Below, in pieces: positions 1 through 64,000 of a stretch of 64,000 nucleotides of DNA. The DNA is from Bremerella sp. P1 (lineage in GTDB: Bacteria > Planctomycetota > Planctomycetia > Pirellulales > Pirellulaceae). Position 1 is the first letter of the stretch; the number at the start of each line of letters is the position of its first letter. Location of the stretch: positions 6,845,814 to 6,909,813 of the forward strand of contig NZ_CP118164.1 of assembly GCF_028748185.1 (NCBI RefSeq), written 5' to 3'. The notes under the pieces were generated by a model. It saw nothing but the letters and a program-made list of their open reading frames with translations, was not told where the DNA came from and made no database searches. Position numbers and translations under genes: made by a program.

Positions 1-124
1 CATGAACTTCTTGATTTTCGCCTAACTGGTTCCCTGAAAACAACTTCCAACGATATTCGCGAGCGTATCCGTCTTGATTTAACTGCTCAGACGGTTGCTT
101 CTGCAAGCTATTCTATACTTGGAA

Positions 125-144
125 GCCGCTCTGGGGAGAGCGGC
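125..144. other. small hairpin in the leader of the first gene
   Basis: A 7-bp perfect stem (GCCGCTC / GAGCGGC) with a 6-nt loop lies about 60 bases before the first gene's start. There is no T-run, so it is not an obvious terminator. It could be a leader structure or chance. The first 200 bases otherwise show no coding signal. Confidence 0.3.
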
Positions 145-203
145 CAATTATCCCAGATTTGCCCGGCAAACACACGCACTGGTTTCCGGAAACTTCCGCC
201 GCT

Positions 204-1733
204 ATGCATTTATCCCAGATATTCGTCGCCGTTCGCGCTATCTTGCTGCTGCTTGTCCTATTGGCTGCGCCGGCCACTTTGCTTGGTGCCTATGCCGAAT
301 ACGAGCTGCGCGTGGCCGACGCGAAGACACAGATGCCGTGCTCGGCCAAGATTCGCATTACGAACTCGCGCGATCGTGCCCAGCGGATCGACGGAGCTCT
401 GATGATCGACGGAACGGCCTACTTCACCGGCGGCTTAAAAATGAAGCTGCGCCCCGGACAGTATGGTTTTCGACTGGATGCCGGCCCGGAATATCCCTTC
501 ATGGAAGGACACTTCATCCTCAATTCCGGTGATTCCGACAGCCGCACCATCGAGCTGAAGCGTTTCATCGACATGAAACAGGAAGGGTGGTACCCCGGCA
601 ACCTGGCATTATCGGGCCGCACCGACGACCTGGAAACGATCATGCTGGCCGACGACCTGGTGCTGGGCAATCACATTACCTGGAACAACCAAATCAATCC
701 CTGGGCCGGTAAACCGATTTCCTCGCCACGTGATGAATTCGGGGCGTTTCGCTCGCTTTGGGAAATGGGTGGCGAAGATAACCGGGCTGGCGGAAAGGTC
801 TGGTTTGCTCGCATGAACGAGCCACTTCCGGTGCAGCGTCTCCAGCCAGGCTACCCGGCGGCAACGTTCTTTCAGCCAGATCTGGGTTCGGCCCACGTGA
901 CCGCTGCGAGCCCACTGGAACCCGACCTGCCGATGTGGATCGCTCAGGATTTTCTCGATTCAATCAGCATCCTCGGGCCTGAAATCGAGTCGTACGAATT
1001 CGGCGAAAAACATCCCTTGGCCGAGAAGGCCGCTGAAATCCGCAAGGGAGACGTCACCGGCAAGGCACGCTTGGCCCTCGATATCTACTACAAACTGCTG
1101 GAAACAGGCGTTCGCATGACCCCGGTCGCCGCCAACGGTACCGATGAAGAAGACGAATCGTCTCGACTAGATCGCGTTTACGCCAAGGTGGAAGGCAATT
1201 TCACGCCAGACGCGTGGTGGGATGCCGTCGACGCCGGAAACGTCTTCGTCACCAATGGGCCGCTGCTGCGAGCTACCGTCGAAGGTTACCCGCCAGGGCA
1301 CGTTTTCCCGATCAATATCGGTGAAAAGCACGACTTCCAGATCGCTTTGAGCCTGGCAACGCGGCAGACCATTGCGTACTTGGAAGTGATCAAGAATGGC
1401 GAAAAGGATTTGGAAATCTCGCTCGACGAGTACAAGGATCGGCGAGGAGTCCTGCCACCGGTGACGTTCACCGACTCGGGCTGGTTTCTCGTGCGTGTCG
1501 TCACCCAGGAATCTGGCTACTATCAGTACGCCACGACCGCTCCGTTCTACGTCGAGGCCAATGGCCAGCCGCGAATCAGCAAATCGGCCGCCGAATTCTT
1601 CCGCGATTGGGTCTTCCGCCGGGCCATGAACATCGACCTGCCGGATGGGGACCAGCGAAACGAAATCATCGATTTGCAGCGAGATGCCCGAGATTTCTGG
1701 CAAAAACGGGCCAAGATGGCCAACGCCCCGTAA
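204..1733 (+). CDS. secreted CehA/McbA-like protein with degenerate metal motif
   Basis: A 509-residue protein with an N-terminal hydrophobic signal segment (about residues 8-28). The ATG at 204 is preferred over the upstream start at 159 because it puts the signal peptide at the N-terminus. Segments such as GWYPGNLALSG (128-138), MGGEDNRAGG and VFVTNGPLLR (347-356) align by eye with planctomycete CehA/McbA family metallohydrolases (PHP fold). Those normally carry a GDLHIH-type metal motif where this protein reads GNLALSG. The His residues are therefore missing, and the protein may be a non-catalytic relative that binds a ligand outside the cytoplasm. The family assignment rests on remembered motif similarity; catalytic loss is inferred. 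Confidence 0.6.
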   Translation: MHLSQIFVAVRAILLLLVLLAAPATLLGAYAEYELRVADAKTQMPCSAKIRITNSRDRAQRIDGALMIDGTAYFTGGLKMKLRPGQYGFRLDAGPEYPFMEGHFILNSGDSDSRTIELKRFIDMKQEGWYPGNLALSGRTDDLETIMLADDLVLGNHITWNNQINPWAGKPISSPRDEFGAFRSLWEMGGEDNRAGGKVWFARMNEPLPVQRLQPGYPAATFFQPDLGSAHVTAASPLEPDLPMWIAQDFLDSISILGPEIESYEFGEKHPLAEKAAEIRKGDVTGKARLALDIYYKLLETGVRMTPVAANGTDEEDESSRLDRVYAKVEGNFTPDAWWDAVDAGNVFVTNGPLLRATVEGYPPGHVFPINIGEKHDFQIALSLATRQTIAYLEVIKNGEKDLEISLDEYKDRRGVLPPVTFTDSGWFLVRVVTQESGYYQYATTAPFYVEANGQPRISKSAAEFFRDWVFRRAMNIDLPDGDQRNEIIDLQRDARDFWQKRAKMANAP

Positions 1734-1807
1734 TTCGCCGCTCTAGTTAAGTTGCCCTGAAGCGGTAAACTAGGAGTTTCGATCCTCCAGCGAGACTCCC
1801 TCAGACT

Positions 1808-2713
1808 ATGTCATCGTCGGCCGACTGGCGCAAGTTGTACCCGTTTTCTTCGCATTATCTGACGCTTGATGATGCGCGAATGCACTACGTCGACGAAGGT
1901 TCCGGCGAGCCCATGTTGATGGTGCATGGCAATCCGACGTGGTCGTTTTATTGGCGAAACATCATCACGCAGTTTCGCAATTCGCACCGCATGGTGGCCG
2001 TCGACCACATCGGCTGCGGTCTAAGCGACAAGCCGCAGCAATACACCTATCGCTTGCAGCGGCATATCGACAACCTGGTGGCCTTGATCGACCACCTCGA
2101 CCTGCGGGACATCAACTTATTGGCGCATGACTGGGGCGGAGCGATCGGCCTGGGTGCGGCTCTGGCTCGACCGGACCGGTTTGCACGACTGGTGCTGTTC
2201 AACACGGCGGCGTTTCCGCCTCCATATTGTCCGCTGCGAATTCGCGCGTGCCGTATTCCGATGCTGGGCCCTTGGATGGTCCGCACGTTCAACGCATTTG
2301 CCCGGCCGGCACTGACGATGGCCACGGAAAAGCCGGAGCGTTTCACGCCGGACGTTTGCGCAGGCTACATTGCCCCGTACGACAACTACGCCAATCGCAT
2401 CGCGACGGCCCGCTTCGTGCAGGATATTCCGCTCTCGAAGAGCCACCCAACCTACGCGGTGCTCGAGCAGATGGAACAGCAACTGCCGACCCTGTCGCAT
2501 CTGCCCATTCAGCTGATCTGGGGCGGAAAGGACTGGTGTTTTCGCCTGGAATGCATGGAGCGGTTCCAAACGATTTGGCCGACTGCCCGAGCAACCGTGT
2601 TCAGCGATGCAGGGCACTACGTGGTCGAAGACGCCAACGAGCGAATCGAACCGATTCTGCGTGATTTCCTGACGCAAATGCCCACGCCTGTCGAAGTCGA
2701 GACGCCGCGATGA
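1808..2713 (+). CDS. alpha/beta hydrolase, haloalkane dehalogenase/OleB-like
   Basis: A 301-residue alpha/beta-hydrolase. HGNPTWSFYWR (40-50) forms the oxyanion region, and the nucleophile elbow AHDWGG puts Asp at position 108 followed by Trp109. The catalytic His lies in DAGHYV near the C-terminus. Asp nucleophile, following Trp and Asn42 form the haloalkane-dehalogenase pattern, shared by OleB beta-lactone decarboxylases, so the substrate could be a haloalkane or a lactone. No oleA/C/D gene is nearby. The stop overlaps the next gene's start (ATGA at 2710-2713), implying co-translation with the CitG-like enzyme. No signal peptide is seen, so it is probably cytoplasmic. Confidence 0.75.
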   Translation: MSSSADWRKLYPFSSHYLTLDDARMHYVDEGSGEPMLMVHGNPTWSFYWRNIITQFRNSHRMVAVDHIGCGLSDKPQQYTYRLQRHIDNLVALIDHLDLRDINLLAHDWGGAIGLGAALARPDRFARLVLFNTAAFPPPYCPLRIRACRIPMLGPWMVRTFNAFARPALTMATEKPERFTPDVCAGYIAPYDNYANRIATARFVQDIPLSKSHPTYAVLEQMEQQLPTLSHLPIQLIWGGKDWCFRLECMERFQTIWPTARATVFSDAGHYVVEDANERIEPILRDFLTQMPTPVEVETPR

Positions 2714-3567
2714 GCGCGAAGCAAGGACTCTCGATCGGCCAAATGGCATCGCTGGCCTGCACCCTGGAAGTGAGTGCCCCCAAGCCTGGCAACGTCCATC
2801 GCAGCGCCGACTTTGAAGACGTCACGCTGCAAGACTTTCTGGCCAGTGCGATCGCCATCGGCCCCGTCTTCGATCAAGCCCAGTCCCTTTCGCTTGGGCA
2901 GATCATCCTACAAAGTGTCGAGGCGACCTCGCTGGTAACGCGGACGAACACCAACCTGGGCATGATCTTGCTGCTGGCCCCCTTAGCCATGGCGCAAGAT
3001 CCGGCAGACCTGCAAGAGGCCGCCACCGCCGCGGTCGAGAACTCGACCGCCCAAGATGCTGCGGATATTTACGAGGCGATTAACCTGGCCAAGCCTGGTG
3101 GCATGAATGCTTCCACCGAGCACGATATCGCCGGCAGTGCTCCGCCGCACATCCAGGAGGCCATGAAGCTAGCCGCCGACCGCGACTTGATTGCCCGGCA
3201 GTACACGAACGGCTTTGCCGATTTGTTCGACCAGGTCGTACCGCTGCTGACCGATCTCAGCCCGAAGTCGCTTCCTTTGAGTCAACGGATTGTCCATGCG
3301 CACGTCGCCTTGATGGCCCAGTCGCCCGATACGCTGATTGCTCGGAAAAACGGGGACGAAATGGCTCAGCAGAGTGCCATGATAGCGCAGCGGGTCATCG
3401 ACGCAGGCGCTCCGATGGAAGAAGATTACATGCAGCAGCTGGCCAATCTCGATTTCTGGCTCCGCTGCGACGGCCATAAGCGAAACCCCGGCACGACCGC
3501 CGACATGATCGCGGCCGGACTGCTGGTTTGCCTCCGACAGGAAACCATCGTCGCCCCGTTTGTCTAA
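2710..3567 (+). CDS. triphosphoribosyl-dephospho-CoA synthase-like (CitG/MdcB family)
   Basis: A 285-residue protein whose N-terminal region has the family signature (EVSAPKPGNVHR, then TNTNLGMILLLAPLA). It also has a conserved central acidic/His region (STEHDIAG) and a C-terminal NPGTTADMIAAGLL. CitG/MdcB enzymes transfer a phosphoribosyl-type group from ATP to dephospho-CoA to make the prosthetic-group precursor of citrate or malonate decarboxylase. No decarboxylase gene is visible here. In methylotrophs and planctomycetes, homologues are reported among tetrahydromethanopterin-related genes, so a role in pterin cofactor synthesis is an alternative. It overlaps the upstream hydrolase by 4 nt and is followed closely by a pterin-synthase-type gene. 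Confidence 0.7.
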   Translation: MSAKQGLSIGQMASLACTLEVSAPKPGNVHRSADFEDVTLQDFLASAIAIGPVFDQAQSLSLGQIILQSVEATSLVTRTNTNLGMILLLAPLAMAQDPADLQEAATAAVENSTAQDAADIYEAINLAKPGGMNASTEHDIAGSAPPHIQEAMKLAADRDLIARQYTNGFADLFDQVVPLLTDLSPKSLPLSQRIVHAHVALMAQSPDTLIARKNGDEMAQQSAMIAQRVIDAGAPMEEDYMQQLANLDFWLRCDGHKRNPGTTADMIAAGLLVCLRQETIVAPFV

Positions 3568-3591
3568 TCGATTCTACCTGGAGTGCAGAAG

Positions 3592-4077
3592 ATGCCCGTT
3601 CGTCACTGGGTCAAGCTAACGAAGGATCACCTCGTATTCAGTGCCGGGCACTTTATCACCTTCGGCGGCAATATCTGCGAGCGCATTCACGGGCACAACT
3701 ACCGCGTCGAGGTCGAACTGCATGGTCCGCTCGACGAGAACCACTACGTCGTCGACTTCATCGCGCTGCGGGACTCGCTACAAGAGATCGTCACCGGGCT
3801 CGATCATCGAATGCTACTGCCGACCAAGCATCCCGCGATCCACGTCGCAAGTGACGGCAAGGAAGTCACCGCCTCGTTTGAAGACCGCCGGTGGGTCTTC
3901 CCGCAAGAGGAATGCATCCTGCTGGACATCCCTAACACGACCACCGAGCTACTCGCCCAGTGGATCGGCGAGCAACTTCTGATCGCTCTTCAGGAGAAGC
4001 TGCAGTGGAAACCCGAAGTTCTCCGCGTCGGTGTTGACGAAAATTACGGTCAGTGGGGTTATTGCGAATTTTCGTAG
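3592..4077 (+). CDS. 6-pyruvoyl/6-carboxy-tetrahydropterin synthase family (PTPS/QueD)
   Basis: A 161-residue enzyme. The zinc-binding histidines are in FSAGH (His20) and HGHNY (His33, His35), with a Cys (Cys29) four residues before the HGHNY motif, as in QueD/PTPS. Further family motifs are LDHRMLL and the C-terminal GVDENYGQWG with the catalytic Glu. The ATG at 3592 is chosen over a GTG at 3583 because GGAG lies 8 nt before it. The family converts dihydroneopterin triphosphate to a tetrahydropterin, for queuosine or other pterins. It probably shares an operon with the CitG-like gene 24 bases upstream. Whether the product enters queuosine or methanopterin-type cofactors cannot be told from the sequence. 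Confidence 0.82.
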   Translation: MPVRHWVKLTKDHLVFSAGHFITFGGNICERIHGHNYRVEVELHGPLDENHYVVDFIALRDSLQEIVTGLDHRMLLPTKHPAIHVASDGKEVTASFEDRRWVFPQEECILLDIPNTTTELLAQWIGEQLLIALQEKLQWKPEVLRVGVDENYGQWGYCEFS

Positions 4078-4213
4078 GCTCAAGCGACCGTAAAACCATT
4101 ACGACCCATCTCAGTTGACCCTCGTCAGCGTCCCGAGCGTCCATCAATCTGGTCCGATGGGGACCTCGCACCCTTAAAACGGGGAAAACCGTTTGTAAGG
4201 TAAGAATTTTGGT

Positions 4214-4241
4214 TTGACCGACCAAGTCGGCGCTCTATTTT
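4214..4241 (+). promoter_or_regulatory. possible sigma70-type promoter for cheX
   Basis: TTGACC (4214-4219) is separated by 16 nt from TATTTT (4236-4241), about 105 nt before the CheX start. The -10 is weak (4 of 6). Confidence 0.3.
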
Positions 4242-4345
4242 TGGGAGTCTTCCGAGCCAGGAAGCCTTCACGCTTGGCGTTGAAGTCGCAGCCACGAAAG
4301 ACATCAAGGTCGCTTCAACGTCGTCACCTCGAAAACGGTGCTCCC

Positions 4346-4825
4346 ATGCAGGTCGAATACATCAACCCCTTTATTAAATCCACGCTTGTCACCTTCGACA
4401 CGATGCTGGGCTGTACCATCAAACGTGACAAGCTGTGCATGGCCGACCAGGTCAATGACAAGTACGAGATCAGCGGTGTGATCGGGCTTTCCGGTCGTGC
4501 CCAAGGCTCGGTCGTTGTGAGCCTTTCGCGAGAAGTCGCGATCCAAGGTGCCGCCGCCATGCTGATGATGGACGCCAATGAGTTCGACGACCTGAACGAA
4601 GACGTCATCGACGCCGTCGGCGAAATCGCCAACATGGTCGCCGGATCGGCCAAAGCCGAACTGGAAGAGCTGAACCTGTCGATCAGCCTGCCAAACGTCG
4701 TCCTGGGTCACCCTCCCGACATTCGCTTCCCTTCGCAGGTGAAGCCAATCGCCGTGACGTTTGATTGTCCTTGGGGACCGATGGCCCTGAAGGTTGGCTT
4801 CACGCCTGTGCACGCGATGATCTAA
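4346..4825 (+). CDS. cheX: CheX-like chemotaxis phosphatase
   Basis: A 159-residue protein of the CheC/CheX/FliY family. The phosphatase signature, a Glu and an Asn three residues apart on a helix, is present once (GEIANMVAG, Glu93 and Asn96), matching CheX, which has a single copy. CheX removes the phosphate from CheY-P and so resets the flagellar switch. The ATG at 4346 was chosen because the conserved domain begins directly after it; the longer upstream reading has no domain. The gene lies 740 bases before fliG on the same strand, with one small membrane-protein gene between. No other chemotaxis gene is in the window. Confidence 0.75.
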   Translation: MQVEYINPFIKSTLVTFDTMLGCTIKRDKLCMADQVNDKYEISGVIGLSGRAQGSVVVSLSREVAIQGAAAMLMMDANEFDDLNEDVIDAVGEIANMVAGSAKAELEELNLSISLPNVVLGHPPDIRFPSQVKPIAVTFDCPWGPMALKVGFTPVHAMI

Positions 4826-4941
4826 ATCGATCGCTCCAATTCAAAACGTTCCTTCGCCTGAGCGAGGGAACTTACTGGCGGCCAGAACCTGAGTTCTTGT
4901 CGCCATTCGCATTTCTTGCTCAACCAAATTAAAATTCTGCC

Positions 4942-5391
4942 ATGACGCAGAATGCCCCTGAAAAGAACGCCACCCAAGAAGATACCAAAAAAGTCCGTTG
5001 GTACTATTTCTCATCGAAGAATGAGCCCTGGTGGTCGGAGGCGATCGGAGATTTCGCTTCCGGTTATGATGACTCTGGCTGCGGATGCGGTTGTCTCCTC
5101 GTCTTCCTCTCGTTTACGTTGCCGTTTCTAATTCTGGTGACTGGCCAAGATGGCAAATTCAAGCTCCAGTTCGGCGATCTGACGGGGATGCTCGTCCTGC
5201 TGATCTCGGTAACCGTATTCCGAGTGAATCTCGGCCCAGACCCAACCTGGGCGAACGGCCTGGGCGTTCCGCTTTTGATGGGCGTGGTCGCCGGCATCGT
5301 GATGGCCGCAGTCCGCCAACGGCCGGTCTGGCTATTCGCCGGTCCGATCTCCGTTCCGTTCATGATTCTTGTTCTAGACGTCATCACATAG
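4942..5391 (+). CDS. small four-helix membrane protein, unknown
   Basis: A 149-residue protein. A polar N-terminus of about 50 residues includes a Cys-Gly cluster (GCGCGC, just before the first helix). It is followed by about four hydrophobic helices (roughly 52-70, 82-97, 109-124 and 128-147). No family is recognised. It sits between cheX and fliG on the same strand, but spacing of more than 100 nt on both sides gives no operon evidence. The Cys-rich motif at the membrane boundary could be acylated or bind metal; this is speculation. Confidence 0.6.
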   Translation: MTQNAPEKNATQEDTKKVRWYYFSSKNEPWWSEAIGDFASGYDDSGCGCGCLLVFLSFTLPFLILVTGQDGKFKLQFGDLTGMLVLLISVTVFRVNLGPDPTWANGLGVPLLMGVVAGIVMAAVRQRPVWLFAGPISVPFMILVLDVIT

Positions 5392-5564
5392 ATGTTTTCC
5401 TAAACGGAATGCCAACACCGGACCGCTAGCACCGCCTGCCCGTCCATATTTCGCTAATCGTCAAAGTCGAACATGTCGATAAATGAGGATGACCAGTTGT
5501 TTACCCTGGGCCATTCCATTTAGCTCTCTCCCAGTTGGGCGAGAGGAAAACGCTTTCCGCAGCC

Positions 5565-6590
5565 ATGAACAAACGCGATCCTAGCCAGCACTTCTCGAAT
5601 CCTTCGCTCCGCAGGGCAGCGATTATTTTGATGTCGTTGCCGGAGGAAGAAGCAGCCCAGCTGATGGGCAAGCTCTCGCCGAAGCAGGTCGAAGCGGTTT
5701 GTATCGAAATTGCTCAGCTCGATAACCTGGACGGTAAGGAACAGGAACAGGTCATTCTGGCCTTCGCAGAACAAAACCCCAACCAACTGGGCGGTGGCGG
5801 CGGCGGGATTGGCCTGGCCAAGTCGCTGGTATCAAAAGCCCTGGGAAAGAATGCCGGCGAAACGCTCGATAACGTGCGTCAGTCGGTCGAGTCGGTCCCG
5901 TTTGGCTTTCTGCGAAAGGTCGATAGCCAGAACTTACTGACGTTTATCGTCGACGAGCATCCCCAGACCATCGCGTTGATTCTTTCGCATTTGCCGGCAT
6001 CGTACGGGGCCGAGCTGATCGCAGGCCTGCCTGCGGAACGCCAATTGTCCGTGATTCGCCGTATCGCCAACATGGGTCAGACGAACCCCGAGGTGATCCG
6101 CGAGGTCGAACGAGGGCTGGAAGACCGAATGGCCAGCGTGATGAGCCAATCGTTCGAGAACGCCGGCGGTGTCCCCAGCGTGGCCGAAATCCTCAACGTG
6201 ACCGATCGCAGCACCGGCAAGGCTTTGCTGGAGAATCTCTCGCAGGAAGACCCGGACCTGGTCGAAGAAATCCGCCGCTTAATGTTCGTCTTCGACGACA
6301 TCCAGAAGCTGATGGACAAAGACATCCAGGCCGTGCTCAAGAATGTCGAGACCTCGCAGTGGGCGATGGCCCTCAAGGGTGCCAGCCAAGACCTCCGCGA
6401 CAAAGTGGTCGGCAACATGTCCAAACGAGCCGGCGAAATGCTGCTGGAAGAAATGGACTTCCTGGGCTCGGTCAAGCTCTCCGAAGTGGAAGCCGTACAG
6501 CAGCAGATCGTGGACATCGTCCGCCGCCTGGAAGATGCCGGAGAAATCCAGCTGACCGCCAGCGACGAAGAAGAGATGATGATCCAGTAG
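5565..6590 (+). CDS. fliG: flagellar motor switch protein FliG
   Basis: A 341-residue protein, the usual FliG length. The N-terminal part (RRAAIILMSLPEEEAAQLM) matches FliG-N. The middle-domain hallmark EHPQTIALILSHL is present. The C-terminal motor domain contains the charged stretch LMFVFDDIQKLMDKDIQAVLK, which contacts the stator. FliG sits in the C-ring and converts ion flow and CheY-P binding into torque. The ATG at 5565 is preferred to a TTG at 5535. No other flagellar structural gene is adjacent, which fits the scattered flagellar genes of planctomycetes; the linked cheX acts on the same switch. The stop lies 5 nt from the stop of the convergent next gene. Confidence 0.95.
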   Translation: MNKRDPSQHFSNPSLRRAAIILMSLPEEEAAQLMGKLSPKQVEAVCIEIAQLDNLDGKEQEQVILAFAEQNPNQLGGGGGGIGLAKSLVSKALGKNAGETLDNVRQSVESVPFGFLRKVDSQNLLTFIVDEHPQTIALILSHLPASYGAELIAGLPAERQLSVIRRIANMGQTNPEVIREVERGLEDRMASVMSQSFENAGGVPSVAEILNVTDRSTGKALLENLSQEDPDLVEEIRRLMFVFDDIQKLMDKDIQAVLKNVETSQWAMALKGASQDLRDKVVGNMSKRAGEMLLEEMDFLGSVKLSEVEAVQQQIVDIVRRLEDAGEIQLTASDEEEMMIQ

Positions 6591-6595
6591 GCTGG

Positions 6596-7900
6596 CTACT
6601 TCGCCTGCTCATTCTTTTGATATTCATCCCACCAGGATTGGGCTTTCGCTTTGCAGTCGGCGGCGCTGCCGTCGTAGGTGGGATAGGCTATGGAAGACTT
6701 GCGTTGGTAGATTTTGTGTTTGGTGATCGATTCGAAGATTTGCTGACAGCAATCACCATAGCGAAGCAGGTACTGTCCGTCCGAAGAGTAACTTCGCCAA
6801 TGCCCTTTGCAGCGAGTCGGTCGTATATCCTCCATGTGCTGAATGAGAACAGGAATCGCCTCCATACCCAGCTCTCGAATCTTCTTCGCGGGATTGGGGG
6901 CATCATCTTCTCTCAGTCCATCAATAAACACATCACACATGCCGGGATCCGACCATTGCCCAGCGTTGTGATCACGCAGCTTATACATCCAGTAAGCAAG
7001 TTGTTCTTCTGTAGTAAACTTGGCTCGCTCTTCGGGTGTTGGCTCGCCCCATTGTCCATCCTCGGTCAGCAGTTGTTGATACCCTTCGACCATTAATTCC
7101 GCTTCCTCTTGGAAACTGTGGTCCGGCATTGCCAAAAGTCTTTGCCACTTTGTTAACAGCTCACCCCGCGGATCTCCATAGTGTCCACTAGATACGGCGG
7201 AATTCCGCAGACCGGAGGCCCGTTTCTCGGTGACGAACCGATAAACATCTTTCAGCGTACCGGGACCACCAACCTGGCGGTCCATCAGCTCGTCATGAAC
7301 TTCTTTCGCATGCGCATAAAGATCGGCTGCGTGTTGCTCGCGTCCATGCTTTTGGGCAAGGTAAGCATACCGGACAGCATTTATAACATGCCGTTCCAAT
7401 TGGCCGCGGTGGACCAGCATCGGCATGAGAATATTCTCCGGCAAGTCTTCCTCCTTCGGAGCACCTTCCTTAAGAAACATGTCACTTTGTTCGTCGAAAT
7501 TTAGCAGCTTCATTCCCCATAGCACGGTAAAGTCCTCGTCGCGCGTATCATCAAACGAAACCCAACCACCCATTTGCTCAGGCAGCCGGCGTCGTACTTC
7601 CATTGGTTCCGGCTTGCGAAGGATGTGAGTATTGCCGCCGACGTCCAAGATCAGGACTTGCCTCTCGCGGTCATCCAACAACCAGCCGCGAATCTCGCGT
7701 GTCCAATTCGCGGGCCCAGTCTCCGCTTCGACCCACGGCTTCTCCCAAAATTCCGACAAGCCTACGGGATAAAACACTTTCCCAAAACGCTCGTAGTCCT
7801 TCGCGTCTTTCTCGGCAGCGGAAAGCATGAAATGCGTAAAGACGGCGTGAACCAACAAGACCACACCGAACAATAAACAGCGATGGAGAGTAAGTCGCAT
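6596..7900 (-). CDS. secreted or membrane-anchored protein of unknown function
   Basis: A 434-residue protein with an N-terminal hydrophobic segment (about residues 7-28) ending near LSAAEK, so probably exported. The rest is soluble, rich in charged and Trp residues, with long helical stretches (about 165-300). The last part (AIPVLIQHMEDI, then a Cys-containing stretch) resembles a HEAT-like repeat region. No enzyme motif was found. It converges on fliG with only 5 bases between the stop codons and no visible terminator there. Base composition appears more AT-rich than the neighbouring core genes, which might indicate a less conserved accessory gene. Confidence 0.65.
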   Translation of the reverse strand: MRLTLHRCLLFGVVLLVHAVFTHFMLSAAEKDAKDYERFGKVFYPVGLSEFWEKPWVEAETGPANWTREIRGWLLDDRERQVLILDVGGNTHILRKPEPMEVRRRLPEQMGGWVSFDDTRDEDFTVLWGMKLLNFDEQSDMFLKEGAPKEEDLPENILMPMLVHRGQLERHVINAVRYAYLAQKHGREQHAADLYAHAKEVHDELMDRQVGGPGTLKDVYRFVTEKRASGLRNSAVSSGHYGDPRGELLTKWQRLLAMPDHSFQEEAELMVEGYQQLLTEDGQWGEPTPEERAKFTTEEQLAYWMYKLRDHNAGQWSDPGMCDVFIDGLREDDAPNPAKKIRELGMEAIPVLIQHMEDIRPTRCKGHWRSYSSDGQYLLRYGDCCQQIFESITKHKIYQRKSSIAYPTYDGSAADCKAKAQSWWDEYQKNEQAK

Positions 7901-8067
7901 AGCGTATCAACCCAAGAAAAGTGATTCCAAGTTCCCCCCTCTTTATAGGAACGAACCGCGCTGGTTACGACCAATTTGCCCGTCGATACCCCAGCAACTT
8001 CCCACTTCAGGCCCCATCGGACCAATTCGCCAATGCTTAGCTACCAAAAAAAATTTCTAAATCGGTC

Positions 8068-8096
8068 GTGACACGGATCTTGGGATTTCGTATTTA
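8068..8096 (+). promoter_or_regulatory. weak candidate promoter for the RNA locus
   Basis: GTGACA (8068-8073), a 17-nt spacer and TATTTA (8091-8096) would start a transcript near 8103. The -35 matches well (5 of 6) but the -10 poorly (3 of 6). It is proposed because a structured, terminated RNA follows. Confidence 0.25.
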
Positions 8097-8102
8097 CTCC
8101 CC

Positions 8103-8365
8103 CGTCGCTGGTGAACACCGGTGACGAGGTCACAGGAACGGACATCGGAAGTCTTTTGTCACGTGGTAGTTTGCGGGAACTGCCTGCCCCCCTCCTGGGC
8201 TGAAGCTCATGCTTGTCAAGGTACACGGCTACTGGGTCGGCCGTCTTGGCAAGTGCTTCACAGAGGGCTTCCGGTTAGACCTCTGGAGCTTGGGTCATTT
8301 GCTCCAGAGGTCGCCTCCACCAACGCGGCGAGTGATTCAACGAATGAATCCTCGCCGCGTTTTTT
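8103..8365 (+). ncRNA. putative structured small RNA, family unknown
   Basis: No coding frame explains this stretch, but base-pairing is extensive. A rod of stacked helices spans 8175-8272: GGGAA/TTCC, GCCCCCCTC/GAGGGC, TGAAGC/GCTTCA, CTTGTCAAG/CTTGGCAAG with one G-U pair, and ACGGC/GCCGT around a 10-nt loop. A perfect 12-bp hairpin follows at 8278-8312 (GACCTCTGGAGC, 11-nt loop). A terminator hairpin (8322-8361) and a T-run end the locus. CCTCC occurs twice, at about 8191-8195 and in the linker after the 12-bp hairpin, and could pair with Shine-Dalgarno sequences. It does not match SRP, RNase P or tmRNA landmarks. A 6S-like or planctomycete-specific RNA is possible. The 5' end is uncertain; it could alternatively be a leader of the SDR gene, but the terminator argues against this. 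Confidence 0.6.
8322..8365 (+). terminator. Rho-independent terminator of the RNA locus
   Basis: The stem AACGCGGCGAG / CTCGCCGCGTT (11 bp) continues as GATTCA/TGAATC after a single bulged T, with a small loop. A run of six T residues (8360-8365) follows. This is one of the strongest terminators in the window, and there is no protein-coding gene just upstream on the same strand. Confidence 0.85.
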
Positions 8366-8395
8366 CATGTGCAGAAGGAGAAGAGCAGGGGAGCA

Positions 8396-8493
8396 ACCAC
8401 CGATTTCACAGATCACCACCGATGAACGACAGCAAGCGAGCATCCTCGATGCTCGGCACAATATTCTGTGCTTATCGTGCCCTCCGTGGTTCG
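8396..8493. repeat. degenerate copy of the CACCGAGGACACAGAG repeat family
   Basis: Short pieces (CCACCGATTTCACAGATCAC at 8396 onward, and CCTCCGTGGTT near 8480) resemble the outer arms of the large inverted repeats at 25150-25354 and 48129-48292. The copy is decayed and its limits are uncertain. It fills the gap between the RNA terminator and the SDR gene. Confidence 0.35.
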
Positions 8494-8584
8494 ATCTCGC
8501 TCTCCCTCGCGTTGACAGCACAAAGTCGTCTACCTAGCTTGGAAACTTCTCCCTCAGTTTCTTTCTCCCCCCAGAGTAAGCCTC

Positions 8585-9358
8585 ATGTCGAAACGTGTTG
8601 CGATTGTGACGGGCAGTTCCCGTGGTATCGGCCGGGCGATTGCCGAGCAGTTGGCCGCCGATGACTTTTGCGTCACCGTGAACTACAACTCGAGCCCGGA
8701 TGCCGCCATGGAAGTGGTCGCTGGCATCGAACAGGCCGGGGGCGAAGCCATCGCGGTGCAAGCCAACGTCGCCTCAGAGCAGGGGCGTTCGCAACTCATT
8801 CTCGATACCATGGCCAAGTGGGACCGCCTGGACGTGCTGGTCAACAACGCCGGTATCACCTCGCCAGGGCGGCTCGATATCCTGGAGGCCACCTCCGAGA
8901 ACTGGGATCTGGTCCTCGAAACCAACCTGAAGGGGCCCTTCTTCCTGACTCAGGACGCGGCCAACCAGATGCTCTCCCAGATCGAAGACGGCATTATTCC
9001 GGCCGGCAAGATAATCAACTTGTCGTCCCTTTCTTCCTACGCGAGTTCACCGAACCGGGCCGACTACTGCATTGCCAAAGCAGGGCTCACGATGATGACC
9101 CAGCTCTATGCCGATCGCCTGGGTAATGAGAAGATCCAGGTCTTCGAGGTCTGCCCCGGCGTGATCGCCACCGACATGACCGGCCCCGTGAAAGAGAAGT
9201 ACGACAAGCAAATCGCCGAGGGGCTCACGCCGATCAAGCGTTGGGGCCAGCCAGAAGACGTCGCCAAGGCGGTCTCCGCCATCTGCGCCGACTACTTCCC
9301 CTTCAGCACCGGCCAACGCATCGACGTCGACGGTGGCTTCCACCTTCGACGCTTATAA
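8585..9358 (+). CDS. SDR-family 3-oxoacyl-ACP reductase-like oxidoreductase
   Basis: A 257-residue classical short-chain dehydrogenase. The Rossmann motif TGSSRGIG (9-16), the NNAG motif near residue 90, Ser in SSLSSYA, and the catalytic Tyr161/Lys165 (YCIAK) are all present. Arg in the first loop (SSRG) suggests NADPH. The closing motif STGQRIDVDGGF is usual in FabG-like reductases. It probably reduces a 3-keto group, but FabG itself is normally in a fatty-acid cluster, and no such genes are adjacent, so the substrate is unknown. It stands alone downstream of the RNA terminator, implying its own promoter. Confidence 0.85.
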   Translation: MSKRVAIVTGSSRGIGRAIAEQLAADDFCVTVNYNSSPDAAMEVVAGIEQAGGEAIAVQANVASEQGRSQLILDTMAKWDRLDVLVNNAGITSPGRLDILEATSENWDLVLETNLKGPFFLTQDAANQMLSQIEDGIIPAGKIINLSSLSSYASSPNRADYCIAKAGLTMMTQLYADRLGNEKIQVFEVCPGVIATDMTGPVKEKYDKQIAEGLTPIKRWGQPEDVAKAVSAICADYFPFSTGQRIDVDGGFHLRRL

Positions 9359-9420
9359 AAACGTGCTCGTCACAGCGCCTTGGCGCGAAGGGAACCGGCG
9401 ATCACCCCAATGGGGAAAAT

Positions 9421-9449
9421 TTGACGCAGCAATTCTCAGGTCGGATAAT
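9421..9449 (+). promoter_or_regulatory. sigma70-type promoter of the ECF sigma gene
   Basis: TTGACG (9421-9426), a 17-nt spacer and GATAAT (9444-9449) give 5 of 6 matches in both boxes at ideal spacing, 28 nt before the sigma-factor start. A housekeeping promoter here would mean the ECF factor is not solely autoregulated. The palindrome GATCACTTGATC lies just downstream. Confidence 0.6.
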
Positions 9450-9477
9450 CAAGATCACTTGATCTATTCGGCCAACT

Positions 9478-10089
9478 ATGAACGAAACCTCGCTCAGTCT
9501 CCTCAATCGTCTCCGCCACTCTCCGGAATCCGAAAGCTGGAATCGGCTGGTCGATCTCTATGCGCCTCTGATCAGGACCTGGCTGCGAAAGTACGACGTG
9601 CAAGAGAGCGATGCCGAGGACCTCGTCCAAGAAGTTCTGCTGGCGGTATCCAAGGATGTTGCCAGTTTCCAGCACCAGGGGCGGCCGGGCGCGTTCCGAG
9701 CATGGCTCAAAGGGATTCTCGTAAATCGGCTGCGAAATTTCTGGCGAACCCGCGATCGTCGGCACGAGACGGACGGTAGGGATAATATGGAACAACGCTT
9801 GGCCGAACTGGAAAGCCCGACCAGTGAATTGACCCGCCTTTGGAATAACGAGCACGACCGATACGTGCTGCGGGAGCTCCTGAAACTTGCCAAGCCTCAT
9901 TTCGCTGAAAACACGTGGATGGCGTTCGATCGAGTCGCACTGAAGGGGGAAAGCCCGCGTGATGTCGCTGCCGATTTGAATATTTCTCTGAATGCGGTCG
10001 TGACCGCTAAGTCCCGAGTACTGAGAAGGTTACGGCAAGAGGCAGACGGGCTCGTTGATTCTTATTCAGGTTTTATGGCCGACAGCTAA
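9478..10089 (+). CDS. ECF-type RNA polymerase sigma factor
   Basis: A 203-residue sigma-70 family protein. Region 2 covers about residues 15-90, with the -10-binding helix (SDAEDLVQEVLLAV) and the RAWLKGILVNRLRNFWR segment. Region 4 covers about 130-190, with a helix-turn-helix ending in NAVVTAKSRVLRRLRQE. Regions 1 and 3 are missing, as in ECF factors. It directs RNA polymerase to a dedicated regulon. The kinase gene follows after about 110 nt on the same strand, a common planctomycete arrangement in which the kinase is thought to control the sigma factor. The kinase's own N-terminal zinc finger supports that here. The regulon is not visible. Confidence 0.88.
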   Translation: MNETSLSLLNRLRHSPESESWNRLVDLYAPLIRTWLRKYDVQESDAEDLVQEVLLAVSKDVASFQHQGRPGAFRAWLKGILVNRLRNFWRTRDRRHETDGRDNMEQRLAELESPTSELTRLWNNEHDRYVLRELLKLAKPHFAENTWMAFDRVALKGESPRDVAADLNISLNAVVTAKSRVLRRLRQEADGLVDSYSGFMADS

Positions 10090-10198
10090 GCATGTTTTCA
10101 CAGGACCGGTTCTTTACAGATAGCGGCACGTCGCTCACAGGCACTTGAGTCAGGGCCTGGGCAGACGAGCACTACGATCCAATGACGGAGAATTCCCG

Positions 10199-13100
10199 GT
10201 GCCCGAGAAAGCGAATCACCCCAGCCCTGCCCAGTTGCATGCTTTCGGTCTGGGTCGACTGTCTGCCGATGAAGCGACCGCGATTGAAGAGCACATCAAC
10301 AAGTGCGAACCGTGCTGTGAAACAATCGTCGATCTTTCGTCCGATGACACATTCCTTGGACTCTTGCAGAGCGTCGATCGGGAACCAACCGATCAGACGG
10401 TGGATCAATCATCAGGCACCACTACTTCAAGCTCCGAAAGTGTTCCGACACCACTCGCGGAGCATCCTCGCTACGAGATCGTGGGGCTAATCGGTCGAGG
10501 TGGCATGGGCGATGTCTACAAGGCCCAGCATCGCAAGATGAAACGCACCGTGGCCCTAAAGGTCATCAATCGCAAGTTGTTTCGCCAAGGGCAAGCGGTC
10601 AGTCGGTTCCATCGTGAAGTCGAAGCCGCGGCTCAGCTTTCTCATCCCAATATCGTCACAGCACATGATGCCGACCAGGCAGGCGATTTCCATTTTATGG
10701 TGATGGAGTACGTCGATGGCGTGGACCTTGCCCAGGTTGTCCGGGACAACGGTGTGTTACCCATCGGCAAAGCAGCCGATTACATCCGCCAGGCAGCGCT
10801 AGGACTCCAGCACGCCAACGAACGGGGCATGGTCCACCGCGACATCAAACCACATAACCTGATGGTTACCACGGACGGCACCGTGAAGATCCTCGACTTT
10901 GGTCTCGCCTCTCTCGCTCCAGAGACTCTTTCGGATAACGACGAGGTCGAAGCACGGGGAGACCTCACGGTAGCCGGCTCGATCATGGGTACGCCGGACT
11001 TCATCTCGCCGGAACAAGCGGAAGATGCCCGAAACGCCGATATTCGTAGCGACATCTACAGCCTGGGAGCAACGCTCTACTATCTGCTCGCAGGCCGCTC
11101 GCCAATTGCCGGCAGCAATGTGACTGAGAAGCTCAAGAATCTTGCCGAATCTGAAACGCAATCGTTGCAGGAGATTCGCCACGATATTCCCGCGGAACTG
11201 TGTGCTGTCGTCGAGAAGATGCTGGCCAAGAACCCTGACGAGCGTTTTCAGTCCCCGGCCGAGGTCGCGGAAGCATTACTGCCGTTTGCAGACGGAGAAA
11301 AATCGAGTAACGCTACGGTCAGTAGTTCCAATGCACGCAAGACCAAGACCTTCCGCAACTTCTTAATCGCCGCGGGTCTGATCGGCTTAGTCGTGTCGCT
11401 GGCCATCGCCATGATGCGCGAATCGGTTGGGGATAAGCTCGCCAAAATGGCCCCTGGCGTGACGTCCGTCAATTATCCACCAGAGGGCAAGGAGTATCTG
11501 CTGCTCTACACCGTTGAGGGAGACGCTCTAGATGGAACACCAGCAGCGATCTGCGATATCGGCGACTGCCGTATTGCACTGTTGGGACAAGATATCTCGA
11601 CGACGCGAGATTTCAGCGTGGGCGTGAACGTGGCGGTGTCCGATGCGTTACCGGCAAGTTCAACCAGAGAAAGGGATACAAGTGGCAACGTCTTCTTTAC
11701 AAGCAATTCTGGAGACGGCAAAGCGAGTTGCAAGTTTCATGGATTTAAGTTCGACCTGACCGATAGCATGATTTCAATTGGAAAGAATTGGAGCCACAGG
11801 TGGAAAGATCCATCGTCGCCAGGGCTCCTGATTCTGGTCGATACGAAAACAAATCACTTCACCACGCAAGCGATGAAACCACGTTCCGAGCGTGAACTGC
11901 TGCCCGCAAGGTGGAAAGCGCCGCAGCAACTCGATTCAGATTCGGAATCTGGCCTCAAGTTATCTCCGGAATTGCAGGCAGGACTACGTGAATCGGGGCA
12001 AAGCCCTACCGAGTTCAACAGTAAGCTGAACGCCACCATCAGCCATGCCGCCGGGATTCCCAACGACCAGTGGGAAAAGACCGCCCAAGGCATGGGGACC
12101 GACGCGATCGAAGGGACGCCCCTTTCCGAAGTGCTTCTCATGAGTGCTCCTGCCGGCACCTCAGATCCCGGCGCTGCACCGACCCCTCCTGCCTTCCGCA
12201 TGCTCACCAGTCGCATGCCTAAGCCACAAGATCTTCACAAGGCGATCTCGCCGAGCCAGGCTCACGGCTACGTATCGATCATTCAGCCAGAATACATTCA
12301 GAAGATAACGCTTGATCTTGATCCTGAGACGAAGCTATTCAAGGGTACCGTTTGGTTCGAGGCTCCCGAACTTTACGCCGGCAAGGTCGACTTCGCGCTG
12401 AAATACGACGCCAGCCGCATGGAAGTAGTCGAATTCACTCTGCCTGAGTTAGGCTTGAAACTCACCCGAGCCCCAAACGGTTTGTGGGTTCGCAATGAGA
12501 TTGAGACGCCAGCAGAGCCTAGCAACGCAGAGGCCATGAACGATCTGGCAAGTTCGGTTCCCCGAGTTACCGATCGCGATCGCATCCAAGGCGACTGGGG
12601 TGCAACTTCACAATTCGTCGACGGGACACCCGTTGCCAGAAACTTCGAAAGAGATGTTATCTACTACATGATCTCCGGGTTCACCGTCAATGTGCTTGGC
12701 GGCCCCGAGATCGATCACGCGAAGTTTCGCCTGGACGATACCCAAAGCCCTAAAACGATTGACATTCAACACGAAGATGGGTCGATCGAGCGCGGCATCT
12801 ACGAAGTCGAAGGGGAATCGCTGGTGATTTGCACGGCAAAACCGGGAAACAAAGACCGGCCCACCGAGATGGAGTCCCAAAAAGGTTCCGGGACAACGCT
12901 CACGACTTTCGAGCTTCTGGATCTACCTGTTCAACTAGATAGCCAGCGTATCGAGAAAACCTGGCAATTGATTTCAAGTGTCGCTGATGGAGCGGAAACG
13001 GAACAAGATGAGCCCTTGTATTTCATCTTCGACGAAGACCGACTCGTGATCGACGCTGGCACAGAGAAGGAGCAACGCAACTATCGCCTAGTCTACAGTG

Positions 13101-14158
13101 ACGACGGCCCCAAGAAGATCAATCTTATCTTTTTCAATGGAGATGTGACTCGTTGCATTTATGAAATTGAGGGAGACACGATGCGACTGTGCCTCCAAGA
13201 CTTCGAGACCAATGAGCGCCCCACGTCATTTGAGGCGACTCCCGAGTCGAAAACCACGCTGCTGACTTTCAAAGAGGTTCCGCCCACTTTCTCCGATCAC
13301 CAGCTCATCCAGGGCACTTGGCAACTCACCGAGAAAATGAATGACGAAGGTCCTATTGAAACGTCCGAGTGGAAAGCCAATCCCACGACCTTTGTCTTTC
13401 AAGGCAATAAGCTGATCCGGAATGACGGAACAGAAAAGCTGGACACCGATTTCTATCTCGACCCAACCTGGGATCAAATCACGCTGATTGACGAAGAGTG
13501 GAGACTCACCCTGGGCAGCTATGAATTCGATGGAGATACGCTCCGAATTTCCCTTTCCGACGATGAGTATCTTCCGACCAGCTCTTTGGAAGACAACCCA
13601 AGCTCCCACATCAAAGTCTTTATCTTCAAGCGGGTAAAGCAGGCCGCGACAGATCAAGACGGACTCCCAGGAATCAAGCCCCGGTCGTTCGCCGATCCTG
13701 CTGAAACCGCCCGGGCTCATTTTCGCGCAATTTTTGAAGGGGACGAGAAAACTCTCAAGACGACCTATGCCGCCAACGTTCAATTGATGCCAGGACACGA
13801 ATTCCTGAAGGACCAGTACGGCCTAACCGAGCCAGGAAGTCGTGCGAAAGGAGCCCAACTCCCGCGAGAGACGCTCATCAAAGCGTTTACACAACATCCA
13901 GTTACGCCCACGAAGAAGGAAGCGATTCAAGAAATGCTTCCCTTAATCAAGTTTGAACAACTGGCCGTCGCCGAGGGAGACTTCGTAATCGTCGCTGACC
14001 CGGCCGATGCCATCGACGAATCGGACAAGAAGTTACATTTCCAAATCCAAAACCGGGATGTCCTGATCAAGGTTGCCCCACCGCGAGGTGACTTCGCTCT
14101 TCTACAAATGAGAAAGCAAGATGGAACGTGGCGAGTTGTTTCCGAGTACCTCGACTGA
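10199..14158 (+). CDS. transmembrane Ser/Thr protein kinase with zinc finger and TIGR03067 repeats
   Basis: A 1319-residue protein. Start: GTG at 10199 has GGAG 8 nt upstream; a TTG at 10145 is possible. Domains: an anti-sigma-type zinc finger (HINKCEPC, about residues 32-39), and a Ser/Thr kinase (about 92-355) with IGRGGMGDVY, VALK, HRDIKPHN, DFG and MGTPDFISPEQ all intact, so it should be active. One membrane helix follows (about 387-405), then a large outer part. This outer part has three TIGR03067 repeats starting near 794, 916 and 1034 (each with a D/E-x-IQGxW-type start) and a C-terminal NTF2/SnoaL-like region from about 1166. The zinc finger next to an ECF gene suggests the kinase binds or releases that sigma factor in response to an outside signal. 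This coupling is inferred. Confidence 0.9.
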   Translation: MPEKANHPSPAQLHAFGLGRLSADEATAIEEHINKCEPCCETIVDLSSDDTFLGLLQSVDREPTDQTVDQSSGTTTSSSESVPTPLAEHPRYEIVGLIGRGGMGDVYKAQHRKMKRTVALKVINRKLFRQGQAVSRFHREVEAAAQLSHPNIVTAHDADQAGDFHFMVMEYVDGVDLAQVVRDNGVLPIGKAADYIRQAALGLQHANERGMVHRDIKPHNLMVTTDGTVKILDFGLASLAPETLSDNDEVEARGDLTVAGSIMGTPDFISPEQAEDARNADIRSDIYSLGATLYYLLAGRSPIAGSNVTEKLKNLAESETQSLQEIRHDIPAELCAVVEKMLAKNPDERFQSPAEVAEALLPFADGEKSSNATVSSSNARKTKTFRNFLIAAGLIGLVVSLAIAMMRESVGDKLAKMAPGVTSVNYPPEGKEYLLLYTVEGDALDGTPAAICDIGDCRIALLGQDISTTRDFSVGVNVAVSDALPASSTRERDTSGNVFFTSNSGDGKASCKFHGFKFDLTDSMISIGKNWSHRWKDPSSPGLLILVDTKTNHFTTQAMKPRSERELLPARWKAPQQLDSDSESGLKLSPELQAGLRESGQSPTEFNSKLNATISHAAGIPNDQWEKTAQGMGTDAIEGTPLSEVLLMSAPAGTSDPGAAPTPPAFRMLTSRMPKPQDLHKAISPSQAHGYVSIIQPEYIQKITLDLDPETKLFKGTVWFEAPELYAGKVDFALKYDASRMEVVEFTLPELGLKLTRAPNGLWVRNEIETPAEPSNAEAMNDLASSVPRVTDRDRIQGDWGATSQFVDGTPVARNFERDVIYYMISGFTVNVLGGPEIDHAKFRLDDTQSPKTIDIQHEDGSIERGIYEVEGESLVICTAKPGNKDRPTEMESQKGSGTTLTTFELLDLPVQLDSQRIEKTWQLISSVADGAETEQDEPLYFIFDEDRLVIDAGTEKEQRNYRLVYSDDGPKKINLIFFNGDVTRCIYEIEGDTMRLCLQDFETNERPTSFEATPESKTTLLTFKEVPPTFSDHQLIQGTWQLTEKMNDEGPIETSEWKANPTTFVFQGNKLIRNDGTEKLDTDFYLDPTWDQITLIDEEWRLTLGSYEFDGDTLRISLSDDEYLPTSSLEDNPSSHIKVFIFKRVKQAATDQDGLPGIKPRSFADPAETARAHFRAIFEGDEKTLKTTYAANVQLMPGHEFLKDQYGLTEPGSRAKGAQLPRETLIKAFTQHPVTPTKKEAIQEMLPLIKFEQLAVAEGDFVIVADPADAIDESDKKLHFQIQNRDVLIKVAPPRGDFALLQMRKQDGTWRVVSEYLD

Positions 14159-14375
14159 TACGCGACGAACGAGCGTGCTCAACCTTACGGTACACAATCT
14201 ATACACTGGTTCGTCCACTAAGCTGGCACTCGGCCAAAACCACACCAAGTGCCAGCTGGCAAACTTTGCCGATTACGCAAAAGATTCCACTCGCACGCAC
14301 CGATACTTGAGAATGCACTCCTAGATGGCTAGGAGTCCGTTCATAAATGCTGTCAGCCACCAGGGTGCTTCGGCA

Positions 14376-14936
14376 ATGCGGTTGGATTGGAAAGTTGCTC
14401 TCGTTATGACCTTCGCGGCGCTACTTGGTAGCGGCTGCGCTGTGGTCCGTTGTGACGATATGCCGCTTCCTGTCGAGGCCTCGCACATTGCCTGCGACAC
14501 GACCTTTCCTGAAGAGATGTCGCCGCTAGCAGGCAAAGAAGCAGAACCTCCGCCCATCACTCAGGAGGCCTGTCCGACCAGTTTTCTGGCTGGCTTCAAT
14601 TTCCATCATCGCTGGAAAGCCTGGCTGCACGGCCATGAGCACACTCCGTCGGTGGCCCCGGTGATTCCGCCTCACTCGAGGTTTCATCCGGTTCCGACCC
14701 GCCCGGTCTTTGCTCAGCCAGTCATTTATTACGACGACATCCCGCGTCCGTTGCCTACCAAGATTGGCAAGCCGATGCCGGTCCCACCGCCGACGGATAT
14801 CCAGCCGGACACGATCGATCAGGAAGTCAACGCTCCGCAGCCGCTCGATGAGGAACTTCGCATCGCGCGTCCTCTTTCCCTAGAAGGTCCCGTGCGTCCC
14901 ATCGCCAACGGCTGGGAAGAGGATCCGCAGAACTAG
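14376..14936 (+). CDS. lipoprotein, proline-rich, unknown
   Basis: A 186-residue protein. The ATG at 14376 gives a short signal peptide ending in a lipobox (LLGSGC), so a lipidated exported protein is expected; an ATG at 14325 would add 17 residues. The mature part is rich in Pro and has no repeats or known domain. It contains His-rich HHRWKAWLHGHEH and several PxP motifs (for example PRPLPTKIGKPMPVPPP). Such proline-rich lipoproteins are frequent in planctomycete envelopes, but no function can be given. The gene is transcribed alone between the kinase and htrA. Confidence 0.6.
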   Translation: MRLDWKVALVMTFAALLGSGCAVVRCDDMPLPVEASHIACDTTFPEEMSPLAGKEAEPPPITQEACPTSFLAGFNFHHRWKAWLHGHEHTPSVAPVIPPHSRFHPVPTRPVFAQPVIYYDDIPRPLPTKIGKPMPVPPPTDIQPDTIDQEVNAPQPLDEELRIARPLSLEGPVRPIANGWEEDPQN

Positions 14937-15286
14937 CGTTTTCCCCTGACAGCACTGCCTGTTGGCCTTATCTACCTCATCCTCTTGCGAAGTCCCGCAA
15001 GCAAATCGTCCATCCCATTGACGCCTGTCGATCCGTCCAATGGTATGCTTGCTGTGCATCTTCGCGTAAACCGCATAGTTAGCGCATAAACGAAGACCTC
15101 GCTGGCAATTTAGGTTGACTCTACGGCCCAACTCGGGAGGGATGAAGCAACCGAGCCGTCTATTCCGATGACAACTTTCGGCCCGCTGATCCATCTCTCC
15201 GCCAGTCAGAAGCAACGATCGGAGCTGCGGTGCTATCAATACGTAGGTACTGAAGACGCTCCGGGTTGCCGAAAGACGAGAGATCT
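14937..15286. other. intergenic region before the HtrA gene
   Basis: 350 bases without a credible reading frame. It presumably carries the htrA promoter: TTGAC occurs at about 15032 and 15114, but neither is followed by a good -10 at normal spacing. GAAAGACGAGAG just before the start may serve as a ribosome-binding site. No hairpin with a T-run was seen. Confidence 0.4.
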
Positions 15287-16654
15287 ATGCGTTCACCCTC
15301 CTTGAATAACCTCGCTGTTCGTCTTTGCTGGCTTTTGCTCGCAACAGCAGTGTGCTATTCACCGGTCTTCTCCGGCCAATCTGCTCATGCCACCGAACTC
15401 CGCATGACGCCCATCGTCAAAGCGGTTCAAGGTGCCAAGGATGCAATCGTCAACATCCATGGCCACAAGACGGTCTCGACCGTTAGTGCCGTTGGCGGCG
15501 ATACTCCCCGACAAGTCAATGGTATGGGCACCGGCGTGATCATCGATCGCCGCGGCTTCATCGTCACCAACCATCACGTGGTGGACGGTGTCCGACGCAT
15601 TCAAGTGACGTTCAACAATGGCGAAACGCTGATTGCTCGCCTGATTGCCCACGACCTGACGACCGACCTGGCCGTGATTAAGGTCGATGCCTCGAAGGAC
15701 CTTCCTTGCATTAACATTGGCAAGTCGACCGACCTGATGCCCGGCGAAACGGTCATCGCAGTGGGTAACGCCTACGGATACGAAAACTCGGTCACTCGCG
15801 GGATCATCAGTGCTCTGCACCGAAGCGTCCAAGTCACCGAGAACCAGAAGTACGACGACCTGATCCAAACCGATGCCAGCATCAACCCCGGCAACTCCGG
15901 CGGCCCGCTGCTGAACATCGACGGTCAGATGATCGGCATCAACGTTGCCGTTCGCGTCGGTGCCCAAGGCATCGGCTTCGCCATCCCCGTCGACAACGTC
16001 ATGGAAATCTCTTCCCGCATGATGTCGACCGAACGCATGAGCGATCAGTCCCACGGCATTCGCGGCAAGACCATGTGGGAAGGCGACACCCCAGTCTTCA
16101 AGGTCACCGGCGTCGAAAAGGACAGCCCTGCCGATGCAGCCGGCCTGCGAATCGGCGACACGCTGACCAAGATTGGCGAACAAAGCATTCAACGTCAGCT
16201 CGACGTGGAACTGGCTCTGCTCAACCGCACGCTCAACGAAGAAGTGACTCTGGAAGTCGACCGAGCTGGCGAAACCGGCAAGCAGTTGGCTATCGTCACC
16301 AAGAGCGTTAGCGGAGCGACCAACGTTTCCGACCTGGCTTGGCGAACGATGGGTGTCCGCGTGAAGCCGATGCCAGAGAATGACTTCGCTCAGCTTTCCA
16401 GCCGATACCGCGGTGGCCTGCAAGTGACCGCCGTGCGAGCTGGCAGCCCAGCCGAAGTCGAAGGCATCCAGACCGGTGACATCCTGGTCGGCATGCACGA
16501 CTGGGAAACGATCTCGTACGAGAACCTCGACTACATTCTGAAGAACAAGTCGGTGACCACACGCGGTGCGATTCGCTTCTACATTCTGCGAGAACGCGAC
16601 ACCCTGTACGGCGACATCAGCCTGGCCGCCACCCAGCAGGTCACGCAGCGATAA
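15287..16654 (+). CDS. HtrA/DegP-type periplasmic serine protease with two PDZ domains
   Basis: A 455-residue protease. A signal peptide (about residues 8-35) precedes a trypsin-like domain whose triad is visible: His97 in TNHHVV, Asp127 in TTDLAV, and Ser204 in NPGNSGGPL. Two PDZ domains follow: about 260-350, with DSPADAAGLRIGD, and about 360-450, with AGSPAEVEGIQTGD. HtrA proteins degrade or refold damaged proteins in the cell envelope; PDZ domains select substrates. The ATG at 15287 is chosen because it yields a proper signal peptide. An antisense frame covering the gene is a shadow. It is monocistronic; a hairpin-rich repeat follows. Confidence 0.92.
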   Translation: MRSPSLNNLAVRLCWLLLATAVCYSPVFSGQSAHATELRMTPIVKAVQGAKDAIVNIHGHKTVSTVSAVGGDTPRQVNGMGTGVIIDRRGFIVTNHHVVDGVRRIQVTFNNGETLIARLIAHDLTTDLAVIKVDASKDLPCINIGKSTDLMPGETVIAVGNAYGYENSVTRGIISALHRSVQVTENQKYDDLIQTDASINPGNSGGPLLNIDGQMIGINVAVRVGAQGIGFAIPVDNVMEISSRMMSTERMSDQSHGIRGKTMWEGDTPVFKVTGVEKDSPADAAGLRIGDTLTKIGEQSIQRQLDVELALLNRTLNEEVTLEVDRAGETGKQLAIVTKSVSGATNVSDLAWRTMGVRVKPMPENDFAQLSSRYRGGLQVTAVRAGSPAEVEGIQTGDILVGMHDWETISYENLDYILKNKSVTTRGAIRFYILRERDTLYGDISLAATQQVTQR

Positions 16655-16679
16655 GACTGGCTCGCTGCAACATTCCTTT

Positions 16680-16753
16680 CCCCACGCCACGATAGGCGTG
16701 GGGCGAGCATCTTGTCCCCTCGCCCCTGAGGGGAGAGGGTTAGGGTGAGGGGC
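16680..16753. repeat. GC-rich hairpin plus GTCCCCTCGCC repeat, copy 1
   Basis: A 9-bp hairpin CCCCACGCC / GGCGTGGGG (16680-16703) is followed by a 40-base unit (16714-16753) beginning GTCCCCTCGCCCCTGAGG. The 40-base unit recurs identically at 48068-48107. The strand-independent hairpin has no T-run. This is a dispersed intergenic repeat family of unknown function; it may act as a weak stop after htrA. Confidence 0.6.
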
Positions 16754-16821
16754 TCTCCCTCGCAGCATCGCTCTCTTATAATTCACAGGCAAACTAAACG
16801 TTCCTGTGAAAGGCTTTGATC

Positions 16822-17739
16822 GTGGAACAAGCGTTCCTCAAATATCTCGCCGCTCAGAAGCAATCCATCTCGCCCGATAGCATTGGCATCGGCGACGACG
16901 CGGCAGTGCTATCGTGGCAAGCCGCTCAAAAGCTGGTCGTCTGCACCGATCTGATCTCCGACGAGACCGACTTCCACCTGGCGGATGTCACGCCGCAGCA
17001 GATTGGTCGCAAAGCACTGGCCATCAACCTCAGTGACATCGCTGCCATGGCCTGTGAGCCCGTAGGAGCGTTCCTCACGCTGCTTCTGCCCCAAGGTGAC
17101 GCCTCGCTCGACCTGGCGACAGGAATCTACGAGGGAGCCGCTCAGCTAGGCGAAACATACGGCTGCCCAATTTTGGGTGGCGATACGAACACGTGGCCCG
17201 GCAAAGTGGCCGTCAGCGTGACGGTGCTAGGGCGATGTCCCTTCGATAAGCCGCTGCTGCGCGAAGGAGCCCGGCCTGGGGACGCGATCTACGTCACAGG
17301 CACCCTCGGTGGCAGCATCCTGGGCGACCACATCGACTTCCATCCTCGTGTGCGAGAAGCGATCCGGCTTCGCGAGATTTGCGGTCTGACCGCAGGCATG
17401 GACATCAGCGACGGCATCTCGATCGACCTGCCACGCCTCTGCCAACGGAGCCGTGTAGGAGCCGAGATCGACGTCCGTGCGCTTCCCATTTCCGACGCGG
17501 CCCGTCAGATGAACCACTCGACCGGCAAGCCTGCGTGGTGGCATGCTCTGAACGACGGCGAAGATTTCGAGCTCTTGTTCACGGTACCGGAAGCGGAAAT
17601 CGAACGGCTGGAAGCCCAATGGACGGAGTCGACCCCAGTGACAAAAATAGGAACCATTCAATCAGGCACCGACCTGTTCCTGCTGGACGAGTCAGGCCAG
17701 CGACAGCCCCTGGAGCCGGAAGGTTTCTCGCACCAATAG
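16822..17739 (+). CDS. thiL: thiamine-monophosphate kinase
   Basis: A 305-residue protein matching ThiL (AIR-synthase/PurM fold). The ATP/Mg site GIGDDAAV is near the N-terminus; DLISDETDFHL and INLSDIAAMACEP follow; then GGDTN, and in the second half DISDGISIDLPRLC and NDGEDFELLFTV. ThiL phosphorylates thiamine monophosphate to the active diphosphate. Start: GTG at 16822 has AAAGG 8 nt upstream; a TTG at 16816 is also possible. It probably forms an operon with tsaE, 13 nt downstream, a frequent bacterial pairing. No other thiamine genes are in the window. Confidence 0.9.
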   Translation: MEQAFLKYLAAQKQSISPDSIGIGDDAAVLSWQAAQKLVVCTDLISDETDFHLADVTPQQIGRKALAINLSDIAAMACEPVGAFLTLLLPQGDASLDLATGIYEGAAQLGETYGCPILGGDTNTWPGKVAVSVTVLGRCPFDKPLLREGARPGDAIYVTGTLGGSILGDHIDFHPRVREAIRLREICGLTAGMDISDGISIDLPRLCQRSRVGAEIDVRALPISDAARQMNHSTGKPAWWHALNDGEDFELLFTVPEAEIERLEAQWTESTPVTKIGTIQSGTDLFLLDESGQRQPLEPEGFSHQ

Positions 17740-17752
17740 CCCAATACCCACC

Positions 17753-18223
17753 ATGAGCAGCATCACCTGGGAAGCAACCAGCGAAGACGACACCAAGAAG
17801 CTCGGCACCATTCTGGCCGACGCCATCCCGCCAGGGACCGTCGTCGCACTGAACGGCACGCTCGGGGCCGGCAAGACGCGGCTGGTTAAAGCCATGGCCG
17901 ACGCCCTGGGTATCCCGGCAGAAGACGTCATCAGCCCGACGTTCGTCATCATGCAGCGTTACTTTGGCGGCAAGACGCTCTACCATTTCGACGTCTATCG
18001 CATCAAAGACGATGACGAGTTTCTGGAACTAGGGCCCGAAGAGTATTTCGATTCCGACGGCATCACCCTGCTGGAATGGGCCGACCGCGTCGAGAACTGC
18101 CTGCCGCACGACTACCTGCGGATCGATATCGAAGTGTTGGGCGAGACTGCCCGGCAGTTCACGATCTCGTCCGTGGGGGAAGATCTGGAAAACGTGCCAC
18201 TGCAGGTGAAGGACGCTTTGTAA
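17753..18223 (+). CDS. tsaE: tRNA threonylcarbamoyladenosine biosynthesis ATPase TsaE
   Basis: A 156-residue P-loop ATPase. The Walker A motif GTLGAGKT (35-42) is followed by the family signatures ISPTFVIMQRY and YHFDVYRI, and then LLEWADRVENCLP. TsaE works with TsaB and TsaD to make the universal t6A modification at position 37 of ANN-decoding tRNAs in the cytoplasm. It sits 13 nt after thiL on the same strand, so the two are likely co-transcribed. Length and motifs are normal for the family. Confidence 0.93.
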   Translation: MSSITWEATSEDDTKKLGTILADAIPPGTVVALNGTLGAGKTRLVKAMADALGIPAEDVISPTFVIMQRYFGGKTLYHFDVYRIKDDDEFLELGPEEYFDSDGITLLEWADRVENCLPHDYLRIDIEVLGETARQFTISSVGEDLENVPLQVKDAL

Positions 18224-18240
18224 ACCAAAGCTTGGGTCGA

Positions 18241-18657
18241 CTACTCAGCGGCCGGCATTCGCTCGGTGCCGTTGACCGTCACGTTTCCTTCGGCATCAAT
18301 CACGACCTGGTCACCCACCTTGAGTGTGCCGTAGTCTTGATCGTTATAGACGAATTCAACTTCCGATTCGTTGATGCTATCGAGTTGAATCACGGCTTCG
18401 TCACCCAGAGTGAAACGTTTCGAGGCACCCGATTTTTCAGGCTCGAGGAAATCGGCATGAATCTCATCCTCCGTGCTCGCGCCACCGGCACTCACCGCAA
18501 CCTGGAAGTCAATGCCAAACACCTTCGCCGTCCCGACACCGTCTTCGCTTTTGACGAAGTCGCCGGAGGTAGGAGGAATCGGTATCTCCGGCGACTGGCT
18601 GCAACCCGCGTAAACGAACAACGGGGTCAGCAATACGAGGGAAAGCAGTCGATGCAT
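18241..18657 (-). CDS. small lipoprotein, unknown
   Basis: A 138-residue protein. A signal peptide ending in the lipobox FVYAGC predicts a lipid anchor. The mature domain is acidic and probably beta-rich, with alternating hydrophobic residues and a final stretch like DYGTLKVGDQVVIDAEGNVTVNG that resembles a small beta-barrel. No named family is recognised. The ATG at 18657 is preferred over one three codons earlier because it starts right at the signal peptide. It converges on tsaE with 17 nt between stops. Confidence 0.65.
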   Translation of the reverse strand: MHRLLSLVLLTPLFVYAGCSQSPEIPIPPTSGDFVKSEDGVGTAKVFGIDFQVAVSAGGASTEDEIHADFLEPEKSGASKRFTLGDEAVIQLDSINESEVEFVYNDQDYGTLKVGDQVVIDAEGNVTVNGTERMPAAE

Positions 18658-18803
18658 GATGAACATCCGTTTGAACTTTCAGGGAAAAGGCTTTGCGACT
18701 TCTGTGATTCGCACTTTGCTCGTGAATCTTGACTAGATCCAGCTGTGCTAACTCGGCACTTAGTTTATCCGAGCATTTCCATCCACCATAACTGTTTCCA
18801 CAC

Positions 18804-20321
18804 CTAAGCTTCTCCTGAAACGACCTTATCCGCAATTTCCAGTCGCTGCTCGATTAGTTGCTCAATCGTCCTCAATCCCTTCAGCTCGGTTTGGTCGATC
18901 AGCAGAGGTAGCGTGGCTCCATAGTCGGATACCGCATCCAGATCGTAGCTGCCGCGGGCCTTACCCCGCGCGTTGATGTAGGCCGAAGGATGGACACTGA
19001 TCTGCTTGATTTGTTCGGCCGGAAGCTGCCGAGTGTTTCTCATCGGAAGCGGGCCACTGGAGACACGAATCCATGCGGGAGTGACCGTCACTTGGGTTCG
19101 GTTGATCAGCTGGCATAAAGCCAGGTAGCCCAAGCAGGTTGCCGGAACTCCGATCAGCAGAGACGCCAGAAATCCGAACAGCGTTCCTCCCTGAATAAAG
19201 CCTGCGATCGACCAGCCTTCGAGCCAGAGCATCAGCACACACCCGGCCATTGCCAGACCGACGATCGCAGCCGTCACCACAACCACAGGTAAAGCGCCGG
19301 CCCGATTCCAGTCGGCCGTGATCGTCAGCGTCGGGCCTTCTTCACGCAGTAGCAGGGTCACCGGCACATGGTCGATATTGCGCCGCTGCGGTGGATGCAG
19401 GCCCACCGACTTCCATACCGCCTGGTCAATCTCCAATTCCGCTTCGCAGTAGGTGCACTGAGAAGACGTCATCTTCTGTGGTGGCGGAGTCAGGGCGCCG
19501 CACTGAGGACAAATGAGCACGATCTTTTGTGTCGGCTCCGCGGCTTCCTGATCGAGACTAGCAGGCCCTGTTGTTGTAGCGGATCTTGCAGGCTGCGAGA
19601 GCTGGCCGGCGATGTGGGCGTTTAAAACGGCTCGGACAGCCCGGGGTACTGCCGACGACTTTTCATGTTTGATCAGCACGACCTTGCGACCGGTTTGGGT
19701 CACGGCATGCAGTTCGTACTGGTAGCCGGAACCTACGCTGATGCCGCCACGTTTCCGCTTCTCTTTCTTGCGATGGGTTTCCAACTCCTTCAGCTGTGTT
19801 AGCGGTAGCCGCCGCCACAGGTAACACGGCAGGGGCGGGTGCGATGACTTCAGCACACCGTCATCGATCGTAATCACCGAGCGATTCAAGAGCATCGCCA
19901 GCCCGGCGTACGCAAAGTGCACGAAAGCCAAGAAGGGAATCACCCCAAATAGAACCGAAAGCAAACGCTCCTGATTGAACTCACCTGCTTTCAAAATGGT
20001 AATCGCCGGACCCAGGTACAGCACGGCGAACCCAAGAGCGACCAGGGAAGCTACCAGCGACGCGATACCGGCATACCGATTCCAGTTCCACCAGATCCGT
20101 AGGCGATCTCCATCCACATAGATGTTGAACTTGGAGAGATCGACCAACGCGTTTCGAGACAGCTGAGCCGTGTCCGACGCCGAGTCCTCCGGAGCCAACA
20201 GCGTGATCGCCTCACAGAAAGTACAGTGCAACTGCGAGGGTTCACTGGCCGAAAAAACGTGCGCCCCACACTGCGGGCACTGGTGAGATTCCGTGGGTGC
20301 TGGGTGACTTGAATGCGACAT
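18804..20321 (-). CDS. membrane protein made of two tandem zinc-ribbon/transmembrane halves
   Basis: A 505-residue protein with clear internal duplication. Each half starts with a four-Cys zinc ribbon (Cys15/18/33/36 and Cys271/274/289/292, each CPQCGA...CT-CEA). About 40-60 residues later each has a W-N-R segment, two membrane helices (about 85-105 and 122-145; about 328-352 and 370-398), and then a soluble domain with the shared pattern LNR-x-VT...SG/SHPPLP...LP. The second copy has diverged strongly. Zinc ribbons usually bind nucleic acid or protein partners; here they would face the cytoplasm. No function is known. It is a single gene with its own start, and a region of about 275 bases separates it from the kinase downstream. 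Confidence 0.7.
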   Translation of the reverse strand: MSHSSHPAPTESHQCPQCGAHVFSASEPSQLHCTFCEAITLLAPEDSASDTAQLSRNALVDLSKFNIYVDGDRLRIWWNWNRYAGIASLVASLVALGFAVLYLGPAITILKAGEFNQERLLSVLFGVIPFLAFVHFAYAGLAMLLNRSVITIDDGVLKSSHPPLPCYLWRRLPLTQLKELETHRKKEKRKRGGISVGSGYQYELHAVTQTGRKVVLIKHEKSSAVPRAVRAVLNAHIAGQLSQPARSATTTGPASLDQEAAEPTQKIVLICPQCGALTPPPQKMTSSQCTYCEAELEIDQAVWKSVGLHPPQRRNIDHVPVTLLLREEGPTLTITADWNRAGALPVVVVTAAIVGLAMAGCVLMLWLEGWSIAGFIQGGTLFGFLASLLIGVPATCLGYLALCQLINRTQVTVTPAWIRVSSGPLPMRNTRQLPAEQIKQISVHPSAYINARGKARGSYDLDAVSDYGATLPLLIDQTELKGLRTIEQLIEQRLEIADKVVSGEA

Positions 20322-20383
20322 TTGTTCTGCCTGTCAACAGGCAACGTCAAGAACTCGGACGTTTACTTGGGAATGCAGTCAGA

Positions 20384-20539
20384 CTATAACCCCGTTCGCG
20401 GCTCAAGTATACAGTTGACCTCGTTACCAGAGGGAACGAACCAACCATATCCGTTGGTGATAATCGCGCCACCTGCCTGATCGGCCAGCGCGGATGCGGC
20501 GGCCATCTGCCGTAAACGGATCCCGCTATCGTAGATCAC
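20384..20539 (-). pseudogene. short orphan frame, possible gene remnant
   Basis: A 51-codon frame from a GTG at 20539. Its composition is protein-like (a stretch with RQMAAASALADQAGG), but it has no clear ribosome-binding site and a stop directly upstream. The preceding frame holds another short protein-like piece (GPGNGVMVTASAHF) that ends in a stop, suggesting a decayed gene with a frameshift. The family is not recognised. It lies between the duplicated membrane protein and the kinase. Confidence 0.3.
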
Positions 20540-20597
20540 CTAAAGTGCGCGCTGGCCGTGACCATCACGCCGTTTCCTGGTCCGTGCACATCGCGAA

Positions 20598-22277
20598 TTA
20601 GTACGTTCGGTTCTTCCAAGCCGCCGGCAAAGCCAATAGGTAAAAGCCTAGCTGGGATAAAGTAACCATCGCTAACGCAAAATGTACGACAAACTTGGCA
20701 ACCGGCTCGTCCTGATAAACAGTCAAGGGAGATGCAATTCCCCAGAGCACTGCGAGTAAGAACGCTGCACTGAATACGCTAAAGAGCGTACCAATGGTTG
20801 AAGCGAAGCGTTTGTATTGCATTGTTCTGATACTGTTCCAAAACGAAGGAAAGTGGACGAACAATGCTAAAGGGAGAGCATCGGAAAGCCACTGATCGAA
20901 CTCTAATCTGTCTGGAGTCTCGATACCGATGGCCGGCGAGATGAGTGGCCCAACCATCATTGCCAGAAAGGCCGCCTGGACGGCGATCGCGACAATCCCG
21001 GCATACGTCATTCGTGCTGGGCGTTGCATCCATAGCCAAAGTTTCCGCAGGGGAGAAACCCGTCGTACGGAAATCGGGCGATTGTTCAGGAAGTTGTTTA
21101 AGTCATCGATCAGTCTTTGTGCCGACTCATAACGATCCTGCTTCTTCTTCTCCAGACAGTGCAAGCAGATGGTCTGTAGGTCTCTGGGGATCCGGAGTTC
21201 GCTGGGAAACTCTACGAACTCCACCTCGGTGATATTCTTCAGAACTTCGATCGCACTCTTGCCTTCAAAAGGTCGCGACCCCGCCAGAAGTTCGTAGGCA
21301 ATGACACCAAGGGCGAACGTATCGGTCTCAGGTCCGAGGGCGTCAACATCATTGATCGCTTGCTCGGGGGACATGTATTGAGGAGTTCCCAGCATTAGGC
21401 TTGAAAGCGATGTTTCGACTGTCTCGGACTCAAAAAAACGAGCAATTCCGAAGTCTGCAACTTTGAAGTTGAGAAGACTCAGATCCTGTTGATCGGCATC
21501 CTCGTCCGTGAGAAGTATATTCGACGGCTTAAGATCGAGATGGAGAATACCCTGACTATGGCAATAGGCAATCGCATCAGCTAACTTGGCGACAAAGGCC
21601 GCAACCGCCATCGGTGAGTGTGGACCCGGATTTTTCTCAAGCCAGGCCGCCAAATCACCCCCGCGGCACCACTGCGAAGCAATGAAAAGAAAGGGGCCTT
21701 CTGCTCCGGCTTCGAGAATGGAGACCAATGCCGGGTGATCTAGTTGCGCGGCCGTGCGTGCTTCTTGCAAGAACCGCCGATAGAGTCCCGGCACGCCAAG
21801 CACGTCCAGTCGCGGCATCTTGAGAGCAACGTCGCGCGAAAGACGCCGATCTCGAGCCAAAAAGACATGTCCCATTCCACCGTTACCAACGCGCTCGATG
21901 ATTTCAAAGGCACCGACCACTGAACCAGGCGCTAGGAAACCGTGTTCGCCGGTCATACCATCCACCATGGCGAATTTCTGCGACGCCTCCGCGTTCTCGA
22001 TGCCGTCGGATCTTGCAGGGGCGGGAAAACTTTCCGGAGCAGAAGAGATGGTTCCCGGATATGGCCCTTCTGCTTCCCCAGCTTCCAGATCACCTACGGC
22101 GCGGCTTAAAGTACCACTTCTGGCTTGTCCTCTTGCGCGAAGCAGCTGTTCAACGCGTTCTCTGTGCTCAGGAGCACCGGCACAAGATTGATTGACGAAT
22201 TCCTGTCGTTCGGCTTCGTCCGGAATAGAAATCGCTTGGAGGAAGATTTCATGGACGCTTCTCTGCGGGCTCGACAT
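20598..22277 (-). CDS. transmembrane Ser/Thr protein kinase
   Basis: A 559-residue protein. The N-terminal region (about 8-50, with EIFLQAISIPDEAERQEFV) resembles the short domain that precedes many planctomycete kinases. A Ser/Thr kinase domain spans about 118-395: VGNGGMGHVF, VALKMP, ADFGIA and LGTPQYMSPEQ are intact, but the catalytic loop reads HLDLKPSN, replacing the usual Arg of HRD with Leu. The catalytic Asp is kept, so activity is likely. Four or more C-terminal membrane helices (about 420-555) follow instead of an outer sensor domain. It lies 25 nt downstream of a sigma-factor gene and is probably co-transcribed with it. Confidence 0.85.
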   Translation of the reverse strand: MSSPQRSVHEIFLQAISIPDEAERQEFVNQSCAGAPEHRERVEQLLRARGQARSGTLSRAVGDLEAGEAEGPYPGTISSAPESFPAPARSDGIENAEASQKFAMVDGMTGEHGFLAPGSVVGAFEIIERVGNGGMGHVFLARDRRLSRDVALKMPRLDVLGVPGLYRRFLQEARTAAQLDHPALVSILEAGAEGPFLFIASQWCRGGDLAAWLEKNPGPHSPMAVAAFVAKLADAIAYCHSQGILHLDLKPSNILLTDEDADQQDLSLLNFKVADFGIARFFESETVETSLSSLMLGTPQYMSPEQAINDVDALGPETDTFALGVIAYELLAGSRPFEGKSAIEVLKNITEVEFVEFPSELRIPRDLQTICLHCLEKKKQDRYESAQRLIDDLNNFLNNRPISVRRVSPLRKLWLWMQRPARMTYAGIVAIAVQAAFLAMMVGPLISPAIGIETPDRLEFDQWLSDALPLALFVHFPSFWNSIRTMQYKRFASTIGTLFSVFSAAFLLAVLWGIASPLTVYQDEPVAKFVVHFALAMVTLSQLGFYLLALPAAWKNRTY

Positions 22278-22302
22278 GCGGCGACTACAATCCGATTCTT
22301 TA

Positions 22303-22863
22303 TTAGTCGTCTAGTTCGATCGCGAACCAGCACAACGCATATTCCCAGAAGCTGTAAGCCACACTTCGAGAAATGCCCAGACATTGGGCAGCTTCCGTGA
22401 CGGAGAGTCCGGCATAGAGTCTGAGCCTGACGAGTTCCGCAATACGGTGGTCTTCCTCCGCAAGCCTTTCCAGCGCATCGTCCAATTCCAGCAATCGGTC
22501 AGGCGTCAGGCCATCTCGTTGTAAGAGTTGTTGCATCGGTACGTCGAGCCGTCGAATATTGCCTCCGCGTTTCTGGCTCGACTTCTTGCGGGCATGATCA
22601 ATCAGAACGCGACGCATGGCTTCCGCCGCGGCAGAATAGAAGTGGCCAGGCGAATCCCAGCGAGGTCCCAGACCGGGAGCAGCCACACGCGCGTAAGCCT
22701 CGTGCAGCAAAGCAGTTGCCTGCAGCGTGTGATCTATTCTCTCCGTGGCCATCCGCTTGGAAGCTAAAGCATACAACTGCTCGTAAACCATCGGCAGCAC
22801 CTCATGGGCAGCCATTGGCTTTGGTTTTCGGTGTCGGCCGGACTCTGGTGGAATCGAGGACAT
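22303..22863 (-). CDS. ECF-like sigma factor (TIGR02999 type)
   Basis: A 186-residue sigma-70 family protein. It carries the TIGR02999 pattern: VYEQLYALASKRMA, DHTLQATALLHEAY, SPGHFYSAAAEAMRRVLIDHAR, then a region-4 helix-turn-helix (LSVTEAAQCLGISRSVAYSFW). This group lacks regions 1 and 3 and is typically found next to kinases in planctomycetes. The C-terminus after the HTH is unusual (SFWEYALCWFAIE instead of a basic RDW-type end). The downstream kinase begins 25 nt after the stop, so the two likely form a signalling pair. Confidence 0.85.
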   Translation of the reverse strand: MSSIPPESGRHRKPKPMAAHEVLPMVYEQLYALASKRMATERIDHTLQATALLHEAYARVAAPGLGPRWDSPGHFYSAAAEAMRRVLIDHARKKSSQKRGGNIRRLDVPMQQLLQRDGLTPDRLLELDDALERLAEEDHRIAELVRLRLYAGLSVTEAAQCLGISRSVAYSFWEYALCWFAIELDD

Positions 22864-23174
22864 GGCCCAATTCTATATGTGCCCACTGCAATTAGGAAGC
22901 GATTAATTGCGCTGGATACGCAGTTTTCTCGTGAGCCCCTGTGGGGATGGAAAGTCTCGACAAGAGGCGGTGTCAGGACTCTTTGCTTTGACGAAGCATT
23001 GCCTTCTTCGGCCTTTCGCGTGGGCGGCGGGTGGAATTTAAGTTCAGGCGACGGGCGGCCTTGCAGGACCTAGGCTGGGTCGCGCCCCAGCGATATGGTT
23101 CGAGAACGAACAAGCAAACTGAATCGAAGATGCCTTGAAAAACAAGACCATCTTACGGATGAGACCTGCCAAGC
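22864..23174. other. intergenic region between the sigma-factor and hslVU genes
   Basis: 311 bases with no supported gene. The palindrome GTTCGAGAACGAAC is near 23098. The region must contain the promoter of the sigma gene on the minus strand and the end of the hslU transcript; neither a good promoter nor a T-tailed hairpin was found. Confidence 0.35.
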
Positions 23175-24518
23175 TCACAAAATAAACCGGCTCAAATCCT
23201 CGTCCTTGCTCACCTCGTCCAGCCGCTGCTTCACGTAGGCGGCGTTGATTTCGACCGTGCCGTATTTCATGTCGGGTGCCTCGAAGCTCAGTTCTTCCAG
23301 CAGGCGTTCCATGATCGTGTACAGCCGCCGGGCACCGATGTTTTGCGTTGTTTGATTGATCTGAAACGCGTACGAGGCGATCTCTTCCAAGGCATCGCTC
23401 GTGAAGCGCACGGCAACCTCTTCGGTCTTCATCAGCTCGACGTATTGCCGCGTAAGGGAGGACTTGGGCTCGGTCAGGATCCGCACGAAGTCTTCCTTGG
23501 TCAGGTCGGATAGCTCGACGCGGATCGGAAAGCGGCCTTGCAGTTCTGGCATCAGGTCGCTGGGGCTTACTTTGTGAAATGCTCCCGCAGCGACGAACAT
23601 CACGTGATCGGTATTCACGTAGCCGTACTTCGTTTGGACTGTGGTCCCTTCCACGATCGGCAGCAGGTCGCGCTGCACGCCTTGGCGGGAAACGTCAGTG
23701 CCGGTTTTGCCTTCGTTGGCAACGATCTTGTCGATCTCGTCCAGGAAGATCATGCCCAGGTTCTCGGCCAGTTCGATAGCCGCTTCATAGATGCGTTCTT
23801 TGTCGAGCAAGGCTTCCGTTTCCTGTTCGATCAGCACCGTGCGGGCCTGGGCCACGGTCATTTCGCGGCGGGTGCTATTCTTGGGCATGATCTTTTCCAG
23901 CATGCCTTGCAGATCCATATCCATCTGCTCCATGCCCATCCCGCCGATCATGACCGGCGTGCCCTTTTGCTCGACGGTCAGCTCGACCGTGCGATCTTCC
24001 AGCTGGCCGGCCTCCAGCATCTCTTTCATCCGCTGACGCGAACGTTCGTGCTTCTCTTGTTCGTCCGGCTCGCCGCTGCTCAGGGCAGGGCGGGGTGAGA
24101 TCAACTGATCGAGCAAACGACGTTCGGCCCGCTGCTTGGCTTCCTCTTGAACGGCCTCGCGTTCGGTCTCGCGGACAATGCCGATTGCGTTATCGACCAG
24201 CTCGCGGACCATGCTCTCGACATCGCGGCCATAGTAACCCACTTCCGTGAACTTGGTCGCTTCGACCTTAACAAACGGAGCCCCGGTCAGCTTGGCCAGG
24301 CGGCGAGCGATCTCGGTCTTGCCCACGCCGGTCGGGCCGATCATGAGGATATTCTTCGGCGAGACTTCCTGCTGAAGCTCCTTCGGCAGATGCTTGCGCC
24401 GCCAACGATTACGGACCGCGATGGCCACGGCCCGCTTGGCTTCGTCCTGCCCGACGATGTCGGCATCGAGCATCTTCACAATTTCGCGTGGCGTGAGTTC
24501 CTGGTTGGCTTTCGACAT
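23175..24518 (-). CDS. hslU: ATP-dependent protease ATPase subunit HslU
   Basis: A 447-residue AAA+ unfoldase, the usual length. Walker A is GPTGVGKT (61-68), Walker B is IFLDEIDK around residue 260, and the I-domain lies between them with its long charged helices. The C-terminus ends in RFIL, which inserts into HslV pockets to activate the protease. HslU unfolds proteins and threads them into HslV in the cytoplasm. Its start overlaps the hslV stop by one base (TAATG), so the two proteins are translationally coupled. Confidence 0.97.
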   Translation of the reverse strand: MSKANQELTPREIVKMLDADIVGQDEAKRAVAIAVRNRWRRKHLPKELQQEVSPKNILMIGPTGVGKTEIARRLAKLTGAPFVKVEATKFTEVGYYGRDVESMVRELVDNAIGIVRETEREAVQEEAKQRAERRLLDQLISPRPALSSGEPDEQEKHERSRQRMKEMLEAGQLEDRTVELTVEQKGTPVMIGGMGMEQMDMDLQGMLEKIMPKNSTRREMTVAQARTVLIEQETEALLDKERIYEAAIELAENLGMIFLDEIDKIVANEGKTGTDVSRQGVQRDLLPIVEGTTVQTKYGYVNTDHVMFVAAGAFHKVSPSDLMPELQGRFPIRVELSDLTKEDFVRILTEPKSSLTRQYVELMKTEEVAVRFTSDALEEIASYAFQINQTTQNIGARRLYTIMERLLEELSFEAPDMKYGTVEINAAYVKQRLDEVSKDEDLSRFIL

Positions 24519-25057
24519 TAGTCCATCTCCACGCGATGTATCTTGATGTTGTCGTTGGTATAGATATCGATGTCGGCGGCGATCTTCAAACTTTCGCGTA
24601 CGATCTCCTCCGCCGAAAGGTCGCTATGCTTAACCAGGGCCTTGGCTGCCGCGGTGGCGTAGTTTCCGCCGGAACCAATCCCCAGGATGCCGTCAGTCGG
24701 CTGAATCACATCGCCGGTGCCTGAAAGCAACAGCGTCTGCTGCGCATCGACGACCACCATCAATGCTTCCAGGCGGCGCATCGCGCGGTCGGTTCGCCAC
24801 TGCTTGGCCAGCTCGGTCGCGGCCTTGGGGACATTGCCGGGAAAATCTTTAAGGAACGACTCGAAGCGTTCCATCAGCGCGAACGCATCGGCCGTGGAAC
24901 CAGCGAAACCGCACCACACTTTTCCGCCCAGCAAGGGACGGATCTTCGAGGCGTCCGATTTCATCACGCTGGTGTTCATGGTAACTTGGCCATCGCCGCC
25001 GATCGCGACGTCGCCCTTATGACGTACGGCCAGGATGGTTGTAGAGCGAATTCTCAT
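24518..25057 (-). CDS. hslV: ATP-dependent protease peptidase subunit HslV
   Basis: A 179-residue proteasome-beta-like peptidase. The N-terminus reads MRIRSTTIL, with the catalytic Thr expected at position 6 or 7 after removal of a short leader, followed by GGDGQVT and the basic KSDASKIR. GIGSGGNYA marks the family near residue 126. Twelve subunits form the proteolytic chamber capped by HslU. It is the first gene of the hslVU operon. A large inverted repeat lies directly upstream. Confidence 0.96.
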   Translation of the reverse strand: MRIRSTTILAVRHKGDVAIGGDGQVTMNTSVMKSDASKIRPLLGGKVWCGFAGSTADAFALMERFESFLKDFPGNVPKAATELAKQWRTDRAMRRLEALMVVVDAQQTLLLSGTGDVIQPTDGILGIGSGGNYATAAAKALVKHSDLSAEEIVRESLKIAADIDIYTNDNIKIHRVEMD

Positions 25058-25149
25058 GCGGGGAGTCCTCGCGAGCTTTCTTGTCGATTGCTAGGCTTAA
25101 GGTTATGGCCCTGTATTGTGGCGCAATTTGCTGCGATCGGCTAGGAGTT

Positions 25150-25354
25150 GCCACCGAGGACACAGAGAGCAGTGAGGACTTGGGAAAGAAGGACCTACCA
25201 CGGATTACACGGATAAGCACTGATAAGAAGGGAATTGAATTGTCTGTCAGCAGTGACTCGCCGATTTCCCTCTCACTAATCTGTGTCTATCCGTGTAATC
25301 CGTGGTTGTTCCCTCGTCTATCTTCCCTCGGTGCTCTCTGTGTCCTCCGTGGCT
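25150..25354. repeat. large nested inverted repeat (family with 48129-48292)
   Basis: Outer arms CCACCGAGGACACAGAGAG (25151-25178) and CTCTCTGTGTCCTCCGTGG (25334-25352) are inverted copies. Inner arms CCACGGATTACACGGATAAG (25197-25216) and the complementary TATCCGTGTAATCCGTGG (near 25289-25306) are also inverted. The whole unit could fold into a hairpin of about 200 bases. A second element with the same four-arm order but diverged sequence is at 48129-48292. It fills the gap between hslV and the hydrolase gene. No ORF or target-site duplication was seen, so it may be a non-coding mobile element or a decayed repeat. Confidence 0.7.
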
Positions 25355-25398
25355 AAAATCTTGGCTGTTAGTTGTTTCCTATTTTGATCGTGCCCATC

Positions 25399-25965
25399 AT
25401 GTCTGAACCACTGCCCAACCCGCTTTTGATGACGCCTGACAACACCGTGCTGTTGGTGATTGACATGCAGGAAAAGCTGCTTCCGTCGATTCCTGATAGC
25501 GAGCGTATCGTCTGGAATGCACGGCGATTGTTGGACGGGGCCGAAATCCTGGGTATTCCAGCGTTGGGCACCGAGCAGTACCGCAAAGGGCTAGGGGCAA
25601 CCGTCGCGCTGCTCGCCGAGAAATTGGGAGAGATGCCCAACAAGCTTCATTTCAGCAGCTGCCAGTCCATCATCGCCAAGCTGGAAGAGTTCAACCGGCC
25701 GAAGATTCTAATCGCTGGTATCGAGGCGCATGTGTGCGTGCAGCAAACGGCACTCGACCTGCTTTCGCTGGGCTATGATGTCTACCTGGCGGCCGATAGC
25801 GTCGGCTCGCGTTACCTGCACGACTACGAGTTTGCTCTGCGACGCATGGAATCTACCGGCGTGACGCTGACCACGACCGAGTCGGCCTTGTTTGAATGGT
25901 GCCGAGCCGCTGGTACCCCGCAGTTCAAGCAGATCAGCCAGCTGGTTCGCGAAGAAGGACCTTAA
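25399..25965 (+). CDS. isochorismatase/nicotinamidase-family cysteine hydrolase
   Basis: A 188-residue hydrolase. The catalytic triad of the family is visible: Asp22 in VIDMQEK, Lys82 in NKLHFSS, and Cys113 in GIEAHVCVQQ, with the usual cis-peptide stretch before Cys. It is closest in style to the YcaC-like branch, for which substrates are often unknown; it is not clearly a nicotinamidase. The ATG at 25399 avoids a hydrophobic stub encoded further upstream. Its stop codon overlaps the stop of the convergent CHAD gene in the tetranucleotide TTAA. Confidence 0.85.
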   Translation: MSEPLPNPLLMTPDNTVLLVIDMQEKLLPSIPDSERIVWNARRLLDGAEILGIPALGTEQYRKGLGATVALLAEKLGEMPNKLHFSSCQSIIAKLEEFNRPKILIAGIEAHVCVQQTALDLLSLGYDVYLAADSVGSRYLHDYEFALRRMESTGVTLTTTESALFEWCRAAGTPQFKQISQLVREEGP

Positions 25966-26900
25966 GCGATCGGCGCCAAGCCCAGACCACCCAGGTACTG
26001 ATCGAAGTGCTCTTTCAGCTCTTGAGCCCGAGCATCGGTCCACCAGACACGAAACGCTTCGGCCTTCTCGTCGAACTGGATACGCTCGTGTTCGGCCAGC
26101 TGTAAGAGAAACGCTGGGAACTTCTTGGTGGCCGTTTCGTTTTGCCAGCGTTGGATCTTCTCGACCGCCGTGTGATGGTCGTTAATCACGCCCAGCTTCG
26201 ACTGCACTTCTTCGAACGCAGGGTACAGTTCTTCGCGAAAACTATCGGGGAAGCCGCACTCGACCAATTCCATCGCGTAGCGGACCTTCTTGCCTTCGAT
26301 CCGCATCTGATGCAGCGACTCAGGCGACTCGCCGAGCAAGTGCGAAAAATGGAAGAAGCGAACCACCAGCGGTTCCAGCAGCGTGGGTGCCATCTGTTCG
26401 ACCGACTCTTCTTCGGCGACTTCCCGCCAACGCGTACGCAGGACGACGCCTTCGAATTTCTTGGCCAGGTGTTCCGACTTGGCCCACTCCCAGGCCTGCA
26501 CCACCTTGGGCTGCGCCGCCTTGCGAAGACGCGTGAGAAACGCCAGCACGTCGGCCTTGTCGTCGTCGCCGATGACAAACTTGGCCTTGCGGATCCGCTT
26601 AATGAAGACATCCAGGTCGCGGGCCTCGCCACCGGCTTTGCGGAGCTTCTGGGTCGCTTTCCGGACAACCGTCGAACGCTTCAGCGGCAACAGCGAGGCG
26701 AACAACTGCAGCGCGGCTTGCGTGCGACGCGACCAGGTTCGCAGGTGATGAACGTACTCGACGTCTTCTTTCCAACGATTGGCGGCCAGCGGAAGGATCT
26801 CGAGCATGCGACTCGAACGCGTGCTGATCGCTTCCTTCGCAACTTCAGAAATGGCGTGCCCTGGCTCGATCTTACCGAGCCAGTTGTTGTTCTTTCCCAT
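25962..26900 (-). CDS. CHAD-domain protein
   Basis: A 312-residue all-helical CHAD (conserved histidine alpha-helical) protein. Repeated basic/His motifs are visible: VHHLRTWSRRTQAAL, KLRKAGGEARDLDVF, and LHQMRIEGKKVRYAME. CHAD domains bind polyphosphate and are often linked to polyphosphate enzymes. It lies 10 nt downstream of a Ppx/GppA gene on the same strand, and a SixA-type phosphatase is divergent beyond it, supporting a polyphosphate role. No CYTH domain is fused. Its stop overlaps the hydrolase gene by 4 nt. Confidence 0.88.
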   Translation of the reverse strand: MGKNNNWLGKIEPGHAISEVAKEAISTRSSRMLEILPLAANRWKEDVEYVHHLRTWSRRTQAALQLFASLLPLKRSTVVRKATQKLRKAGGEARDLDVFIKRIRKAKFVIGDDDKADVLAFLTRLRKAAQPKVVQAWEWAKSEHLAKKFEGVVLRTRWREVAEEESVEQMAPTLLEPLVVRFFHFSHLLGESPESLHQMRIEGKKVRYAMELVECGFPDSFREELYPAFEEVQSKLGVINDHHTAVEKIQRWQNETATKKFPAFLLQLAEHERIQFDEKAEAFRVWWTDARAQELKEHFDQYLGGLGLAPIA

Positions 26901-26910
26901 GGAGCTAACT

Positions 26911-28551
26911 CTAGTCGTTCGACGTGCGACTCACCGCAGGTCGATGTAGTCCGAACCGGATATCGGTATCGAACGCTTTGCAAAACAACTCGGTGCGTGA
27001 TCGAGCTGCCCACAAGTCGACTTCCGGGTCGCCGGTGGCCTCGATCGAAACATAGATGTGATCGGGATGCTTGGTGACTTCCACCTTGGATACTTGCTGG
27101 CGGTGGCTGCGGTCGAGCGCCCCGGCCACACGCAAAATGGCAGCCAACTGCTTGACCCGCGTCTGGTCATTGTCGCTCAAACGCGTGAAGTTCGCATGCT
27201 TTTTCTTGGGATTTGCCCCACGATGGTACCGGGCCACGTTGGCCACAATTTCCAGCGCATGCCGCGAGAAGCCAGGCAGCTGACTGTTGAGAATCAAGCT
27301 GTAGCTGTGTTTGTGGTGCTTTTCGTAGTTAATCAGGTAACCGACGTCTTGCAGCATTGCCGCCGCGTAGATCGTTTCGTCATCGGTCTCTCGCAAGTCG
27401 AACAGCGGCGTCATCTGTCGAAACAAGCTGACGGCCAAATCGGCAACGTGATGCGTGTGGATCATGTCGACCCCACAGCTCCGCGCGAACGTCGACATGG
27501 CTTCCTGACGACGCTGCTCTTCGGCCGCTTTATCTTCGGCCGACCCAGGCTCAAGCTCTTCCATCATCGTCAGCATCAGACCATCACGAATGCCGCGGTC
27601 GTGAATCCGTAGTGTGTTCACGTCCATCCGGTGCATCAGCCGATCGATGATCGCAATGCCAGCGACAATGATATCGGCCCGGTCCGCGCTCAGCCCCGGC
27701 ACGTTCTTACGTTCCTTGAGCGTCATCTTGCTGAGCGTATCGAGCGTATGGCTGACGTCGGCGCGGTGAATGCGATAACCCCACTCCATCTGGCCCACTT
27801 CGCCGCGCTGCATCATGAGGATGCTGGCCAGCGTGGTAAACGTGCCGCCGGTACCAAAGAGAACCTGCGGCACAAAAGGGCGGCGTTTGATCATCGGCTT
27901 CAACTCTCTGTCGATGCCGGCGATCATCTTCTTCAGGCTGTCAGGCGTCGAGAAGAGTTCTTCGTTGATGCCGTACTGCTCGGTCACGCGCACGCAGCCC
28001 AGCTTGGTCGGCAAGATCTCTTCGATGTGGCCGCCGCAGGCAAAGACGATCTCGGTACTTCCGCCGCCGATATCGGCGATAGCGACGTTCATGTCGCGCA
28101 CGTCGAAGGCCTGAGCCACACTGCGGAATGCCAACTGGCCTTCCATGTCGGCCGAGATCACTTCGATATCGATTCCTACTTCGTCCTTAGCGCGTTCGCA
28201 GAAGTACCCACCGTTGCCCGCTTCGCGTACGGCACACGTAGCGATGGTGCGGATATCATAGACGCCGAAGCCTTCGGCAATCTTCTTGAAGCGGCGCAGG
28301 GCACTGATGGAACTATCGATCGCTTCTGGATCGAGATTGCCGTTGACCGACAGGCTATGTGCCAAGCGAGTTGACTCCCGTTCTTCATCGAGCACGCGGT
28401 AGTCGAACCCGGCCAGCTTCTGTGCGACCACCAGCCGCATGCTGTTCGAGCCGATATCGATCGCGGCGCAGCGGACAGGTTCGTCACCGTTCTGCGCGCC
28501 AAGATCCGACTCCAGGCCGGTCAGACGTATTTCGGTCGGTTGTTGGCTCAT
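26911..28551 (-). CDS. ppx: exopolyphosphatase/guanosine pentaphosphatase (Ppx/GppA family)
   Basis: A 546-residue protein. The ASKHA phosphatase fold is shown by AAIDIGSNSMRLVVA near residue 30, IADIGGGSTEIVF near 160, and LFGTGGTFTTLASI around 240. A C-terminal HD-like domain (about 350-510) follows. The HD motif itself reads LQDVGY, where relatives have LHDIGY, so one metal ligand seems lost; HHKHSYSLI and the ARYHRG motif are kept. Ppx cleaves terminal phosphates from polyphosphate; GppA acts on pppGpp. The adjacent CHAD gene favours polyphosphate. It is likely co-transcribed with the CHAD gene. Confidence 0.9.
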   Translation of the reverse strand: MSQQPTEIRLTGLESDLGAQNGDEPVRCAAIDIGSNSMRLVVAQKLAGFDYRVLDEERESTRLAHSLSVNGNLDPEAIDSSISALRRFKKIAEGFGVYDIRTIATCAVREAGNGGYFCERAKDEVGIDIEVISADMEGQLAFRSVAQAFDVRDMNVAIADIGGGSTEIVFACGGHIEEILPTKLGCVRVTEQYGINEELFSTPDSLKKMIAGIDRELKPMIKRRPFVPQVLFGTGGTFTTLASILMMQRGEVGQMEWGYRIHRADVSHTLDTLSKMTLKERKNVPGLSADRADIIVAGIAIIDRLMHRMDVNTLRIHDRGIRDGLMLTMMEELEPGSAEDKAAEEQRRQEAMSTFARSCGVDMIHTHHVADLAVSLFRQMTPLFDLRETDDETIYAAAMLQDVGYLINYEKHHKHSYSLILNSQLPGFSRHALEIVANVARYHRGANPKKKHANFTRLSDNDQTRVKQLAAILRVAGALDRSHRQQVSKVEVTKHPDHIYVSIEATGDPEVDLWAARSRTELFCKAFDTDIRFGLHRPAVSRTSND

Positions 28552-28712
28552 AGGGTCGCCATCCTTACGTCAAAAGTTCGACTAGATGCATATTCAAAGT
28601 CCACCGTACACGACACAATAGGGCACACTTGTCGTTGTTGCTGCGAATCGTTGTTCGGAGCAACTGCCATAAGAATCCTCGCCTGCCACACGATGGCCGA
28701 AAGAGACCACGG

Positions 28713-29207
28713 ATGATACGAATGATTTTGATGCGGCACGCCAAGAGTTCTTGGGAAGATGATGTCGCCGATTTTGATCGCCCTTTGAATCGTCGCGGTC
28801 TGCGAGACGCTCCTCGCATCGCTGCGGAACTATCGGATCGAGGCTGGAGCCCCGACGTGGTGGTTCATTCTGCCGCTCTGCGAACCACCCAGACCTGGGA
28901 AATGATGGCAAGCCATTTTCCCGAGGTACGACAGGTTGTTTCCGCAAAGTCGCTCTATCACGGATCTCCGTCCGATATTCGCCAGGTTGCGGAATCATTG
29001 CCTGAGGATTGCGGCACCTGTTTAATCATCGGGCACAATCCAGGGTGGGAATTAGCGGTTCATCAATTGTCAAGCCAAAACGTCCGCATGACAACCGCTA
29101 ACGCTGCGTTATTTGAGAATGTTACCAGCGCCTGGCCGTCTGCGTTCACCCAAGCGGGTGCCTGGAAGTTTATCGATGTGCTGCGTCCCAAGGAACTCGC
29201 CTCGTAA
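28713..29207 (+). CDS. sixA: SixA-type phosphohistidine phosphatase
   Basis: A 164-residue histidine-phosphatase (phosphoglycerate-mutase fold) protein. The catalytic RHAKSSW motif is at the N-terminus (Arg8, His9), with Arg in LNRRGLRDA, and the second His in IIGHNPGWE. SixA removes phosphate from histidine on phosphotransfer proteins. The ATG at 28713 was chosen; alternatives at 28722 and 28731 are close. It is divergent from ppx-chad with 160 bp between them, so a shared regulatory region is possible. SixA, Ppx and CHAD together suggest a phosphate-storage or phosphorelay neighbourhood; this is inferred from context. Confidence 0.88.
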   Translation: MIRMILMRHAKSSWEDDVADFDRPLNRRGLRDAPRIAAELSDRGWSPDVVVHSAALRTTQTWEMMASHFPEVRQVVSAKSLYHGSPSDIRQVAESLPEDCGTCLIIGHNPGWELAVHQLSSQNVRMTTANAALFENVTSAWPSAFTQAGAWKFIDVLRPKELAS

Positions 29208-29296
29208 GCTTGTACGACCCTCATAAGTGGGATCGTCCACCTCCAGCCAGAATTTTTTACCCAGCCGCATAATTCCCCAACGGTCACCAAGGGAAT

Positions 29297-29330
29297 TCGC
29301 ATTGCCGCAAGGTCAACGCTTGCGGTGCGA
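29297..29330. other. hairpin in the leader of the dehydrogenase gene
   Basis: The stem TCGCA-CCGCAAG / CTTGCGG-TGCGA has a bulged TTG on the left and a 7-nt loop. A 9-base direct repeat GCAAGCGAG occurs twice just downstream (about 29357 and 29373). It could be an RNA leader structure; no T-run follows. Confidence 0.35.
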
Positions 29331-29501
29331 TGCCGCGCCGCTAGTCATTTCACGGCAGAAGCGCAAGCGAGCGGCCGCAAGCGAGACTCTCGACATGCTT
29401 GGCTTGATGTCCAAAATAGGTCGGTAGAACACCCTGACGATCGCCGATTGAGGCATCCCGGCTGGGGCCTCTCGTTCTGAAAAAACTTTAGGAGCATACG
29501 C

Positions 29502-30515
29502 ATGTCGCACCAAGTCTGTCTGCTTTCCGGCGATGGGATCGGGCCAGAAATCACCAATGTCGTTCAGGAAATCATCGAAGCGGCCGGCGTGACAATCGAA
29601 TGGATCCCGTGCGATGCGGGTCTTTCGTCGTACGAAAAACATGGCGACCCGCTGCCGCAAGAGACCCTCGACAACATCCGCACCACTAAGCTGGCGCTGA
29701 AAGGTCCTTTGGCCACCGCCAGCGGCACCGGCTTTCGCAGCGTGAATGTATCGCTCCGCAAAGAGCTGCAACTTTACGCCAACTATCGTCCGGCCAAGTC
29801 GCTCAAAGGGGTGCCAGCTCCGTTTGAAGATGTCGACCTGATTGTCGTGCGCGAGAACACCGAAGGTCTTTACAGCGGGCTCGAACACACGGTCGTCCCT
29901 GGCGTGGTCGAAAGCTTACGCGTGATCACCGAAGCTGGCTCGCGCCGCATCGCCCAGTTCGCTTTCGACACCGCTCGTAGCCTGGGCCGCAAGCGTGTGA
30001 CCTGCATTCACAAGGCCAACATCCTGAAGCTCAGCGACGGGCTGTTTCTTGACACGTGCAACAAGGTCGCCAAAGACTATCCCGACATCGAGTACGACGA
30101 GTGCATCGTCGACGCCGCTGCGATGAAGATGGTCCTCAACCCACATCAGTTCGACGTGCTGGTCATGGAAAACCTGTTCGGCGATATCCTCTCGGACCTC
30201 GCCAGCGGTTTGGTCGGTGGCCTCGGCGTGACGCCCAGCGGTAACCTGGGAACCGATGCGGCCGTCTTCGAAGCCGTCCACGGTACCGCCCCAGACATCG
30301 CCGGCAAGAACATGGCCAACCCAACAGCTCTTCTGCTGAGCGCCACGATGATGCTCAAGCACATGAAAGAAACCGAAGCCGCCAAAAAGATCGAAGCCTC
30401 GCTCTTCTCGGTTTTGGAAGAAGGCAAAACGCTCACCGGCGACTTGAAAGGCTCGGCCTCAACGACTGAATTCGCCGAAGCGATTATTGCCAAGCTGGAT
30501 ACGGTGGCGGTTTAA
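29502..30515 (+). CDS. NAD-dependent isocitrate/isopropylmalate dehydrogenase-family enzyme
   Basis: A 337-residue beta-decarboxylating dehydrogenase. Family signs: GDGIGPEI at the N-terminus, the substrate-Arg region [33 protein letters not shown], and the metal/catalytic stretch [19 protein letters not shown], with [12 protein letters not shown] near the end. The pattern with NVSLRK and ENTEGLYSG suits NAD-dependent isocitrate dehydrogenase of the TCA cycle, but homoisocitrate or isopropylmalate activity cannot be excluded. The start has a good site (TTAGGAG). It stands alone on the plus strand. Confidence 0.88.
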
Positions 30516-30720
30516 AGATTACCGTCACTCAACGGTGAGACTTCGATTAACTGCAAAGCAGGTGCACAGAAGTTCCGTTGCCCAAGCACTAACACTCAAG
30601 GGGGTTGCGATGCCACCCCTACAGGTGTAGCATCTCTACTCGAGTCAGAAGTCCTTTTTCTGTGGTGCACTCTGACTCGACTGCTTGGCTTTCGCTTACA
30701 CTCGGCCTGGAAGAATTTGC

Positions 30721-31347
30721 ATGCTTCTTAACCGCCTGAGCTACTCTCATCTCCTGGTTCGTAGTTCGTTCATCCTGCTTGTGGCATGGATGTTGTTGCC
30801 TTGTGCAGCGCATGCGGAAGAGTTCAGTGATGACGCAATCTTTGCGGCAGTCGAAAAGCAATCGAGTAGTTCTTCACGGATCCGTAAGCTCTATGTGTTT
30901 CCGCCTGGACGAAACAAACGCATTACGTTCATTCGGACCGACGACCACAAGCTCTTTGTCATCGATTGGGCTGAGGATCTTGTGTTCTATATGCCGTATG
31001 CTCCGGAAAAAGCAAAACGCAAGATGAGCGCATATCGGGCAGAGTTCTCACATGTCGTGAAGAAGACCGTACAGGACGCCATTCGTAATCACGATGAAAA
31101 GATGCAAGCCAAAGTCGTCGAAATCTTTGCGTCTAAGGTCGCTAAGATTCGCCCGAAGACAATTTCAGATCCACCTCCAGCTGTACTAGATTCCTATCAC
31201 ATCAGCTACGCATCACTTAAGGGAAAGCATAACTTCCCGAGCACCTTGCCGCTTACCGCAAAAGTAAACGTTGGAGACAACACCTACAGCCTGAAGACTA
31301 CACTGCAGTATTACAGCTTGCCGAACATGCGTGTAATTACGAAGTGA
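30721..31347 (+). CDS. secreted protein of unknown function
   Basis: A 208-residue protein. The signal peptide (about 8-30) ends at AHAEE, with GGAAG 7 nt before the ATG. The mature part starts with Ser-rich SSSSSRIR, then a charged helical stretch (about 85-140) and a beta-rich end. No motif is recognised. Codon choice and base composition appear more AT-rich than in the flanking core genes; this and the next few genes form a small set of orphan proteins that may be accessory. Confidence 0.6.
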   Translation: MLLNRLSYSHLLVRSSFILLVAWMLLPCAAHAEEFSDDAIFAAVEKQSSSSSRIRKLYVFPPGRNKRITFIRTDDHKLFVIDWAEDLVFYMPYAPEKAKRKMSAYRAEFSHVVKKTVQDAIRNHDEKMQAKVVEIFASKVAKIRPKTISDPPPAVLDSYHISYASLKGKHNFPSTLPLTAKVNVGDNTYSLKTTLQYYSLPNMRVITK

Positions 31348-31422
31348 TCGATTCACGTTGTTTGGCAACACTATCCTGGCGCGTAAAACGGATAACGAAC
31401 CGCGTTCGCGCGAGCACTACTT

Positions 31423-31818
31423 CTAGCCCTCGCGCCGTGTATCACCGTAGACGGTATCCACTTCTTCAAATTTTCGCTTGAAGCGGGACTTCGCCTGTTT
31501 TAGCTGTTCGCGCAGCGCCGTCGATTGCCGTTCGGGTCGTAGCCCCGGCCAGTTCGGGCACTCTTTCATCAGTTGATCCCAGGGAGCACTGAACTCTTCG
31601 CGGGGCTCTCCCAGGATTAAGGAAGCACGGTAGGCGAGAACATACCGGAATGCCCAATGGTTATCGGGAAGACACACCTTCATTGCCTCGTGCGGATACT
31701 CATCACTCCAGACGAGCCCGCCGGAAACGCCGTCGTAGATGCAGATCGCATTGGGGTCCCAGATTGTCTGGCGTAAGATGGCCAGCGCACGATCCGGGAA
31801 GGTCCATTGATGGTTCAT
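31423..31818 (-). CDS. small cytoplasmic protein, unknown
   Basis: A 131-residue protein without signal or membrane segment. It contains Trp and Pro in conserved-looking patterns (WDPNAICIYDGVSGGLVW, CPNWPGLRP) and a basic C-terminal helix with KSRFKRKFEEVD. No family is recognised. It converges on the previous gene with about 75 nt between, and may be an immunity- or adaptor-type small protein, though nothing specific supports that. Confidence 0.5.
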   Translation of the reverse strand: MNHQWTFPDRALAILRQTIWDPNAICIYDGVSGGLVWSDEYPHEAMKVCLPDNHWAFRYVLAYRASLILGEPREEFSAPWDQLMKECPNWPGLRPERQSTALREQLKQAKSRFKRKFEEVDTVYGDTRREG

Positions 31819-31982
31819 CGGAAACTAGTATCAACCTGGCCTTCACCAGGACAAACACACTCTTGCTGCAGATTCGATTTTGACACACCGCTATGGTAGC
31901 CTATCAACTACCCCAAAAGCCAGTCACTTGCGCCCGAAACTCGACTGGCTATGCTAGTCATACCCAGCACACAGATGCCGAT

Positions 31983-32072
31983 ATGGCTGATGAAAAGTTC
32001 AGCAAGCGGATTGATGGCATTGATATCGCGGCGGCGTTAAAGTTGTGGAGAGAGTTGATCGACGGAAAATAG
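31983..32072 (+). CDS. possible 29-residue small protein or fragment
   Basis: An ATG-started frame encoding 29 residues (DGIDIAAALKLWRELI near its end) that looks like a short amphipathic helix. No convincing ribosome-binding site is seen. It could be a remnant of a longer gene. It lies 37 nt before the LRR gene. Confidence 0.2.
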   Translation: MADEKFSKRIDGIDIAAALKLWRELIDGK

Positions 32073-32109
32073 CCTCGTAGCCCCAACTATCTCGCCTGGG
32101 AACTCCGGA

Positions 32110-33084
32110 ATGCGTACCTACTTAAAAGTTCTTACAACGGCCGTGGTCTTCGTTCTCTCTCTCGGGCAAGACTCGTCGGCTCAGCCGACCAATGTATCAG
32201 AGGATGACGCCATCGCGGCGATCGAAGCATTGGGTGGCGAGGTGCGAAAAAGCGGCGGAATGGTCATCGGGGTGCACCTTCGCTTTACCCAGGTTAAAGA
32301 TGCAGACTTAATCCATCTGAAGAAACTTTCCGATCTCCAAACACTGAGTCTCTCTAACACCCAAATCAGTGACGTGGGACTTGCTCATCTCAAAGGACAT
32401 AAGAAGCTGAAATTCCTCGGCCTGATTCGCACTCGGATCACCGATGCCGGCATGCCGCATCTCTCCGGTTTGGCCAATCTCGAGCAACTCTACCTCGGCA
32501 AAACAAGTATCACGGACGCAGGCATGGTGCATCTCGAAGGCATGACAAAACTGAACCGGCTCCATCTTGAAGACACCCAGGTAACGGACACCAGTTTGAA
32601 ATACCTACGGGGTCTCAAAGACTTGCGATCACTGCACCTGGAAAATACGAATATCACTGGCCCCGGTCTGATGCATCTGCAAGGTCTGCCCAAGCTAACG
32701 TGGCTAGATTTGGCAGGCACAAAAGTCGATGACGAAGGACTCGCCCCTTTAAGAAAAATGAATGGGCTAGTGCACTTGTTTCTAAGCGACACCCAAATAA
32801 GCGATGCTGGGCTCGCACATCTTGTTAGGCTGTCGTCCCTCAAAACACTGGAAATCGACGGCACAGATACCAGCGACGCGGGTATCGCTCACCTCAAAGA
32901 CCTGGCGAACCTACGTCACTTGAGTTTGTCTAAAACCAACGTCACCGATGAAGTAATTGAGCCCCTCAACGGAATGAAAGGATTGCAAGGCCTTAGTCTC
33001 TTCAAGACGAAGACCACCGAGCAAGGCCGGCAAGCATTGCGCAAAGCTCTGCCCAATTGCATGATTCAACCAGAAGACAAGTAA
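32110..33084 (+). CDS. secreted leucine-rich-repeat protein
   Basis: A 324-residue protein. The signal peptide (about 5-24, ending near SSAQP) is followed by about ten LRRs of the pattern L-xx-L-x-L-xx-T-x-I-x-D-A-G-L-xx-L, spanning about residues 55-315. The Thr/Ser-x-I/V-T-D-A-G form is common in planctomycete secreted LRR proteins, which form a curved solenoid for protein binding outside the cytoplasm. No catalytic motif. The repeats are uniform, so internal recombination is likely. The partner is unknown. Confidence 0.85.
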   Translation: MRTYLKVLTTAVVFVLSLGQDSSAQPTNVSEDDAIAAIEALGGEVRKSGGMVIGVHLRFTQVKDADLIHLKKLSDLQTLSLSNTQISDVGLAHLKGHKKLKFLGLIRTRITDAGMPHLSGLANLEQLYLGKTSITDAGMVHLEGMTKLNRLHLEDTQVTDTSLKYLRGLKDLRSLHLENTNITGPGLMHLQGLPKLTWLDLAGTKVDDEGLAPLRKMNGLVHLFLSDTQISDAGLAHLVRLSSLKTLEIDGTDTSDAGIAHLKDLANLRHLSLSKTNVTDEVIEPLNGMKGLQGLSLFKTKTTEQGRQALRKALPNCMIQPEDK

Positions 33085-33237
33085 CTCTGTGATCCAGCGG
33101 CACCCGTCTGATAAACTCCTTCTTATGTCCGATCTGCTGGCAATCCAGTTCCGCATTCGTTTCAAGACTCACGCGAATCCGCGTAACTCCTTCGAACATT
33201 TCACCGCTTGTTATTCATGCCGCAAAAGCTTTGAACT

Positions 33238-33669
33238 ATGTCTTGGATGATCACGGATCGAGGAGAACTCGAAGGCACATGCTACATCGAAATTCTGCCT
33301 GGCAAGTTCCAAGGTGAATGCTGGAACTCCCAGTCGGTTTTCTTCGACGAAGAGCATTTCGGTTTTATCGAACCGACAATCATTCGACACTGCCCCGAGC
33401 ATGACCACTATACCTTTACCGATATCGATAAGACTATGTGGGAAGACATACTGGCAGACCTGCAGCGTCTGCATCAATCCATCGGTGACGCGTCGCGATT
33501 GTCGGATCTCCGCGGTGAGGTCGACCTGTTCTTCACCACGACCAAGCAGCGCTTCCTCGAAGCGGAAGCTGACAACATGCAGAATCTACGGCAGATGCTC
33601 AATGACTTCATTCTATGGGCTCGCAACACGTTGGAATCGCACGATTCAATGGCCGTTCTTGGGATGTAA
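33238..33669 (+). CDS. small soluble protein, unknown
   Basis: A 143-residue acidic protein. The first half is beta-like with aromatic residues (ECWNSQSVFFDEEHFGFIEP) and a CPEHDHYTF stretch with Cys and two His that could bind metal. The second half is a long helix with EVDLFFTTTKQRFLEAEAD. No family is assigned. It sits after the LRR gene on the same strand but 150 nt away, so it is not clearly an operon member. Confidence 0.5.
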   Translation: MSWMITDRGELEGTCYIEILPGKFQGECWNSQSVFFDEEHFGFIEPTIIRHCPEHDHYTFTDIDKTMWEDILADLQRLHQSIGDASRLSDLRGEVDLFFTTTKQRFLEAEADNMQNLRQMLNDFILWARNTLESHDSMAVLGM

Positions 33670-34001
33670 CGTCCGTCATACGGCATGAACACAAAACACG
33701 CTCCCCGCCCATCCCTGAGAAACCCAAACATCAATTCTGCATTGGTGCATGGTACGCGACGGGAATCCTCATCCTGAGTCATGGGGGCTAAATGCGACCG
33801 AGTGCAGAAGCAGGTCACTTCTCCCTACCAATTTTTTTCCAAGCGCACTATCTTCAGGCGGCATCAGGCTGGTATACCTAGATCTCACGCGGGGACGCTT
33901 CCCCGAAAGCCATCGCCACTCTCGCGATGTTTCGTCTTTTTAAGCCACCACATGCCCGCACCGTCATAGGCATTTCACCCCCAATCGTCACGAGTATCAC
34001 C
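33670..34001. other. intergenic region, nothing recognised
   Basis: 332 bases between two plus-strand genes of unknown function. Frames here are short and lack ribosome-binding sites. A T-run (CCAATTTTTTTCC, near 33830) has no clear stem before it. No promoter could be assigned. Confidence 0.4.
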
Positions 34002-34655
34002 ATGTCTACAGCCAGCGCACAACCTGATCCCAGCGGATCGTTCTCGCCAGAGAACGCCCCGCAGGTCGTGGTGCGCGCCGGCAAGACCTACGTGTGCTCG
34101 GCCTGTGGGACGTTGGTCGAAATTCCGGCCGACGTCGTTGGGCAGTTGGTCGTTGCGGTCGATCATTCGTCGCAGGATCAACAGGACAGTGAACCCGATG
34201 CGCGAGAAGAAGCGACCAGCGTCGTACCCGCTGTCGATCCGGTAGCCAGTGGTAACACCGTGCAGACTGAACAGCGGCCGCCGGCCACCAAGCCAAAGCC
34301 GTCTCGGCCGCTGCGTCCCAAACGTCCTGAGCAACCAGAGTCGAACTCGCTTACCGGCGAATTGATCGACGGGCTCCGGGTTCCCTCGGCCAGGCAACTG
34401 GATCGCGCGCTGGCGTGGGTCTCGTTTCACCTGAAGGTACTCGACCGGCAAGGGAGCGAAATCAATCGGCTGCGGAAGCTCTTGAAGAAACGCTCGACGT
34501 CCGGGGTGCCACGCCCAAGTCTTCTTGGGCGTGCTGAAGAGGTCCCCCAACAACAAGCGGTAGGACGCGCCGGTCGTGCGAAGCCAAGACACGCCCAAGC
34601 GGACTTGGGCGTGGTACCCGATCGGGATCACGAAACGGAACGCGGACCTCCCTGA
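34002..34655 (+). CDS. zinc-knuckle/coiled-coil protein with C-terminus formed by a repeat element
   Basis: A 217-residue protein. Near residue 28 it has a CSACG half zinc ribbon, then a low-complexity Pro/Lys region (about 60-115) and a helix that may self-associate (about 125-165, VSFHLKVLDRQGSEINRLRKLLKK). The coding frame then runs through a paired palindromic repeat (34504-34619), so about the last 50 residues (GVPRPSLLGRAEEV onward) are repeat-derived rather than ancestral. The true ancestral end was probably near residue 167. The ATG at 34002 is the likeliest start. Function is unknown. Confidence 0.55.
   Translation: MSTASAQPDPSGSFSPENAPQVVVRAGKTYVCSACGTLVEIPADVVGQLVVAVDHSSQDQQDSEPDAREEATSVVPAVDPVASGNTVQTEQRPPATKPKPSRPLRPKRPEQPESNSLTGELIDGLRVPSARQLDRALAWVSFHLKVLDRQGSEINRLRKLLKKRSTSGVPRPSLLGRAEEVPQQQAVGRAGRAKPRHAQADLGVVPDRDHETERGPP
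34504..34619. repeat. paired palindromic element, copy 1 (inside a coding sequence)
   Basis: Left unit GGTGCCACGCCCAAG/CTTGGGCGTG (34505-34533) and right unit CACGCCCAAG/CTTGGGCGTGGTACCC (34590-34619) are each near-perfect palindromes, set as mirror images about 55 bases apart. A second copy at 51166-51308 has the same units in the reverse orientation: the GTCTTC spacer here matches the GAAGAC spacer of the far unit there. Such short elements with palindromic ends resemble REP/MITE-type elements moved by a transposase in trans. Confidence 0.7.
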
Positions 34656-34662
34656 CAATCTC

Positions 34663-34699
34663 TTGTCCCCTCTCCATGGCAGGGCGAGGGGACAGGAAA
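34663..34699. repeat. partial GTCCCCTC repeat
   Basis: CTTGTCCCCTC and GAGGGGACAGG around a short centre form an 8-bp inverted repeat (GTCCCCTC/GAGGGGAC) and resemble the first part of the 40-base repeat at 16714 and 48068. It is a divergent or truncated copy just after the gene at 34002-34655. Confidence 0.4.
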
Positions 34700-34829
34700 G
34701 CGGCGCATGCATACGCCGTGGTTGGAGCAGACAAAAAGCCCCGTTTTGCTGTAAAATCAGGGGGTTGGTTAACCGCGTTTCGACTTAGCGGTCAATCCGA
34801 TGGACATTAAGTCTTCTCGGAGAGAACCC

Positions 34830-36188
34830 ATGTTTACATTTCGCAGCAAAATCCCCGTTTCGGTCGCCACGGCGTTTCATTGGCACGAACAGCCAGGGGC
34901 TTTAGATCGGTTGATTCCTCCGTGGGAAGACGTCCAGATCGAGCAGCGAAGCAGGTCGATTGCGCCCGGAAGCCGCGTCGTGTTGAAGATGCACGTTGGC
35001 GGCTTCCCCGTGCGCTGGGTTGCCGAACACACGGCCCTGGAACCGAATAAGTATTTTCACGATCGCCAGGTTTCCGGCCCCTTTGCCAGGTGGGAGCATA
35101 CGCATCGTTTCCTGCCCAGCGAAGATGGCCAATGCGTCCTGGAAGACGAAGTCGATTACCAGATCCCAGGCGGAAGCCTGGGGACTCGGTTTGGCCGCTC
35201 GAAGGTCGAGAAGATGCTGCTCCAGATGTTTCGCTATCGGCACGATACGACTACCTACGATTTGATTGCCCATGCCCGTTATCAGGAACGTCCGACGATG
35301 AAGATTGCCATCACTGGTGCCAGCGGGCTGGTCGGCTCGCAGCTGGGGCCGTTCCTCACCACCGGCGGGCACCAAGTCGTGCCCATCTCTCGCTCGGCCG
35401 GCGAAGACACCATCCAGTGGGACATCAAGAAACAAGAGATCGACACGGCGAAGCTGGAAGGGCTGGATGCCGTCATTCACCTGGCCGGCGAAAGCGTGGC
35501 GGCCCGCTGGACCGACAAGAAGAAGCAAGCCATCCGCAGCTCGCGCGTCGATGGAACGCGTCTGCTATGCGAGTCGCTGGCGAAGCTGGAAAACAAGCCC
35601 AAGGTCTTAGTGTGTGCATCGGCTATGGGCTTTTATGGCGATCGCGGTGATGAAATCCTGACTGAGGCCTCGCCCCCTGGGGATGGTTTTCTGGCTGATG
35701 TGTGCCAAGAGTGGGAAGCGGCCGCGCAGCCGGCTCGCGATGCCGGCATTCGCGTGGTGCATGCCCGCATCGGGATTGTGCTGAGTCCCAAGGGGGGCGC
35801 ATTGGCCCAAATGCTCACGCCGTTCAAGCTGGGCGTCGGTGGCAAGATCAGCACGGGGAAGCAGTGGTGGAGTTGGATCTCGCTGGACGATGTCGTGGGC
35901 AGCCTGCATCACTTGATGATGAACGACAACATTCAAGGGCCGGTTAACCTGTGCACTCCGAAGGCCGTGACGAACGAGGAGTTCACCAAGACGCTGGGCA
36001 AGGTGATTTCACGCCCCACGTTCTTCACCGTCCCCCAATTTGCGGCGAAGCTGGCCATGGGAGAAATGGCCGACGAGATGCTCCTTTCCAGCTGCCGCAT
36101 GGAACCAAAGGTGCTGGAGCAAACCGAATATCACTTCCGCGAACCCAACCTGGAGCGTTGTCTGCGGAAGCTGCTGGGTCGGCAGTAG
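34830..36188 (+). CDS. SRPBCC domain fused to TIGR01777 NAD(P)-epimerase-like domain
   Basis: A 452-residue fusion. The ATG at 34830 has GGAGAG 5 nt upstream and is preferred to the ATG-like start at 34800. Residues 1-150 are an SRPBCC (START-like) ligand-binding fold (FTFRSKIPVS, then WEHTHRFLP). From about 157 on it is an extended SDR/TIGR01777 domain with the Rossmann motif TGASGLVGS, HLAGESVAARW, SSRVDGTR, SAMGFYG, and RIGIVLSPKGGAL, like YfcH. TIGR01777 and SRPBCC genes occur next to photolyase genes in light-induced clusters of other bacteria, and a photolyase lies 1.4 kb downstream here. The substrate is unknown. Confidence 0.87.
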   Translation: MFTFRSKIPVSVATAFHWHEQPGALDRLIPPWEDVQIEQRSRSIAPGSRVVLKMHVGGFPVRWVAEHTALEPNKYFHDRQVSGPFARWEHTHRFLPSEDGQCVLEDEVDYQIPGGSLGTRFGRSKVEKMLLQMFRYRHDTTTYDLIAHARYQERPTMKIAITGASGLVGSQLGPFLTTGGHQVVPISRSAGEDTIQWDIKKQEIDTAKLEGLDAVIHLAGESVAARWTDKKKQAIRSSRVDGTRLLCESLAKLENKPKVLVCASAMGFYGDRGDEILTEASPPGDGFLADVCQEWEAAAQPARDAGIRVVHARIGIVLSPKGGALAQMLTPFKLGVGGKISTGKQWWSWISLDDVVGSLHHLMMNDNIQGPVNLCTPKAVTNEEFTKTLGKVISRPTFFTVPQFAAKLAMGEMADEMLLSSCRMEPKVLEQTEYHFREPNLERCLRKLLGRQ

Positions 36189-36198
36189 CTACCGGCAG

Positions 36199-37365
36199 TT
36201 AGTCGTCCCAGTCTTCCTCCTCGTCATCCTCTTCGTAGGTTCGCGTCCAGATATCGGCAGCGATCGGCTCAGTTACCGAGGTCTGGAATTCCCACTTCGT
36301 TTGATGCGAGTTGGAACCGTTCCCCAGTTCGATCATATCGCGGAAGACCTGTTGCGGGGTGCCACGATGCAGGGCATCTTCTAACTCGGAAAGCCGCTGA
36401 TTCCACTTGGCACGCTGCTCGCGCATTTCGGTAACGTACTCGTCGTCATCGTCTTCATCCCATTCGGATTGAATGTCGGGATAGTACTCTTCGTCGTAAG
36501 CCTGGAGCAGCTGTTCGGCCTGCATCTGCTCGTGCACGACGACACCGTAGTTTTGTAGATGCTCCCACTGGAAGGAGCTGAGCTCGGCATCCTTGCGATA
36601 GCGTTTCAGCGCGCGTTCGCTGAGGAAGTGATGAATGGCAGTCCGCCACTGCACTTGAATTTGTCGTACCGTTTCGTCGTTGCACTCGTCGCCGTTCATC
36701 TCGGCGATACGGCGGATTTCCTCCTCGGTCGTGCCGCCGCGTTCGATCCGCCAGTCCATTTCCCGAGAATAGGCCTTTTCGAAGTAGCCGGGGTACTCTT
36801 CCTTCGTGATCATCACCATGTCGGTCGCAGGAGCTTCCTCCCGGAAGCGGGTTACGATCTGTTCGACCGATTCATCTGGGAAGAACTTCTGGGTGGCGTA
36901 CGGAGGGATGTCCATGCCGTGGTACTTGGTGCTGCCGAACGTCCAGGCAGTGCCATCCTGATAGCGGCGGACGACATCGCACCACACGCCAATCACCGGA
37001 TGGCAATAGATCACCCCGATCGTCGATTGATCGACATCCAGAAGCACTCGCATCGGCGTGGCGATTTCCTCGATCACGTAGTCTTCCAGCTTGGTGAAGC
37101 CGAGACTTTGAAACTGCTCGGTTATCGCATCGAACTTTTTCAGATGCTCTTCCGGCACCCAATCCTCGTGAGGATCTTCCAGACTACTTCGCTTGGTGAG
37201 CTTCACGCGGAAAGGCGGGACCGCGCCACCCATACCTTGGGCAATCATATCGCCGAGCGATTTGATCCAGCTCCGCAGCTTCCAGCGGATCACCAGGTAG
37301 GCCACGACCACAAAGAGAACCAGGGCGAGAAACACGCCCCCGACGATTTGCAAGAACAGTTCCAT
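36199..37365 (-). CDS. single-pass membrane protein with long acidic C-terminus, unknown
   Basis: A 388-residue protein. A single N-terminal membrane helix (about 5-27) precedes a soluble domain. The domain includes a beta-rich central part (GVIYCHPVIGVWCDVVRRY) and helices with charged residues. The last 40 residues are strongly acidic, ending EEDDEEEDWDD. No family is recognised. The ATG at 37365 begins right before the helix. It converges on the SDR-fusion gene with 10 nt between stops and is divergent from the photolyase gene. Confidence 0.65.
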   Translation of the reverse strand: MELFLQIVGGVFLALVLFVVVAYLVIRWKLRSWIKSLGDMIAQGMGGAVPPFRVKLTKRSSLEDPHEDWVPEEHLKKFDAITEQFQSLGFTKLEDYVIEEIATPMRVLLDVDQSTIGVIYCHPVIGVWCDVVRRYQDGTAWTFGSTKYHGMDIPPYATQKFFPDESVEQIVTRFREEAPATDMVMITKEEYPGYFEKAYSREMDWRIERGGTTEEEIRRIAEMNGDECNDETVRQIQVQWRTAIHHFLSERALKRYRKDAELSSFQWEHLQNYGVVVHEQMQAEQLLQAYDEEYYPDIQSEWDEDDDDEYVTEMREQRAKWNQRLSELEDALHRGTPQQVFRDMIELGNGSNSHQTKWEFQTSVTEPIAADIWTRTYEEDDEEEDWDD

Positions 37366-37572
37366 GATCAACTCCGCCTGGCTTTGATAAGAACCCGTAG
37401 ATTTCGGATGTCGGCAAGTTACCAACTCGCAAAATGGGATTCCAGTATTTTCTTGCCAACGAGTTGTTAATTGACCGAAGCTTTTCCGGTTTTAGTTCGC
37501 TTAGGAATGCGCTCGATGCCGCAAAGCGGTTTACGGAAACTTGCCCCCAATATCATTTGAAAAGGAAGTCCC

Positions 37573-39060
37573 TTGTCGGCCGAACTTTGGCAACTGCGAA
37601 TTAGCGATATCAACGACGCTCCGGTCAACGAGAACGGCAAGTACGTGCTGTACTGGATGATTGCCAATCGGCGGACGGAATGGAATTTCTCGCTTCAGAG
37701 GGCTGCCTGGTGGGCCGATAAGCTGAAGAAGCCGCTGATCGTGTTCGAGGCCCTGCGGGTTGGGTACGAGTGGGCCAGCGATCGTTTGCACACGTTCGTC
37801 TTGCAGGGCATGCTCGACAACCTCGAGGCCTTGTCCGACAGTCCCGTCGTTTACTATCCCTATGTCGAACCGGAGAAAGACGCCGCCAAGGGCTTATTGA
37901 AGGCACTTTCGCAAGATGCGTGCACGGTCGTGACCGATGACTTTCCCTGCTTCTTCCTGCCGCGGATGGTCAAGGCCGTCGGCAAGAAGCTGGACGTCAA
38001 GCTGGAAGCGATCGATAGCAACGGCCTGCTGCCGATGCGAGCGGCCGATCGCGACTTCCCTCGGGCGTTCAGTCTGCGGCGTTTTTTGCAGAAAGAACTA
38101 CCACCGCATCTGGAAGTCTTCCCCAATGCGAATCCGCTGGCCCGGAAGTCATTTCCGGCCACCAACCACAAGCTGATCGCCGACATCATTCAGAAGTGGC
38201 CCTCGATCGATAAACGAACGCTTGAGAGCCCCGCCGATTTCATCGCCAGCTTGCCAATTGATCACGAAGTGGCCCCCGTCGACACGCATGGCGGCTCAGT
38301 CGCGGGACGCAAGCAGATGGAATGGTTCCTCAAGAAAGGCCTCCCACGGTACGGTGAAGAGCGGAACAGCGTCGAGAACGAATGCGTCAGCCAGCTGTCG
38401 CCGTATTTGCACTTTGGTCACCTCTCGGTGCACGAGGTCTTCCACGAGTTGGCCAAGCAGGAGAAATGGGAACCGAGCCGCCTGAGCAAGAAGGTGACCG
38501 GCAGCCGGGAAGGTTGGTGGAACATGAGCCCGAGTGCCGAGGCATACCTCGACGAGCTCATCACCTGGCGCGAACTGGGCTACAACATGTGCCACATGCG
38601 GGACGACTACGACCAGTTCAGCTCGCTACCGGAGTGGGCCCAGCAAACGCTCGGTGAGCACAAAGATGACGACCGCGAGCACGTCTACACGCTCGAGCAG
38701 TTCGAGAATGCCGAGACGCACGACCCACTCTGGAACGCCGCCCAGCGGCAACTGGTGCGTGAAGGGCGCATCCACAATTATCTGCGGATGCTATGGGGCA
38801 AGAAGGTCCTGCACTGGACCAACACGCCAGAGTATGCCGCCAAGATTCTGATCCATCTGAACAACAAGTACGCTCTGGATGGTCGGAACCCCAACAGTTA
38901 CAGCGGCATCTTCTGGTGCTTTGGCCGGTACGATCGAGCCTGGGGCCCTGAGCGTGAGATCTTCGGCAAAATCCGCTACATGACCAGCGACAGCGCGATG
39001 AAAAAGCTGAATCTGAAGGGCTATATTAAGGAATATGGCGAGGCGACGCTGTTCGACTAA
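37573..39060 (+). CDS. phr: class II deoxyribodipyrimidine photolyase-like
   Basis: A 495-residue FAD flavoprotein of the photolyase family. The N-terminal alpha/beta domain (about 20-150) starts YVLYWMIANRRTEWN, and the FAD-binding helical domain has TWRELGYNMCH and LRMLWGKKVLHW. NSYSGIFWCFGRYDRAWG and FGKIRYMTSDSAMKKL near the end match class II CPD photolyases. The enzyme uses blue light to split pyrimidine dimers. The start is a TTG with AAAAGGAAG about 5-6 nt before. The gene stands alone, but the SRPBCC-TIGR01777 gene 1.4 kb upstream on the same strand recalls light-response clusters. Confidence 0.85.
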   Translation: MSAELWQLRISDINDAPVNENGKYVLYWMIANRRTEWNFSLQRAAWWADKLKKPLIVFEALRVGYEWASDRLHTFVLQGMLDNLEALSDSPVVYYPYVEPEKDAAKGLLKALSQDACTVVTDDFPCFFLPRMVKAVGKKLDVKLEAIDSNGLLPMRAADRDFPRAFSLRRFLQKELPPHLEVFPNANPLARKSFPATNHKLIADIIQKWPSIDKRTLESPADFIASLPIDHEVAPVDTHGGSVAGRKQMEWFLKKGLPRYGEERNSVENECVSQLSPYLHFGHLSVHEVFHELAKQEKWEPSRLSKKVTGSREGWWNMSPSAEAYLDELITWRELGYNMCHMRDDYDQFSSLPEWAQQTLGEHKDDDREHVYTLEQFENAETHDPLWNAAQRQLVREGRIHNYLRMLWGKKVLHWTNTPEYAAKILIHLNNKYALDGRNPNSYSGIFWCFGRYDRAWGPEREIFGKIRYMTSDSAMKKLNLKGYIKEYGEATLFD

Positions 39061-39205
39061 GGGGCTCGCGGACGCGGAAAAACCGGCCCCAACTCGCCGC
39101 ATTCTTCCCAAATTGACCAAGATTTGCCCAAGAAACGGGGTGTAGAGGGGCGATTTTTTCTAAATGGACTAGATGCATCGCTTGCTCTGGCGGTATATTA
39201 CTTGT

Positions 39206-39234
39206 TTGACTTGAGGTCAAGCGCTACCGGTATC
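39206..39234 (+). promoter_or_regulatory. possible promoter of rpsU
   Basis: TTGACT (39206-39211) is followed after 17 nt by GGTATC (39229-39234), about 80 nt before the bS21 start. The -35 is good (5 of 6), the -10 poor. The 12-base palindrome CTTGAGGTCAAG overlaps the -35. Confidence 0.3.
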
Positions 39235-39312
39235 TGAGTAGTGCTTCCCATAAACCACATTTTTCCGGCAGCAAGTCGGGCTATCGAAACAAAGGAAATC
39301 TTTAGGTAACCA

Positions 39313-39510
39313 ATGGTTAAGGTACTCGTTCGCGACAGGGAATCGATTCAAGAAGCAGTTCGTCGGTTTGGTAAGTTGGTCATGCGTAGCGGTCTCAAGA
39401 AAGAGATGCGTCGTCGCAAGTATTACGAAAAGCCGAGCGACCTGAAGCGTCGAGCCCGCCTGCGTGCCGAACGCCGCGCCATGAAGGAACGCCTGCTGGT
39501 TCAAGACTAG
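39313..39510 (+). CDS. rpsU: 30S ribosomal protein bS21
   Basis: A 65-residue, very basic protein. It starts [19 protein letters not shown], contains the [15 protein letters not shown] signature and ends in basic helices, matching bS21. It binds the 30S subunit near the anti-Shine-Dalgarno end and helps start translation. It is a single gene followed by a strong bidirectional terminator. Confidence 0.96.
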
Positions 39511-39574
39511 TTCCGTTCAGGACTAGTTTCCTGCCACTAGGCAACGGCGACCTAAAGCCGAGCATATAAAAGAG

Positions 39575-39605
39575 AACGCCCAGTGTTTACACTGGGCGTT
39601 TTCGT
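39575..39605. terminator. bidirectional Rho-independent terminator
   Basis: A perfect 11-bp stem AACGCCCAGTG / CACTGGGCGTT with a TTTA loop and T-rich tails on both strands (TTTTCG on plus, CTCTTTTATA on minus). It serves rpsU on the plus strand and the convergent GDSL gene on the minus strand. Confidence 0.9.
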
Positions 39606-39633
39606 TTCTTGTTCACGTTGTTGGCCGTGCCAC

Positions 39634-40305
39634 TTAGTCCTTCAGGTGCGGCTCGAGTTCTTTGGCCCAGACGGCGTAGCCTTCGTCGGTCATGTGCAGG
39701 CCGTCCTTTTTGAACAGCTCAGGACGGGGCTTGCCATCTTCGCCCAGCATTGGGGCATCGATGTCGATGAACTCGCAGTTCTCCGTCTTGGCACATTCCT
39801 CGGCGATCAGCTTGTTCGTTCCACGCACTGCGTCGATCAGCTTCCAGCGGCTGAGGCTTGGCTTCACGGCGATGTAGAGGATCTTCGTCTTTGGAAGCTC
39901 TTCGCGAATCGTCGCGACGAACTCCTGGAAGTCTTCGTGGATCTGCTCAGGCGTATAGCCAGCGGCCACGTCGTTGTCGCCAGCGTAAACGACGACGGTA
40001 CGCGGCTTGTACGGTAGGATGATCCGATCCGCGTAGTAGACCGAGTCTTCCAAACGCGAACCACCAAAGCCGCGGTTCAAACCACTGAGTTTGGGAAACG
40101 ACTTGTCGAGATCCCACATCCGAATGCTGCTGCTACCGACAAACACCACACCGCCAGGCTTGACCGGGTTTTCCTGGTCCTTCTTGGCGAACTTGTCCAT
40201 CTCGCCTTTCCACTTGGCAATGCTCTTGGGCACCTGGCCATCGGCGGCAAAACTAACGGCGGCAAGCATCATCACGAGAGAGGCACTAGCGAGGAAGCGA
40301 ATCAT
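39634..40305 (-). CDS. secreted GDSL/SGNH-family hydrolase
   Basis: A 223-residue protein with a signal peptide (about 3-21, cut near SFAAD). SGNH blocks are visible: nucleophile Ser58 in VGSSSIRMW, Gly in NRGFGGSRL, Asn in GDNDVAAG, and the Asp-His pair in DGLHMTDEGY. Such secreted hydrolases act as esterases on acetylated carbohydrates or lipids; the substrate is not determined. Upstream on the same strand is a Tat-exported oxidoreductase with its own terminator, so this is a separate transcription unit. Confidence 0.85.
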   Translation of the reverse strand: MIRFLASASLVMMLAAVSFAADGQVPKSIAKWKGEMDKFAKKDQENPVKPGGVVFVGSSSIRMWDLDKSFPKLSGLNRGFGGSRLEDSVYYADRIILPYKPRTVVVYAGDNDVAAGYTPEQIHEDFQEFVATIREELPKTKILYIAVKPSLSRWKLIDAVRGTNKLIAEECAKTENCEFIDIDAPMLGEDGKPRPELFKKDGLHMTDEGYAVWAKELEPHLKD

Positions 40306-40437
40306 GAGGTGTAGTCCTTAACAGGTAGGAATTGCGATAGGAGGTACTTGATGGAGTTGAAAGAATGAATAGCCACCAAGGGGCACAAAAATAGTAACGG
40401 AAACATCAAAGAATCCTGACACGGTTTATCCCAAAAG

Positions 40438-40466
40438 AAAAGCGGGATCGAACGGATCCCGCTTTT
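40438..40466 (-). terminator. terminator of the Gfo/Idh/MocA gene
   Basis: A perfect 12-bp stem AAAAGCGGGATC / GATCCCGCTTTT with a 5-nt loop, followed on the minus strand by CTTTTGG. It lies 23 nt after the stop of the oxidoreductase gene. Confidence 0.85.
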
Positions 40467-40488
40467 GCGAATTGGGTACTGACCGCGA

Positions 40489-41763
40489 TTAGCCGAGCAC
40501 GTATGGGGCACGGTGGGCTCGGTGCGTCATCTCGGCGGCTTCGGCGTCGCCGTTGATCTTTTCAGCAACCGGATCCCATTCGATCTTGCGTTCCAGGCGG
40601 CAAGAGATGTTGCCCAGGTGGCAAGCGGTTGCCGTGCGGTGACCGATTTCGACATCGCAGATCGGCAGTTCGCGGGTCTCCATGCAGCTGAGGAAGTTAC
40701 GGTGGTGGTTGCTGCTGTCGATCAGGTGGATGTCGGAATCCTTCAACTTGATCGCGCCGATTTCCTCGGACGAAGGCTGGAACACGCCACGGTTGACGTA
40801 GATCTCGCCCTTGTCGCCGATGAAGCGGGTACCCATCTTGATGTCCTTTTGACCTTGGCCGACGATCATCGTCACGCCGTCGCCATAGTCGTAGGTGATG
40901 CGGCAAGCTTCCGGCACCTCGTGGGCGTTTTCCGGATGATACTTGACCTGTTCGGCATGCACCGACAGCGGGCCACTATCGTCCTTGCCCAAGCCCCAGT
41001 GGGCGATGTCGATATGGTGAGCACCCCAGTTGGTCATCTGACCGCCGGAGTAATCCCACCAGAAGCGGAAGTTGTAGTGAACTCGCTTCTCGTTGTAAGG
41101 AACGACCCGTGCTGGGCCGAGCCAGAAGTCGTAGTTCAAGTTGGCCGGCGGATCGCTGTTGGGCGGCAGCTTGCCGGGGTCGTTGGCACCTGCGATACCG
41201 ACATGCACCGTGTGGACCTTGCCGAGATAACCGTTACGAACCAGTTCGCAGGCACGGCGGAAGTTGGACGACGAACGCTGCATCGAACCGGTCTGCACGA
41301 TTCGCTTGTTCGCGCGAGCCGCTTCGACCATCTTGCGGCCTTCGTTGATCGTCAGCGACAGAGGCTTTTCGCAGTAGACATCTTTACCCGCTTCACAGGC
41401 GTGAATAGTGGTCAGGGCGTGCCAATGATCCGGCGTGCTCACGACAACGGCGTCGATGTCTTTGCGATCCAGCAGTTTGCGGTAGTCTTCAAAGATCTCG
41501 ACCTTGCGATCCTTTTTGTCGAGCACGGTCTTCGCGGCGTTCTCGGCATGCTTCGAGTCGACATCGCACACGGCAACGGCGTTATCGAGGAACTTGCCAA
41601 GGTTGCCGCGGCCCATACCGCCGACACCGATGTGCCCGGTCAGGACACGATCGTTGGCACCAAAAGCGGTCGAAGGAATGAACATCGGAGCAGCCGCCAA
41701 ACCGGCAGCAACACTGGATGTCTTGATAAATGTACGACGCGAGACGCGATGATTAGCGGCCAT
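40489..41763 (-). CDS. Tat-exported Gfo/Idh/MocA-family oxidoreductase
   Basis: A 424-residue protein. A twin-arginine signal (RRTFIKTSS, residues 9-17) with a hydrophobic AGLAAAPMF stretch exports it folded with its NAD(P). Family motifs are GVGGMGRGNL, VDSKHAENA, VVSTPDHWHA and EKPLSLTINEGRKM, then WWDYSGGQMTNWGAHHID. Planctomycetes encode many exported members that probably oxidise sugars or inositols outside the cytoplasm. An isolated gene with its own terminator; the long antisense frame over it is a shadow. Confidence 0.9.
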   Translation of the reverse strand: MAANHRVSRRTFIKTSSVAAGLAAAPMFIPSTAFGANDRVLTGHIGVGGMGRGNLGKFLDNAVAVCDVDSKHAENAAKTVLDKKDRKVEIFEDYRKLLDRKDIDAVVVSTPDHWHALTTIHACEAGKDVYCEKPLSLTINEGRKMVEAARANKRIVQTGSMQRSSSNFRRACELVRNGYLGKVHTVHVGIAGANDPGKLPPNSDPPANLNYDFWLGPARVVPYNEKRVHYNFRFWWDYSGGQMTNWGAHHIDIAHWGLGKDDSGPLSVHAEQVKYHPENAHEVPEACRITYDYGDGVTMIVGQGQKDIKMGTRFIGDKGEIYVNRGVFQPSSEEIGAIKLKDSDIHLIDSSNHHRNFLSCMETRELPICDVEIGHRTATACHLGNISCRLERKIEWDPVAEKINGDAEAAEMTHRAHRAPYVLG

Positions 41764-41911
41764 GAAATCCTCTTCAGTTCGATTCGATCAAGCTCAACCG
41801 GAACCCGGCCCATAGGTAAGAAAGTTAGCCGAGGCGGTAAGCTTCTTAGTTTAACTGAAATTGGTTGTCGCGCAAAGTCAAAGAAACCACCACTATCGGT
41901 GGGTTATTAGA

Positions 41912-43984
41912 TTAGTCCATTTCTTCCCACACGCTGTGATAGCCGTCGACCGCTTCGGCGTACTGTAAGAACCGTTCGTAAAACGAGTTACCGCCGATCG
42001 TCGAACTGTCCCCCACCACGATCAGCTTCCGCCGAGGCCGCGTCAGGGCGACATTCATGCGGCGCGTATCGTGCAAGAATCCGATTTCGCCGGAGGTGTT
42101 CGAGCGAACCAGCGAGATGATCACCGCTTCGTTTTCGCGGCCTTGAAATCCGTCGACCGTGTCGGCTTCAACGCCGTCAGGCAGCTGATTCCGCAGACGC
42201 TGCACCTGGGCGGCATACGGAGAGATGACCGAGATCGCCGACGGCTCAATGCCTGCCTCGACAAGTTGGGTGGCCTTCTTCGCGACGAATCGCGCTTCGG
42301 CATCGTTGAAGCGGCTGGAGGTCGCTTCGTCTTCCTCCTCTAAAAAGTCGGCCCCGGCCGTGTCGTAGAACTGCCACGGCTTGGGATCGACGTAGACCTC
42401 GTCATTGAGCAGCGGTTGCAGGTCATGCGCCGCCACCGAATCGTCGGCTTCCAATTGGCCTTCGTAAAATTCGAGGCTGCTGAAATCCATGATTGAAGAA
42501 TGCATCCGGTACTGCCGCTTCAAAAGCCTGGCGATCTCAGGCCGCTTTCTCACTAGCCGCTGCTGCATGCTTTCGGCAAAACCTTCGCTGGCCGCTTCCT
42601 GCGAAAGGATCGTCGGCGGAAGTTGGCAGTGGTCGCCTGCGAGGATCACGCGCTGGCTTCGCGAAAGCGGAATCCAACAAGCGGGCTCGACTGCCTGACA
42701 GGCTTCGTCGATCACTACCGTATCGAAGTTACGACCAGCCAACAGGTCATCGTCGATCCCGGTCAACGTGACGCACAGCACGTCGGCCCCGGAAAGAATC
42801 TGATCGAGCGTCTGTCGTTGAATGCGTTGGGCGTCATCGAACAGTTGCCGGGCTTCATCACGCAGCGCAGCGCGTTCGCCGGGGGCAGGCTTGGCTCGCG
42901 TGTAGCGGCCGGCACTCCGCAGCCTGGCCTGGGCATCGCGAATCAGCTTATCGGCCAGCTTGGCATCGGCGTGCGAGCGAGCCAGGTAGTCGAGTGTCGC
43001 GTCGTGCAACCTTTCGGAAACACGAGCCGGATGGCCGAGCCGTACGGCACTAACGCCTTGCGCCATCACGCGTAGCATGAGGTTATCGACCGCCAGGTTG
43101 CTAGGCGCACACGCGAGGACTTTCTCGCCCCGGTCGACCAGCTTGCGAATCAGATGCGCGAGCGTCACCGTCTTACCGGTACCAGGCGGACCATGAATGA
43201 TGGCCACGTCCTGGGCTCGCAGGGCGTTCTCAACGGCGTCCCACTGCGACTCGTTCAAACTACGTGGCGCGTCACCGGTCTCGACCGCAGCATCGAACCG
43301 CGGAGCCGCTTCGCCAAGCAGCACATCACGCAGATCAGCCAGTCGATTGCCGGAAGCACTGGCCGCTCGCTTCAGCGCGAACTCCATTCGCCGACGCGTG
43401 ACTTCGTCGTCGCTGGGGATCAGGTTGAACGGGTCATCGTCGTTTTCGAGAAAGTCTTGCGTGACGACTTCGATCGAGCCATCACGCACCGAAGCGACGA
43501 GCCCGCGAACCTGGTTTTGCTCGACGTCTTGCACAATCACCGGCGAGCCCGATCGAAAGCGATGCGCCGGCAGCGAGGCTCCTTGGGTCTTGGGGCGAAA
43601 CTGGCAGATCACGCGGCCAGCCAGGGCCGACCATTGTTCGTGCAGCTTGACTCCTTTGAGCACGCCTTCTTTTTGCTTGCCATCGGCCAGACGCTGCGAC
43701 TCTTCCTTGGCTTCCAGCGCCATCCATCGGCGGAAGTCCTCGAACAGCGAGGGCCACTCGATCTGGTCTGGCTCGAAGAAGGCATCGACTTCCGGCAGAT
43801 TCTCGCGAAGGGTCTTCGCGGCCCGCTTCGCGCGGTCTTCCGCGACTTCGACGCTGGCCTGACGGCGGACCAGATCGATCGCGCCGATTTCTTTACCGGG
43901 AATGTCCGCTTCTTCAATCAGCAGCTTGAAGAGTTGGTTTCGATTGGTCCCCGGAGGAAGTCCCCGTAAATGGAGCCGTGCCAT
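41912..43984 (-). CDS. SF1 helicase/ATPase (SMUBP-2/UPF1-like) with an N-terminal RRM-like domain
   Basis: A 690-residue protein. Residues 1-65 (ARLHLRGLPPG, IPGKEIGAIDLVRRQASVEV) look like the DbpA-type RNA-binding fold. The superfamily 1B helicase core follows: Walker A HGPPGTGKT (264-272), ACAPSNLAVDN, VIDEACQAVEP (Walker B), GDHCQLPPT, RLLKRQYRMHSSI, and VDGFQGRENEAVI, with ALTRPRRKLIVVGD at the end. Such enzymes unwind RNA or DNA in the cytoplasm; the added RRM-like domain suggests an RNA target. The ATG at 43984 is chosen because it starts the N-terminal domain; it lies inside the end of the MFS gene, giving a 71-nt overlap in another frame. Confidence 0.85.
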   Translation of the reverse strand: MARLHLRGLPPGTNRNQLFKLLIEEADIPGKEIGAIDLVRRQASVEVAEDRAKRAAKTLRENLPEVDAFFEPDQIEWPSLFEDFRRWMALEAKEESQRLADGKQKEGVLKGVKLHEQWSALAGRVICQFRPKTQGASLPAHRFRSGSPVIVQDVEQNQVRGLVASVRDGSIEVVTQDFLENDDDPFNLIPSDDEVTRRRMEFALKRAASASGNRLADLRDVLLGEAAPRFDAAVETGDAPRSLNESQWDAVENALRAQDVAIIHGPPGTGKTVTLAHLIRKLVDRGEKVLACAPSNLAVDNLMLRVMAQGVSAVRLGHPARVSERLHDATLDYLARSHADAKLADKLIRDAQARLRSAGRYTRAKPAPGERAALRDEARQLFDDAQRIQRQTLDQILSGADVLCVTLTGIDDDLLAGRNFDTVVIDEACQAVEPACWIPLSRSQRVILAGDHCQLPPTILSQEAASEGFAESMQQRLVRKRPEIARLLKRQYRMHSSIMDFSSLEFYEGQLEADDSVAAHDLQPLLNDEVYVDPKPWQFYDTAGADFLEEEDEATSSRFNDAEARFVAKKATQLVEAGIEPSAISVISPYAAQVQRLRNQLPDGVEADTVDGFQGRENEAVIISLVRSNTSGEIGFLHDTRRMNVALTRPRRKLIVVGDSSTIGGNSFYERFLQYAEAVDGYHSVWEEMD

Positions 43985-45392
43985 GAGTGGTGCTTTGCGG
44001 ATGGGAGTGCTTGCTGGGGTCCGCCACTTCCTCGCGTGCGGCGGGCGGGGTCGCGAAGAAGCACGCAACCGCCTGAACGAACAACATGGTAGCAAACAAC
44101 ATGAGCACTGCGTCATAGCTGCCCAGAAGTTCTTTCCCCTGGCTCATCAGAAACGGCCCGGCCGCACTGCCTCCGACGATCGACATCATCTGGAAGCCTT
44201 TGATCTTGCCCAAGTGAGCCCGGCCAAAGTAGCGTGCCAGCAGCGAATTCGATCCGGCAGCCGAAACACCTTGAGCAACACCAAACGTCAGACCGTACGC
44301 ACCCGCCATCCAAACCGAGTCGATCGAAAGGTAGACCAGCACGCCACTGCCCAGCAACACGGCGCCAGCCACCAACAGGTAATTCAACTTGAAGTAGTCG
44401 GCCAGGATGCCGCCAAAGAACTGACAGCTGGCCATGCTGATGGCCATGGTCCAGAAGACGACCTGAGCGTCTTCTTCGGTCAGCCCTCGGCTTTCGACAT
44501 ACGGGATCACCATGAACATCAGCGCGGTGCCGATCATGGCCCACATCGTCATGAAGGAAAGCACGATCCAGAACGAGCGTTCGCCAAACGCTTCGCCCAG
44601 CGTTAGCTGCGGCATCATGAAGAACGAACCGCGACTCTCAGGCTCATTATCCTTACGTGGAACGCGTTTCTCGCCATCAGGCAGTTGGCCAACTTCTTCC
44701 GGATGGTTACGGAAGACGAAGAGCAAGATCGGGAACATGATTGCCCACACGCCCACGCCCAACGCGAAGTAGGCCTGCTGCCAGCCGAACGCGTTAATCA
44801 ACGCGATGGTGATGACCGGAAACGTGGCGAACGCGATCGGCGCGGACAGGTTACGAATGCCATTGGCAAAGCCCAGCTTTCGTTGAAACCACATGTCAGC
44901 CGTATTGGTCGCCAGCAGCGTGAGCGAGCCTTGCCCTAAGGTTCGTATCGCGAGAAATGCCACGAACAACGCGTACGGTCCTTCGACCTGGGACATGAAC
45001 ATGCAGGCCAGGCCGAACAGGGTAATGATCAGCGTGATGGTCTTGCGCAGTCCCCACCGATCGGCGAGGGCACCGATCCACGGAACGGGAAACGCAGCGA
45101 GGATCGTTCCCCACAAATAGGCGGTCGTCACCGTCACGATCTCGGCGTCGATCAGTTCCTTGGTCAGAACGACCTCTTGGCCAGGGTGAGCGGCTTTGAA
45201 CGTTTCGGTCGCCAGCGAGGTGGCAATGTGTTTGTTAAACAGCGCGACGCCGTACGTCTGACCGGGGCTGGTGCAATATTGAGCGACCATCGCGACGCCC
45301 AGCATGACCCAACCGTAGAAGAAAGGGGTCGCTCGGACGAGCGGATCGCGTCGCAAAGATGCTGCCTCAAGGGAGGCGGCGTCGGTGGCCAT
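43914..45392 (-). CDS. major facilitator superfamily transporter
   Basis: A 492-residue MFS protein with about 12 membrane helices and the motif-A-like loop GALADRWGLRKT after helix 2. The style resembles oxalate-formate/monocarboxylate antiporters, but the substrate is not known. An extra loop of about 30 residues after helix 1 (ATETFKAAHPGQEV) is present. The C-terminal tail from about 445 is Ser/Thr/Pro-rich and runs 71 nt into the start of the helicase gene, suggesting that the tail grew over that gene. The two genes are probably co-transcribed. Confidence 0.85.
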   Translation of the reverse strand: MATDAASLEAASLRRDPLVRATPFFYGWVMLGVAMVAQYCTSPGQTYGVALFNKHIATSLATETFKAAHPGQEVVLTKELIDAEIVTVTTAYLWGTILAAFPVPWIGALADRWGLRKTITLIITLFGLACMFMSQVEGPYALFVAFLAIRTLGQGSLTLLATNTADMWFQRKLGFANGIRNLSAPIAFATFPVITIALINAFGWQQAYFALGVGVWAIMFPILLFVFRNHPEEVGQLPDGEKRVPRKDNEPESRGSFFMMPQLTLGEAFGERSFWIVLSFMTMWAMIGTALMFMVIPYVESRGLTEEDAQVVFWTMAISMASCQFFGGILADYFKLNYLLVAGAVLLGSGVLVYLSIDSVWMAGAYGLTFGVAQGVSAAGSNSLLARYFGRAHLGKIKGFQMMSIVGGSAAGPFLMSQGKELLGSYDAVLMLFATMLFVQAVACFFATPPAAREEVADPSKHSHPQSTTHGTAPFTGTSSGDQSKPTLQAAD

Positions 45393-45703
45393 AGTGGAGG
45401 ATTGCCTGAAGTTGTTCTAGCGGAGGTAAGCAAGCTAATCATTGCCTGCGCGGACTCATATACTAACAATGGGCCCACAGGTAGGAAACGTCTAAAGGGC
45501 GTTCGGTTCGCCGTATTTTCTAGCACCCATCATTACGCCCCTAAGCGGCGTTACCGTTGGCATCTTCGCCAACACGTGCAGGCCAATTGCAAGCAGTTAA
45601 CATTGCCGATACGTTGGAACGTCTTAGACACCCACCTGGGTGTGACTTTGCTCGAAGGAGCAGCTGTTTTCCATACAGATAATCCAACAAAAGCGTGAAG
45701 TGA
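45393..45703. other. divergent region between the MFS gene and the DUF2760 gene
   Basis: 311 bases with no supported gene. It should contain divergent promoters: GATAAT lies near 45680, but no -35 at normal spacing was found. The inverted repeat ACACCCA-CC-TGGGTGT near 45628 could bind a dimeric regulator of the Hsp70 module. Confidence 0.4.
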
Positions 45704-46255
45704 ATGAGCCGAATTGGTTTAGCTTTCAAGCTCTTTTTCCAAATACTATTTAATTCTGATGTCGCCAAGCGAGCGGAGAAGCTCTCGCTGCCTGCCCCGA
45801 ACGAGCAGGAGAAGAAACCGGAGCCACCTCCTCCGCCGCCACCACCACCGAAGCCTCCCAAGCCGCCACGGCCCGATGGCATCGACGCGTTGGTGCTGCT
45901 GGCAACCTTGCAGCGCGAGGCCCGCTTTCTGGATCTCTTCCAGGAAGACCTGAGCGAGTACGACGACGCCCAGATCGGTGCCGCCGTTCGCGACGTGCAG
46001 CGCGACACCAAGGCCACTCTCAACCGCTTGTTCGCCATCAGCCCAGTGCGTGGTGAAGAAGAAGGGGGCCGTATCGATCTGCCTGAGTCGTTCGACGCCA
46101 GCGAGATTCGCCTGGTCGGCAACGTGCAAAACGAAAAGCCTTCAGCCGGGACGCTCGTGCATCGCGGCTGGAAGGCCACCAAGTGCGACGTGCCTAAGTT
46201 CAACGGCACGCTCGAGCAGGCCCAAGTGCTCAATCCGGCAGAAGTGGAGGTCTAA
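45704..46255 (+). CDS. DUF2760-family protein
   Basis: A 183-residue protein. The N-terminus (about 1-20, GLAFKLFFQILF) is amphipathic or hydrophobic and may attach to a membrane. A Pro-rich linker (about residues 36-55, with nine consecutive Pro) precedes the DUF2760 domain (about 57-183), with LATLQREARFLDLFQEDLSEYDDAQIGAAVRDVQR and a C-terminal VHRGWKATKCDVP. DUF2760 has no assigned function and is usually found next to Hsp70-like genes; here the Hsp70 gene starts 3 nt after the stop. That spacing argues for co-translation and a joint complex. Confidence 0.8.
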   Translation: MSRIGLAFKLFFQILFNSDVAKRAEKLSLPAPNEQEKKPEPPPPPPPPPKPPKPPRPDGIDALVLLATLQREARFLDLFQEDLSEYDDAQIGAAVRDVQRDTKATLNRLFAISPVRGEEEGGRIDLPESFDASEIRLVGNVQNEKPSAGTLVHRGWKATKCDVPKFNGTLEQAQVLNPAEVEV

Positions 46256-46258
46256 ACC

Positions 46259-48046
46259 ATGGCAGCGAAATATGTCATCGGCGTCGACCTCGGTACGACC
46301 AATAGCGTCATCGCCTACAGCGACCTGGAAGCGGAACAGCCCGTCGTCGAGTTGTTAGAGATTCCGCAACTGGTCGCGGCCAGCACGATCGAAAACCGCA
46401 AGTCGCTTCCTTCCTTCTTGTACCTCGCGACCGAGGCCGATCAGGAAGGTGGCAAGCTCGGGCTGCCGTGGGACGAAAGCCAAACGTACGCCACCGGCGA
46501 GTGGGCTCGGCGTCAGTCGGCCGATACGCCAGACCGGACGGTCGGCGGGGCGAAGAGCTGGCTCTCGCATCATAAGGTCGACCGGCAAGGCAATATCCTT
46601 CCTTGGAACGCACCGGAAGAGGTCGGCAAGATCTCGCCGGTCGAAGCTTCCAAGCGATATCTTCAGCACCTGGTCGCTGCCTGGAACGAAGCTCAGCCCG
46701 AGCATGCGTTCGCCGATCAAGCGGTCGTGCTGACGGTACCGGCTTCGTTCGATGCCAGTGCCCGCGAGCTGACGCACGAAGCGGCCATCGCGGCTGGTTT
46801 CCCGGCCGACTTTACCTTGCTGGAAGAACCCCAAGCTGCCGTCTACTCGTGGCTTGGCCACATGGGCGACAAGTGGCGGAAGGCCCTCAAGGTCGGCGAC
46901 AAACTGCTGGTCTGCGACGTGGGTGGTGGTACGACCGACCTGACGCTGATCACCGTCGAAGAAGAAGGGGGCGAACTGGTCCTCAAACGGATGGCCGTCG
47001 GCAATCACCTGTTGGTGGGCGGCGACAACATGGACCTTGCCCTGGCGTTTCATGTGGCCGAACTGTTCAAAGAGAAGAACGTCACGCTCGATCCGTGGCA
47101 GTCGGTCTCGCTGTGGCACAGCTGCCGAGCAGCCAAGGAACAACTGCTGCAAGAGGACGGCCCCGACAAGCATCCAGTCAGCATCCTGGGCCGCGGCAGC
47201 AAGTTGATCGCCAAGACAGTTTCCGTCGACGTCGAGCGCGAGCCGATCAAGCAGATGCTGCTCGAAGGCTTTTTCCCTGCTTGTGCGGCGACCGATAAAC
47301 CAGAGCGAGGCTTCGTTTCCGGTTTTCAGGAACTCGGTTTGCCATTTGAATCGGACCCAGCCGTTACGCGGCACCTGGCCGAGTTTCTGGCGCAACATTC
47401 CGAGAAAGCAGGCAGCGCGATCCATCCGACGCACGTGCTGTTCAACGGTGGCGTGTTCAAGAGCGAACCGTTCCAAACGCGATTGATGGAAACCATCGGT
47501 TCGTGGCAACCGGAACTGCCACCGCAGCGACTGGAAGGGGATCACGACCTCGACTACGCGGTCGCTCGTGGTGCAACCTTCTACGGCTGGCAGAAAGAGA
47601 AGGGGGGCATTCGCATTCGCGGCGGAACGGCCCAGGCCTATTACGTCGGGATTCAGACATCAGGCCTGGCAATCCCCGGTGCCCCACGTCCGCTGCATCT
47701 GCTGAACGTGGTGCCGATCGGCATGGAAGAAGGAACCGAGACCGATGTACCCAGCGCCGAGATCGGCCTGGTAGTCGGCGAGACGACCAAGTTCCGTTTT
47801 TTCTCTTCGCCGATTCGCAAAGACGACAAGCCTGGCCAGATGATCCAGCGGTGGGACGAAGCCGAGATTTCCGAGACCGACAGCTTGGAAGCTTCCTTGC
47901 CGCGCGACGACAAGATCAACGAGCCCTACGTGCCGGTGACCTTCCACAGCAAGGTAACCGAGCTCGGCATGCTCGAGCTGTGGTGCGTCAGCAGCAAAAC
48001 CTCCGGCCGCTGGAAATTAGAGTTCAACGTCCGCGAAGAGGACTAA
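46259..48046 (+). CDS. Hsp70-like ATPase, short form
   Basis: A 595-residue protein. The actin/Hsp70 ATPase signatures are present: GVDLGTTNSV, VTVPASFDASARE, LLEEPQAAVYSW, CDVGGGTTDLTLI, and GGDNMDLAL. The C-terminal part (about 460-595) is a short beta-rich domain ending in GRWKLEFNVREED; there is no DnaK-type helical lid or EEVD tail. A signature AKSWLSHHKVDR (about residue 100) is shared with the larger paralogue downstream. It is likely a specialised chaperone or structural ATPase rather than DnaK. It is directly downstream of DUF2760. No J-domain or GrpE gene is in the window. Confidence 0.85.
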   Translation: MAAKYVIGVDLGTTNSVIAYSDLEAEQPVVELLEIPQLVAASTIENRKSLPSFLYLATEADQEGGKLGLPWDESQTYATGEWARRQSADTPDRTVGGAKSWLSHHKVDRQGNILPWNAPEEVGKISPVEASKRYLQHLVAAWNEAQPEHAFADQAVVLTVPASFDASARELTHEAAIAAGFPADFTLLEEPQAAVYSWLGHMGDKWRKALKVGDKLLVCDVGGGTTDLTLITVEEEGGELVLKRMAVGNHLLVGGDNMDLALAFHVAELFKEKNVTLDPWQSVSLWHSCRAAKEQLLQEDGPDKHPVSILGRGSKLIAKTVSVDVEREPIKQMLLEGFFPACAATDKPERGFVSGFQELGLPFESDPAVTRHLAEFLAQHSEKAGSAIHPTHVLFNGGVFKSEPFQTRLMETIGSWQPELPPQRLEGDHDLDYAVARGATFYGWQKEKGGIRIRGGTAQAYYVGIQTSGLAIPGAPRPLHLLNVVPIGMEEGTETDVPSAEIGLVVGETTKFRFFSSPIRKDDKPGQMIQRWDEAEISETDSLEASLPRDDKINEPYVPVTFHSKVTELGMLELWCVSSKTSGRWKLEFNVREED

Positions 48047-48067
48047 GCCTCGAATCTACCTAATCTC

Positions 48068-48107
48068 GTCCCCTCGCCCCTGAGGGGAGAGGGTTAGGGT
48101 GAGGGGC
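48068..48107. repeat. GTCCCCTCGCC repeat, copy 2
   Basis: A 40-base unit identical to 16714-16753. It begins 21 bases after the stop of the short Hsp70 gene. Perfect identity over 31 kb suggests recent spread or gene conversion. Confidence 0.75.
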
Positions 48108-48128
48108 TACGAAACAAGAGAAGCCTTA

Positions 48129-48292
48129 GCCACCGAGGACACAGAGAGCACCGAGGGAAGAAAAGAAGTTCAACCGCGGATTACGCAGATAAACGCGGAT
48201 AAGTAATAAGGAAGTCGCGTCTTGCGAATCCCATCCGTGCTATCCGCGAAATCCGCGATTAAACCCTCTTCTTTGTGTGCTCTGTGGCTAAT
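48129..48292. repeat. large nested inverted repeat (family with 25150-25354)
   Basis: The arms CCACCGAGGACACAGAGAG (from 48131), CCGCGGATTACGCAGATAA (from 48174), their inverted partner ATCCGCGAAATCCGCG (about 48242-48257), and TGTGCTCTGTGGCTAATC at the right end keep the same nested order as the copy near hslV. The inner arms have diverged from that copy (CGCGGATTACG here, CACGGATTACA there). It ends 18 bases before the start of the long Hsp70 gene and so separates it from the short one. Confidence 0.7.
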
Positions 48293-48310
48293 CAAGAAAC
48301 CACTCCCACC

Positions 48311-51157
48311 ATGTCCATCGTCAAAGCAACCTCCGCTCAGCCACGCCCTGGCGACGAAGAGGAACTCCCCAGCCGCTATCTGGTCGGCATCGATCTCGGC
48401 ACGACCAACTCGGCCGTGACCTTCCTCGATACGCAGACCGAAGGTGCCAGCATCGAGACCTTCGCGGCCCCCCAGGTCATCGCCCCCGGCCAGATCGAAG
48501 CGCGGACGACGCTGCCGTCGTTTCACTATCAATCGGCCCAAGGAGAGTTCGCCCAGGACGCATTGCGTCTGCCGTGGAGCAAGTCGGACGAAACGACCGC
48601 CGTCGGAGCGTTTGCCCGCGACCACGGCACAAGCGTCCCTGGCCGCATGATCAACTCGGCCAAGAGTTGGCTCTCGCACTCTGGCGTCGACCGTACCGCC
48701 GCACTATTACCGTGGCATGGCAGCGCGGATGTCGAAAAGCTTTCGCCGGTCGAAGTCAGCAGCCGCTACCTCCAGCACGTGCGTCGTGCATGGAACGATC
48801 AGTTCAAGTCGGAACCGCTTGAAGAGCAAGACATCGTGCTGACGCTGCCGGCGTCGTTCGATGAAATCGCGCGTGAGCTGACCGTCGAAGCGGCCAAGCA
48901 GGCAGGGCTCGATCGCGTGGTCCTCATCGAAGAACCGCAAGCCGCGTTCTACGACTGGTTGGCCAAGCATGCCGACAGTTGGCAGCAGCACGTTTCGCCA
49001 GGGCAGACGATCCTGGTGTGTGACATTGGTGGTGGTACGAGCGACTTCACGCTCATCCGTGCCCGGGCAGGCGAAGAGAACCTGGTGCAGTTCCATCGCG
49101 TGGCGGTCGGCGAACACCTGATCCTGGGTGGCGACAACCTCGACCTGGCCTTGGCGCATCATCTGGAACAAAAGCTTTCGCCCAAGGATAAGCTACCGGC
49201 CGATCGTTGGTCGATCCTGGTGCGGCGATGTCGTCAGATCAAAGAGACGTTCCTCGGCCCCGATGCCCCGGACTCGCAGACGGTCAGTCTTCCGGCACTG
49301 GGCTCGAAGCTGATTGGCGGTGCTTTGCAGTGCGAAGTGACGCGAGAAGAAGTCCACCAGGTACTGGCCGAAGGCTTCTTGCCTGATTGTGAACTGACCG
49401 ACGAGCCTGACACGCGGACCTCTGGCTTTCAGGAGTTTGGCTTGCCGTACGCCCCCGATGCGGCGATCACGCGGTGGCTGGCCTACTTCCTGCGAACGCA
49501 TCATGAAGTGATCGAAGAAGAGAGCCGCCACGCGAGCGGATCCGTTCGTCCCGATTTGGTTCTATTGAACGGTGGCTTCTTCGAATCGCCGGTGCTGAAA
49601 GAGCGTCTGCTCGACGTCCTGACTCGCTGGTTCACCCAGGACGATGCCAACTGGCAGCCGGTCCTGCTGGAGAATCAGCATCTCGACCTGGCGGTCTCGC
49701 GCGGGGCAACTTACTACGGCCAAGTCCGCCGCGGCACTGGCGTCAAGATCACGGCCAACCTGGCCCGCACGTATTACATTGGGATCGGCAGCGGCGAAGC
49801 GACCGAGGCGTTATGTCTGTTGCCGGCAACGACCGAGCCGGGACAAGAGATCGACCTCGACCTGACGTTCCAGCTGCGTGTGTCGGAGCCGGTCGAGTTT
49901 CCCCTGTTCATTTCCAGCACGCGTCTGATCGACGAGCCAGGGCAACTGGTGCCGATCGATCCGCAGCAGATCAAAGCCTTGCCGCCGATCCGTACGGTGC
50001 TGCGGGCCCGGCGACGCGCCGAAGCGGAAACGATTCCGGTGCATCTGCACGCCAAGCTGACCGAGATCGGCACCATTGAACTGTGGTGCGCTCAGGTCGA
50101 CAGCGACCGGACGTGGCGTCTGCAATTCGACATTCGTAGCGCCACGCAGACCGATGTCGCCGCGCACGAGTCGGCCAAGGAAGCGGAAGGGATGCTCGAT
50201 GAGTCGCTGTGGAACGAAGCGGCTCAGGTCCTGAACGAAACGTTCGGCGAAGACGCATCCCGCAAGCCGCAGCCGCTAATCAAAGATCTGGACGCGGCTT
50301 TGGAGATGCGGCGTGACGAGTGGCCGACTTCGCTGTTGCGGCGGATGTGGGAACACCTGATGGACCTGGAGGCAGGCCGCAGCAAGAGCCCCACGCACGA
50401 GTCGCGCTGGCTGAACCTGACCGGATACTGCCTACGGCCTGGGTATGGCCTGGCACTCGATGACTGGCGGGTTTCCGAGACGTGGAAGCTGCTGCAAGGC
50501 AAGGTGCTGCACAACGACGACAATTGCCGCAATCAATCGCTCATCCTCTGGCGGCGGATCGCCGGGGGACTCAATCGCGGGCAGCAACTAGCCATCGCCG
50601 AACCCCTTCTGGTCGCCACGCGGGCGATGCACAAGCGAATGACCAGCGGTGGCGGAGGAAGCGCCGCCGCGACGTTCACCCCGCAACAAGCGATCGAAGC
50701 ATGGCGTCTCTTGGGAAGCCTGGAACTGCTTGGTGCTCAAGAGAAAACCGAGATCGGTCGCATGCTGGTCGACCTGCTGGGCAAGAAGAAACTGGAACCG
50801 GCCCGCGGTGCGATGGCGTGGACGATTGGCCGCTTGGGAACTCGCACGCCCGTGTATGGCCCGCTCAATACGCTGGTTCCGAAAGAGATCGCGGCGAAGT
50901 GGCTAACAGCGATTATCAAGCAGAAGAGCACCGACCGAGCCGACCTGCTGGCCGTAATGCAACTGGCTCGCCGCACTGACGACCGCTACCGCGACCTGGC
51001 CGAAGATGCCCGCGACCAGGCGGCGACTTGGCTAGAGCAGCAGAAAGCAACCGAGCACTGGGTCCGCATCGTCCGCGACGGTGGTCAGCTGGATGAAGAA
51101 GAACAGTCGCAGATCTTTGGCGAGAGCTTGCCAACCGGCTTGACGCTGGTTCGTTAA
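48311..51157 (+). CDS. Hsp70-like ATPase, long form with DUF3731-type C-terminus
   Basis: A 948-residue protein. The ATG at 48311 is chosen; the frame continues upstream into the repeat. Its ATPase part (about 25-440) has GIDLGTTNSAV, LTLPASFDEIARE, IEEPQAAFYDW, CDIGGGTSDFTLI and GGDNLDLAL. AKSWLSHSGVDR, GFLPDCELTD and SGFQEFGLPY match the short paralogue. A beta-rich region (about 540-620) follows. The last 300 residues are all-helical, rich in Trp/Arg, with a Gly-rich GGGGSAAATF stretch near 785, and correspond to the DUF3731 extension found in such proteins. Together with DUF2760 and the short Hsp70 it forms a three-gene module; its clients are unknown. Confidence 0.85.
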   Translation: MSIVKATSAQPRPGDEEELPSRYLVGIDLGTTNSAVTFLDTQTEGASIETFAAPQVIAPGQIEARTTLPSFHYQSAQGEFAQDALRLPWSKSDETTAVGAFARDHGTSVPGRMINSAKSWLSHSGVDRTAALLPWHGSADVEKLSPVEVSSRYLQHVRRAWNDQFKSEPLEEQDIVLTLPASFDEIARELTVEAAKQAGLDRVVLIEEPQAAFYDWLAKHADSWQQHVSPGQTILVCDIGGGTSDFTLIRARAGEENLVQFHRVAVGEHLILGGDNLDLALAHHLEQKLSPKDKLPADRWSILVRRCRQIKETFLGPDAPDSQTVSLPALGSKLIGGALQCEVTREEVHQVLAEGFLPDCELTDEPDTRTSGFQEFGLPYAPDAAITRWLAYFLRTHHEVIEEESRHASGSVRPDLVLLNGGFFESPVLKERLLDVLTRWFTQDDANWQPVLLENQHLDLAVSRGATYYGQVRRGTGVKITANLARTYYIGIGSGEATEALCLLPATTEPGQEIDLDLTFQLRVSEPVEFPLFISSTRLIDEPGQLVPIDPQQIKALPPIRTVLRARRRAEAETIPVHLHAKLTEIGTIELWCAQVDSDRTWRLQFDIRSATQTDVAAHESAKEAEGMLDESLWNEAAQVLNETFGEDASRKPQPLIKDLDAALEMRRDEWPTSLLRRMWEHLMDLEAGRSKSPTHESRWLNLTGYCLRPGYGLALDDWRVSETWKLLQGKVLHNDDNCRNQSLILWRRIAGGLNRGQQLAIAEPLLVATRAMHKRMTSGGGGSAAATFTPQQAIEAWRLLGSLELLGAQEKTEIGRMLVDLLGKKKLEPARGAMAWTIGRLGTRTPVYGPLNTLVPKEIAAKWLTAIIKQKSTDRADLLAVMQLARRTDDRYRDLAEDARDQAATWLEQQKATEHWVRIVRDGGQLDEEEQSQIFGESLPTGLTLVR

Positions 51158-51165
51158 CCAATCCT

Positions 51166-51308
51166 GGGTGCCACGCCCAAGTCCGCTTGGGCGTGTCTTA
51201 AACCGCGTGAGTGCTACGAAACCCAAGCGAATCGAAACGCCAAGCACCTCGAAGATGGTCGCCTGAGCCTGCCTTCGCACGCCCAAGAAGACTTGGGCGT
51301 GGCACCCC
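51166..51308. repeat. paired palindromic element, copy 2
   Basis: Left unit GGGTGCCACGCCCAAG/CTTGGGCGTG (51166-51195) and right unit CACGCCCAAG/CTTGGGCGTGGCACCCC (51278-51308). Spacers within the units (GTCCGC left, GAAGAC right) show that this copy is inverted relative to 34504-34619, while the DNA between the units is not clearly similar. It lies 8 bases after the long Hsp70 stop; a piece of the CTCTGTGTCC repeat family adjoins at 51311-51329. Confidence 0.7.
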
Positions 51309-51350
51309 GGCTCTGTGTCCTCTGTGGCTTTTCCTTATCTACCGCGCTGC

Positions 51351-51938
51351 TCACGTCTCCGAGCGATCAATCCACCGTGGTTGTTCGTGCGGGTGGGCGG
51401 CGATGAGTTGCTGCAGGGCTTCGGCCGGGTCGCTGGCCGTCAGCAGCAGGCTGCGACAATCGGCCGACATGAACTCTTGGTCGGCGGCCTGATCGAGCAT
51501 GGCCAGCAGGGGATCGAAAAAGCCTTCGATGTTCAAGAGACCGCACGGCTTGTGGTGGAAGCCGAGTTGGGCCCAGGTGATGACCTCGAACAGTTCTTCC
51601 AGCGTTCCGTACCCGCCGGGCAGGGCCAGAAAACCGTCGGACAGATCCGACATCTTTGCTTTCCGCTGATGCATCGAATCGACGACGATCAGGTCGGTCA
51701 CACCGTGGTGGGCCAGTTCTCGTTCGACGAGCGCTCCGGGGATGACGCCGATCACTTCGCCCCCGGCTGCCAGCACGGCATCGGCCAGGGCACCCATCAT
51801 GCCGACTTTGCCGCCACCATAGATGAGCTGAATCTTGTGCTCGGCCATCAATTGGCCCAGCTGGGTAGCGACCTGAGCATAGGCAGGTCGGCTTCCGGAT
51901 GCCGACCCGCAAAAGACACACAAACTTTCCATCATCAA
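51351..51938 (-). CDS. LOG-family protein (TIGR00730), nucleotide phosphoribohydrolase
   Basis: A 195-residue protein. It starts with CVFCGSASGSRP, has YGGGKVGMMG, and the signature LPGGYGTLEELFEV, with Arg/Lys in HQRKAKM. LOG proteins cleave cytokinin or purine nucleoside 5'-monophosphates to base and ribose 5-phosphate; in bacteria many act on AMP-like substrates. A Rossmann-like fold in the cytoplasm. Two further in-frame ATGs follow the first within three codons, so the exact start is uncertain. It is a lone gene, convergent with the Hsp70 gene. Confidence 0.9.
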   Translation of the reverse strand: MMMESLCVFCGSASGSRPAYAQVATQLGQLMAEHKIQLIYGGGKVGMMGALADAVLAAGGEVIGVIPGALVERELAHHGVTDLIVVDSMHQRKAKMSDLSDGFLALPGGYGTLEELFEVITWAQLGFHHKPCGLLNIEGFFDPLLAMLDQAADQEFMSADCRSLLLTASDPAEALQQLIAAHPHEQPRWIDRSET

Positions 51939-51968
51939 TTCCGTTGGGATGGAATGACCACGAATGCG

Positions 51969-53003
51969 TTACTTCGCCGACAAAGCGAAATCGCCTCGCA
52001 TGTCACGCCATACACAGTGAATGTGATTGGCCGGGTTGCCTGAGACGTCCGGCTGAGCGTTGACGAATTCAATGAGAAACGTTTCGCCCTGAACGCGATA
52101 GTAATGCGGAATGCCATCCTTGAAACCACCAGCCCAGGCAAAGTGAATGCCATCCCAGCCAGCGGCTTCCAGGTCGGCGTAACGCTTGGCTGCGACGTCC
52201 TGCGGCATGGCCGAGACGTAGGCTTCGATCAGCTTCTTCAGCGTGGCCTTCTGGTCGGCGGTCAGGTCGGTCCAGGCAATGCCTTCAGCAGCGGTTTGCG
52301 GCGGGTGAGGTTCGCCCGCGTTGCGGATCTCGGCAGGGCACTTCTCGGCGATCACAGCCGTCTCGAGTTGTTCCTTCGAGAGCGAGTTGACCAAGCCGAA
52401 CGCGACTTCTTCTTCGGCCTTCAGCACTTCCATCCCCTTGGGGTAGCCAGCGAGGACTTGCTCTTTGACTTCGGCCGGGTTGGTGGCAAAGAACTGCGGC
52501 GTCGACGAAACGACCTTATCACCTTCGACGACGAAGTTCAGCGAGAGGTGATGCCCTTCGAAGCTCAGGCCCCAGCGGCTATCCGCTTTAGGTTCGCCGA
52601 AGATGGTCACGTAGTAACGCTGGGTATCCCGGATCGGTCCCTTCGTCTGAATGTGCTTCAGCAGAGCTTCCAGGGAAATGATCTGGGTGGTCTTGTCGTA
52701 ACCAACTTCGCTCAGTGCGACCTGAAGCAGGGCATGGGTCTTCTTGCGTTGGTCTTCGGTCATGTGCTTCATCTGCAGGCCCTTGCGTTCATCCTTGGGG
52801 ATGAAGTGCCAGCCGAGACGCTGGGGGCTGTCGTACGGATAAAGCATCACCTTCTTCTGCTCGGCATCGAGCGTATCGACCAGGGCACCTGCCGCTGAGG
52901 TCATTTTCTCGCCGGTCCCGGCCAGGCGATAGAACGTGTAAGCGGAGGTCACGGTGGCCAAGGCAAGCACCACAGAGGTTACGGCAAGCAGACTTTTTCG
53001 CAC
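51969..53003 (-). CDS. DUF3500-family secreted protein
   Basis: A 344-residue protein. The N-terminal signal/anchor (about 5-22) is followed by a domain recognisable as DUF3500: LGWHFIPKDERKGLQMKHM, FGEPKADSRWGLSFEGHHLSLNF, VVSSTPQFFATNPAEV, and near the end HYYRVQGETFLIEFVN with HIHCVWRD. The conserved His/Trp/Arg positions hint at a metal or ligand site, but no function is established for the family. It is probably periplasmic. It is divergent from an esterase gene. Confidence 0.85.
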   Translation of the reverse strand: MRKSLLAVTSVVLALATVTSAYTFYRLAGTGEKMTSAAGALVDTLDAEQKKVMLYPYDSPQRLGWHFIPKDERKGLQMKHMTEDQRKKTHALLQVALSEVGYDKTTQIISLEALLKHIQTKGPIRDTQRYYVTIFGEPKADSRWGLSFEGHHLSLNFVVEGDKVVSSTPQFFATNPAEVKEQVLAGYPKGMEVLKAEEEVAFGLVNSLSKEQLETAVIAEKCPAEIRNAGEPHPPQTAAEGIAWTDLTADQKATLKKLIEAYVSAMPQDVAAKRYADLEAAGWDGIHFAWAGGFKDGIPHYYRVQGETFLIEFVNAQPDVSGNPANHIHCVWRDMRGDFALSAK

Positions 53004-53180
53004 AGGAAGTCCTTTGGTAGGGGAGGGGAAGCAGGTAGGATATCGGACAGGTCATCAAGCGAAACAATGTGTTTCGGAGTAATATAAATTACCATGAGCC
53101 GTGGCGAATTGCATCCCGCTTATCCGCCAAACCTGCCAAACTCGGCCCCTGCCTTAACGATTTCACCCCTGGAGACCATC

Positions 53181-54071
53181 ATGCTGAAGAATCTTGCGCT
53201 GTGTTGCCTTGTCCTATTCCTCTCGTCCACGGCCGTTTGGGCTGCTGAAGGAAAGAAGGCCCCGCTGTGGGAAGATGGTGCCCCAGGTGCCAAAGGGACC
53301 GAGGAAAAGGACATTCCCACGCTGACTACCTACCTGCCGGCCTCGGAAATCAATACCGGCTGTGCCGTGGTCGTTTTTCCGGGCGGTGGCTACGGTCATC
53401 TGGCCGTCGGGCATGAAGGGGTCGATATCGCCAACTTCTGGAATGACCTGGGCGTGGCCGCATTTGTGCTGGAATACCGTCACTCGGGTCGTGGCTACAA
53501 GCACCCTATTCCGCTGCAAGACGCCCAACGAGCCATCCGTACCGTGCGTGCTCGCGCAGAAGAGTACGGCGTTAATCCCAGTCGCATCGGTATCCAAGGC
53601 TTCTCGGCCGGCGGCCACCTGGCCTCCTCGGCAGCGACCCACTTCGACGCTGGCAACCCGGAAGCGAAAGATCCGATCGACCGCGTCAGCTGCCGACCGG
53701 ACTTCGCCATTTTGTGCTACCCCGTGATCGCATTCGACCAACCGTACACGCACAAGGGATCTCAGAACAACTTGCTGGGCAAAGACGCCGACAAAGAGTT
53801 GGTCCAGTCAATGTCGAGCGAATTGCAGGTCACTTCCGACACGCCTCCGACGTTCCTCTTTCACACGACCGAAGACACCGGCGTGCCTCCCCAGAATAGC
53901 GTGGTCTTCTACCTGGCCCTGATCAAGAACAAGGTTCCGGCCGAAATGCACGTGTTCGAGAAAGGCCGCCACGGCGTTGGCCTGGCCAAGTCGATCCCCG
54001 GCACTGCCGAGTGGGGCAATCTCGCCTACCTGTGGCTGAAGAACCGCGGCATGATCGACGCAAAGAAGTAA
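53181..54071 (+). CDS. secreted alpha/beta hydrolase, acetyl-esterase-like
   Basis: A 296-residue esterase. The ATG at 53181 has GGAG 9 nt upstream and gives a signal peptide (about 3-21). Motifs: VVFPGGGYGHLA (oxyanion), nucleophile elbow IQGFSAGGHLAS, and the C-terminal HHG-like stretch KGRHGVGLA with the catalytic His; the acid is expected in HTTEDTGVPP. It resembles planctomycete hydrolases annotated as xylanase/acetyl-xylan esterase homologues. It probably deacetylates a polysaccharide outside the cytoplasm, though activity is only inferred. Confidence 0.85.
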   Translation: MLKNLALCCLVLFLSSTAVWAAEGKKAPLWEDGAPGAKGTEEKDIPTLTTYLPASEINTGCAVVVFPGGGYGHLAVGHEGVDIANFWNDLGVAAFVLEYRHSGRGYKHPIPLQDAQRAIRTVRARAEEYGVNPSRIGIQGFSAGGHLASSAATHFDAGNPEAKDPIDRVSCRPDFAILCYPVIAFDQPYTHKGSQNNLLGKDADKELVQSMSSELQVTSDTPPTFLFHTTEDTGVPPQNSVVFYLALIKNKVPAEMHVFEKGRHGVGLAKSIPGTAEWGNLAYLWLKNRGMIDAKK

Positions 54072-54451
54072 GTCAGGAGGTTACCTGAGCGACCGTTTTT
54101 CGGGTAACTCAAGAGACAATAAGAACATCGTCTTCGGCAGCTATCGACGGACTTTACATCCGCTGATGGCTGCCGAAACGCTTTCTGGAATCAGCCCGCC
54201 GTCGGGCTTTCTTTCAGGCATCGTGATATCACGTGCCACCGGTTGGAGCCTTGCAAAACGGCATCGGGCATCCACAACCCCGACCCCTGCTTGGGGGCCA
54301 GATCGTTGTTACAACCGTTACCAGCTGACTCAAATCCCCCCTAAAACGGCATGATCTGTCAGACAAAATGCCCATTTATCCACGGGTAAAGCCGTAAGCT
54401 TCAAAAGGGAAACAAACCAACAATCGCTTACCCATTTGGGCAGACTTGGTC
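54072..54451. other. intergenic region with a terminator, no gene
   Basis: 380 bases. A 62-codon frame at 54166-54354 is rejected because the terminator hairpin falls inside it. The inverted repeat TCGGCAGC/GCTGCCGA is near 54136 and 54170. The promoter of the CBS gene must lie in the second half; none was recognised. Confidence 0.45.
54193..54215 (+). terminator. Rho-independent terminator of the esterase gene
   Basis: The stem AGCCCG / CGGGCT with a CCGT loop is followed by TTTCTTTC. It lies about 120 nt after the esterase stop, so a shorter upstream hairpin may also contribute. Confidence 0.6.
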
Positions 54452-55333
54452 ATGATCGTCAGTCACTCGTTTCTAACGCAGGGCATGGATACGCTGGTCA
54501 CGTTCAACCCGATCAGCGTTCACGAAGAAGTCACGCTCGATGAGTTGCTCGAGCGGCTTTACAGCACCGGCTTTCATCACTGGCCGGTCGTGGATGATCA
54601 GCAGCATGTCATTGGCATGATCTCGGACCAAGACATCGTCAAGGCAGCCACCGAGCGATACATCGCCAATGCTTCTCGGGAAGAGTGCCGCCAGAACTAC
54701 CAGGTATCGATCCGTAGTTTCATGAAACGGCAAGTAGAAACGCTCGACCATTCCGGAAGCCCTCGCGAAGCTTTGAGCCGAATCCTCGAGCGAGGCATCC
54801 ACTGCCTGCCGGTCACGAAGAATGATGTTCTGTGGGGAATGATAACGACCACCGATTTCATCCGCGAATTTGCCTACAGTTCGCATCCTGTACGTGACAT
54901 ACCGGTAGGCGAGACCTACGACACCGATCCTCAAATCGTCGAAATTGATACGCCGATCGATGAGGTACGCAAGCTGTTCATCGAAGGCTGCCTTTCGTAC
55001 GTATTGGTCGTACAAGGCGATTGCCCACTGGGGGTCATCACGGCCCGCGATCTTCGGCGGCACCGCTGTCGCCAAATGGCACGCACTCTCTTCGACGGCG
55101 GGCTGGGCGAAACGAGCAAAGCGATTGATCTTCTGAAAACGACTAGCTGCCTACAGCGAACAAGCAACTTGGGACAAGCCGCTACCACGATGTACGAACA
55201 ACAGATCAACGCCGTGATGGTCTGTCCGCGTGGCGAAGAACGCTACGGCGTGATCACCGAAGAAGCGATTCTGCGTCGCATTTGCCAAATGGAATTGGCC
55301 ATCCAGCCAGAAACGACCGGCACCTATTACTAA
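54452..55333 (+). CDS. protein with four CBS domains
   Basis: A 293-residue protein made only of two CBS pairs (about residues 12-70, 88-145, 160-205 and 232-283). Each has the usual G-x-I/V/M-S/T-x-x-D/E core: GMISDQDIV, GMITTTDFI, GVITARDLR and GVITEEAIL. CBS pairs bind adenosyl nucleotides (AMP, ATP, SAM) and regulate partners. With no effector domain, it would act on another protein. The ATG at 54452 was preferred to a TTG at 54446. Its stop overlaps the stop of the convergent coiled-coil gene (CTAA). Confidence 0.85.
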   Translation: MIVSHSFLTQGMDTLVTFNPISVHEEVTLDELLERLYSTGFHHWPVVDDQQHVIGMISDQDIVKAATERYIANASREECRQNYQVSIRSFMKRQVETLDHSGSPREALSRILERGIHCLPVTKNDVLWGMITTTDFIREFAYSSHPVRDIPVGETYDTDPQIVEIDTPIDEVRKLFIEGCLSYVLVVQGDCPLGVITARDLRRHRCRQMARTLFDGGLGETSKAIDLLKTTSCLQRTSNLGQAATTMYEQQINAVMVCPRGEERYGVITEEAILRRICQMELAIQPETTGTYY

Positions 55334-56619
55334 GGCCCCAAGAGGGTCAACCGCTCGACTTCCAAAGGAAAGTCGTAGTAGGTGCGAATGCTCGATGTCT
55401 TCGCCGACAGGACGCGCACCTTGGCTGAATTACCGGTCGCTGGCCGATTATTGCGACGCGTTTCCAAAGACAGCCGTTTGCCAGCTCGCTCTAAATCTTG
55501 CTTCCGGTCCACGTGCTGTTTGATCTCGGCCTCGAATCGTTGCTGCGTCTGCAATCGACGCGTTCGCAAAACATCGCGACTGGCAACCAATCGTCGTCCT
55601 TCAGCCTGAACCAACGCCAGGTCTCGCTCGTAGTCGTTGATCAATCGCTCGAGCCGGAAGATCTCGCGATCGAGTCGGTCTTTGCGTACCGGGTCATTTG
55701 TCTGACGTCGTGCTTCGTTCAAGCGAAAGACATCGTCAATCAAGATCGCCAGCTCTCGGCGAATGACGCTCTGCTGGGATTCCAACTGCGAGATGGAAAC
55801 ATTCAGGGGACCTTCCAGCTGGGCGAAGCGTTGTTCTTCCTGTGTCCACTCGCTACGCAGCTTGTCGATTTGATCGGTAGCTTGCTGCTGATCGACTTCG
55901 ATCTGCTTCCGGCGGACTTCGATTTGCTGCTGATTGTTTTGCTTCTCCATCTGCTCCTTCAGCTTGGCGTCGTCCTTGGCATCTTGTTGCTCGGTCGTCG
56001 ACGAGGTGAACAGGGTCGCTACGTCCTGATAGTTGTTGTCGAATTCGGTCTGACGCTGACCCACCAACGCAGGGCGGACGGCATCGCGAGCACGCGTCAC
56101 CAGCGCCGCCGAGACATCGCCGGACCGAGGTCCTTCGTAGAAGCCAAACAAACGGCCAAGCAGACGCACCGTCTCGAGGACTTTCGCTTCATCCTGGCCG
56201 GTAAGCTCACTGGCGGGAAGCTGCTTGGACAGACGCTGAATCTGCACGAGCGCCGCGTCGAACTTCTCTTGCAGAGTACGAATCCAGATCAACGCTCGCC
56301 AGCTGCGGTAGTGCTTCGGGTCGACATCGATCGCGGCTTGAAAGACTTCGGCAGCGTCGTCGTATTGATGATGCCGCAGCAGTGCCAGACCGGCGGCATA
56401 CAGTGCATCCGCATCTTGCAGCTGCCGTGCCTCGGCGGTCCCTTGCCGAGCCGCAGCCATCCCGTCGGGGCCGACTTGCCAACCTTCGCGCAACAGCCCG
56501 TCGATCACGACCTGGGCATCCGCGGCCACCACCTCGCTTTGAAGCGCAACCAGACTGCCGACCAAAACGACGGCAGCCGAGAACAACAAAGACACGACTT
56601 TACGGGGATTTTGCCCCAT
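55330..56619 (-). CDS. exported protein with TPR-like and coiled-coil regions, unknown
   Basis: A 429-residue protein. The ATG at 56619 has GGAG 7 nt upstream; an ATG at 56649 is less well served. A signal peptide (about 8-32) precedes a TPR-like part (about 60-130, GLALLRHHQYDDAAEVFQAAIDVDP), then long coiled coils (about 205-385) with Gln/Glu/Arg-rich heptads. A small C-terminal domain follows. It may be a periplasmic scaffold; no family is assigned. The gene is convergent with the CBS gene. Confidence 0.7.
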   Translation of the reverse strand: MGQNPRKVVSLLFSAAVVLVGSLVALQSEVVAADAQVVIDGLLREGWQVGPDGMAAARQGTAEARQLQDADALYAAGLALLRHHQYDDAAEVFQAAIDVDPKHYRSWRALIWIRTLQEKFDAALVQIQRLSKQLPASELTGQDEAKVLETVRLLGRLFGFYEGPRSGDVSAALVTRARDAVRPALVGQRQTEFDNNYQDVATLFTSSTTEQQDAKDDAKLKEQMEKQNNQQQIEVRRKQIEVDQQQATDQIDKLRSEWTQEEQRFAQLEGPLNVSISQLESQQSVIRRELAILIDDVFRLNEARRQTNDPVRKDRLDREIFRLERLINDYERDLALVQAEGRRLVASRDVLRTRRLQTQQRFEAEIKQHVDRKQDLERAGKRLSLETRRNNRPATGNSAKVRVLSAKTSSIRTYYDFPLEVERLTLLGP

Positions 56620-56730
56620 ACCACGACTCCCGAGACGTCCCACGGACATGATCAGACAGCGAAAGGCTCTTCAAGAAGAGACCTTCCGTATCGTAGGAAC
56701 GATCGGGAAATTTGACAAGAATTTTTCCCT

Positions 56731-57615
56731 TTAACCGACCGTAGCGGGATCAAACAAGAGCGGAAAGAACTGGCCTTCCATCTTCTGACCTTGCGGAATG
56801 GGCGGTACTCCGGTGAGCAGTTCTTCGTTCTTGTCGCTGACTACACCGTCACGGAAGGCATTGATCACCGTCGCGCGGCGTGGGCGATCGATGCGGTTTT
56901 CAAACGAGCCATGCACCATCAACGGATGATGGAAGGTTGCTTCGCCTGCTTTCAGTTCGGCGCCGACCGGATGCTGGAACTGTTCCCACTGCTCGTCGGT
57001 CAATACCTCGCGGATGGCTTCCATGTTGCCGGCCAGACCCGTAATTGGTAGGAGGTCCCACTTGTGGCTGCCGGGAATGTACTGCACGCAGCCGTTGTCG
57101 TTGGTGGCGTCGTCCAGGCCGATCCAGCAGGTCAGGTGAGCAATCGGCTTGGTGCGTGTCCAATACGAATAATCTTGATGCCAGGCTACCACACCGCCAT
57201 GCTTGGCCGGCTTGCAGAAGAGCTGATCGTGCCAGAAGCGAACCGGACCGCCCAGCAGTTGGCTGGCGGCCATCACAAAGCCGGGAGCCCACAAAATATC
57301 ATGGAACGCTGGCCGCAATCGCCAGGCACCCAAGGCGTGAAAGAGGACCGTCTCAGGCGTGGTCGATTCGTTGGTATGGTATTCGTACCACAGCTCGTGT
57401 CCCTCATGATCCGCTTCAAAGAACTCGGCCAGTTCGCTGCGAAGCGTTTCGATTTGCTTTTCATCCAAGATCTTCACGCCAGCCAAGTAGCCTTGTTCGT
57501 GGAAGAACTCCACTTGCTCAGGCGTCAGGCGATATTGATCCCAGCCAGCGGCATCGGTGGGCCAGGCAAATAGATCGGTGGCGAGTTCATGCAGTTCCGA
57601 AAAGTCGCGGGCCAT
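56731..57615 (-). CDS. phytanoyl-CoA dioxygenase (PhyH)-family oxygenase
   Basis: A 294-residue Fe(II)/2-oxoglutarate oxygenase. The metal motif is visible: His146 and Asp148 in AWHQDYSY, and distal His235 in MVHGS, with Arg244 or Arg246/247 for 2-oxoglutarate. Other PhyH traits are [13 protein letters not shown] near the N-terminus and YIPGSHKW. The family hydroxylates lipids or small molecules; the substrate is unknown. It is a single gene with no signal peptide, so cytoplasmic. Confidence 0.88.
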
Positions 57616-57708
57616 AGTTCATCAATTCAAGAGAAGGTTTGTCGGGAGAGATTCGCGCGGCTGTTTGTTTATCGCAAGCAATGAAAAGGAAATCAAGTCG
57701 GCCAGGCA

Positions 57709-58404
57709 TCAATGCTTGTGATCGTGATCGTCGTGGAAATGATCATGGCTGTGATCGTGGTCATGGTCGTGATGATCATGATCGTGTGAATGTCCGGCCT
57801 GGCTACCGGACGGATGTAGATCGTTGAAGTGGATATGCAGTTTTGGTCGAGCTTTGACTAGCTTCGACATGCCGTCGTCGGTGAGCTGCGTACCATCGGC
57901 GTAGAACGATTCAAGCTGCTCCATCGCGGCAATCGCGTCGACCGCCCCGTCGGTAACTGGAGTGTTGAGCAGATGCAAATAGAGAATCGTCGAGCTGTCA
58001 CTAATCTTGGCGATCCCTTCGTCAGTAAGATGAGGCGAACCAATTCGCAGTAGCTCCAAGTTGGGCAACGATGCGATCTTGGCGATGCCTGCATCGGTCA
58101 ACTCACTCATCGGCAAGTTGACGATCTTCAGCGTGGGAATCGACGCGATGACTTCGGCTTCCGCATCAGTGACCGGAGTTTGATCGAGGCGAAGCTCACG
58201 CAGATCGGTCGCCTGGGTCAGGTGCTGTAGCTGCTGCAGCGGCACGGCCGACTGGGAAACTTGGATACTATCGGTCGCGGCCGACGAGACGTCGAGCAGT
58301 TGCCGCTCGAAGGAGGGCTCGGCCTGCTGCTCTGTTTGGCTGGGTGGTTTGACGAAACAGCCGGTCAGCGAGGCAACCAATAAAAGAATCAGGAAACGCG
58401 ACAT
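57709..58404 (-). CDS. LRR lipoprotein with His/Asp-rich C-terminal tail
   Basis: A 231-residue protein. The signal peptide ends in a lipobox (LTGC), so it is lipid-anchored. LRR-like repeats (about 60-190) follow, of the planctomycete type (T-DAG-I-I/LAS-LP). The last 35 residues are almost only His and Asp (GHSHDHDHHDHDH and onward), a typical metal-binding tail as in zinc/nickel transporters and chaperones. It may buffer metal ions in the envelope; the combination with LRRs is unusual. The tail is encoded by a simple CAT/GAT repeat, so its length may vary between strains. Confidence 0.8.
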   Translation of the reverse strand: MSRFLILLLVASLTGCFVKPPSQTEQQAEPSFERQLLDVSSAATDSIQVSQSAVPLQQLQHLTQATDLRELRLDQTPVTDAEAEVIASIPTLKIVNLPMSELTDAGIAKIASLPNLELLRIGSPHLTDEGIAKISDSSTILYLHLLNTPVTDGAVDAIAAMEQLESFYADGTQLTDDGMSKLVKARPKLHIHFNDLHPSGSQAGHSHDHDHHDHDHDHSHDHFHDDHDHKH

Positions 58405-58437
58405 TCGATCTTCTCGGAAATAAGTAGCTCAGGTAGG

Positions 58438-58887
58438 TCAGCCGCAGCGAGGGCAACGCAGTCGATACCGTGTTAGTCCGCCACCGCGAGAGGTGCCTGA
58501 TATCATAACCTCTCCACACTTCGGGCAGAAATCGGGCTGGGTGTCGTCTTCGCCGTCGTCATCTTTCTGCTGGCAGGCCACGCAGATCTTGGTATCGGGA
58601 AAGATTTCTAACCGTTCGGCGGGGATCGTCTTGCGGCACTGCTCGCAGACACGGCCATCGCCCCAGTCTTCCTCTTCGTCCCGCGGGAAATCTATTCGCA
58701 GCCCCACCCGACCGCACTCGCCGCAGGTCAGCTTGCGGCTGCTGCGCTCGAACAGCTCCTCGATGATGGCCTGATCGGGGTTTTCTTCACGGCGAAGCAT
58801 CCCGACCTGGTGCAACAGGCGTAGTTTCTCGGCTGTCCCGACCAGTCGATGCCAGTGACAATCGGGGCAGCTTATTTCTCTCAGCAT
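58438..58887 (-). CDS. small protein with several zinc-ribbon Cys pairs
   Basis: A 149-residue protein with six CxxC motifs: CPDC, CGEC, CEQC, CVAC, CPKC and a final CPRC. The central CEQC...CVAC with IPAERLEIFPDT between resembles a DksA/TraR-type zinc finger, and the C-terminal FCPKCGEVM...CPRCG is a zinc ribbon. Several bound zincs are expected, and the protein may bind nucleic acid or RNA polymerase. The ATG at 58887 with GGA upstream was chosen over a longer TTG start. Upstream of the His-rich LRR gene on the same strand with 33 nt between, so the two may form an operon linked to metal handling. Confidence 0.7.
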   Translation of the reverse strand: MLREISCPDCHWHRLVGTAEKLRLLHQVGMLRREENPDQAIIEELFERSSRKLTCGECGRVGLRIDFPRDEEEDWGDGRVCEQCRKTIPAERLEIFPDTKICVACQQKDDDGEDDTQPDFCPKCGEVMISGTSRGGGLTRYRLRCPRCG

Positions 58888-59026
58888 GCTTTTTCCGGGG
58901 ATTTTGAGGCCCAAAGGCCTGCCTATCGTTTTTCAAAACGGGGCAAGTTAGAATAGGTAGCCACGTCTGCAGCGGATACTATCCTTGTATTGTTGCAAAA
59001 ATCACCCACCCCGAAGAGGACATCTG

Positions 59027-59974
59027 ATGTCGATGCGTAGTTTTCTTTCCTTGGTTTGTTGCTTAGCGGTGGCCTCGGTTGCCTGCGGTCAAGAGTTCAA
59101 AAGCGGTATCGAATGGCCGGAACCGAAGATCATTACCCCAGGCGAGAAGCCTTCGGACCCTCCCTCGGATGCGATCGTTTTGATCGGCACCGAAGACATG
59201 TCGGCCTGGAATGGCGGCGAGAAGTGGAAGTTTGAAGACGGTGTCGCGACGGCAGCCAAGGGGGGAATCAACACCAAGCAGAAGTTCGGCGATATCCAAT
59301 TGCACATGGAATGGGCCGCCCCGGATGAAGTCAAAGGTAGTGGCCAAGGCCGCGGCAACAGCGGCGTGTTCCTGATGGGACACTACGAGATTCAGATTCT
59401 CGATTCGTACGACAACACGACCTACTTCGATGGCCAGGCCGGTGCCGTTTATAAGCAGTCGCCACCGATGGTCAACGCCATGAAGAAGCCCGGCGAGTGG
59501 AATACGTACGACATCGTCTTCACCAAGCCAATCCGCAACGAGAAGGGGGACGTGGTCGCTCCGGCGCGAATCACCGTGATTCATAACGGTGTGCTGTTGC
59601 AAAACAGCTATCCGATCCGCGGCAGCACCAACTGGCATAAGCCGCCAGCCTACGACCGCCACAAGGACGCCGAAAGCATTAGCCTGCAGTTCCACGGCAA
59701 CCCGGTCCGCTTCCGCAACATGTGGGTCCGCGAGATCGAGTCGATCGAGCCAACGTTCGTGCCGGAAGACACCGAGATGGTCCGCTGGCGTGCTGACTGG
59801 TCGACCGAAAAGATCACCGCGGCTCCGCCCAAGGAAAGCGAAGCGACTGCGGAAGAAGCTGCTCCCAAGACCGAAGAACCCAAAAAGGAAGAGGTCAAGG
59901 AAGAAGCCAAGCCTGAGGTGAAAGCCGAAGAGCCGAAAGAAGAAGCGAAGAAGGACGCAGACGAGAAGAAGTAA
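59027..59974 (+). CDS. DUF1080 (3-keto-disaccharide hydrolase-like) secreted protein
   Basis: A 315-residue protein. The ATG at 59027 has GAGG 8 nt before it; a signal peptide spans about 3-21. The DUF1080 jelly-roll domain (about 40-245) has FGDIQLHMEWAAP, GNSGVFLMGHYEIQILDSY and the NTYDIVF motif, with FRNMWVREI at its end. DUF1080 members are often linked to 3-keto-sugar or glucan metabolism and are abundant in planctomycetes. From about 265 the tail is only Glu/Lys/Ala/Pro (EEPKKEEVKEEAKPEV), probably an extended spacer or surface tail. A terminator follows. Confidence 0.88.
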   Translation: MSMRSFLSLVCCLAVASVACGQEFKSGIEWPEPKIITPGEKPSDPPSDAIVLIGTEDMSAWNGGEKWKFEDGVATAAKGGINTKQKFGDIQLHMEWAAPDEVKGSGQGRGNSGVFLMGHYEIQILDSYDNTTYFDGQAGAVYKQSPPMVNAMKKPGEWNTYDIVFTKPIRNEKGDVVAPARITVIHNGVLLQNSYPIRGSTNWHKPPAYDRHKDAESISLQFHGNPVRFRNMWVREIESIEPTFVPEDTEMVRWRADWSTEKITAAPPKESEATAEEAAPKTEEPKKEEVKEEAKPEVKAEEPKEEAKKDADEKK

Positions 59975-60016
59975 TCGCAGCTGCGATTCGCTTGTTGATC
60001 TCCCTTTCTGTACGAT

Positions 60017-60047
60017 ACGACGTACCAACCCGCTACGTCGTTTTTTT
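60017..60047 (+). terminator. Rho-independent terminator of the DUF1080 gene
   Basis: The stem ACGACGTA / TACGTCGT with a 9-nt loop is followed by six T residues. It lies about 40 nt after the stop and only 12 nt before the next gene's start, so the next gene's promoter must overlap it or lie upstream. Confidence 0.85.
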
Positions 60048-60059
60048 ATGGAGATTGCG

Positions 60060-60506
60060 ATGCTGACCCGCACTCTTGCTTTCTTGTTTCTTGTTATCTG
60101 CACCGGAGTATCACTGGCCGACGAGCCTTCAGAAACTGGCGATTCGTTTCGCCCCAAGGTCTTGAACTTCACGCCTCCACTGCTGACCGAGAGTACCGAT
60201 CTGGATCAATACGTCGGCCGTGTCATTGCCATTCGCGGGCAGGTCTCGAATACAAAGATTCCGACAATTCTTGGTATCGACGTCGTGTGTCGCGATGACA
60301 ACCTTCGCGGAAAAGATGCGTACGCCGTGGGTATTTTGACGAAGTGGACGATGACCAAAGAACAACTTAGCAAGTCGTTTGAACTCTACGGACCGCACGC
60401 AACCCGCGGCCCTGGGACGTCGTATGTCCTTTACCATAGTCTTGGTGGAACGGAAGCACCTGCGAAGGCCTGGCCCGATTCCGAGCGACGCGCGAAAGGG
60501 CAATAA
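60060..60506 (+). CDS. small secreted protein, OB-like, unknown
   Basis: A 148-residue protein. The ATG at 60060 has GGAG 6 nt upstream. A signal peptide (about 3-20, cut after SLADE) precedes a region with QYVGRVIAIRGQVSNTKIP, which looks like an OB-fold strand pattern, and a Cys-containing VVCRDDNLRGK. No family is assigned. The gene starts just after the previous terminator. Confidence 0.6.
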   Translation: MLTRTLAFLFLVICTGVSLADEPSETGDSFRPKVLNFTPPLLTESTDLDQYVGRVIAIRGQVSNTKIPTILGIDVVCRDDNLRGKDAYAVGILTKWTMTKEQLSKSFELYGPHATRGPGTSYVLYHSLGGTEAPAKAWPDSERRAKGQ

Positions 60507-60753
60507 CTCGGCCTCGAACGACTCAGCTAGCGGTAGACTCCCCACCTGGGCGGGGCAATTTTGCGTCGTGTTAGGGGCGTTAACCCCAGTTCACGCCGGC
60601 ATTTACATAACTATTACACAGCTTCGACACGCCATTTACCCTGGTTGAGACGATTCCTCTTACAATTCTTCTCAATCCGCGACCCTTCAGCGACCGCTAG
60701 AGAATCGCGACTTGGACCTCTCCCCCGAATGGATCGAAAGTAAGGACATTTCC

Positions 60754-61725
60754 ATGTCGATCGCCACCGAAAACGAAAAGACTTCGCTACTCGGTGAGAG
60801 CAATCTCACAAAAGAGCGACCTAGCAAAAATAAGAAATCCGATAAGCCCCGTCAGTCGAAGCCCTACGCCCAGCGTTTCCGCCACGGCGGTGCCTGGCCG
60901 ATCATTGGCTGGATTGGCTTGATTCACCTGGGTGCGCTCGCCGCTCCGTTCTGCTTCACCTGGAGTGGTCTGGTTGCCGCAGTCGTGCTGTTCTACTTGA
61001 CCGGCTGCATCGGCGTGACGTTGGGCTTCCACCGTTACCTGACCCATGCTGGCTTCAAGACCACCAAGCCTGTGAAGTGGACCCTGGCGTTCATCGGTCA
61101 GTTGTCCGGCGAAGGCTCGGCCCTCGATTGGGTCGCGACGCACCGTAAACACCACGCCCATAGCGATGGGGAAGACGACCCGCACTCGCCACTCGATGGC
61201 GGTCTGTGGGCCCACATCATCTGGCTCTTCCCACATCATACTGGTCCTGAAAAGGACGAACTGCACATGCGTTGGGGTCCCGACCTGCGTAAAGACAAGG
61301 TCATCTGGTTCCTGCACAAGACGTTCATCTTCTGGCACCTCGCACTTGGCTTTGGCCTGCTCGGCCTCGGCTACGCAATCGGCGGCTGGTACACCGGCAT
61401 CTCGCTGGTCGTGTGGGGCATGTTCCTGCGATTGACCGTCCTGCTGCACGTCACTTGGTTCGTCAACTCGGCCACGCACATGTGGGGCTACCGCAACTAC
61501 GAAACGACCGACAAGAGCACTAACCTGTGGTGGGTCGGTCTCTTGGCCTTCGGCGAAGGTTGGCACAACAACCACCACGCTTACCCACGCATGGCCGTTC
61601 ACGGTCACAAGTGGTGGGAATTCGACCTGACCTGGAACGTGATCCGCGTTTTGAAAGCGTGCGGTCTGGTCTGGAACGTGGTCGACTACAAGCAAAAGAC
61701 CAAAGACGGCACGATCAAGGTTTAA
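60754..61725 (+). CDS. membrane fatty-acid (acyl-CoA delta-9-type) desaturase
   Basis: A 323-residue di-iron desaturase. The three His boxes are HRYLTH (93-98), HRKHH (130-134) and HNNHH (271-275). Membrane helices lie at about 50-70, 75-95 and 170-215. The first 45 residues are polar, Lys/Ser-rich. The enzyme introduces a cis double bond at carbon 9 of an acyl chain, to keep membranes fluid. The ATG at 60754 has AAGGA 8-9 nt upstream and is preferred to an ATG at 60712. A strong terminator follows. Confidence 0.92.
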   Translation: MSIATENEKTSLLGESNLTKERPSKNKKSDKPRQSKPYAQRFRHGGAWPIIGWIGLIHLGALAAPFCFTWSGLVAAVVLFYLTGCIGVTLGFHRYLTHAGFKTTKPVKWTLAFIGQLSGEGSALDWVATHRKHHAHSDGEDDPHSPLDGGLWAHIIWLFPHHTGPEKDELHMRWGPDLRKDKVIWFLHKTFIFWHLALGFGLLGLGYAIGGWYTGISLVVWGMFLRLTVLLHVTWFVNSATHMWGYRNYETTDKSTNLWWVGLLAFGEGWHNNHHAYPRMAVHGHKWWEFDLTWNVIRVLKACGLVWNVVDYKQKTKDGTIKV

Positions 61726-61766
61726 GCACCGGATCCCGGATCGTAAGCTGACACAATCCAAAGAAG

Positions 61767-61796
61767 AGGCCATGCAAACCGCATGGCCTTTTTTTA
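61767..61796. terminator. Rho-independent terminator between convergent genes
   Basis: A perfect 9-bp stem AGGCCATGC / GCATGGCCT with a 5-nt loop and a seven-T tail on the plus strand. On the minus strand it is followed by CTTCTTT and may also serve the response-regulator gene, whose stop is 5 nt away. Confidence 0.88.
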
Positions 61797-61801
61797 TTTC
61801 G

Positions 61802-62599
61802 TTACGCTTCCGCGGAATCGGATTCGTCCGCGTCTTGCTTCTTTTCGGTTTCCGGCACGGCTGGTTTCCCATCGGGAATAAACTGATAGCCGGCGTCGCG
61901 GATGGTAATGAAGTGCTTGGGCTTCGACTTGTCCTTCTCGAACATCTTCCGCAGCCGGGCAATGAACTGGTCGGGAGCGCGGGTCGAGACGTTGGCTGGC
62001 ATCTCCCACACTTCTCGCAGCAGTTCTCCCTTAGGAATGATGCGATTGGGATGGCTGACGAAGTAGTACAGCAGCTTTGATTCCAGCTGCGTCAGCCGAA
62101 TCGGTTTACCGTCGACGAAAGCCTGAAAGGTATCGAAGTCGATCTCGACGTCGCCGAAGCTGTACTGATGGACCAGTTCTTCTTCGGCATCTTTCTGCGG
62201 TTGGCGACGTCGACGCAGCGAGAGCAGATTCTTCACGCGGCTAAGAAACTCGTCGAGGTCGAACGGTTTCATCATGTACTGATCGGCCCCCACATCGAAG
62301 CCGCGGGTACGGTCTTCGGAAAGGGTGCGAGCACTCAGGATGAGGATCGGCATGTCCTCGCCGTTACTTCGCAGCGTTTCACACACGGCGTAACCGCTCA
62401 TGCCCGGCAGCATCAGGTCAAGAATCACCAGATCGACGCGGCCTGTGTTTTCTTCGACGATCCGCAGGGCCATGCGTCCATCTTCCGCGACCGAGACCTG
62501 GTAGCCTTCCGCTTCCAGGTTGTAGCGTATCCCCACGGCCAGATGCTCTTCATCTTCCACCACTAGGATGTGCGTGTCGGCGTTCGATTTCATCGTCAT
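61802..62599 (-). CDS. OmpR-family response regulator
   Basis: A 265-residue two-component regulator. The receiver domain (about 10-125) has the acidic pair VVEDEE, phospho-acceptor Asp61 in VILDLMLPG, and Lys in MMKPFD. A winged-helix DNA-binding domain (about 145-245) follows with LTQLESKLLYYFVSHPNRI. After about 245 comes a short polar tail. The ATG at 62599 or 62593 may be used. It is downstream of a histidine-kinase gene with 41 nt between, so the two are co-transcribed. The target genes are unknown. Confidence 0.93.
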   Translation of the reverse strand: MTMKSNADTHILVVEDEEHLAVGIRYNLEAEGYQVSVAEDGRMALRIVEENTGRVDLVILDLMLPGMSGYAVCETLRSNGEDMPILILSARTLSEDRTRGFDVGADQYMMKPFDLDEFLSRVKNLLSLRRRRQPQKDAEEELVHQYSFGDVEIDFDTFQAFVDGKPIRLTQLESKLLYYFVSHPNRIIPKGELLREVWEMPANVSTRAPDQFIARLRKMFEKDKSKPKHFITIRDAGYQFIPDGKPAVPETEKKQDADESDSAEA

Positions 62600-62640
62600 G
62601 GATTATCAGCAGGCGGTAGGGACGTTAACAAACACTACAA

Positions 62641-63606
62641 TTAAGGGACGGGCGAAGCAGAAGCAGGTTCAGGCGACTGGCCTTCTGCCAAGGTCTTCGC
62701 TCCCGGAAGCATCACAACAAATACCGTGCCGGTGCCTTTCGGCGGATCTTTGACCCGCACTTCTCCCTTCATGCGGCGGACGAGGGTACGCACCAGGTAC
62801 AGTCCCAGCCCGGTCCCCGGCTTCTCACGCTGAAGTTCCAAGCCAAGTCGCACGAAGCGACCGAAAATCTTCCGGCGCTGCGAGAAGGGAATCCCAGGCC
62901 CGTTGTCGGTCACTTCGATAACCGCTTCGTCGTTGTACTTTACGCGTAGTTGTACTTTTACTTCGGGATCTTTACCCGAATATTTTACGGCATTATCGAT
63001 TAAGTTTCGGAAGATGATCTCAATATCGCCATGCAAACCGCGAACGGTGCACGGGACCGACTTCACCTTGATGGTATCCGGCGGCAAGCGATACAAAAGG
63101 GCCACCGACTGGGCACAGCCGGCCAGGACCTTATCGAGCCGGACATCGCCTTCTTCGGCGTCTTCCCGTCGCCGGTCGAGCCGGCCCGCTTCTAACAGGT
63201 GATTGATCAGGTGGTCGAGTCGCTCGATGTCTTCCAGCATCGTCTCGTAGAACAAACCCACTTTTTCGGGCGGTATCGAACGGCGGTTGAGCGTTTGCAG
63301 GTACAGCTTGAGCGAAGCGATCGGGCTTTTCAGCTCGTGCGTGACGCTATCGATGAAGTTGGCCTGGCGTTGGCTTAGATTGATCGCCTTGATTGACAGG
63401 ACCATGTAGAAGATCACGCCTGCCAGAATCACGGCGAGAAAGGTCGCCCCGATCGGCAGCACGGTGTAGTACAGCGGCGCAGCCTGTTCGTTCTCGGTCG
63501 CTCCCCAGACCGTGAGCAGCACCCAGCCCACGATCAGTGCGATCAACAGCACGATCATGATCACGGCGATCGTAATCGGTAAACTCAGGTTGCGACGACT
63601 GGACAT
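62641..63606 (-). CDS. sensor histidine kinase
   Basis: A 321-residue protein. Two membrane helices (about 10-33 and 50-71) enclose only a short outside loop, so it lacks a large sensor domain. HisKA has phospho-acceptor His90 in VTHELKSPIASL. The ATPase domain (about 180-300) shows RNLIDNAVKYS (N box), DNGPGIPF (G1) and GTGLGLYLVR (G2). It phosphorylates the response regulator encoded downstream. The ATG at 63606 is preferred to a GTG at 63612. With a small outer loop, it may sense the membrane or a partner protein. Confidence 0.92.
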   Translation of the reverse strand: MSSRRNLSLPITIAVIMIVLLIALIVGWVLLTVWGATENEQAAPLYYTVLPIGATFLAVILAGVIFYMVLSIKAINLSQRQANFIDSVTHELKSPIASLKLYLQTLNRRSIPPEKVGLFYETMLEDIERLDHLINHLLEAGRLDRRREDAEEGDVRLDKVLAGCAQSVALLYRLPPDTIKVKSVPCTVRGLHGDIEIIFRNLIDNAVKYSGKDPEVKVQLRVKYNDEAVIEVTDNGPGIPFSQRRKIFGRFVRLGLELQREKPGTGLGLYLVRTLVRRMKGEVRVKDPPKGTGTVFVVMLPGAKTLAEGQSPEPASASPVP

Positions 63607-63695
63607 AGGCACTAACGGAAGCTCAGGCAGAAAATCAACGTGCCGCTATTATAGCGTGAAGCGGCTGCAATCCGAGGTCATCGCGTTTGGGCCGT

Positions 63696-64000
63696 TTACT
63701 CGGGCTTGGGCGTAAGCATACCGATTCGCCAAGAGAACCTTCCGTACCCGATGCCCCGCTTGTCTTCGTCCCACATGCCTTGAAAGATGAACCGCATGTC
63801 AGCCGGGTCGATCGTCAGTGTTTGGTCGTGGCCTGCCCGGATAAGTTCGCCGTGACTGACGTTGTCGGTCCACGCCTGGACGCCGTCGGCAGGTTCGATG
63901 TTCGAGAAAGCCGCGAACGGATTTTTCGCCGTAGCGGCAATCGGCGTCCACTTCCCGTCGAGACGATCGGCCACGTAGGCTTTGAAGTAGCGTCTGCCGT
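63696..64000 (-). CDS. C-terminal part of a gene cut by the window edge
   Basis: The frame is open from the right edge to a stop at 63696, about 100 residues. It begins beyond the window. Segments such as YFKAYVADRLDGKWTPIA, and later FIFQGMWDEDKRG, resemble C-terminal parts of five-bladed beta-propeller glycosyl-hydrolase-like proteins of planctomycetes. This is a guess from style only. It is upstream of the histidine-kinase gene on the same strand with about 90 nt between. Confidence 0.55.
   Translation of the reverse strand, partial: GRRYFKAYVADRLDGKWTPIAATAKNPFAAFSNIEPADGVQAWTDNVSHGELIRAGHDQTLTIDPADMRFIFQGMWDEDKRGIGYGRFSWRIGMLTPKPE

Follow-up and report, generated by a model that had tools for sequence, protein, structure and literature searches.

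A three-gene module of a DUF2760 protein and two divergent Hsp70 proteins in Bremerella sp. P1 and other planctomycetes

A gene for a DUF2760 protein (PF10816) and genes for two divergent Hsp70 proteins, a short one and a long one with a DUF3731 tail (PF12531), lie together at positions 45704–51157 of the window (the whole 64,000-nt stretch of Bremerella sp. P1 DNA analyzed), all as open reading frames on the + strand. That the three genes form one functional module is well supported. The explanation that we find best as a whole, held with slightly less than even confidence, is an Hsp70-type machine separate from DnaK-DnaJ-GrpE in which the two Hsp70s form an unequal pair and DUF2760 is the adaptor; its mechanism we infer.

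The presence of the three genes, described in an earlier note on this DNA, was confirmed by the open reading frames and by Pfam matches. The DUF2760 protein (183 aa; 45704–46255, + strand) matched PF10816 with 148 bits over residues 61–182, and the long Hsp70 matched PF12531 with 265.9 bits, both values being above the Pfam gathering score of 25 that applies to the two families. The short Hsp70 (595 aa; 46259–48046, + strand) is separated from the DUF2760 gene by 3 nt, as that note had stated, and consists of an ATPase domain and a beta domain without a lid, whereas the long Hsp70 (48275–51157, + strand) comprises an ATPase domain, a beta domain and a helical tail. Both passed the curated PF00012 cut-off of 20.6 (53.8 bits for the short protein and 70.6 bits for the long one). 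The long Hsp70 more probably starts at ATG 48311, giving 948 aa, than at GTG 48275, giving 960 aa, because the latter codon falls on one side of the stem of a long predicted hairpin and because the open frames of two close relatives, L056 and L057 (949 aa), have their first start codon at the later M. The hairpin-forming intergenic sequence (48126–48291, no strand assigned), possibly a dispersed repeat, is not assigned to the module; the folding z-score was −7.3 for 48047–48305.

Retention of the three genes across genomes was clearly linked. DUF2760 and DUF3731 occurred in the identical 21 of 195 planctomycete genomes (phi 1.0) and 20 of these 21 also yielded the short Hsp70; in the other one (G003) none turned up, and its two Hsp70 pieces matched the two halves of a long one. 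In the class sample (n = 343), 229 genomes contained both families, two only DUF2760, three only DUF3731 and 109 neither (phi 0.967), with agreement in 338 genomes and fragmented assemblies accounting for the five exceptions. The one control gene, DUF3500, which adjoins the module, gave a phi of 0.175 against DUF2760. Twenty single-contig genomes were chosen by eye among the matches listed, some of them close kin (G373, G374, and G375), and 13 of them had DUF2760 and DUF3731 more than 10 kb apart and yet co-retained; thus, linkage alone does not explain their association. The phi between DUF2760 and the short Hsp70 was not used, the profile of the latter also fitting the long Hsp70, and a tree-distance correlation among the three proteins (r 0.86–0.95 in the 14 genomes with all three aligned) was disregarded, since common ancestry would be enough to produce it. 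The earlier note had described the gene set as co-conserved in some planctomycetes and proteobacteria; the figures above, together with the proteobacterial plasmids described below, bear this out, and the distribution of the families in planctomycetes was far from the random one that it had named as contrary. The order DUF2760-short-long was recurrent, and of the 13 loci entered, 10 had DUF2760 and the short Hsp70 overlapping by 4 nt or at most 9 nt apart. Overlapping frames aside, every other neighbor gene was limited to four or fewer of the 38 loci. A single-protein search of genome contigs gave three planctomycete loci.

In the mechanism that we propose, the Hsp70-type ATPase machine would run apart from DnaK-DnaJ-GrpE, and the two module Hsp70s would have unequal roles within a pair. 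The short Hsp70, which has no lid, would bind and release clients, or remodel a target, through ATP cycles, and the long one, extended by the helical DUF3731 tail, may assist it as a partner or as an exchange factor, in the way that Hsp110 assists Hsp70. DUF2760 would take the place of a J-protein, its conserved domain engaging the Hsp70s and its hydrophobic N-terminus tethering them at the membrane. In its most specific form, a J-protein-independent machine whose activator is a membrane-tethered DUF2760 and in which the DUF3731 Hsp70 is the Hsp110-like partner of the short Hsp70, this proposal is possible and, in our judgment, somewhat doubtful.

DUF2760 displayed no J-domain features: the HPD motif was absent from all 23 aligned rows, that of the window included, and PF10816 was its sole Pfam match at E 0.001, with no J-domain. 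Its N-terminal hydrophobic helix (45710–45754, + strand; consensus MxRxxxAFxxFFxxLxN) reached a peak 15-residue hydropathy of 1.42 in the window vs. 3.3 in two Bradyrhizobium forms; most DUF2760 N-termini remained under the typical transmembrane level, and the amphipathic moment of the helix was not significant. The hydrophobic N-terminus claimed earlier is present in most forms and strong only in the two from Bradyrhizobium. The Pro-rich linker (45815–45874, + strand) was also found here, with 42% Pro in the 40 residues preceding the domain, but this share ranged from 0 to 42% across the 23 rows, so the linker is not a universal trait. The C-terminus (AEVEx) was strongly conserved. A single-sequence structure prediction (pLDDT 41.9) was unusable as a fold, and the DUF2760 profile retrieved nothing from the PDB up to E 1; five weak PDB matches of the single sequence were attributed to chance, the best (E 0.01) being inside the Pro-rich stretch.

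Some of these traits would also suit a dedicated client, that is, the same three-part module in which the Hsp70 pair folds DUF2760 or inserts it into the membrane, as HscA serves IscU. A single small protein co-retained with two chaperones could be expected in such a case, as could its hydrophobic N-terminus, a Pro-rich linker in many forms and the conserved AEVEx end; however, two large dedicated ATPases would be costly for one protein of 183 aa, and DUF2760 matches no enzyme-like family of the kind that would mark it as an end product. We consider a client role unlikely.

The two module Hsp70s are remote from DnaK, HscA, and HscC. Their best NCBIfam model was HscA (73.6 and 91.2 bits), in contrast with cut-offs of 620 or more for DnaK and HscA, and in the tree all module Hsp70s split from DnaK, HscA, and HscC with 100/100 support; hence, they are not the ordinary DnaK or HscA duplicates contemplated in the earlier note, whose interpretation was supported in part: co-conservation and non-duplicate status hold, whereas the complex that DUF2760 may localize is a proposal. 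Module short Hsp70s formed a single clade (support 99/95), whereas the long ones were not monophyletic, with just 2% of bootstrap trees recovering them together. The signatures described earlier as private to the pair were seen in both proteins of the window: AKSWLSH at 46550–46570 in the short Hsp70, its K aligning with DnaK K70, and at 48659–48679 in the long one, and SGFQE-x-GLP as SGFQELGLP at 47318–47344 in the short protein, within an insert missing from DnaK, and as SGFQEFGLP at 49421–49447 in the long one (all + strand). As also claimed, neither carries the DnaK lid: the short Hsp70 terminates after the beta domain, with no helical SBD-alpha, and in the long one DUF3731 occupies its place.

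Residue conservation was analyzed in three alignments (A1 of DUF2760, 23 rows; A2 of short Hsp70s, 17 rows; A3 of long Hsp70s, 19 rows). Near copies were omitted: L053, L056, L078, and L088 are in none of the three, L057 is missing from A2 and A3, L071 from A1, and L072 from A3. Long copies that were broken, truncated or carried by small contigs (L049, L074, L080, L081, and L085) were also left out, as was L075, a full-length long copy of 949 aa whose chosen start ran into a stop. Five genomes in which the genes are scattered contributed no short Hsp70. KSWL was kept in 17/17 short and 19/19 long homologs, and so were D8, T11, K70, E171, D194, and T199 (DnaK numbering), which we take to be the catalytic residues. 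In contrast, the residues that we take to be J-domain contacts (R167, N170, and T173) were altered: N170 was replaced by E in 36/36 module Hsp70s and T173 by Q in 35/36 (retained in one), and R167 was gone from 32/36 (17/17 short and 15/19 long), while DnaK, HscA, and HscC retain R-N-T. As R167 persists in 4/19 long proteins and T173 in one, J-protein contact may survive in some long Hsp70s. R151 was kept in 35/36 (17/17 short and 18/19 long), and the hydrophobic linker of the VLLLD type was missing from all 36. Among the presumed adenosine contacts, K270 was kept in 36/36, E267 was changed to R in 32/36 and S274 corresponded to a gap in 34/36, within a gappy region of the alignment; nucleotide handling may thus differ from that of DnaK. 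HPD tripeptides in 6/17 short and 4/19 long Hsp70s were unconserved and taken as chance. At the level of sequence, the conserved catalytic residues and altered J-contact sites support what would be an ATPase machine apart from ordinary DnaJ, in line with the dedicated ATPase machine suggested before.

The genome contains a canonical DnaK at 4.866 Mb, the sole further PF00012 match, one GrpE gene at 4.847 Mb, and two J-domain genes, at 4.848 Mb and at 6.8456 Mb, the latter just beyond the left edge of the window and about 46 kb from the module. No J-domain or GrpE gene was found inside the 64,000-nt window, in agreement with the previous statement that none accompanies the module. These housekeeping partners could still serve the divergent Hsp70s, leaving DUF2760 as an accessory; the intact catalytic residues, R151, the R167 of the four long proteins and the availability of two J-domain genes and a GrpE would be compatible with it. 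The near-complete replacement of N170 and T173, the loss of the linker, the scores far under the DnaK and HscA cut-offs and the distance from DnaK, HscA, and HscC in the tree argue against it and make it quite unlikely. Sigma-32 heat-shock and CIRCE motifs upstream of DUF2760 at 24 loci did not exceed shuffles, and heat-shock control is accordingly not claimed; a sigma-70 promoter scan of the module found none vs. 1.1 expected.

In the model of the long Hsp70 (pLDDT 62.9, pTM 0.52), strands at 492–618 correspond to the beta domain and are followed by helices at 643–948, so that a substrate-binding beta domain C-terminal to the ATPase domain is predicted, with modest confidence, for the long protein. 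The DUF3731 domain (50387–51148, + strand; residues 705–958 of the PF12531 match) was modeled as nearly all helical, which together with the Pfam score matches the helical C-terminus of DUF3731 type noticed earlier. The best PDB fold matches were DnaK chains with ATPase and beta domains: among the 50 rows listed, the top TM-score by target length was 0.69, for DnaK chain 7krv_A (538 residues, 17% identity), and the lowest E-value corresponded to DnaK model 9a5j_A; Sse1, Hsp110, and Ssz1 also appeared among the matches listed. An actin-fold ATPase module organizing the membrane or envelope instead of folding proteins, to which weak MreB and BeeR profile matches and the hydrophobic N-terminus of DUF2760 might point, is improbable against these fold matches, the MreB matches being below the Hsp70 ones and consistent with a common actin-like fold.

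All three genes formed a compact cassette on some proteobacterial plasmids. Eleven plasmid records carried DUF2760, and 10 of these, and no others, matched at least 80% of the long Hsp70; a Thiodictyon plasmid presented DUF2760 and the short Hsp70 without the long one, in the plasmid sequence only. A lone module-type short Hsp70 was found on a viral contig, whereas DUF2760 was absent from the phage collection and none of its 49 pattern hits in virus contigs was confirmed. An anti-phage or mobile stress-tolerance cassette is very improbable, despite two module-bearing plasmids typed as conjugative and the anti-phage genes adjoining module genes in Thiodictyon, since the one hit among PADLOC defence families was a weak one to the ATPase domain of the long Hsp70 (21.9 bits, no curated cut-off), DUF2760 occurred in 231 of 343 class genomes with a single match each and often distant from DUF3731, and no defence gene was among the recurring neighbors listed.

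The proposed J-protein-independent machine resembles known systems in part. Like DnaK, module Hsp70s possess the ATPase fold, the catalytic residues and a beta domain after the ATPase domain; they differ from it in lacking the VLLLD linker and the lid, in the changed J-contact triad, in the SGFQE-GLP insert of the NBD and in having neither dnaJ nor grpE adjacent. HscA is a specialized Hsp70 with a private partner, HscB, and the logic of a dedicated Hsp70 may by analogy be shared with HscA, the best NCBIfam model, and HscC; however, these keep R-N-T and group with DnaK, and module Hsp70s fall far below the HscA cut-offs. Eukaryotic unequal Hsp70 pairs work together, namely Hsp110/Sse1 with Hsp70 and Ssz1 with Ssb, and the likeness of the module to them would be one of analogy. 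E. coli YegD also misses the J-contact triad (V-Y-V), but it has 450 aa, stops before the beta domain and carries L at K70, a residue that module Hsp70s keep. The gene order of Vibrio cholerae VC1373–VC1375, described as unknown, DnaK-related and DnaK-related, fits the module in arrangement and description. Neither DUF2760 nor DUF3731 was named, singly or combined, in 5.39 million open-access papers; passages of PMC3706606 and PMC4943939 do no more than name DnaK-related proteins, and in passages of PMC4159263 and PMC9608740 the searched tags occur as strain names only.

In two phyla, then, a pair of Hsp70s with catalytic residues but largely without the usual J-contacts is inherited with one small protein. 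Hsp70s are generally held to need J-proteins, and such a pair would make the J-protein-free driving of an Hsp70 directly testable. The module would supply a function for two DUF families together and, if the J-protein-independent reading is true, would represent a second, parallel bacterial Hsp70 cycle with its own co-factors.

The three genes of the module (window positions 45704-51157) lie on the + strand of a single-contig, 6.96-Mb planctomycete chromosome. All three open reading frames described in the earlier note were confirmed: a DUF2760 protein of 183 aa comes first, a short Hsp70 of 595 aa starts 3 nt past it, and a long Hsp70 of 960 aa, which probably starts at ATG 48311 (948 aa), carries a DUF3731 domain at its C-terminus. 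Between both Hsp70 genes, positions 48047-48305 displayed strong predicted folding (z -7.3), with a hairpin (48126-48291) extending across the GTG start of the long Hsp70 gene; this sequence has the look of a palindromic repeat that was inserted there. Positions 16719-16752 and 48073-48106 share the same 34-nt palindrome, where none would be expected by chance; it is possibly a dispersed repeat. The flanking genes encode an AAA/SMUBP-2-type helicase, an MFS transporter, a lysine-decarboxylase-like protein, which we take to be of the LOG type, and a DUF3500 protein. When 38 loci were compared (same-genus loci L056-L058 excluded), flanking genes of the window were seen again at L059, from a genome of the same family, and the window shared one neighbour cluster with L068 and L072. 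Among the 30 widest clusters listed, and with frames that overlap within the Hsp70 genes set aside, none but that of the module occurred in more than four of the 38 loci. Besides the module, PF00012 found one Hsp70 in the whole genome, a canonical DnaK, with GrpE and one DnaJ encoded ~17-19 kb from its gene. A second J-domain gene, distinct from that DnaJ, was located just past the left edge of the window (genome positions 6845619-6845807, 326-aa open frame).

Distribution of the families among planctomycetes was not random, and their presumed co-conservation in this phylum was borne out. DUF2760 was present in 21 of the 195 genomes spread over the phylum, all three families being searched in this sample, and DUF3731 in exactly the same 21 (phi 1.0 vs. 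0.175 for the only control family, the module neighbour DUF3500, which 65 of the 195 genomes carried, 12 of the 21 among them). The short-Hsp70 profile (E 1e-30) selected those 21 genomes and no other; it also catches the long Hsp70, and with copies told apart by bit score and frame length both kinds were present in 20 of the 21. In G049 and G077 the long Hsp70 is split or truncated at contig ends. No short Hsp70 was found in G003, where two Hsp70 pieces match the two halves of a long one (N-terminal piece, 326 vs. 298 bits). Among 343 genomes of the window's class, searched for DUF2760 and DUF3731, the former appeared in 231 and the latter in 232 (both in 229, neither in 109, DUF2760 only in G334 and G336, DUF3731 only in G268, G423, and G446); this sample overlaps the former and counts were not summed. 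All five exceptions come from fragmented assemblies (about 180-1120 contigs), and four of them fall in genera g162, g4, and g14. Presence varied within genera, with DUF2760 and DUF3731 switching together in five (g144, g166, g172, g175, and g5). The three genomes of loci L047-L049 carried all three genes, with stop codons reported within two of the short-Hsp70 matches; at least two of them were already in the class sample (same places as G464 and G438) and they add little weight.

Physical linkage is no explanation for this co-occurrence. The three genes were clustered in 12 of the 21 phylum genomes; two had DUF2760 and the short Hsp70 together and the long one elsewhere, one had both Hsp70s together and DUF2760 elsewhere, five had the genes apart or on separate contigs, and the remaining one was G003. 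Of 20 single-contig genomes of the class, chosen from the places listed, seven had DUF2760 and DUF3731 within 10 kb of each other and 13 had them apart. Joint retention of genes that lie apart suggests that they depend on one another functionally, and that the three form one functional unit comes, in our judgement, very close to shown.

The proposed co-conservation in proteobacteria was corroborated by plasmids. DUF2760 was found in 11 of 72,556 plasmid records, all from proteobacterial genera, and a match over at least 80% of the long Hsp70 occurred in 10 of these and in no other record; the eleventh, Thiodictyon pTs485, carried DUF2760 and the short Hsp70 without the long one on the plasmid. 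The two genes of pTs485 have anti-phage genes and a TIR protein gene as their neighbours (L052:1-16100). Two plasmids of Bradyrhizobium, each classed as conjugative, carried the three genes as a compact set, as did one Comamonadaceae and three Burkholderiaceae plasmids. The junction between DUF2760 and the short Hsp70 was a 4-nt overlap or at most 9 nt at 10 of the 13 loci measured and 41-115 nt at three; outside those 13, the gap was about 200-275 nt at L062 and L063. On a Bradyrhizobium plasmid, a groES-groEL pair was located ~1 kb downstream of the module (L053:16213-18257). Phage records contained no DUF2760. A lone short Hsp70 of the module type appeared on a 157-kb IMG/VR virus contig (L086:8016-9869), close to transposase and Holliday junction resolvase genes and with neither DUF2760 nor DUF3731 found on that contig; a phage may carry it, or the stretch may be bacterial and misfiled.

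Neither Hsp70 is an ordinary DnaK/HscA duplicate. Both scored far under the cut-offs of DnaK and HscA. The short Hsp70s formed one clade (support 99/95) in a 40-row tree and DnaK, HscA, and HscC a separate one (100/100), the module Hsp70s being set off by a very long branch. The long Hsp70s were not one group (united in only 2% of bootstrap trees), and the short clade may have arisen inside them or the distant outgroup may be misplaced. Short and long Hsp70s alike include proteobacterial and planctomycete copies, from which we infer that the split would predate the divergence of these lineages, or that the set spread by transfer.

In 36 aligned homologues (17 short and 19 long; DnaK numbering), the six ATP-hydrolysis residues were invariant. 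The triad R167, N170, and T173, which we take to be that of DnaK in contact with the J-domain, was kept in DnaK, HscA, and HscC of E. coli and in the genome's own DnaK, whereas in module Hsp70s N170 was replaced by E (36 of 36), T173 by Q (35 of 36), and R167 was missing from all 17 short and from 15 of the 19 long proteins. The VLLLD linker was absent from all 36. At the presumed adenosine contacts E267, K270, and S274, the first was R in 32 of 36 and the last a gap in 34, K270 being always kept; changes at two of these three positions would count against a plain DnaK-like cycle. The long Hsp70 model, of modest quality (pLDDT 62.9, pTM 0.52, five sequences), showed ATPase and beta domains plus a helical tail. 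DnaK made up the first 17 of the 50 PDB matches listed; the top TM-score by target length among the 50 was 0.69, to DnaK 7krv_A. Matches in a viral structure library were mostly annotated Hsp70 homologues, together with Gp506 of Bacillus phage G. The residues support the module as a putative Hsp70-type machine off the DnaJ track. The dedicated ATPase machine of the earlier note is favoured by the kept catalytic residues and the altered triad, while the roles assigned to the DUF2760 protein and the long Hsp70 are presumptive.

No PDB relative of DUF2760 was found by profile search, and no J-domain motif in the protein. Its invariant positions include LxxxQxxxRxxD and HxGW, and the C-terminal AEVEx was present in loose form in 22 of 23 aligned rows. 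The hydrophobic N-terminal stretch claimed earlier was found: over 15 residues, hydropathy peaked at 0.77-2.35 in 24 of the 26 loci (outside the helix in L065 and L084) and at ~3.3 in the two Bradyrhizobium forms. This stretch is a candidate membrane anchor, and it could equally serve the Hsp70 beta domain as a tethered pseudo-substrate. The Pro-rich linker did not hold throughout, a charged coiled-coil-like stretch replacing it at three loci of one planctomycete family (L076, L078, and L080).

DUF2760 and DUF3731 were not mentioned by name in the open-access literature searched, and the terms planctomycetes and DUF did not occur in the accessible portion of a paper on bacterial DnaK duplication (PMC11019930). 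DnaK-related AUB85620.1, which may or may not be the plasmid copy, was among differentially expressed Thiodictyon proteins in the part available of PMC6413534. Gene order and names, the points of likeness, suggest that VC1373-VC1375 of Vibrio are the same module. According to excerpts of the respective reports, the VC1373-1375 operon, with VC1374 called DnaK-related, is among biofilm-repressed genes (PMC9201469), the VC1375 promoter is activated by HapR (PMC10328515), VC1374, there named dnaK, is among the transcripts that differ in a vc1639 mutant relative to the wild type (PMC5636140), and DnaK-related VC1373 is down in a ribD mutant alongside ibpA, clpB, dnaK, dnaJ, and htpX (PMC5816637). 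A proteostasis reading is tempered by the module loci compared, in which no heat-shock motif was found; if VC1373-VC1375 are the module, however, their tie to heat-shock genes would favour a role in proteostasis.
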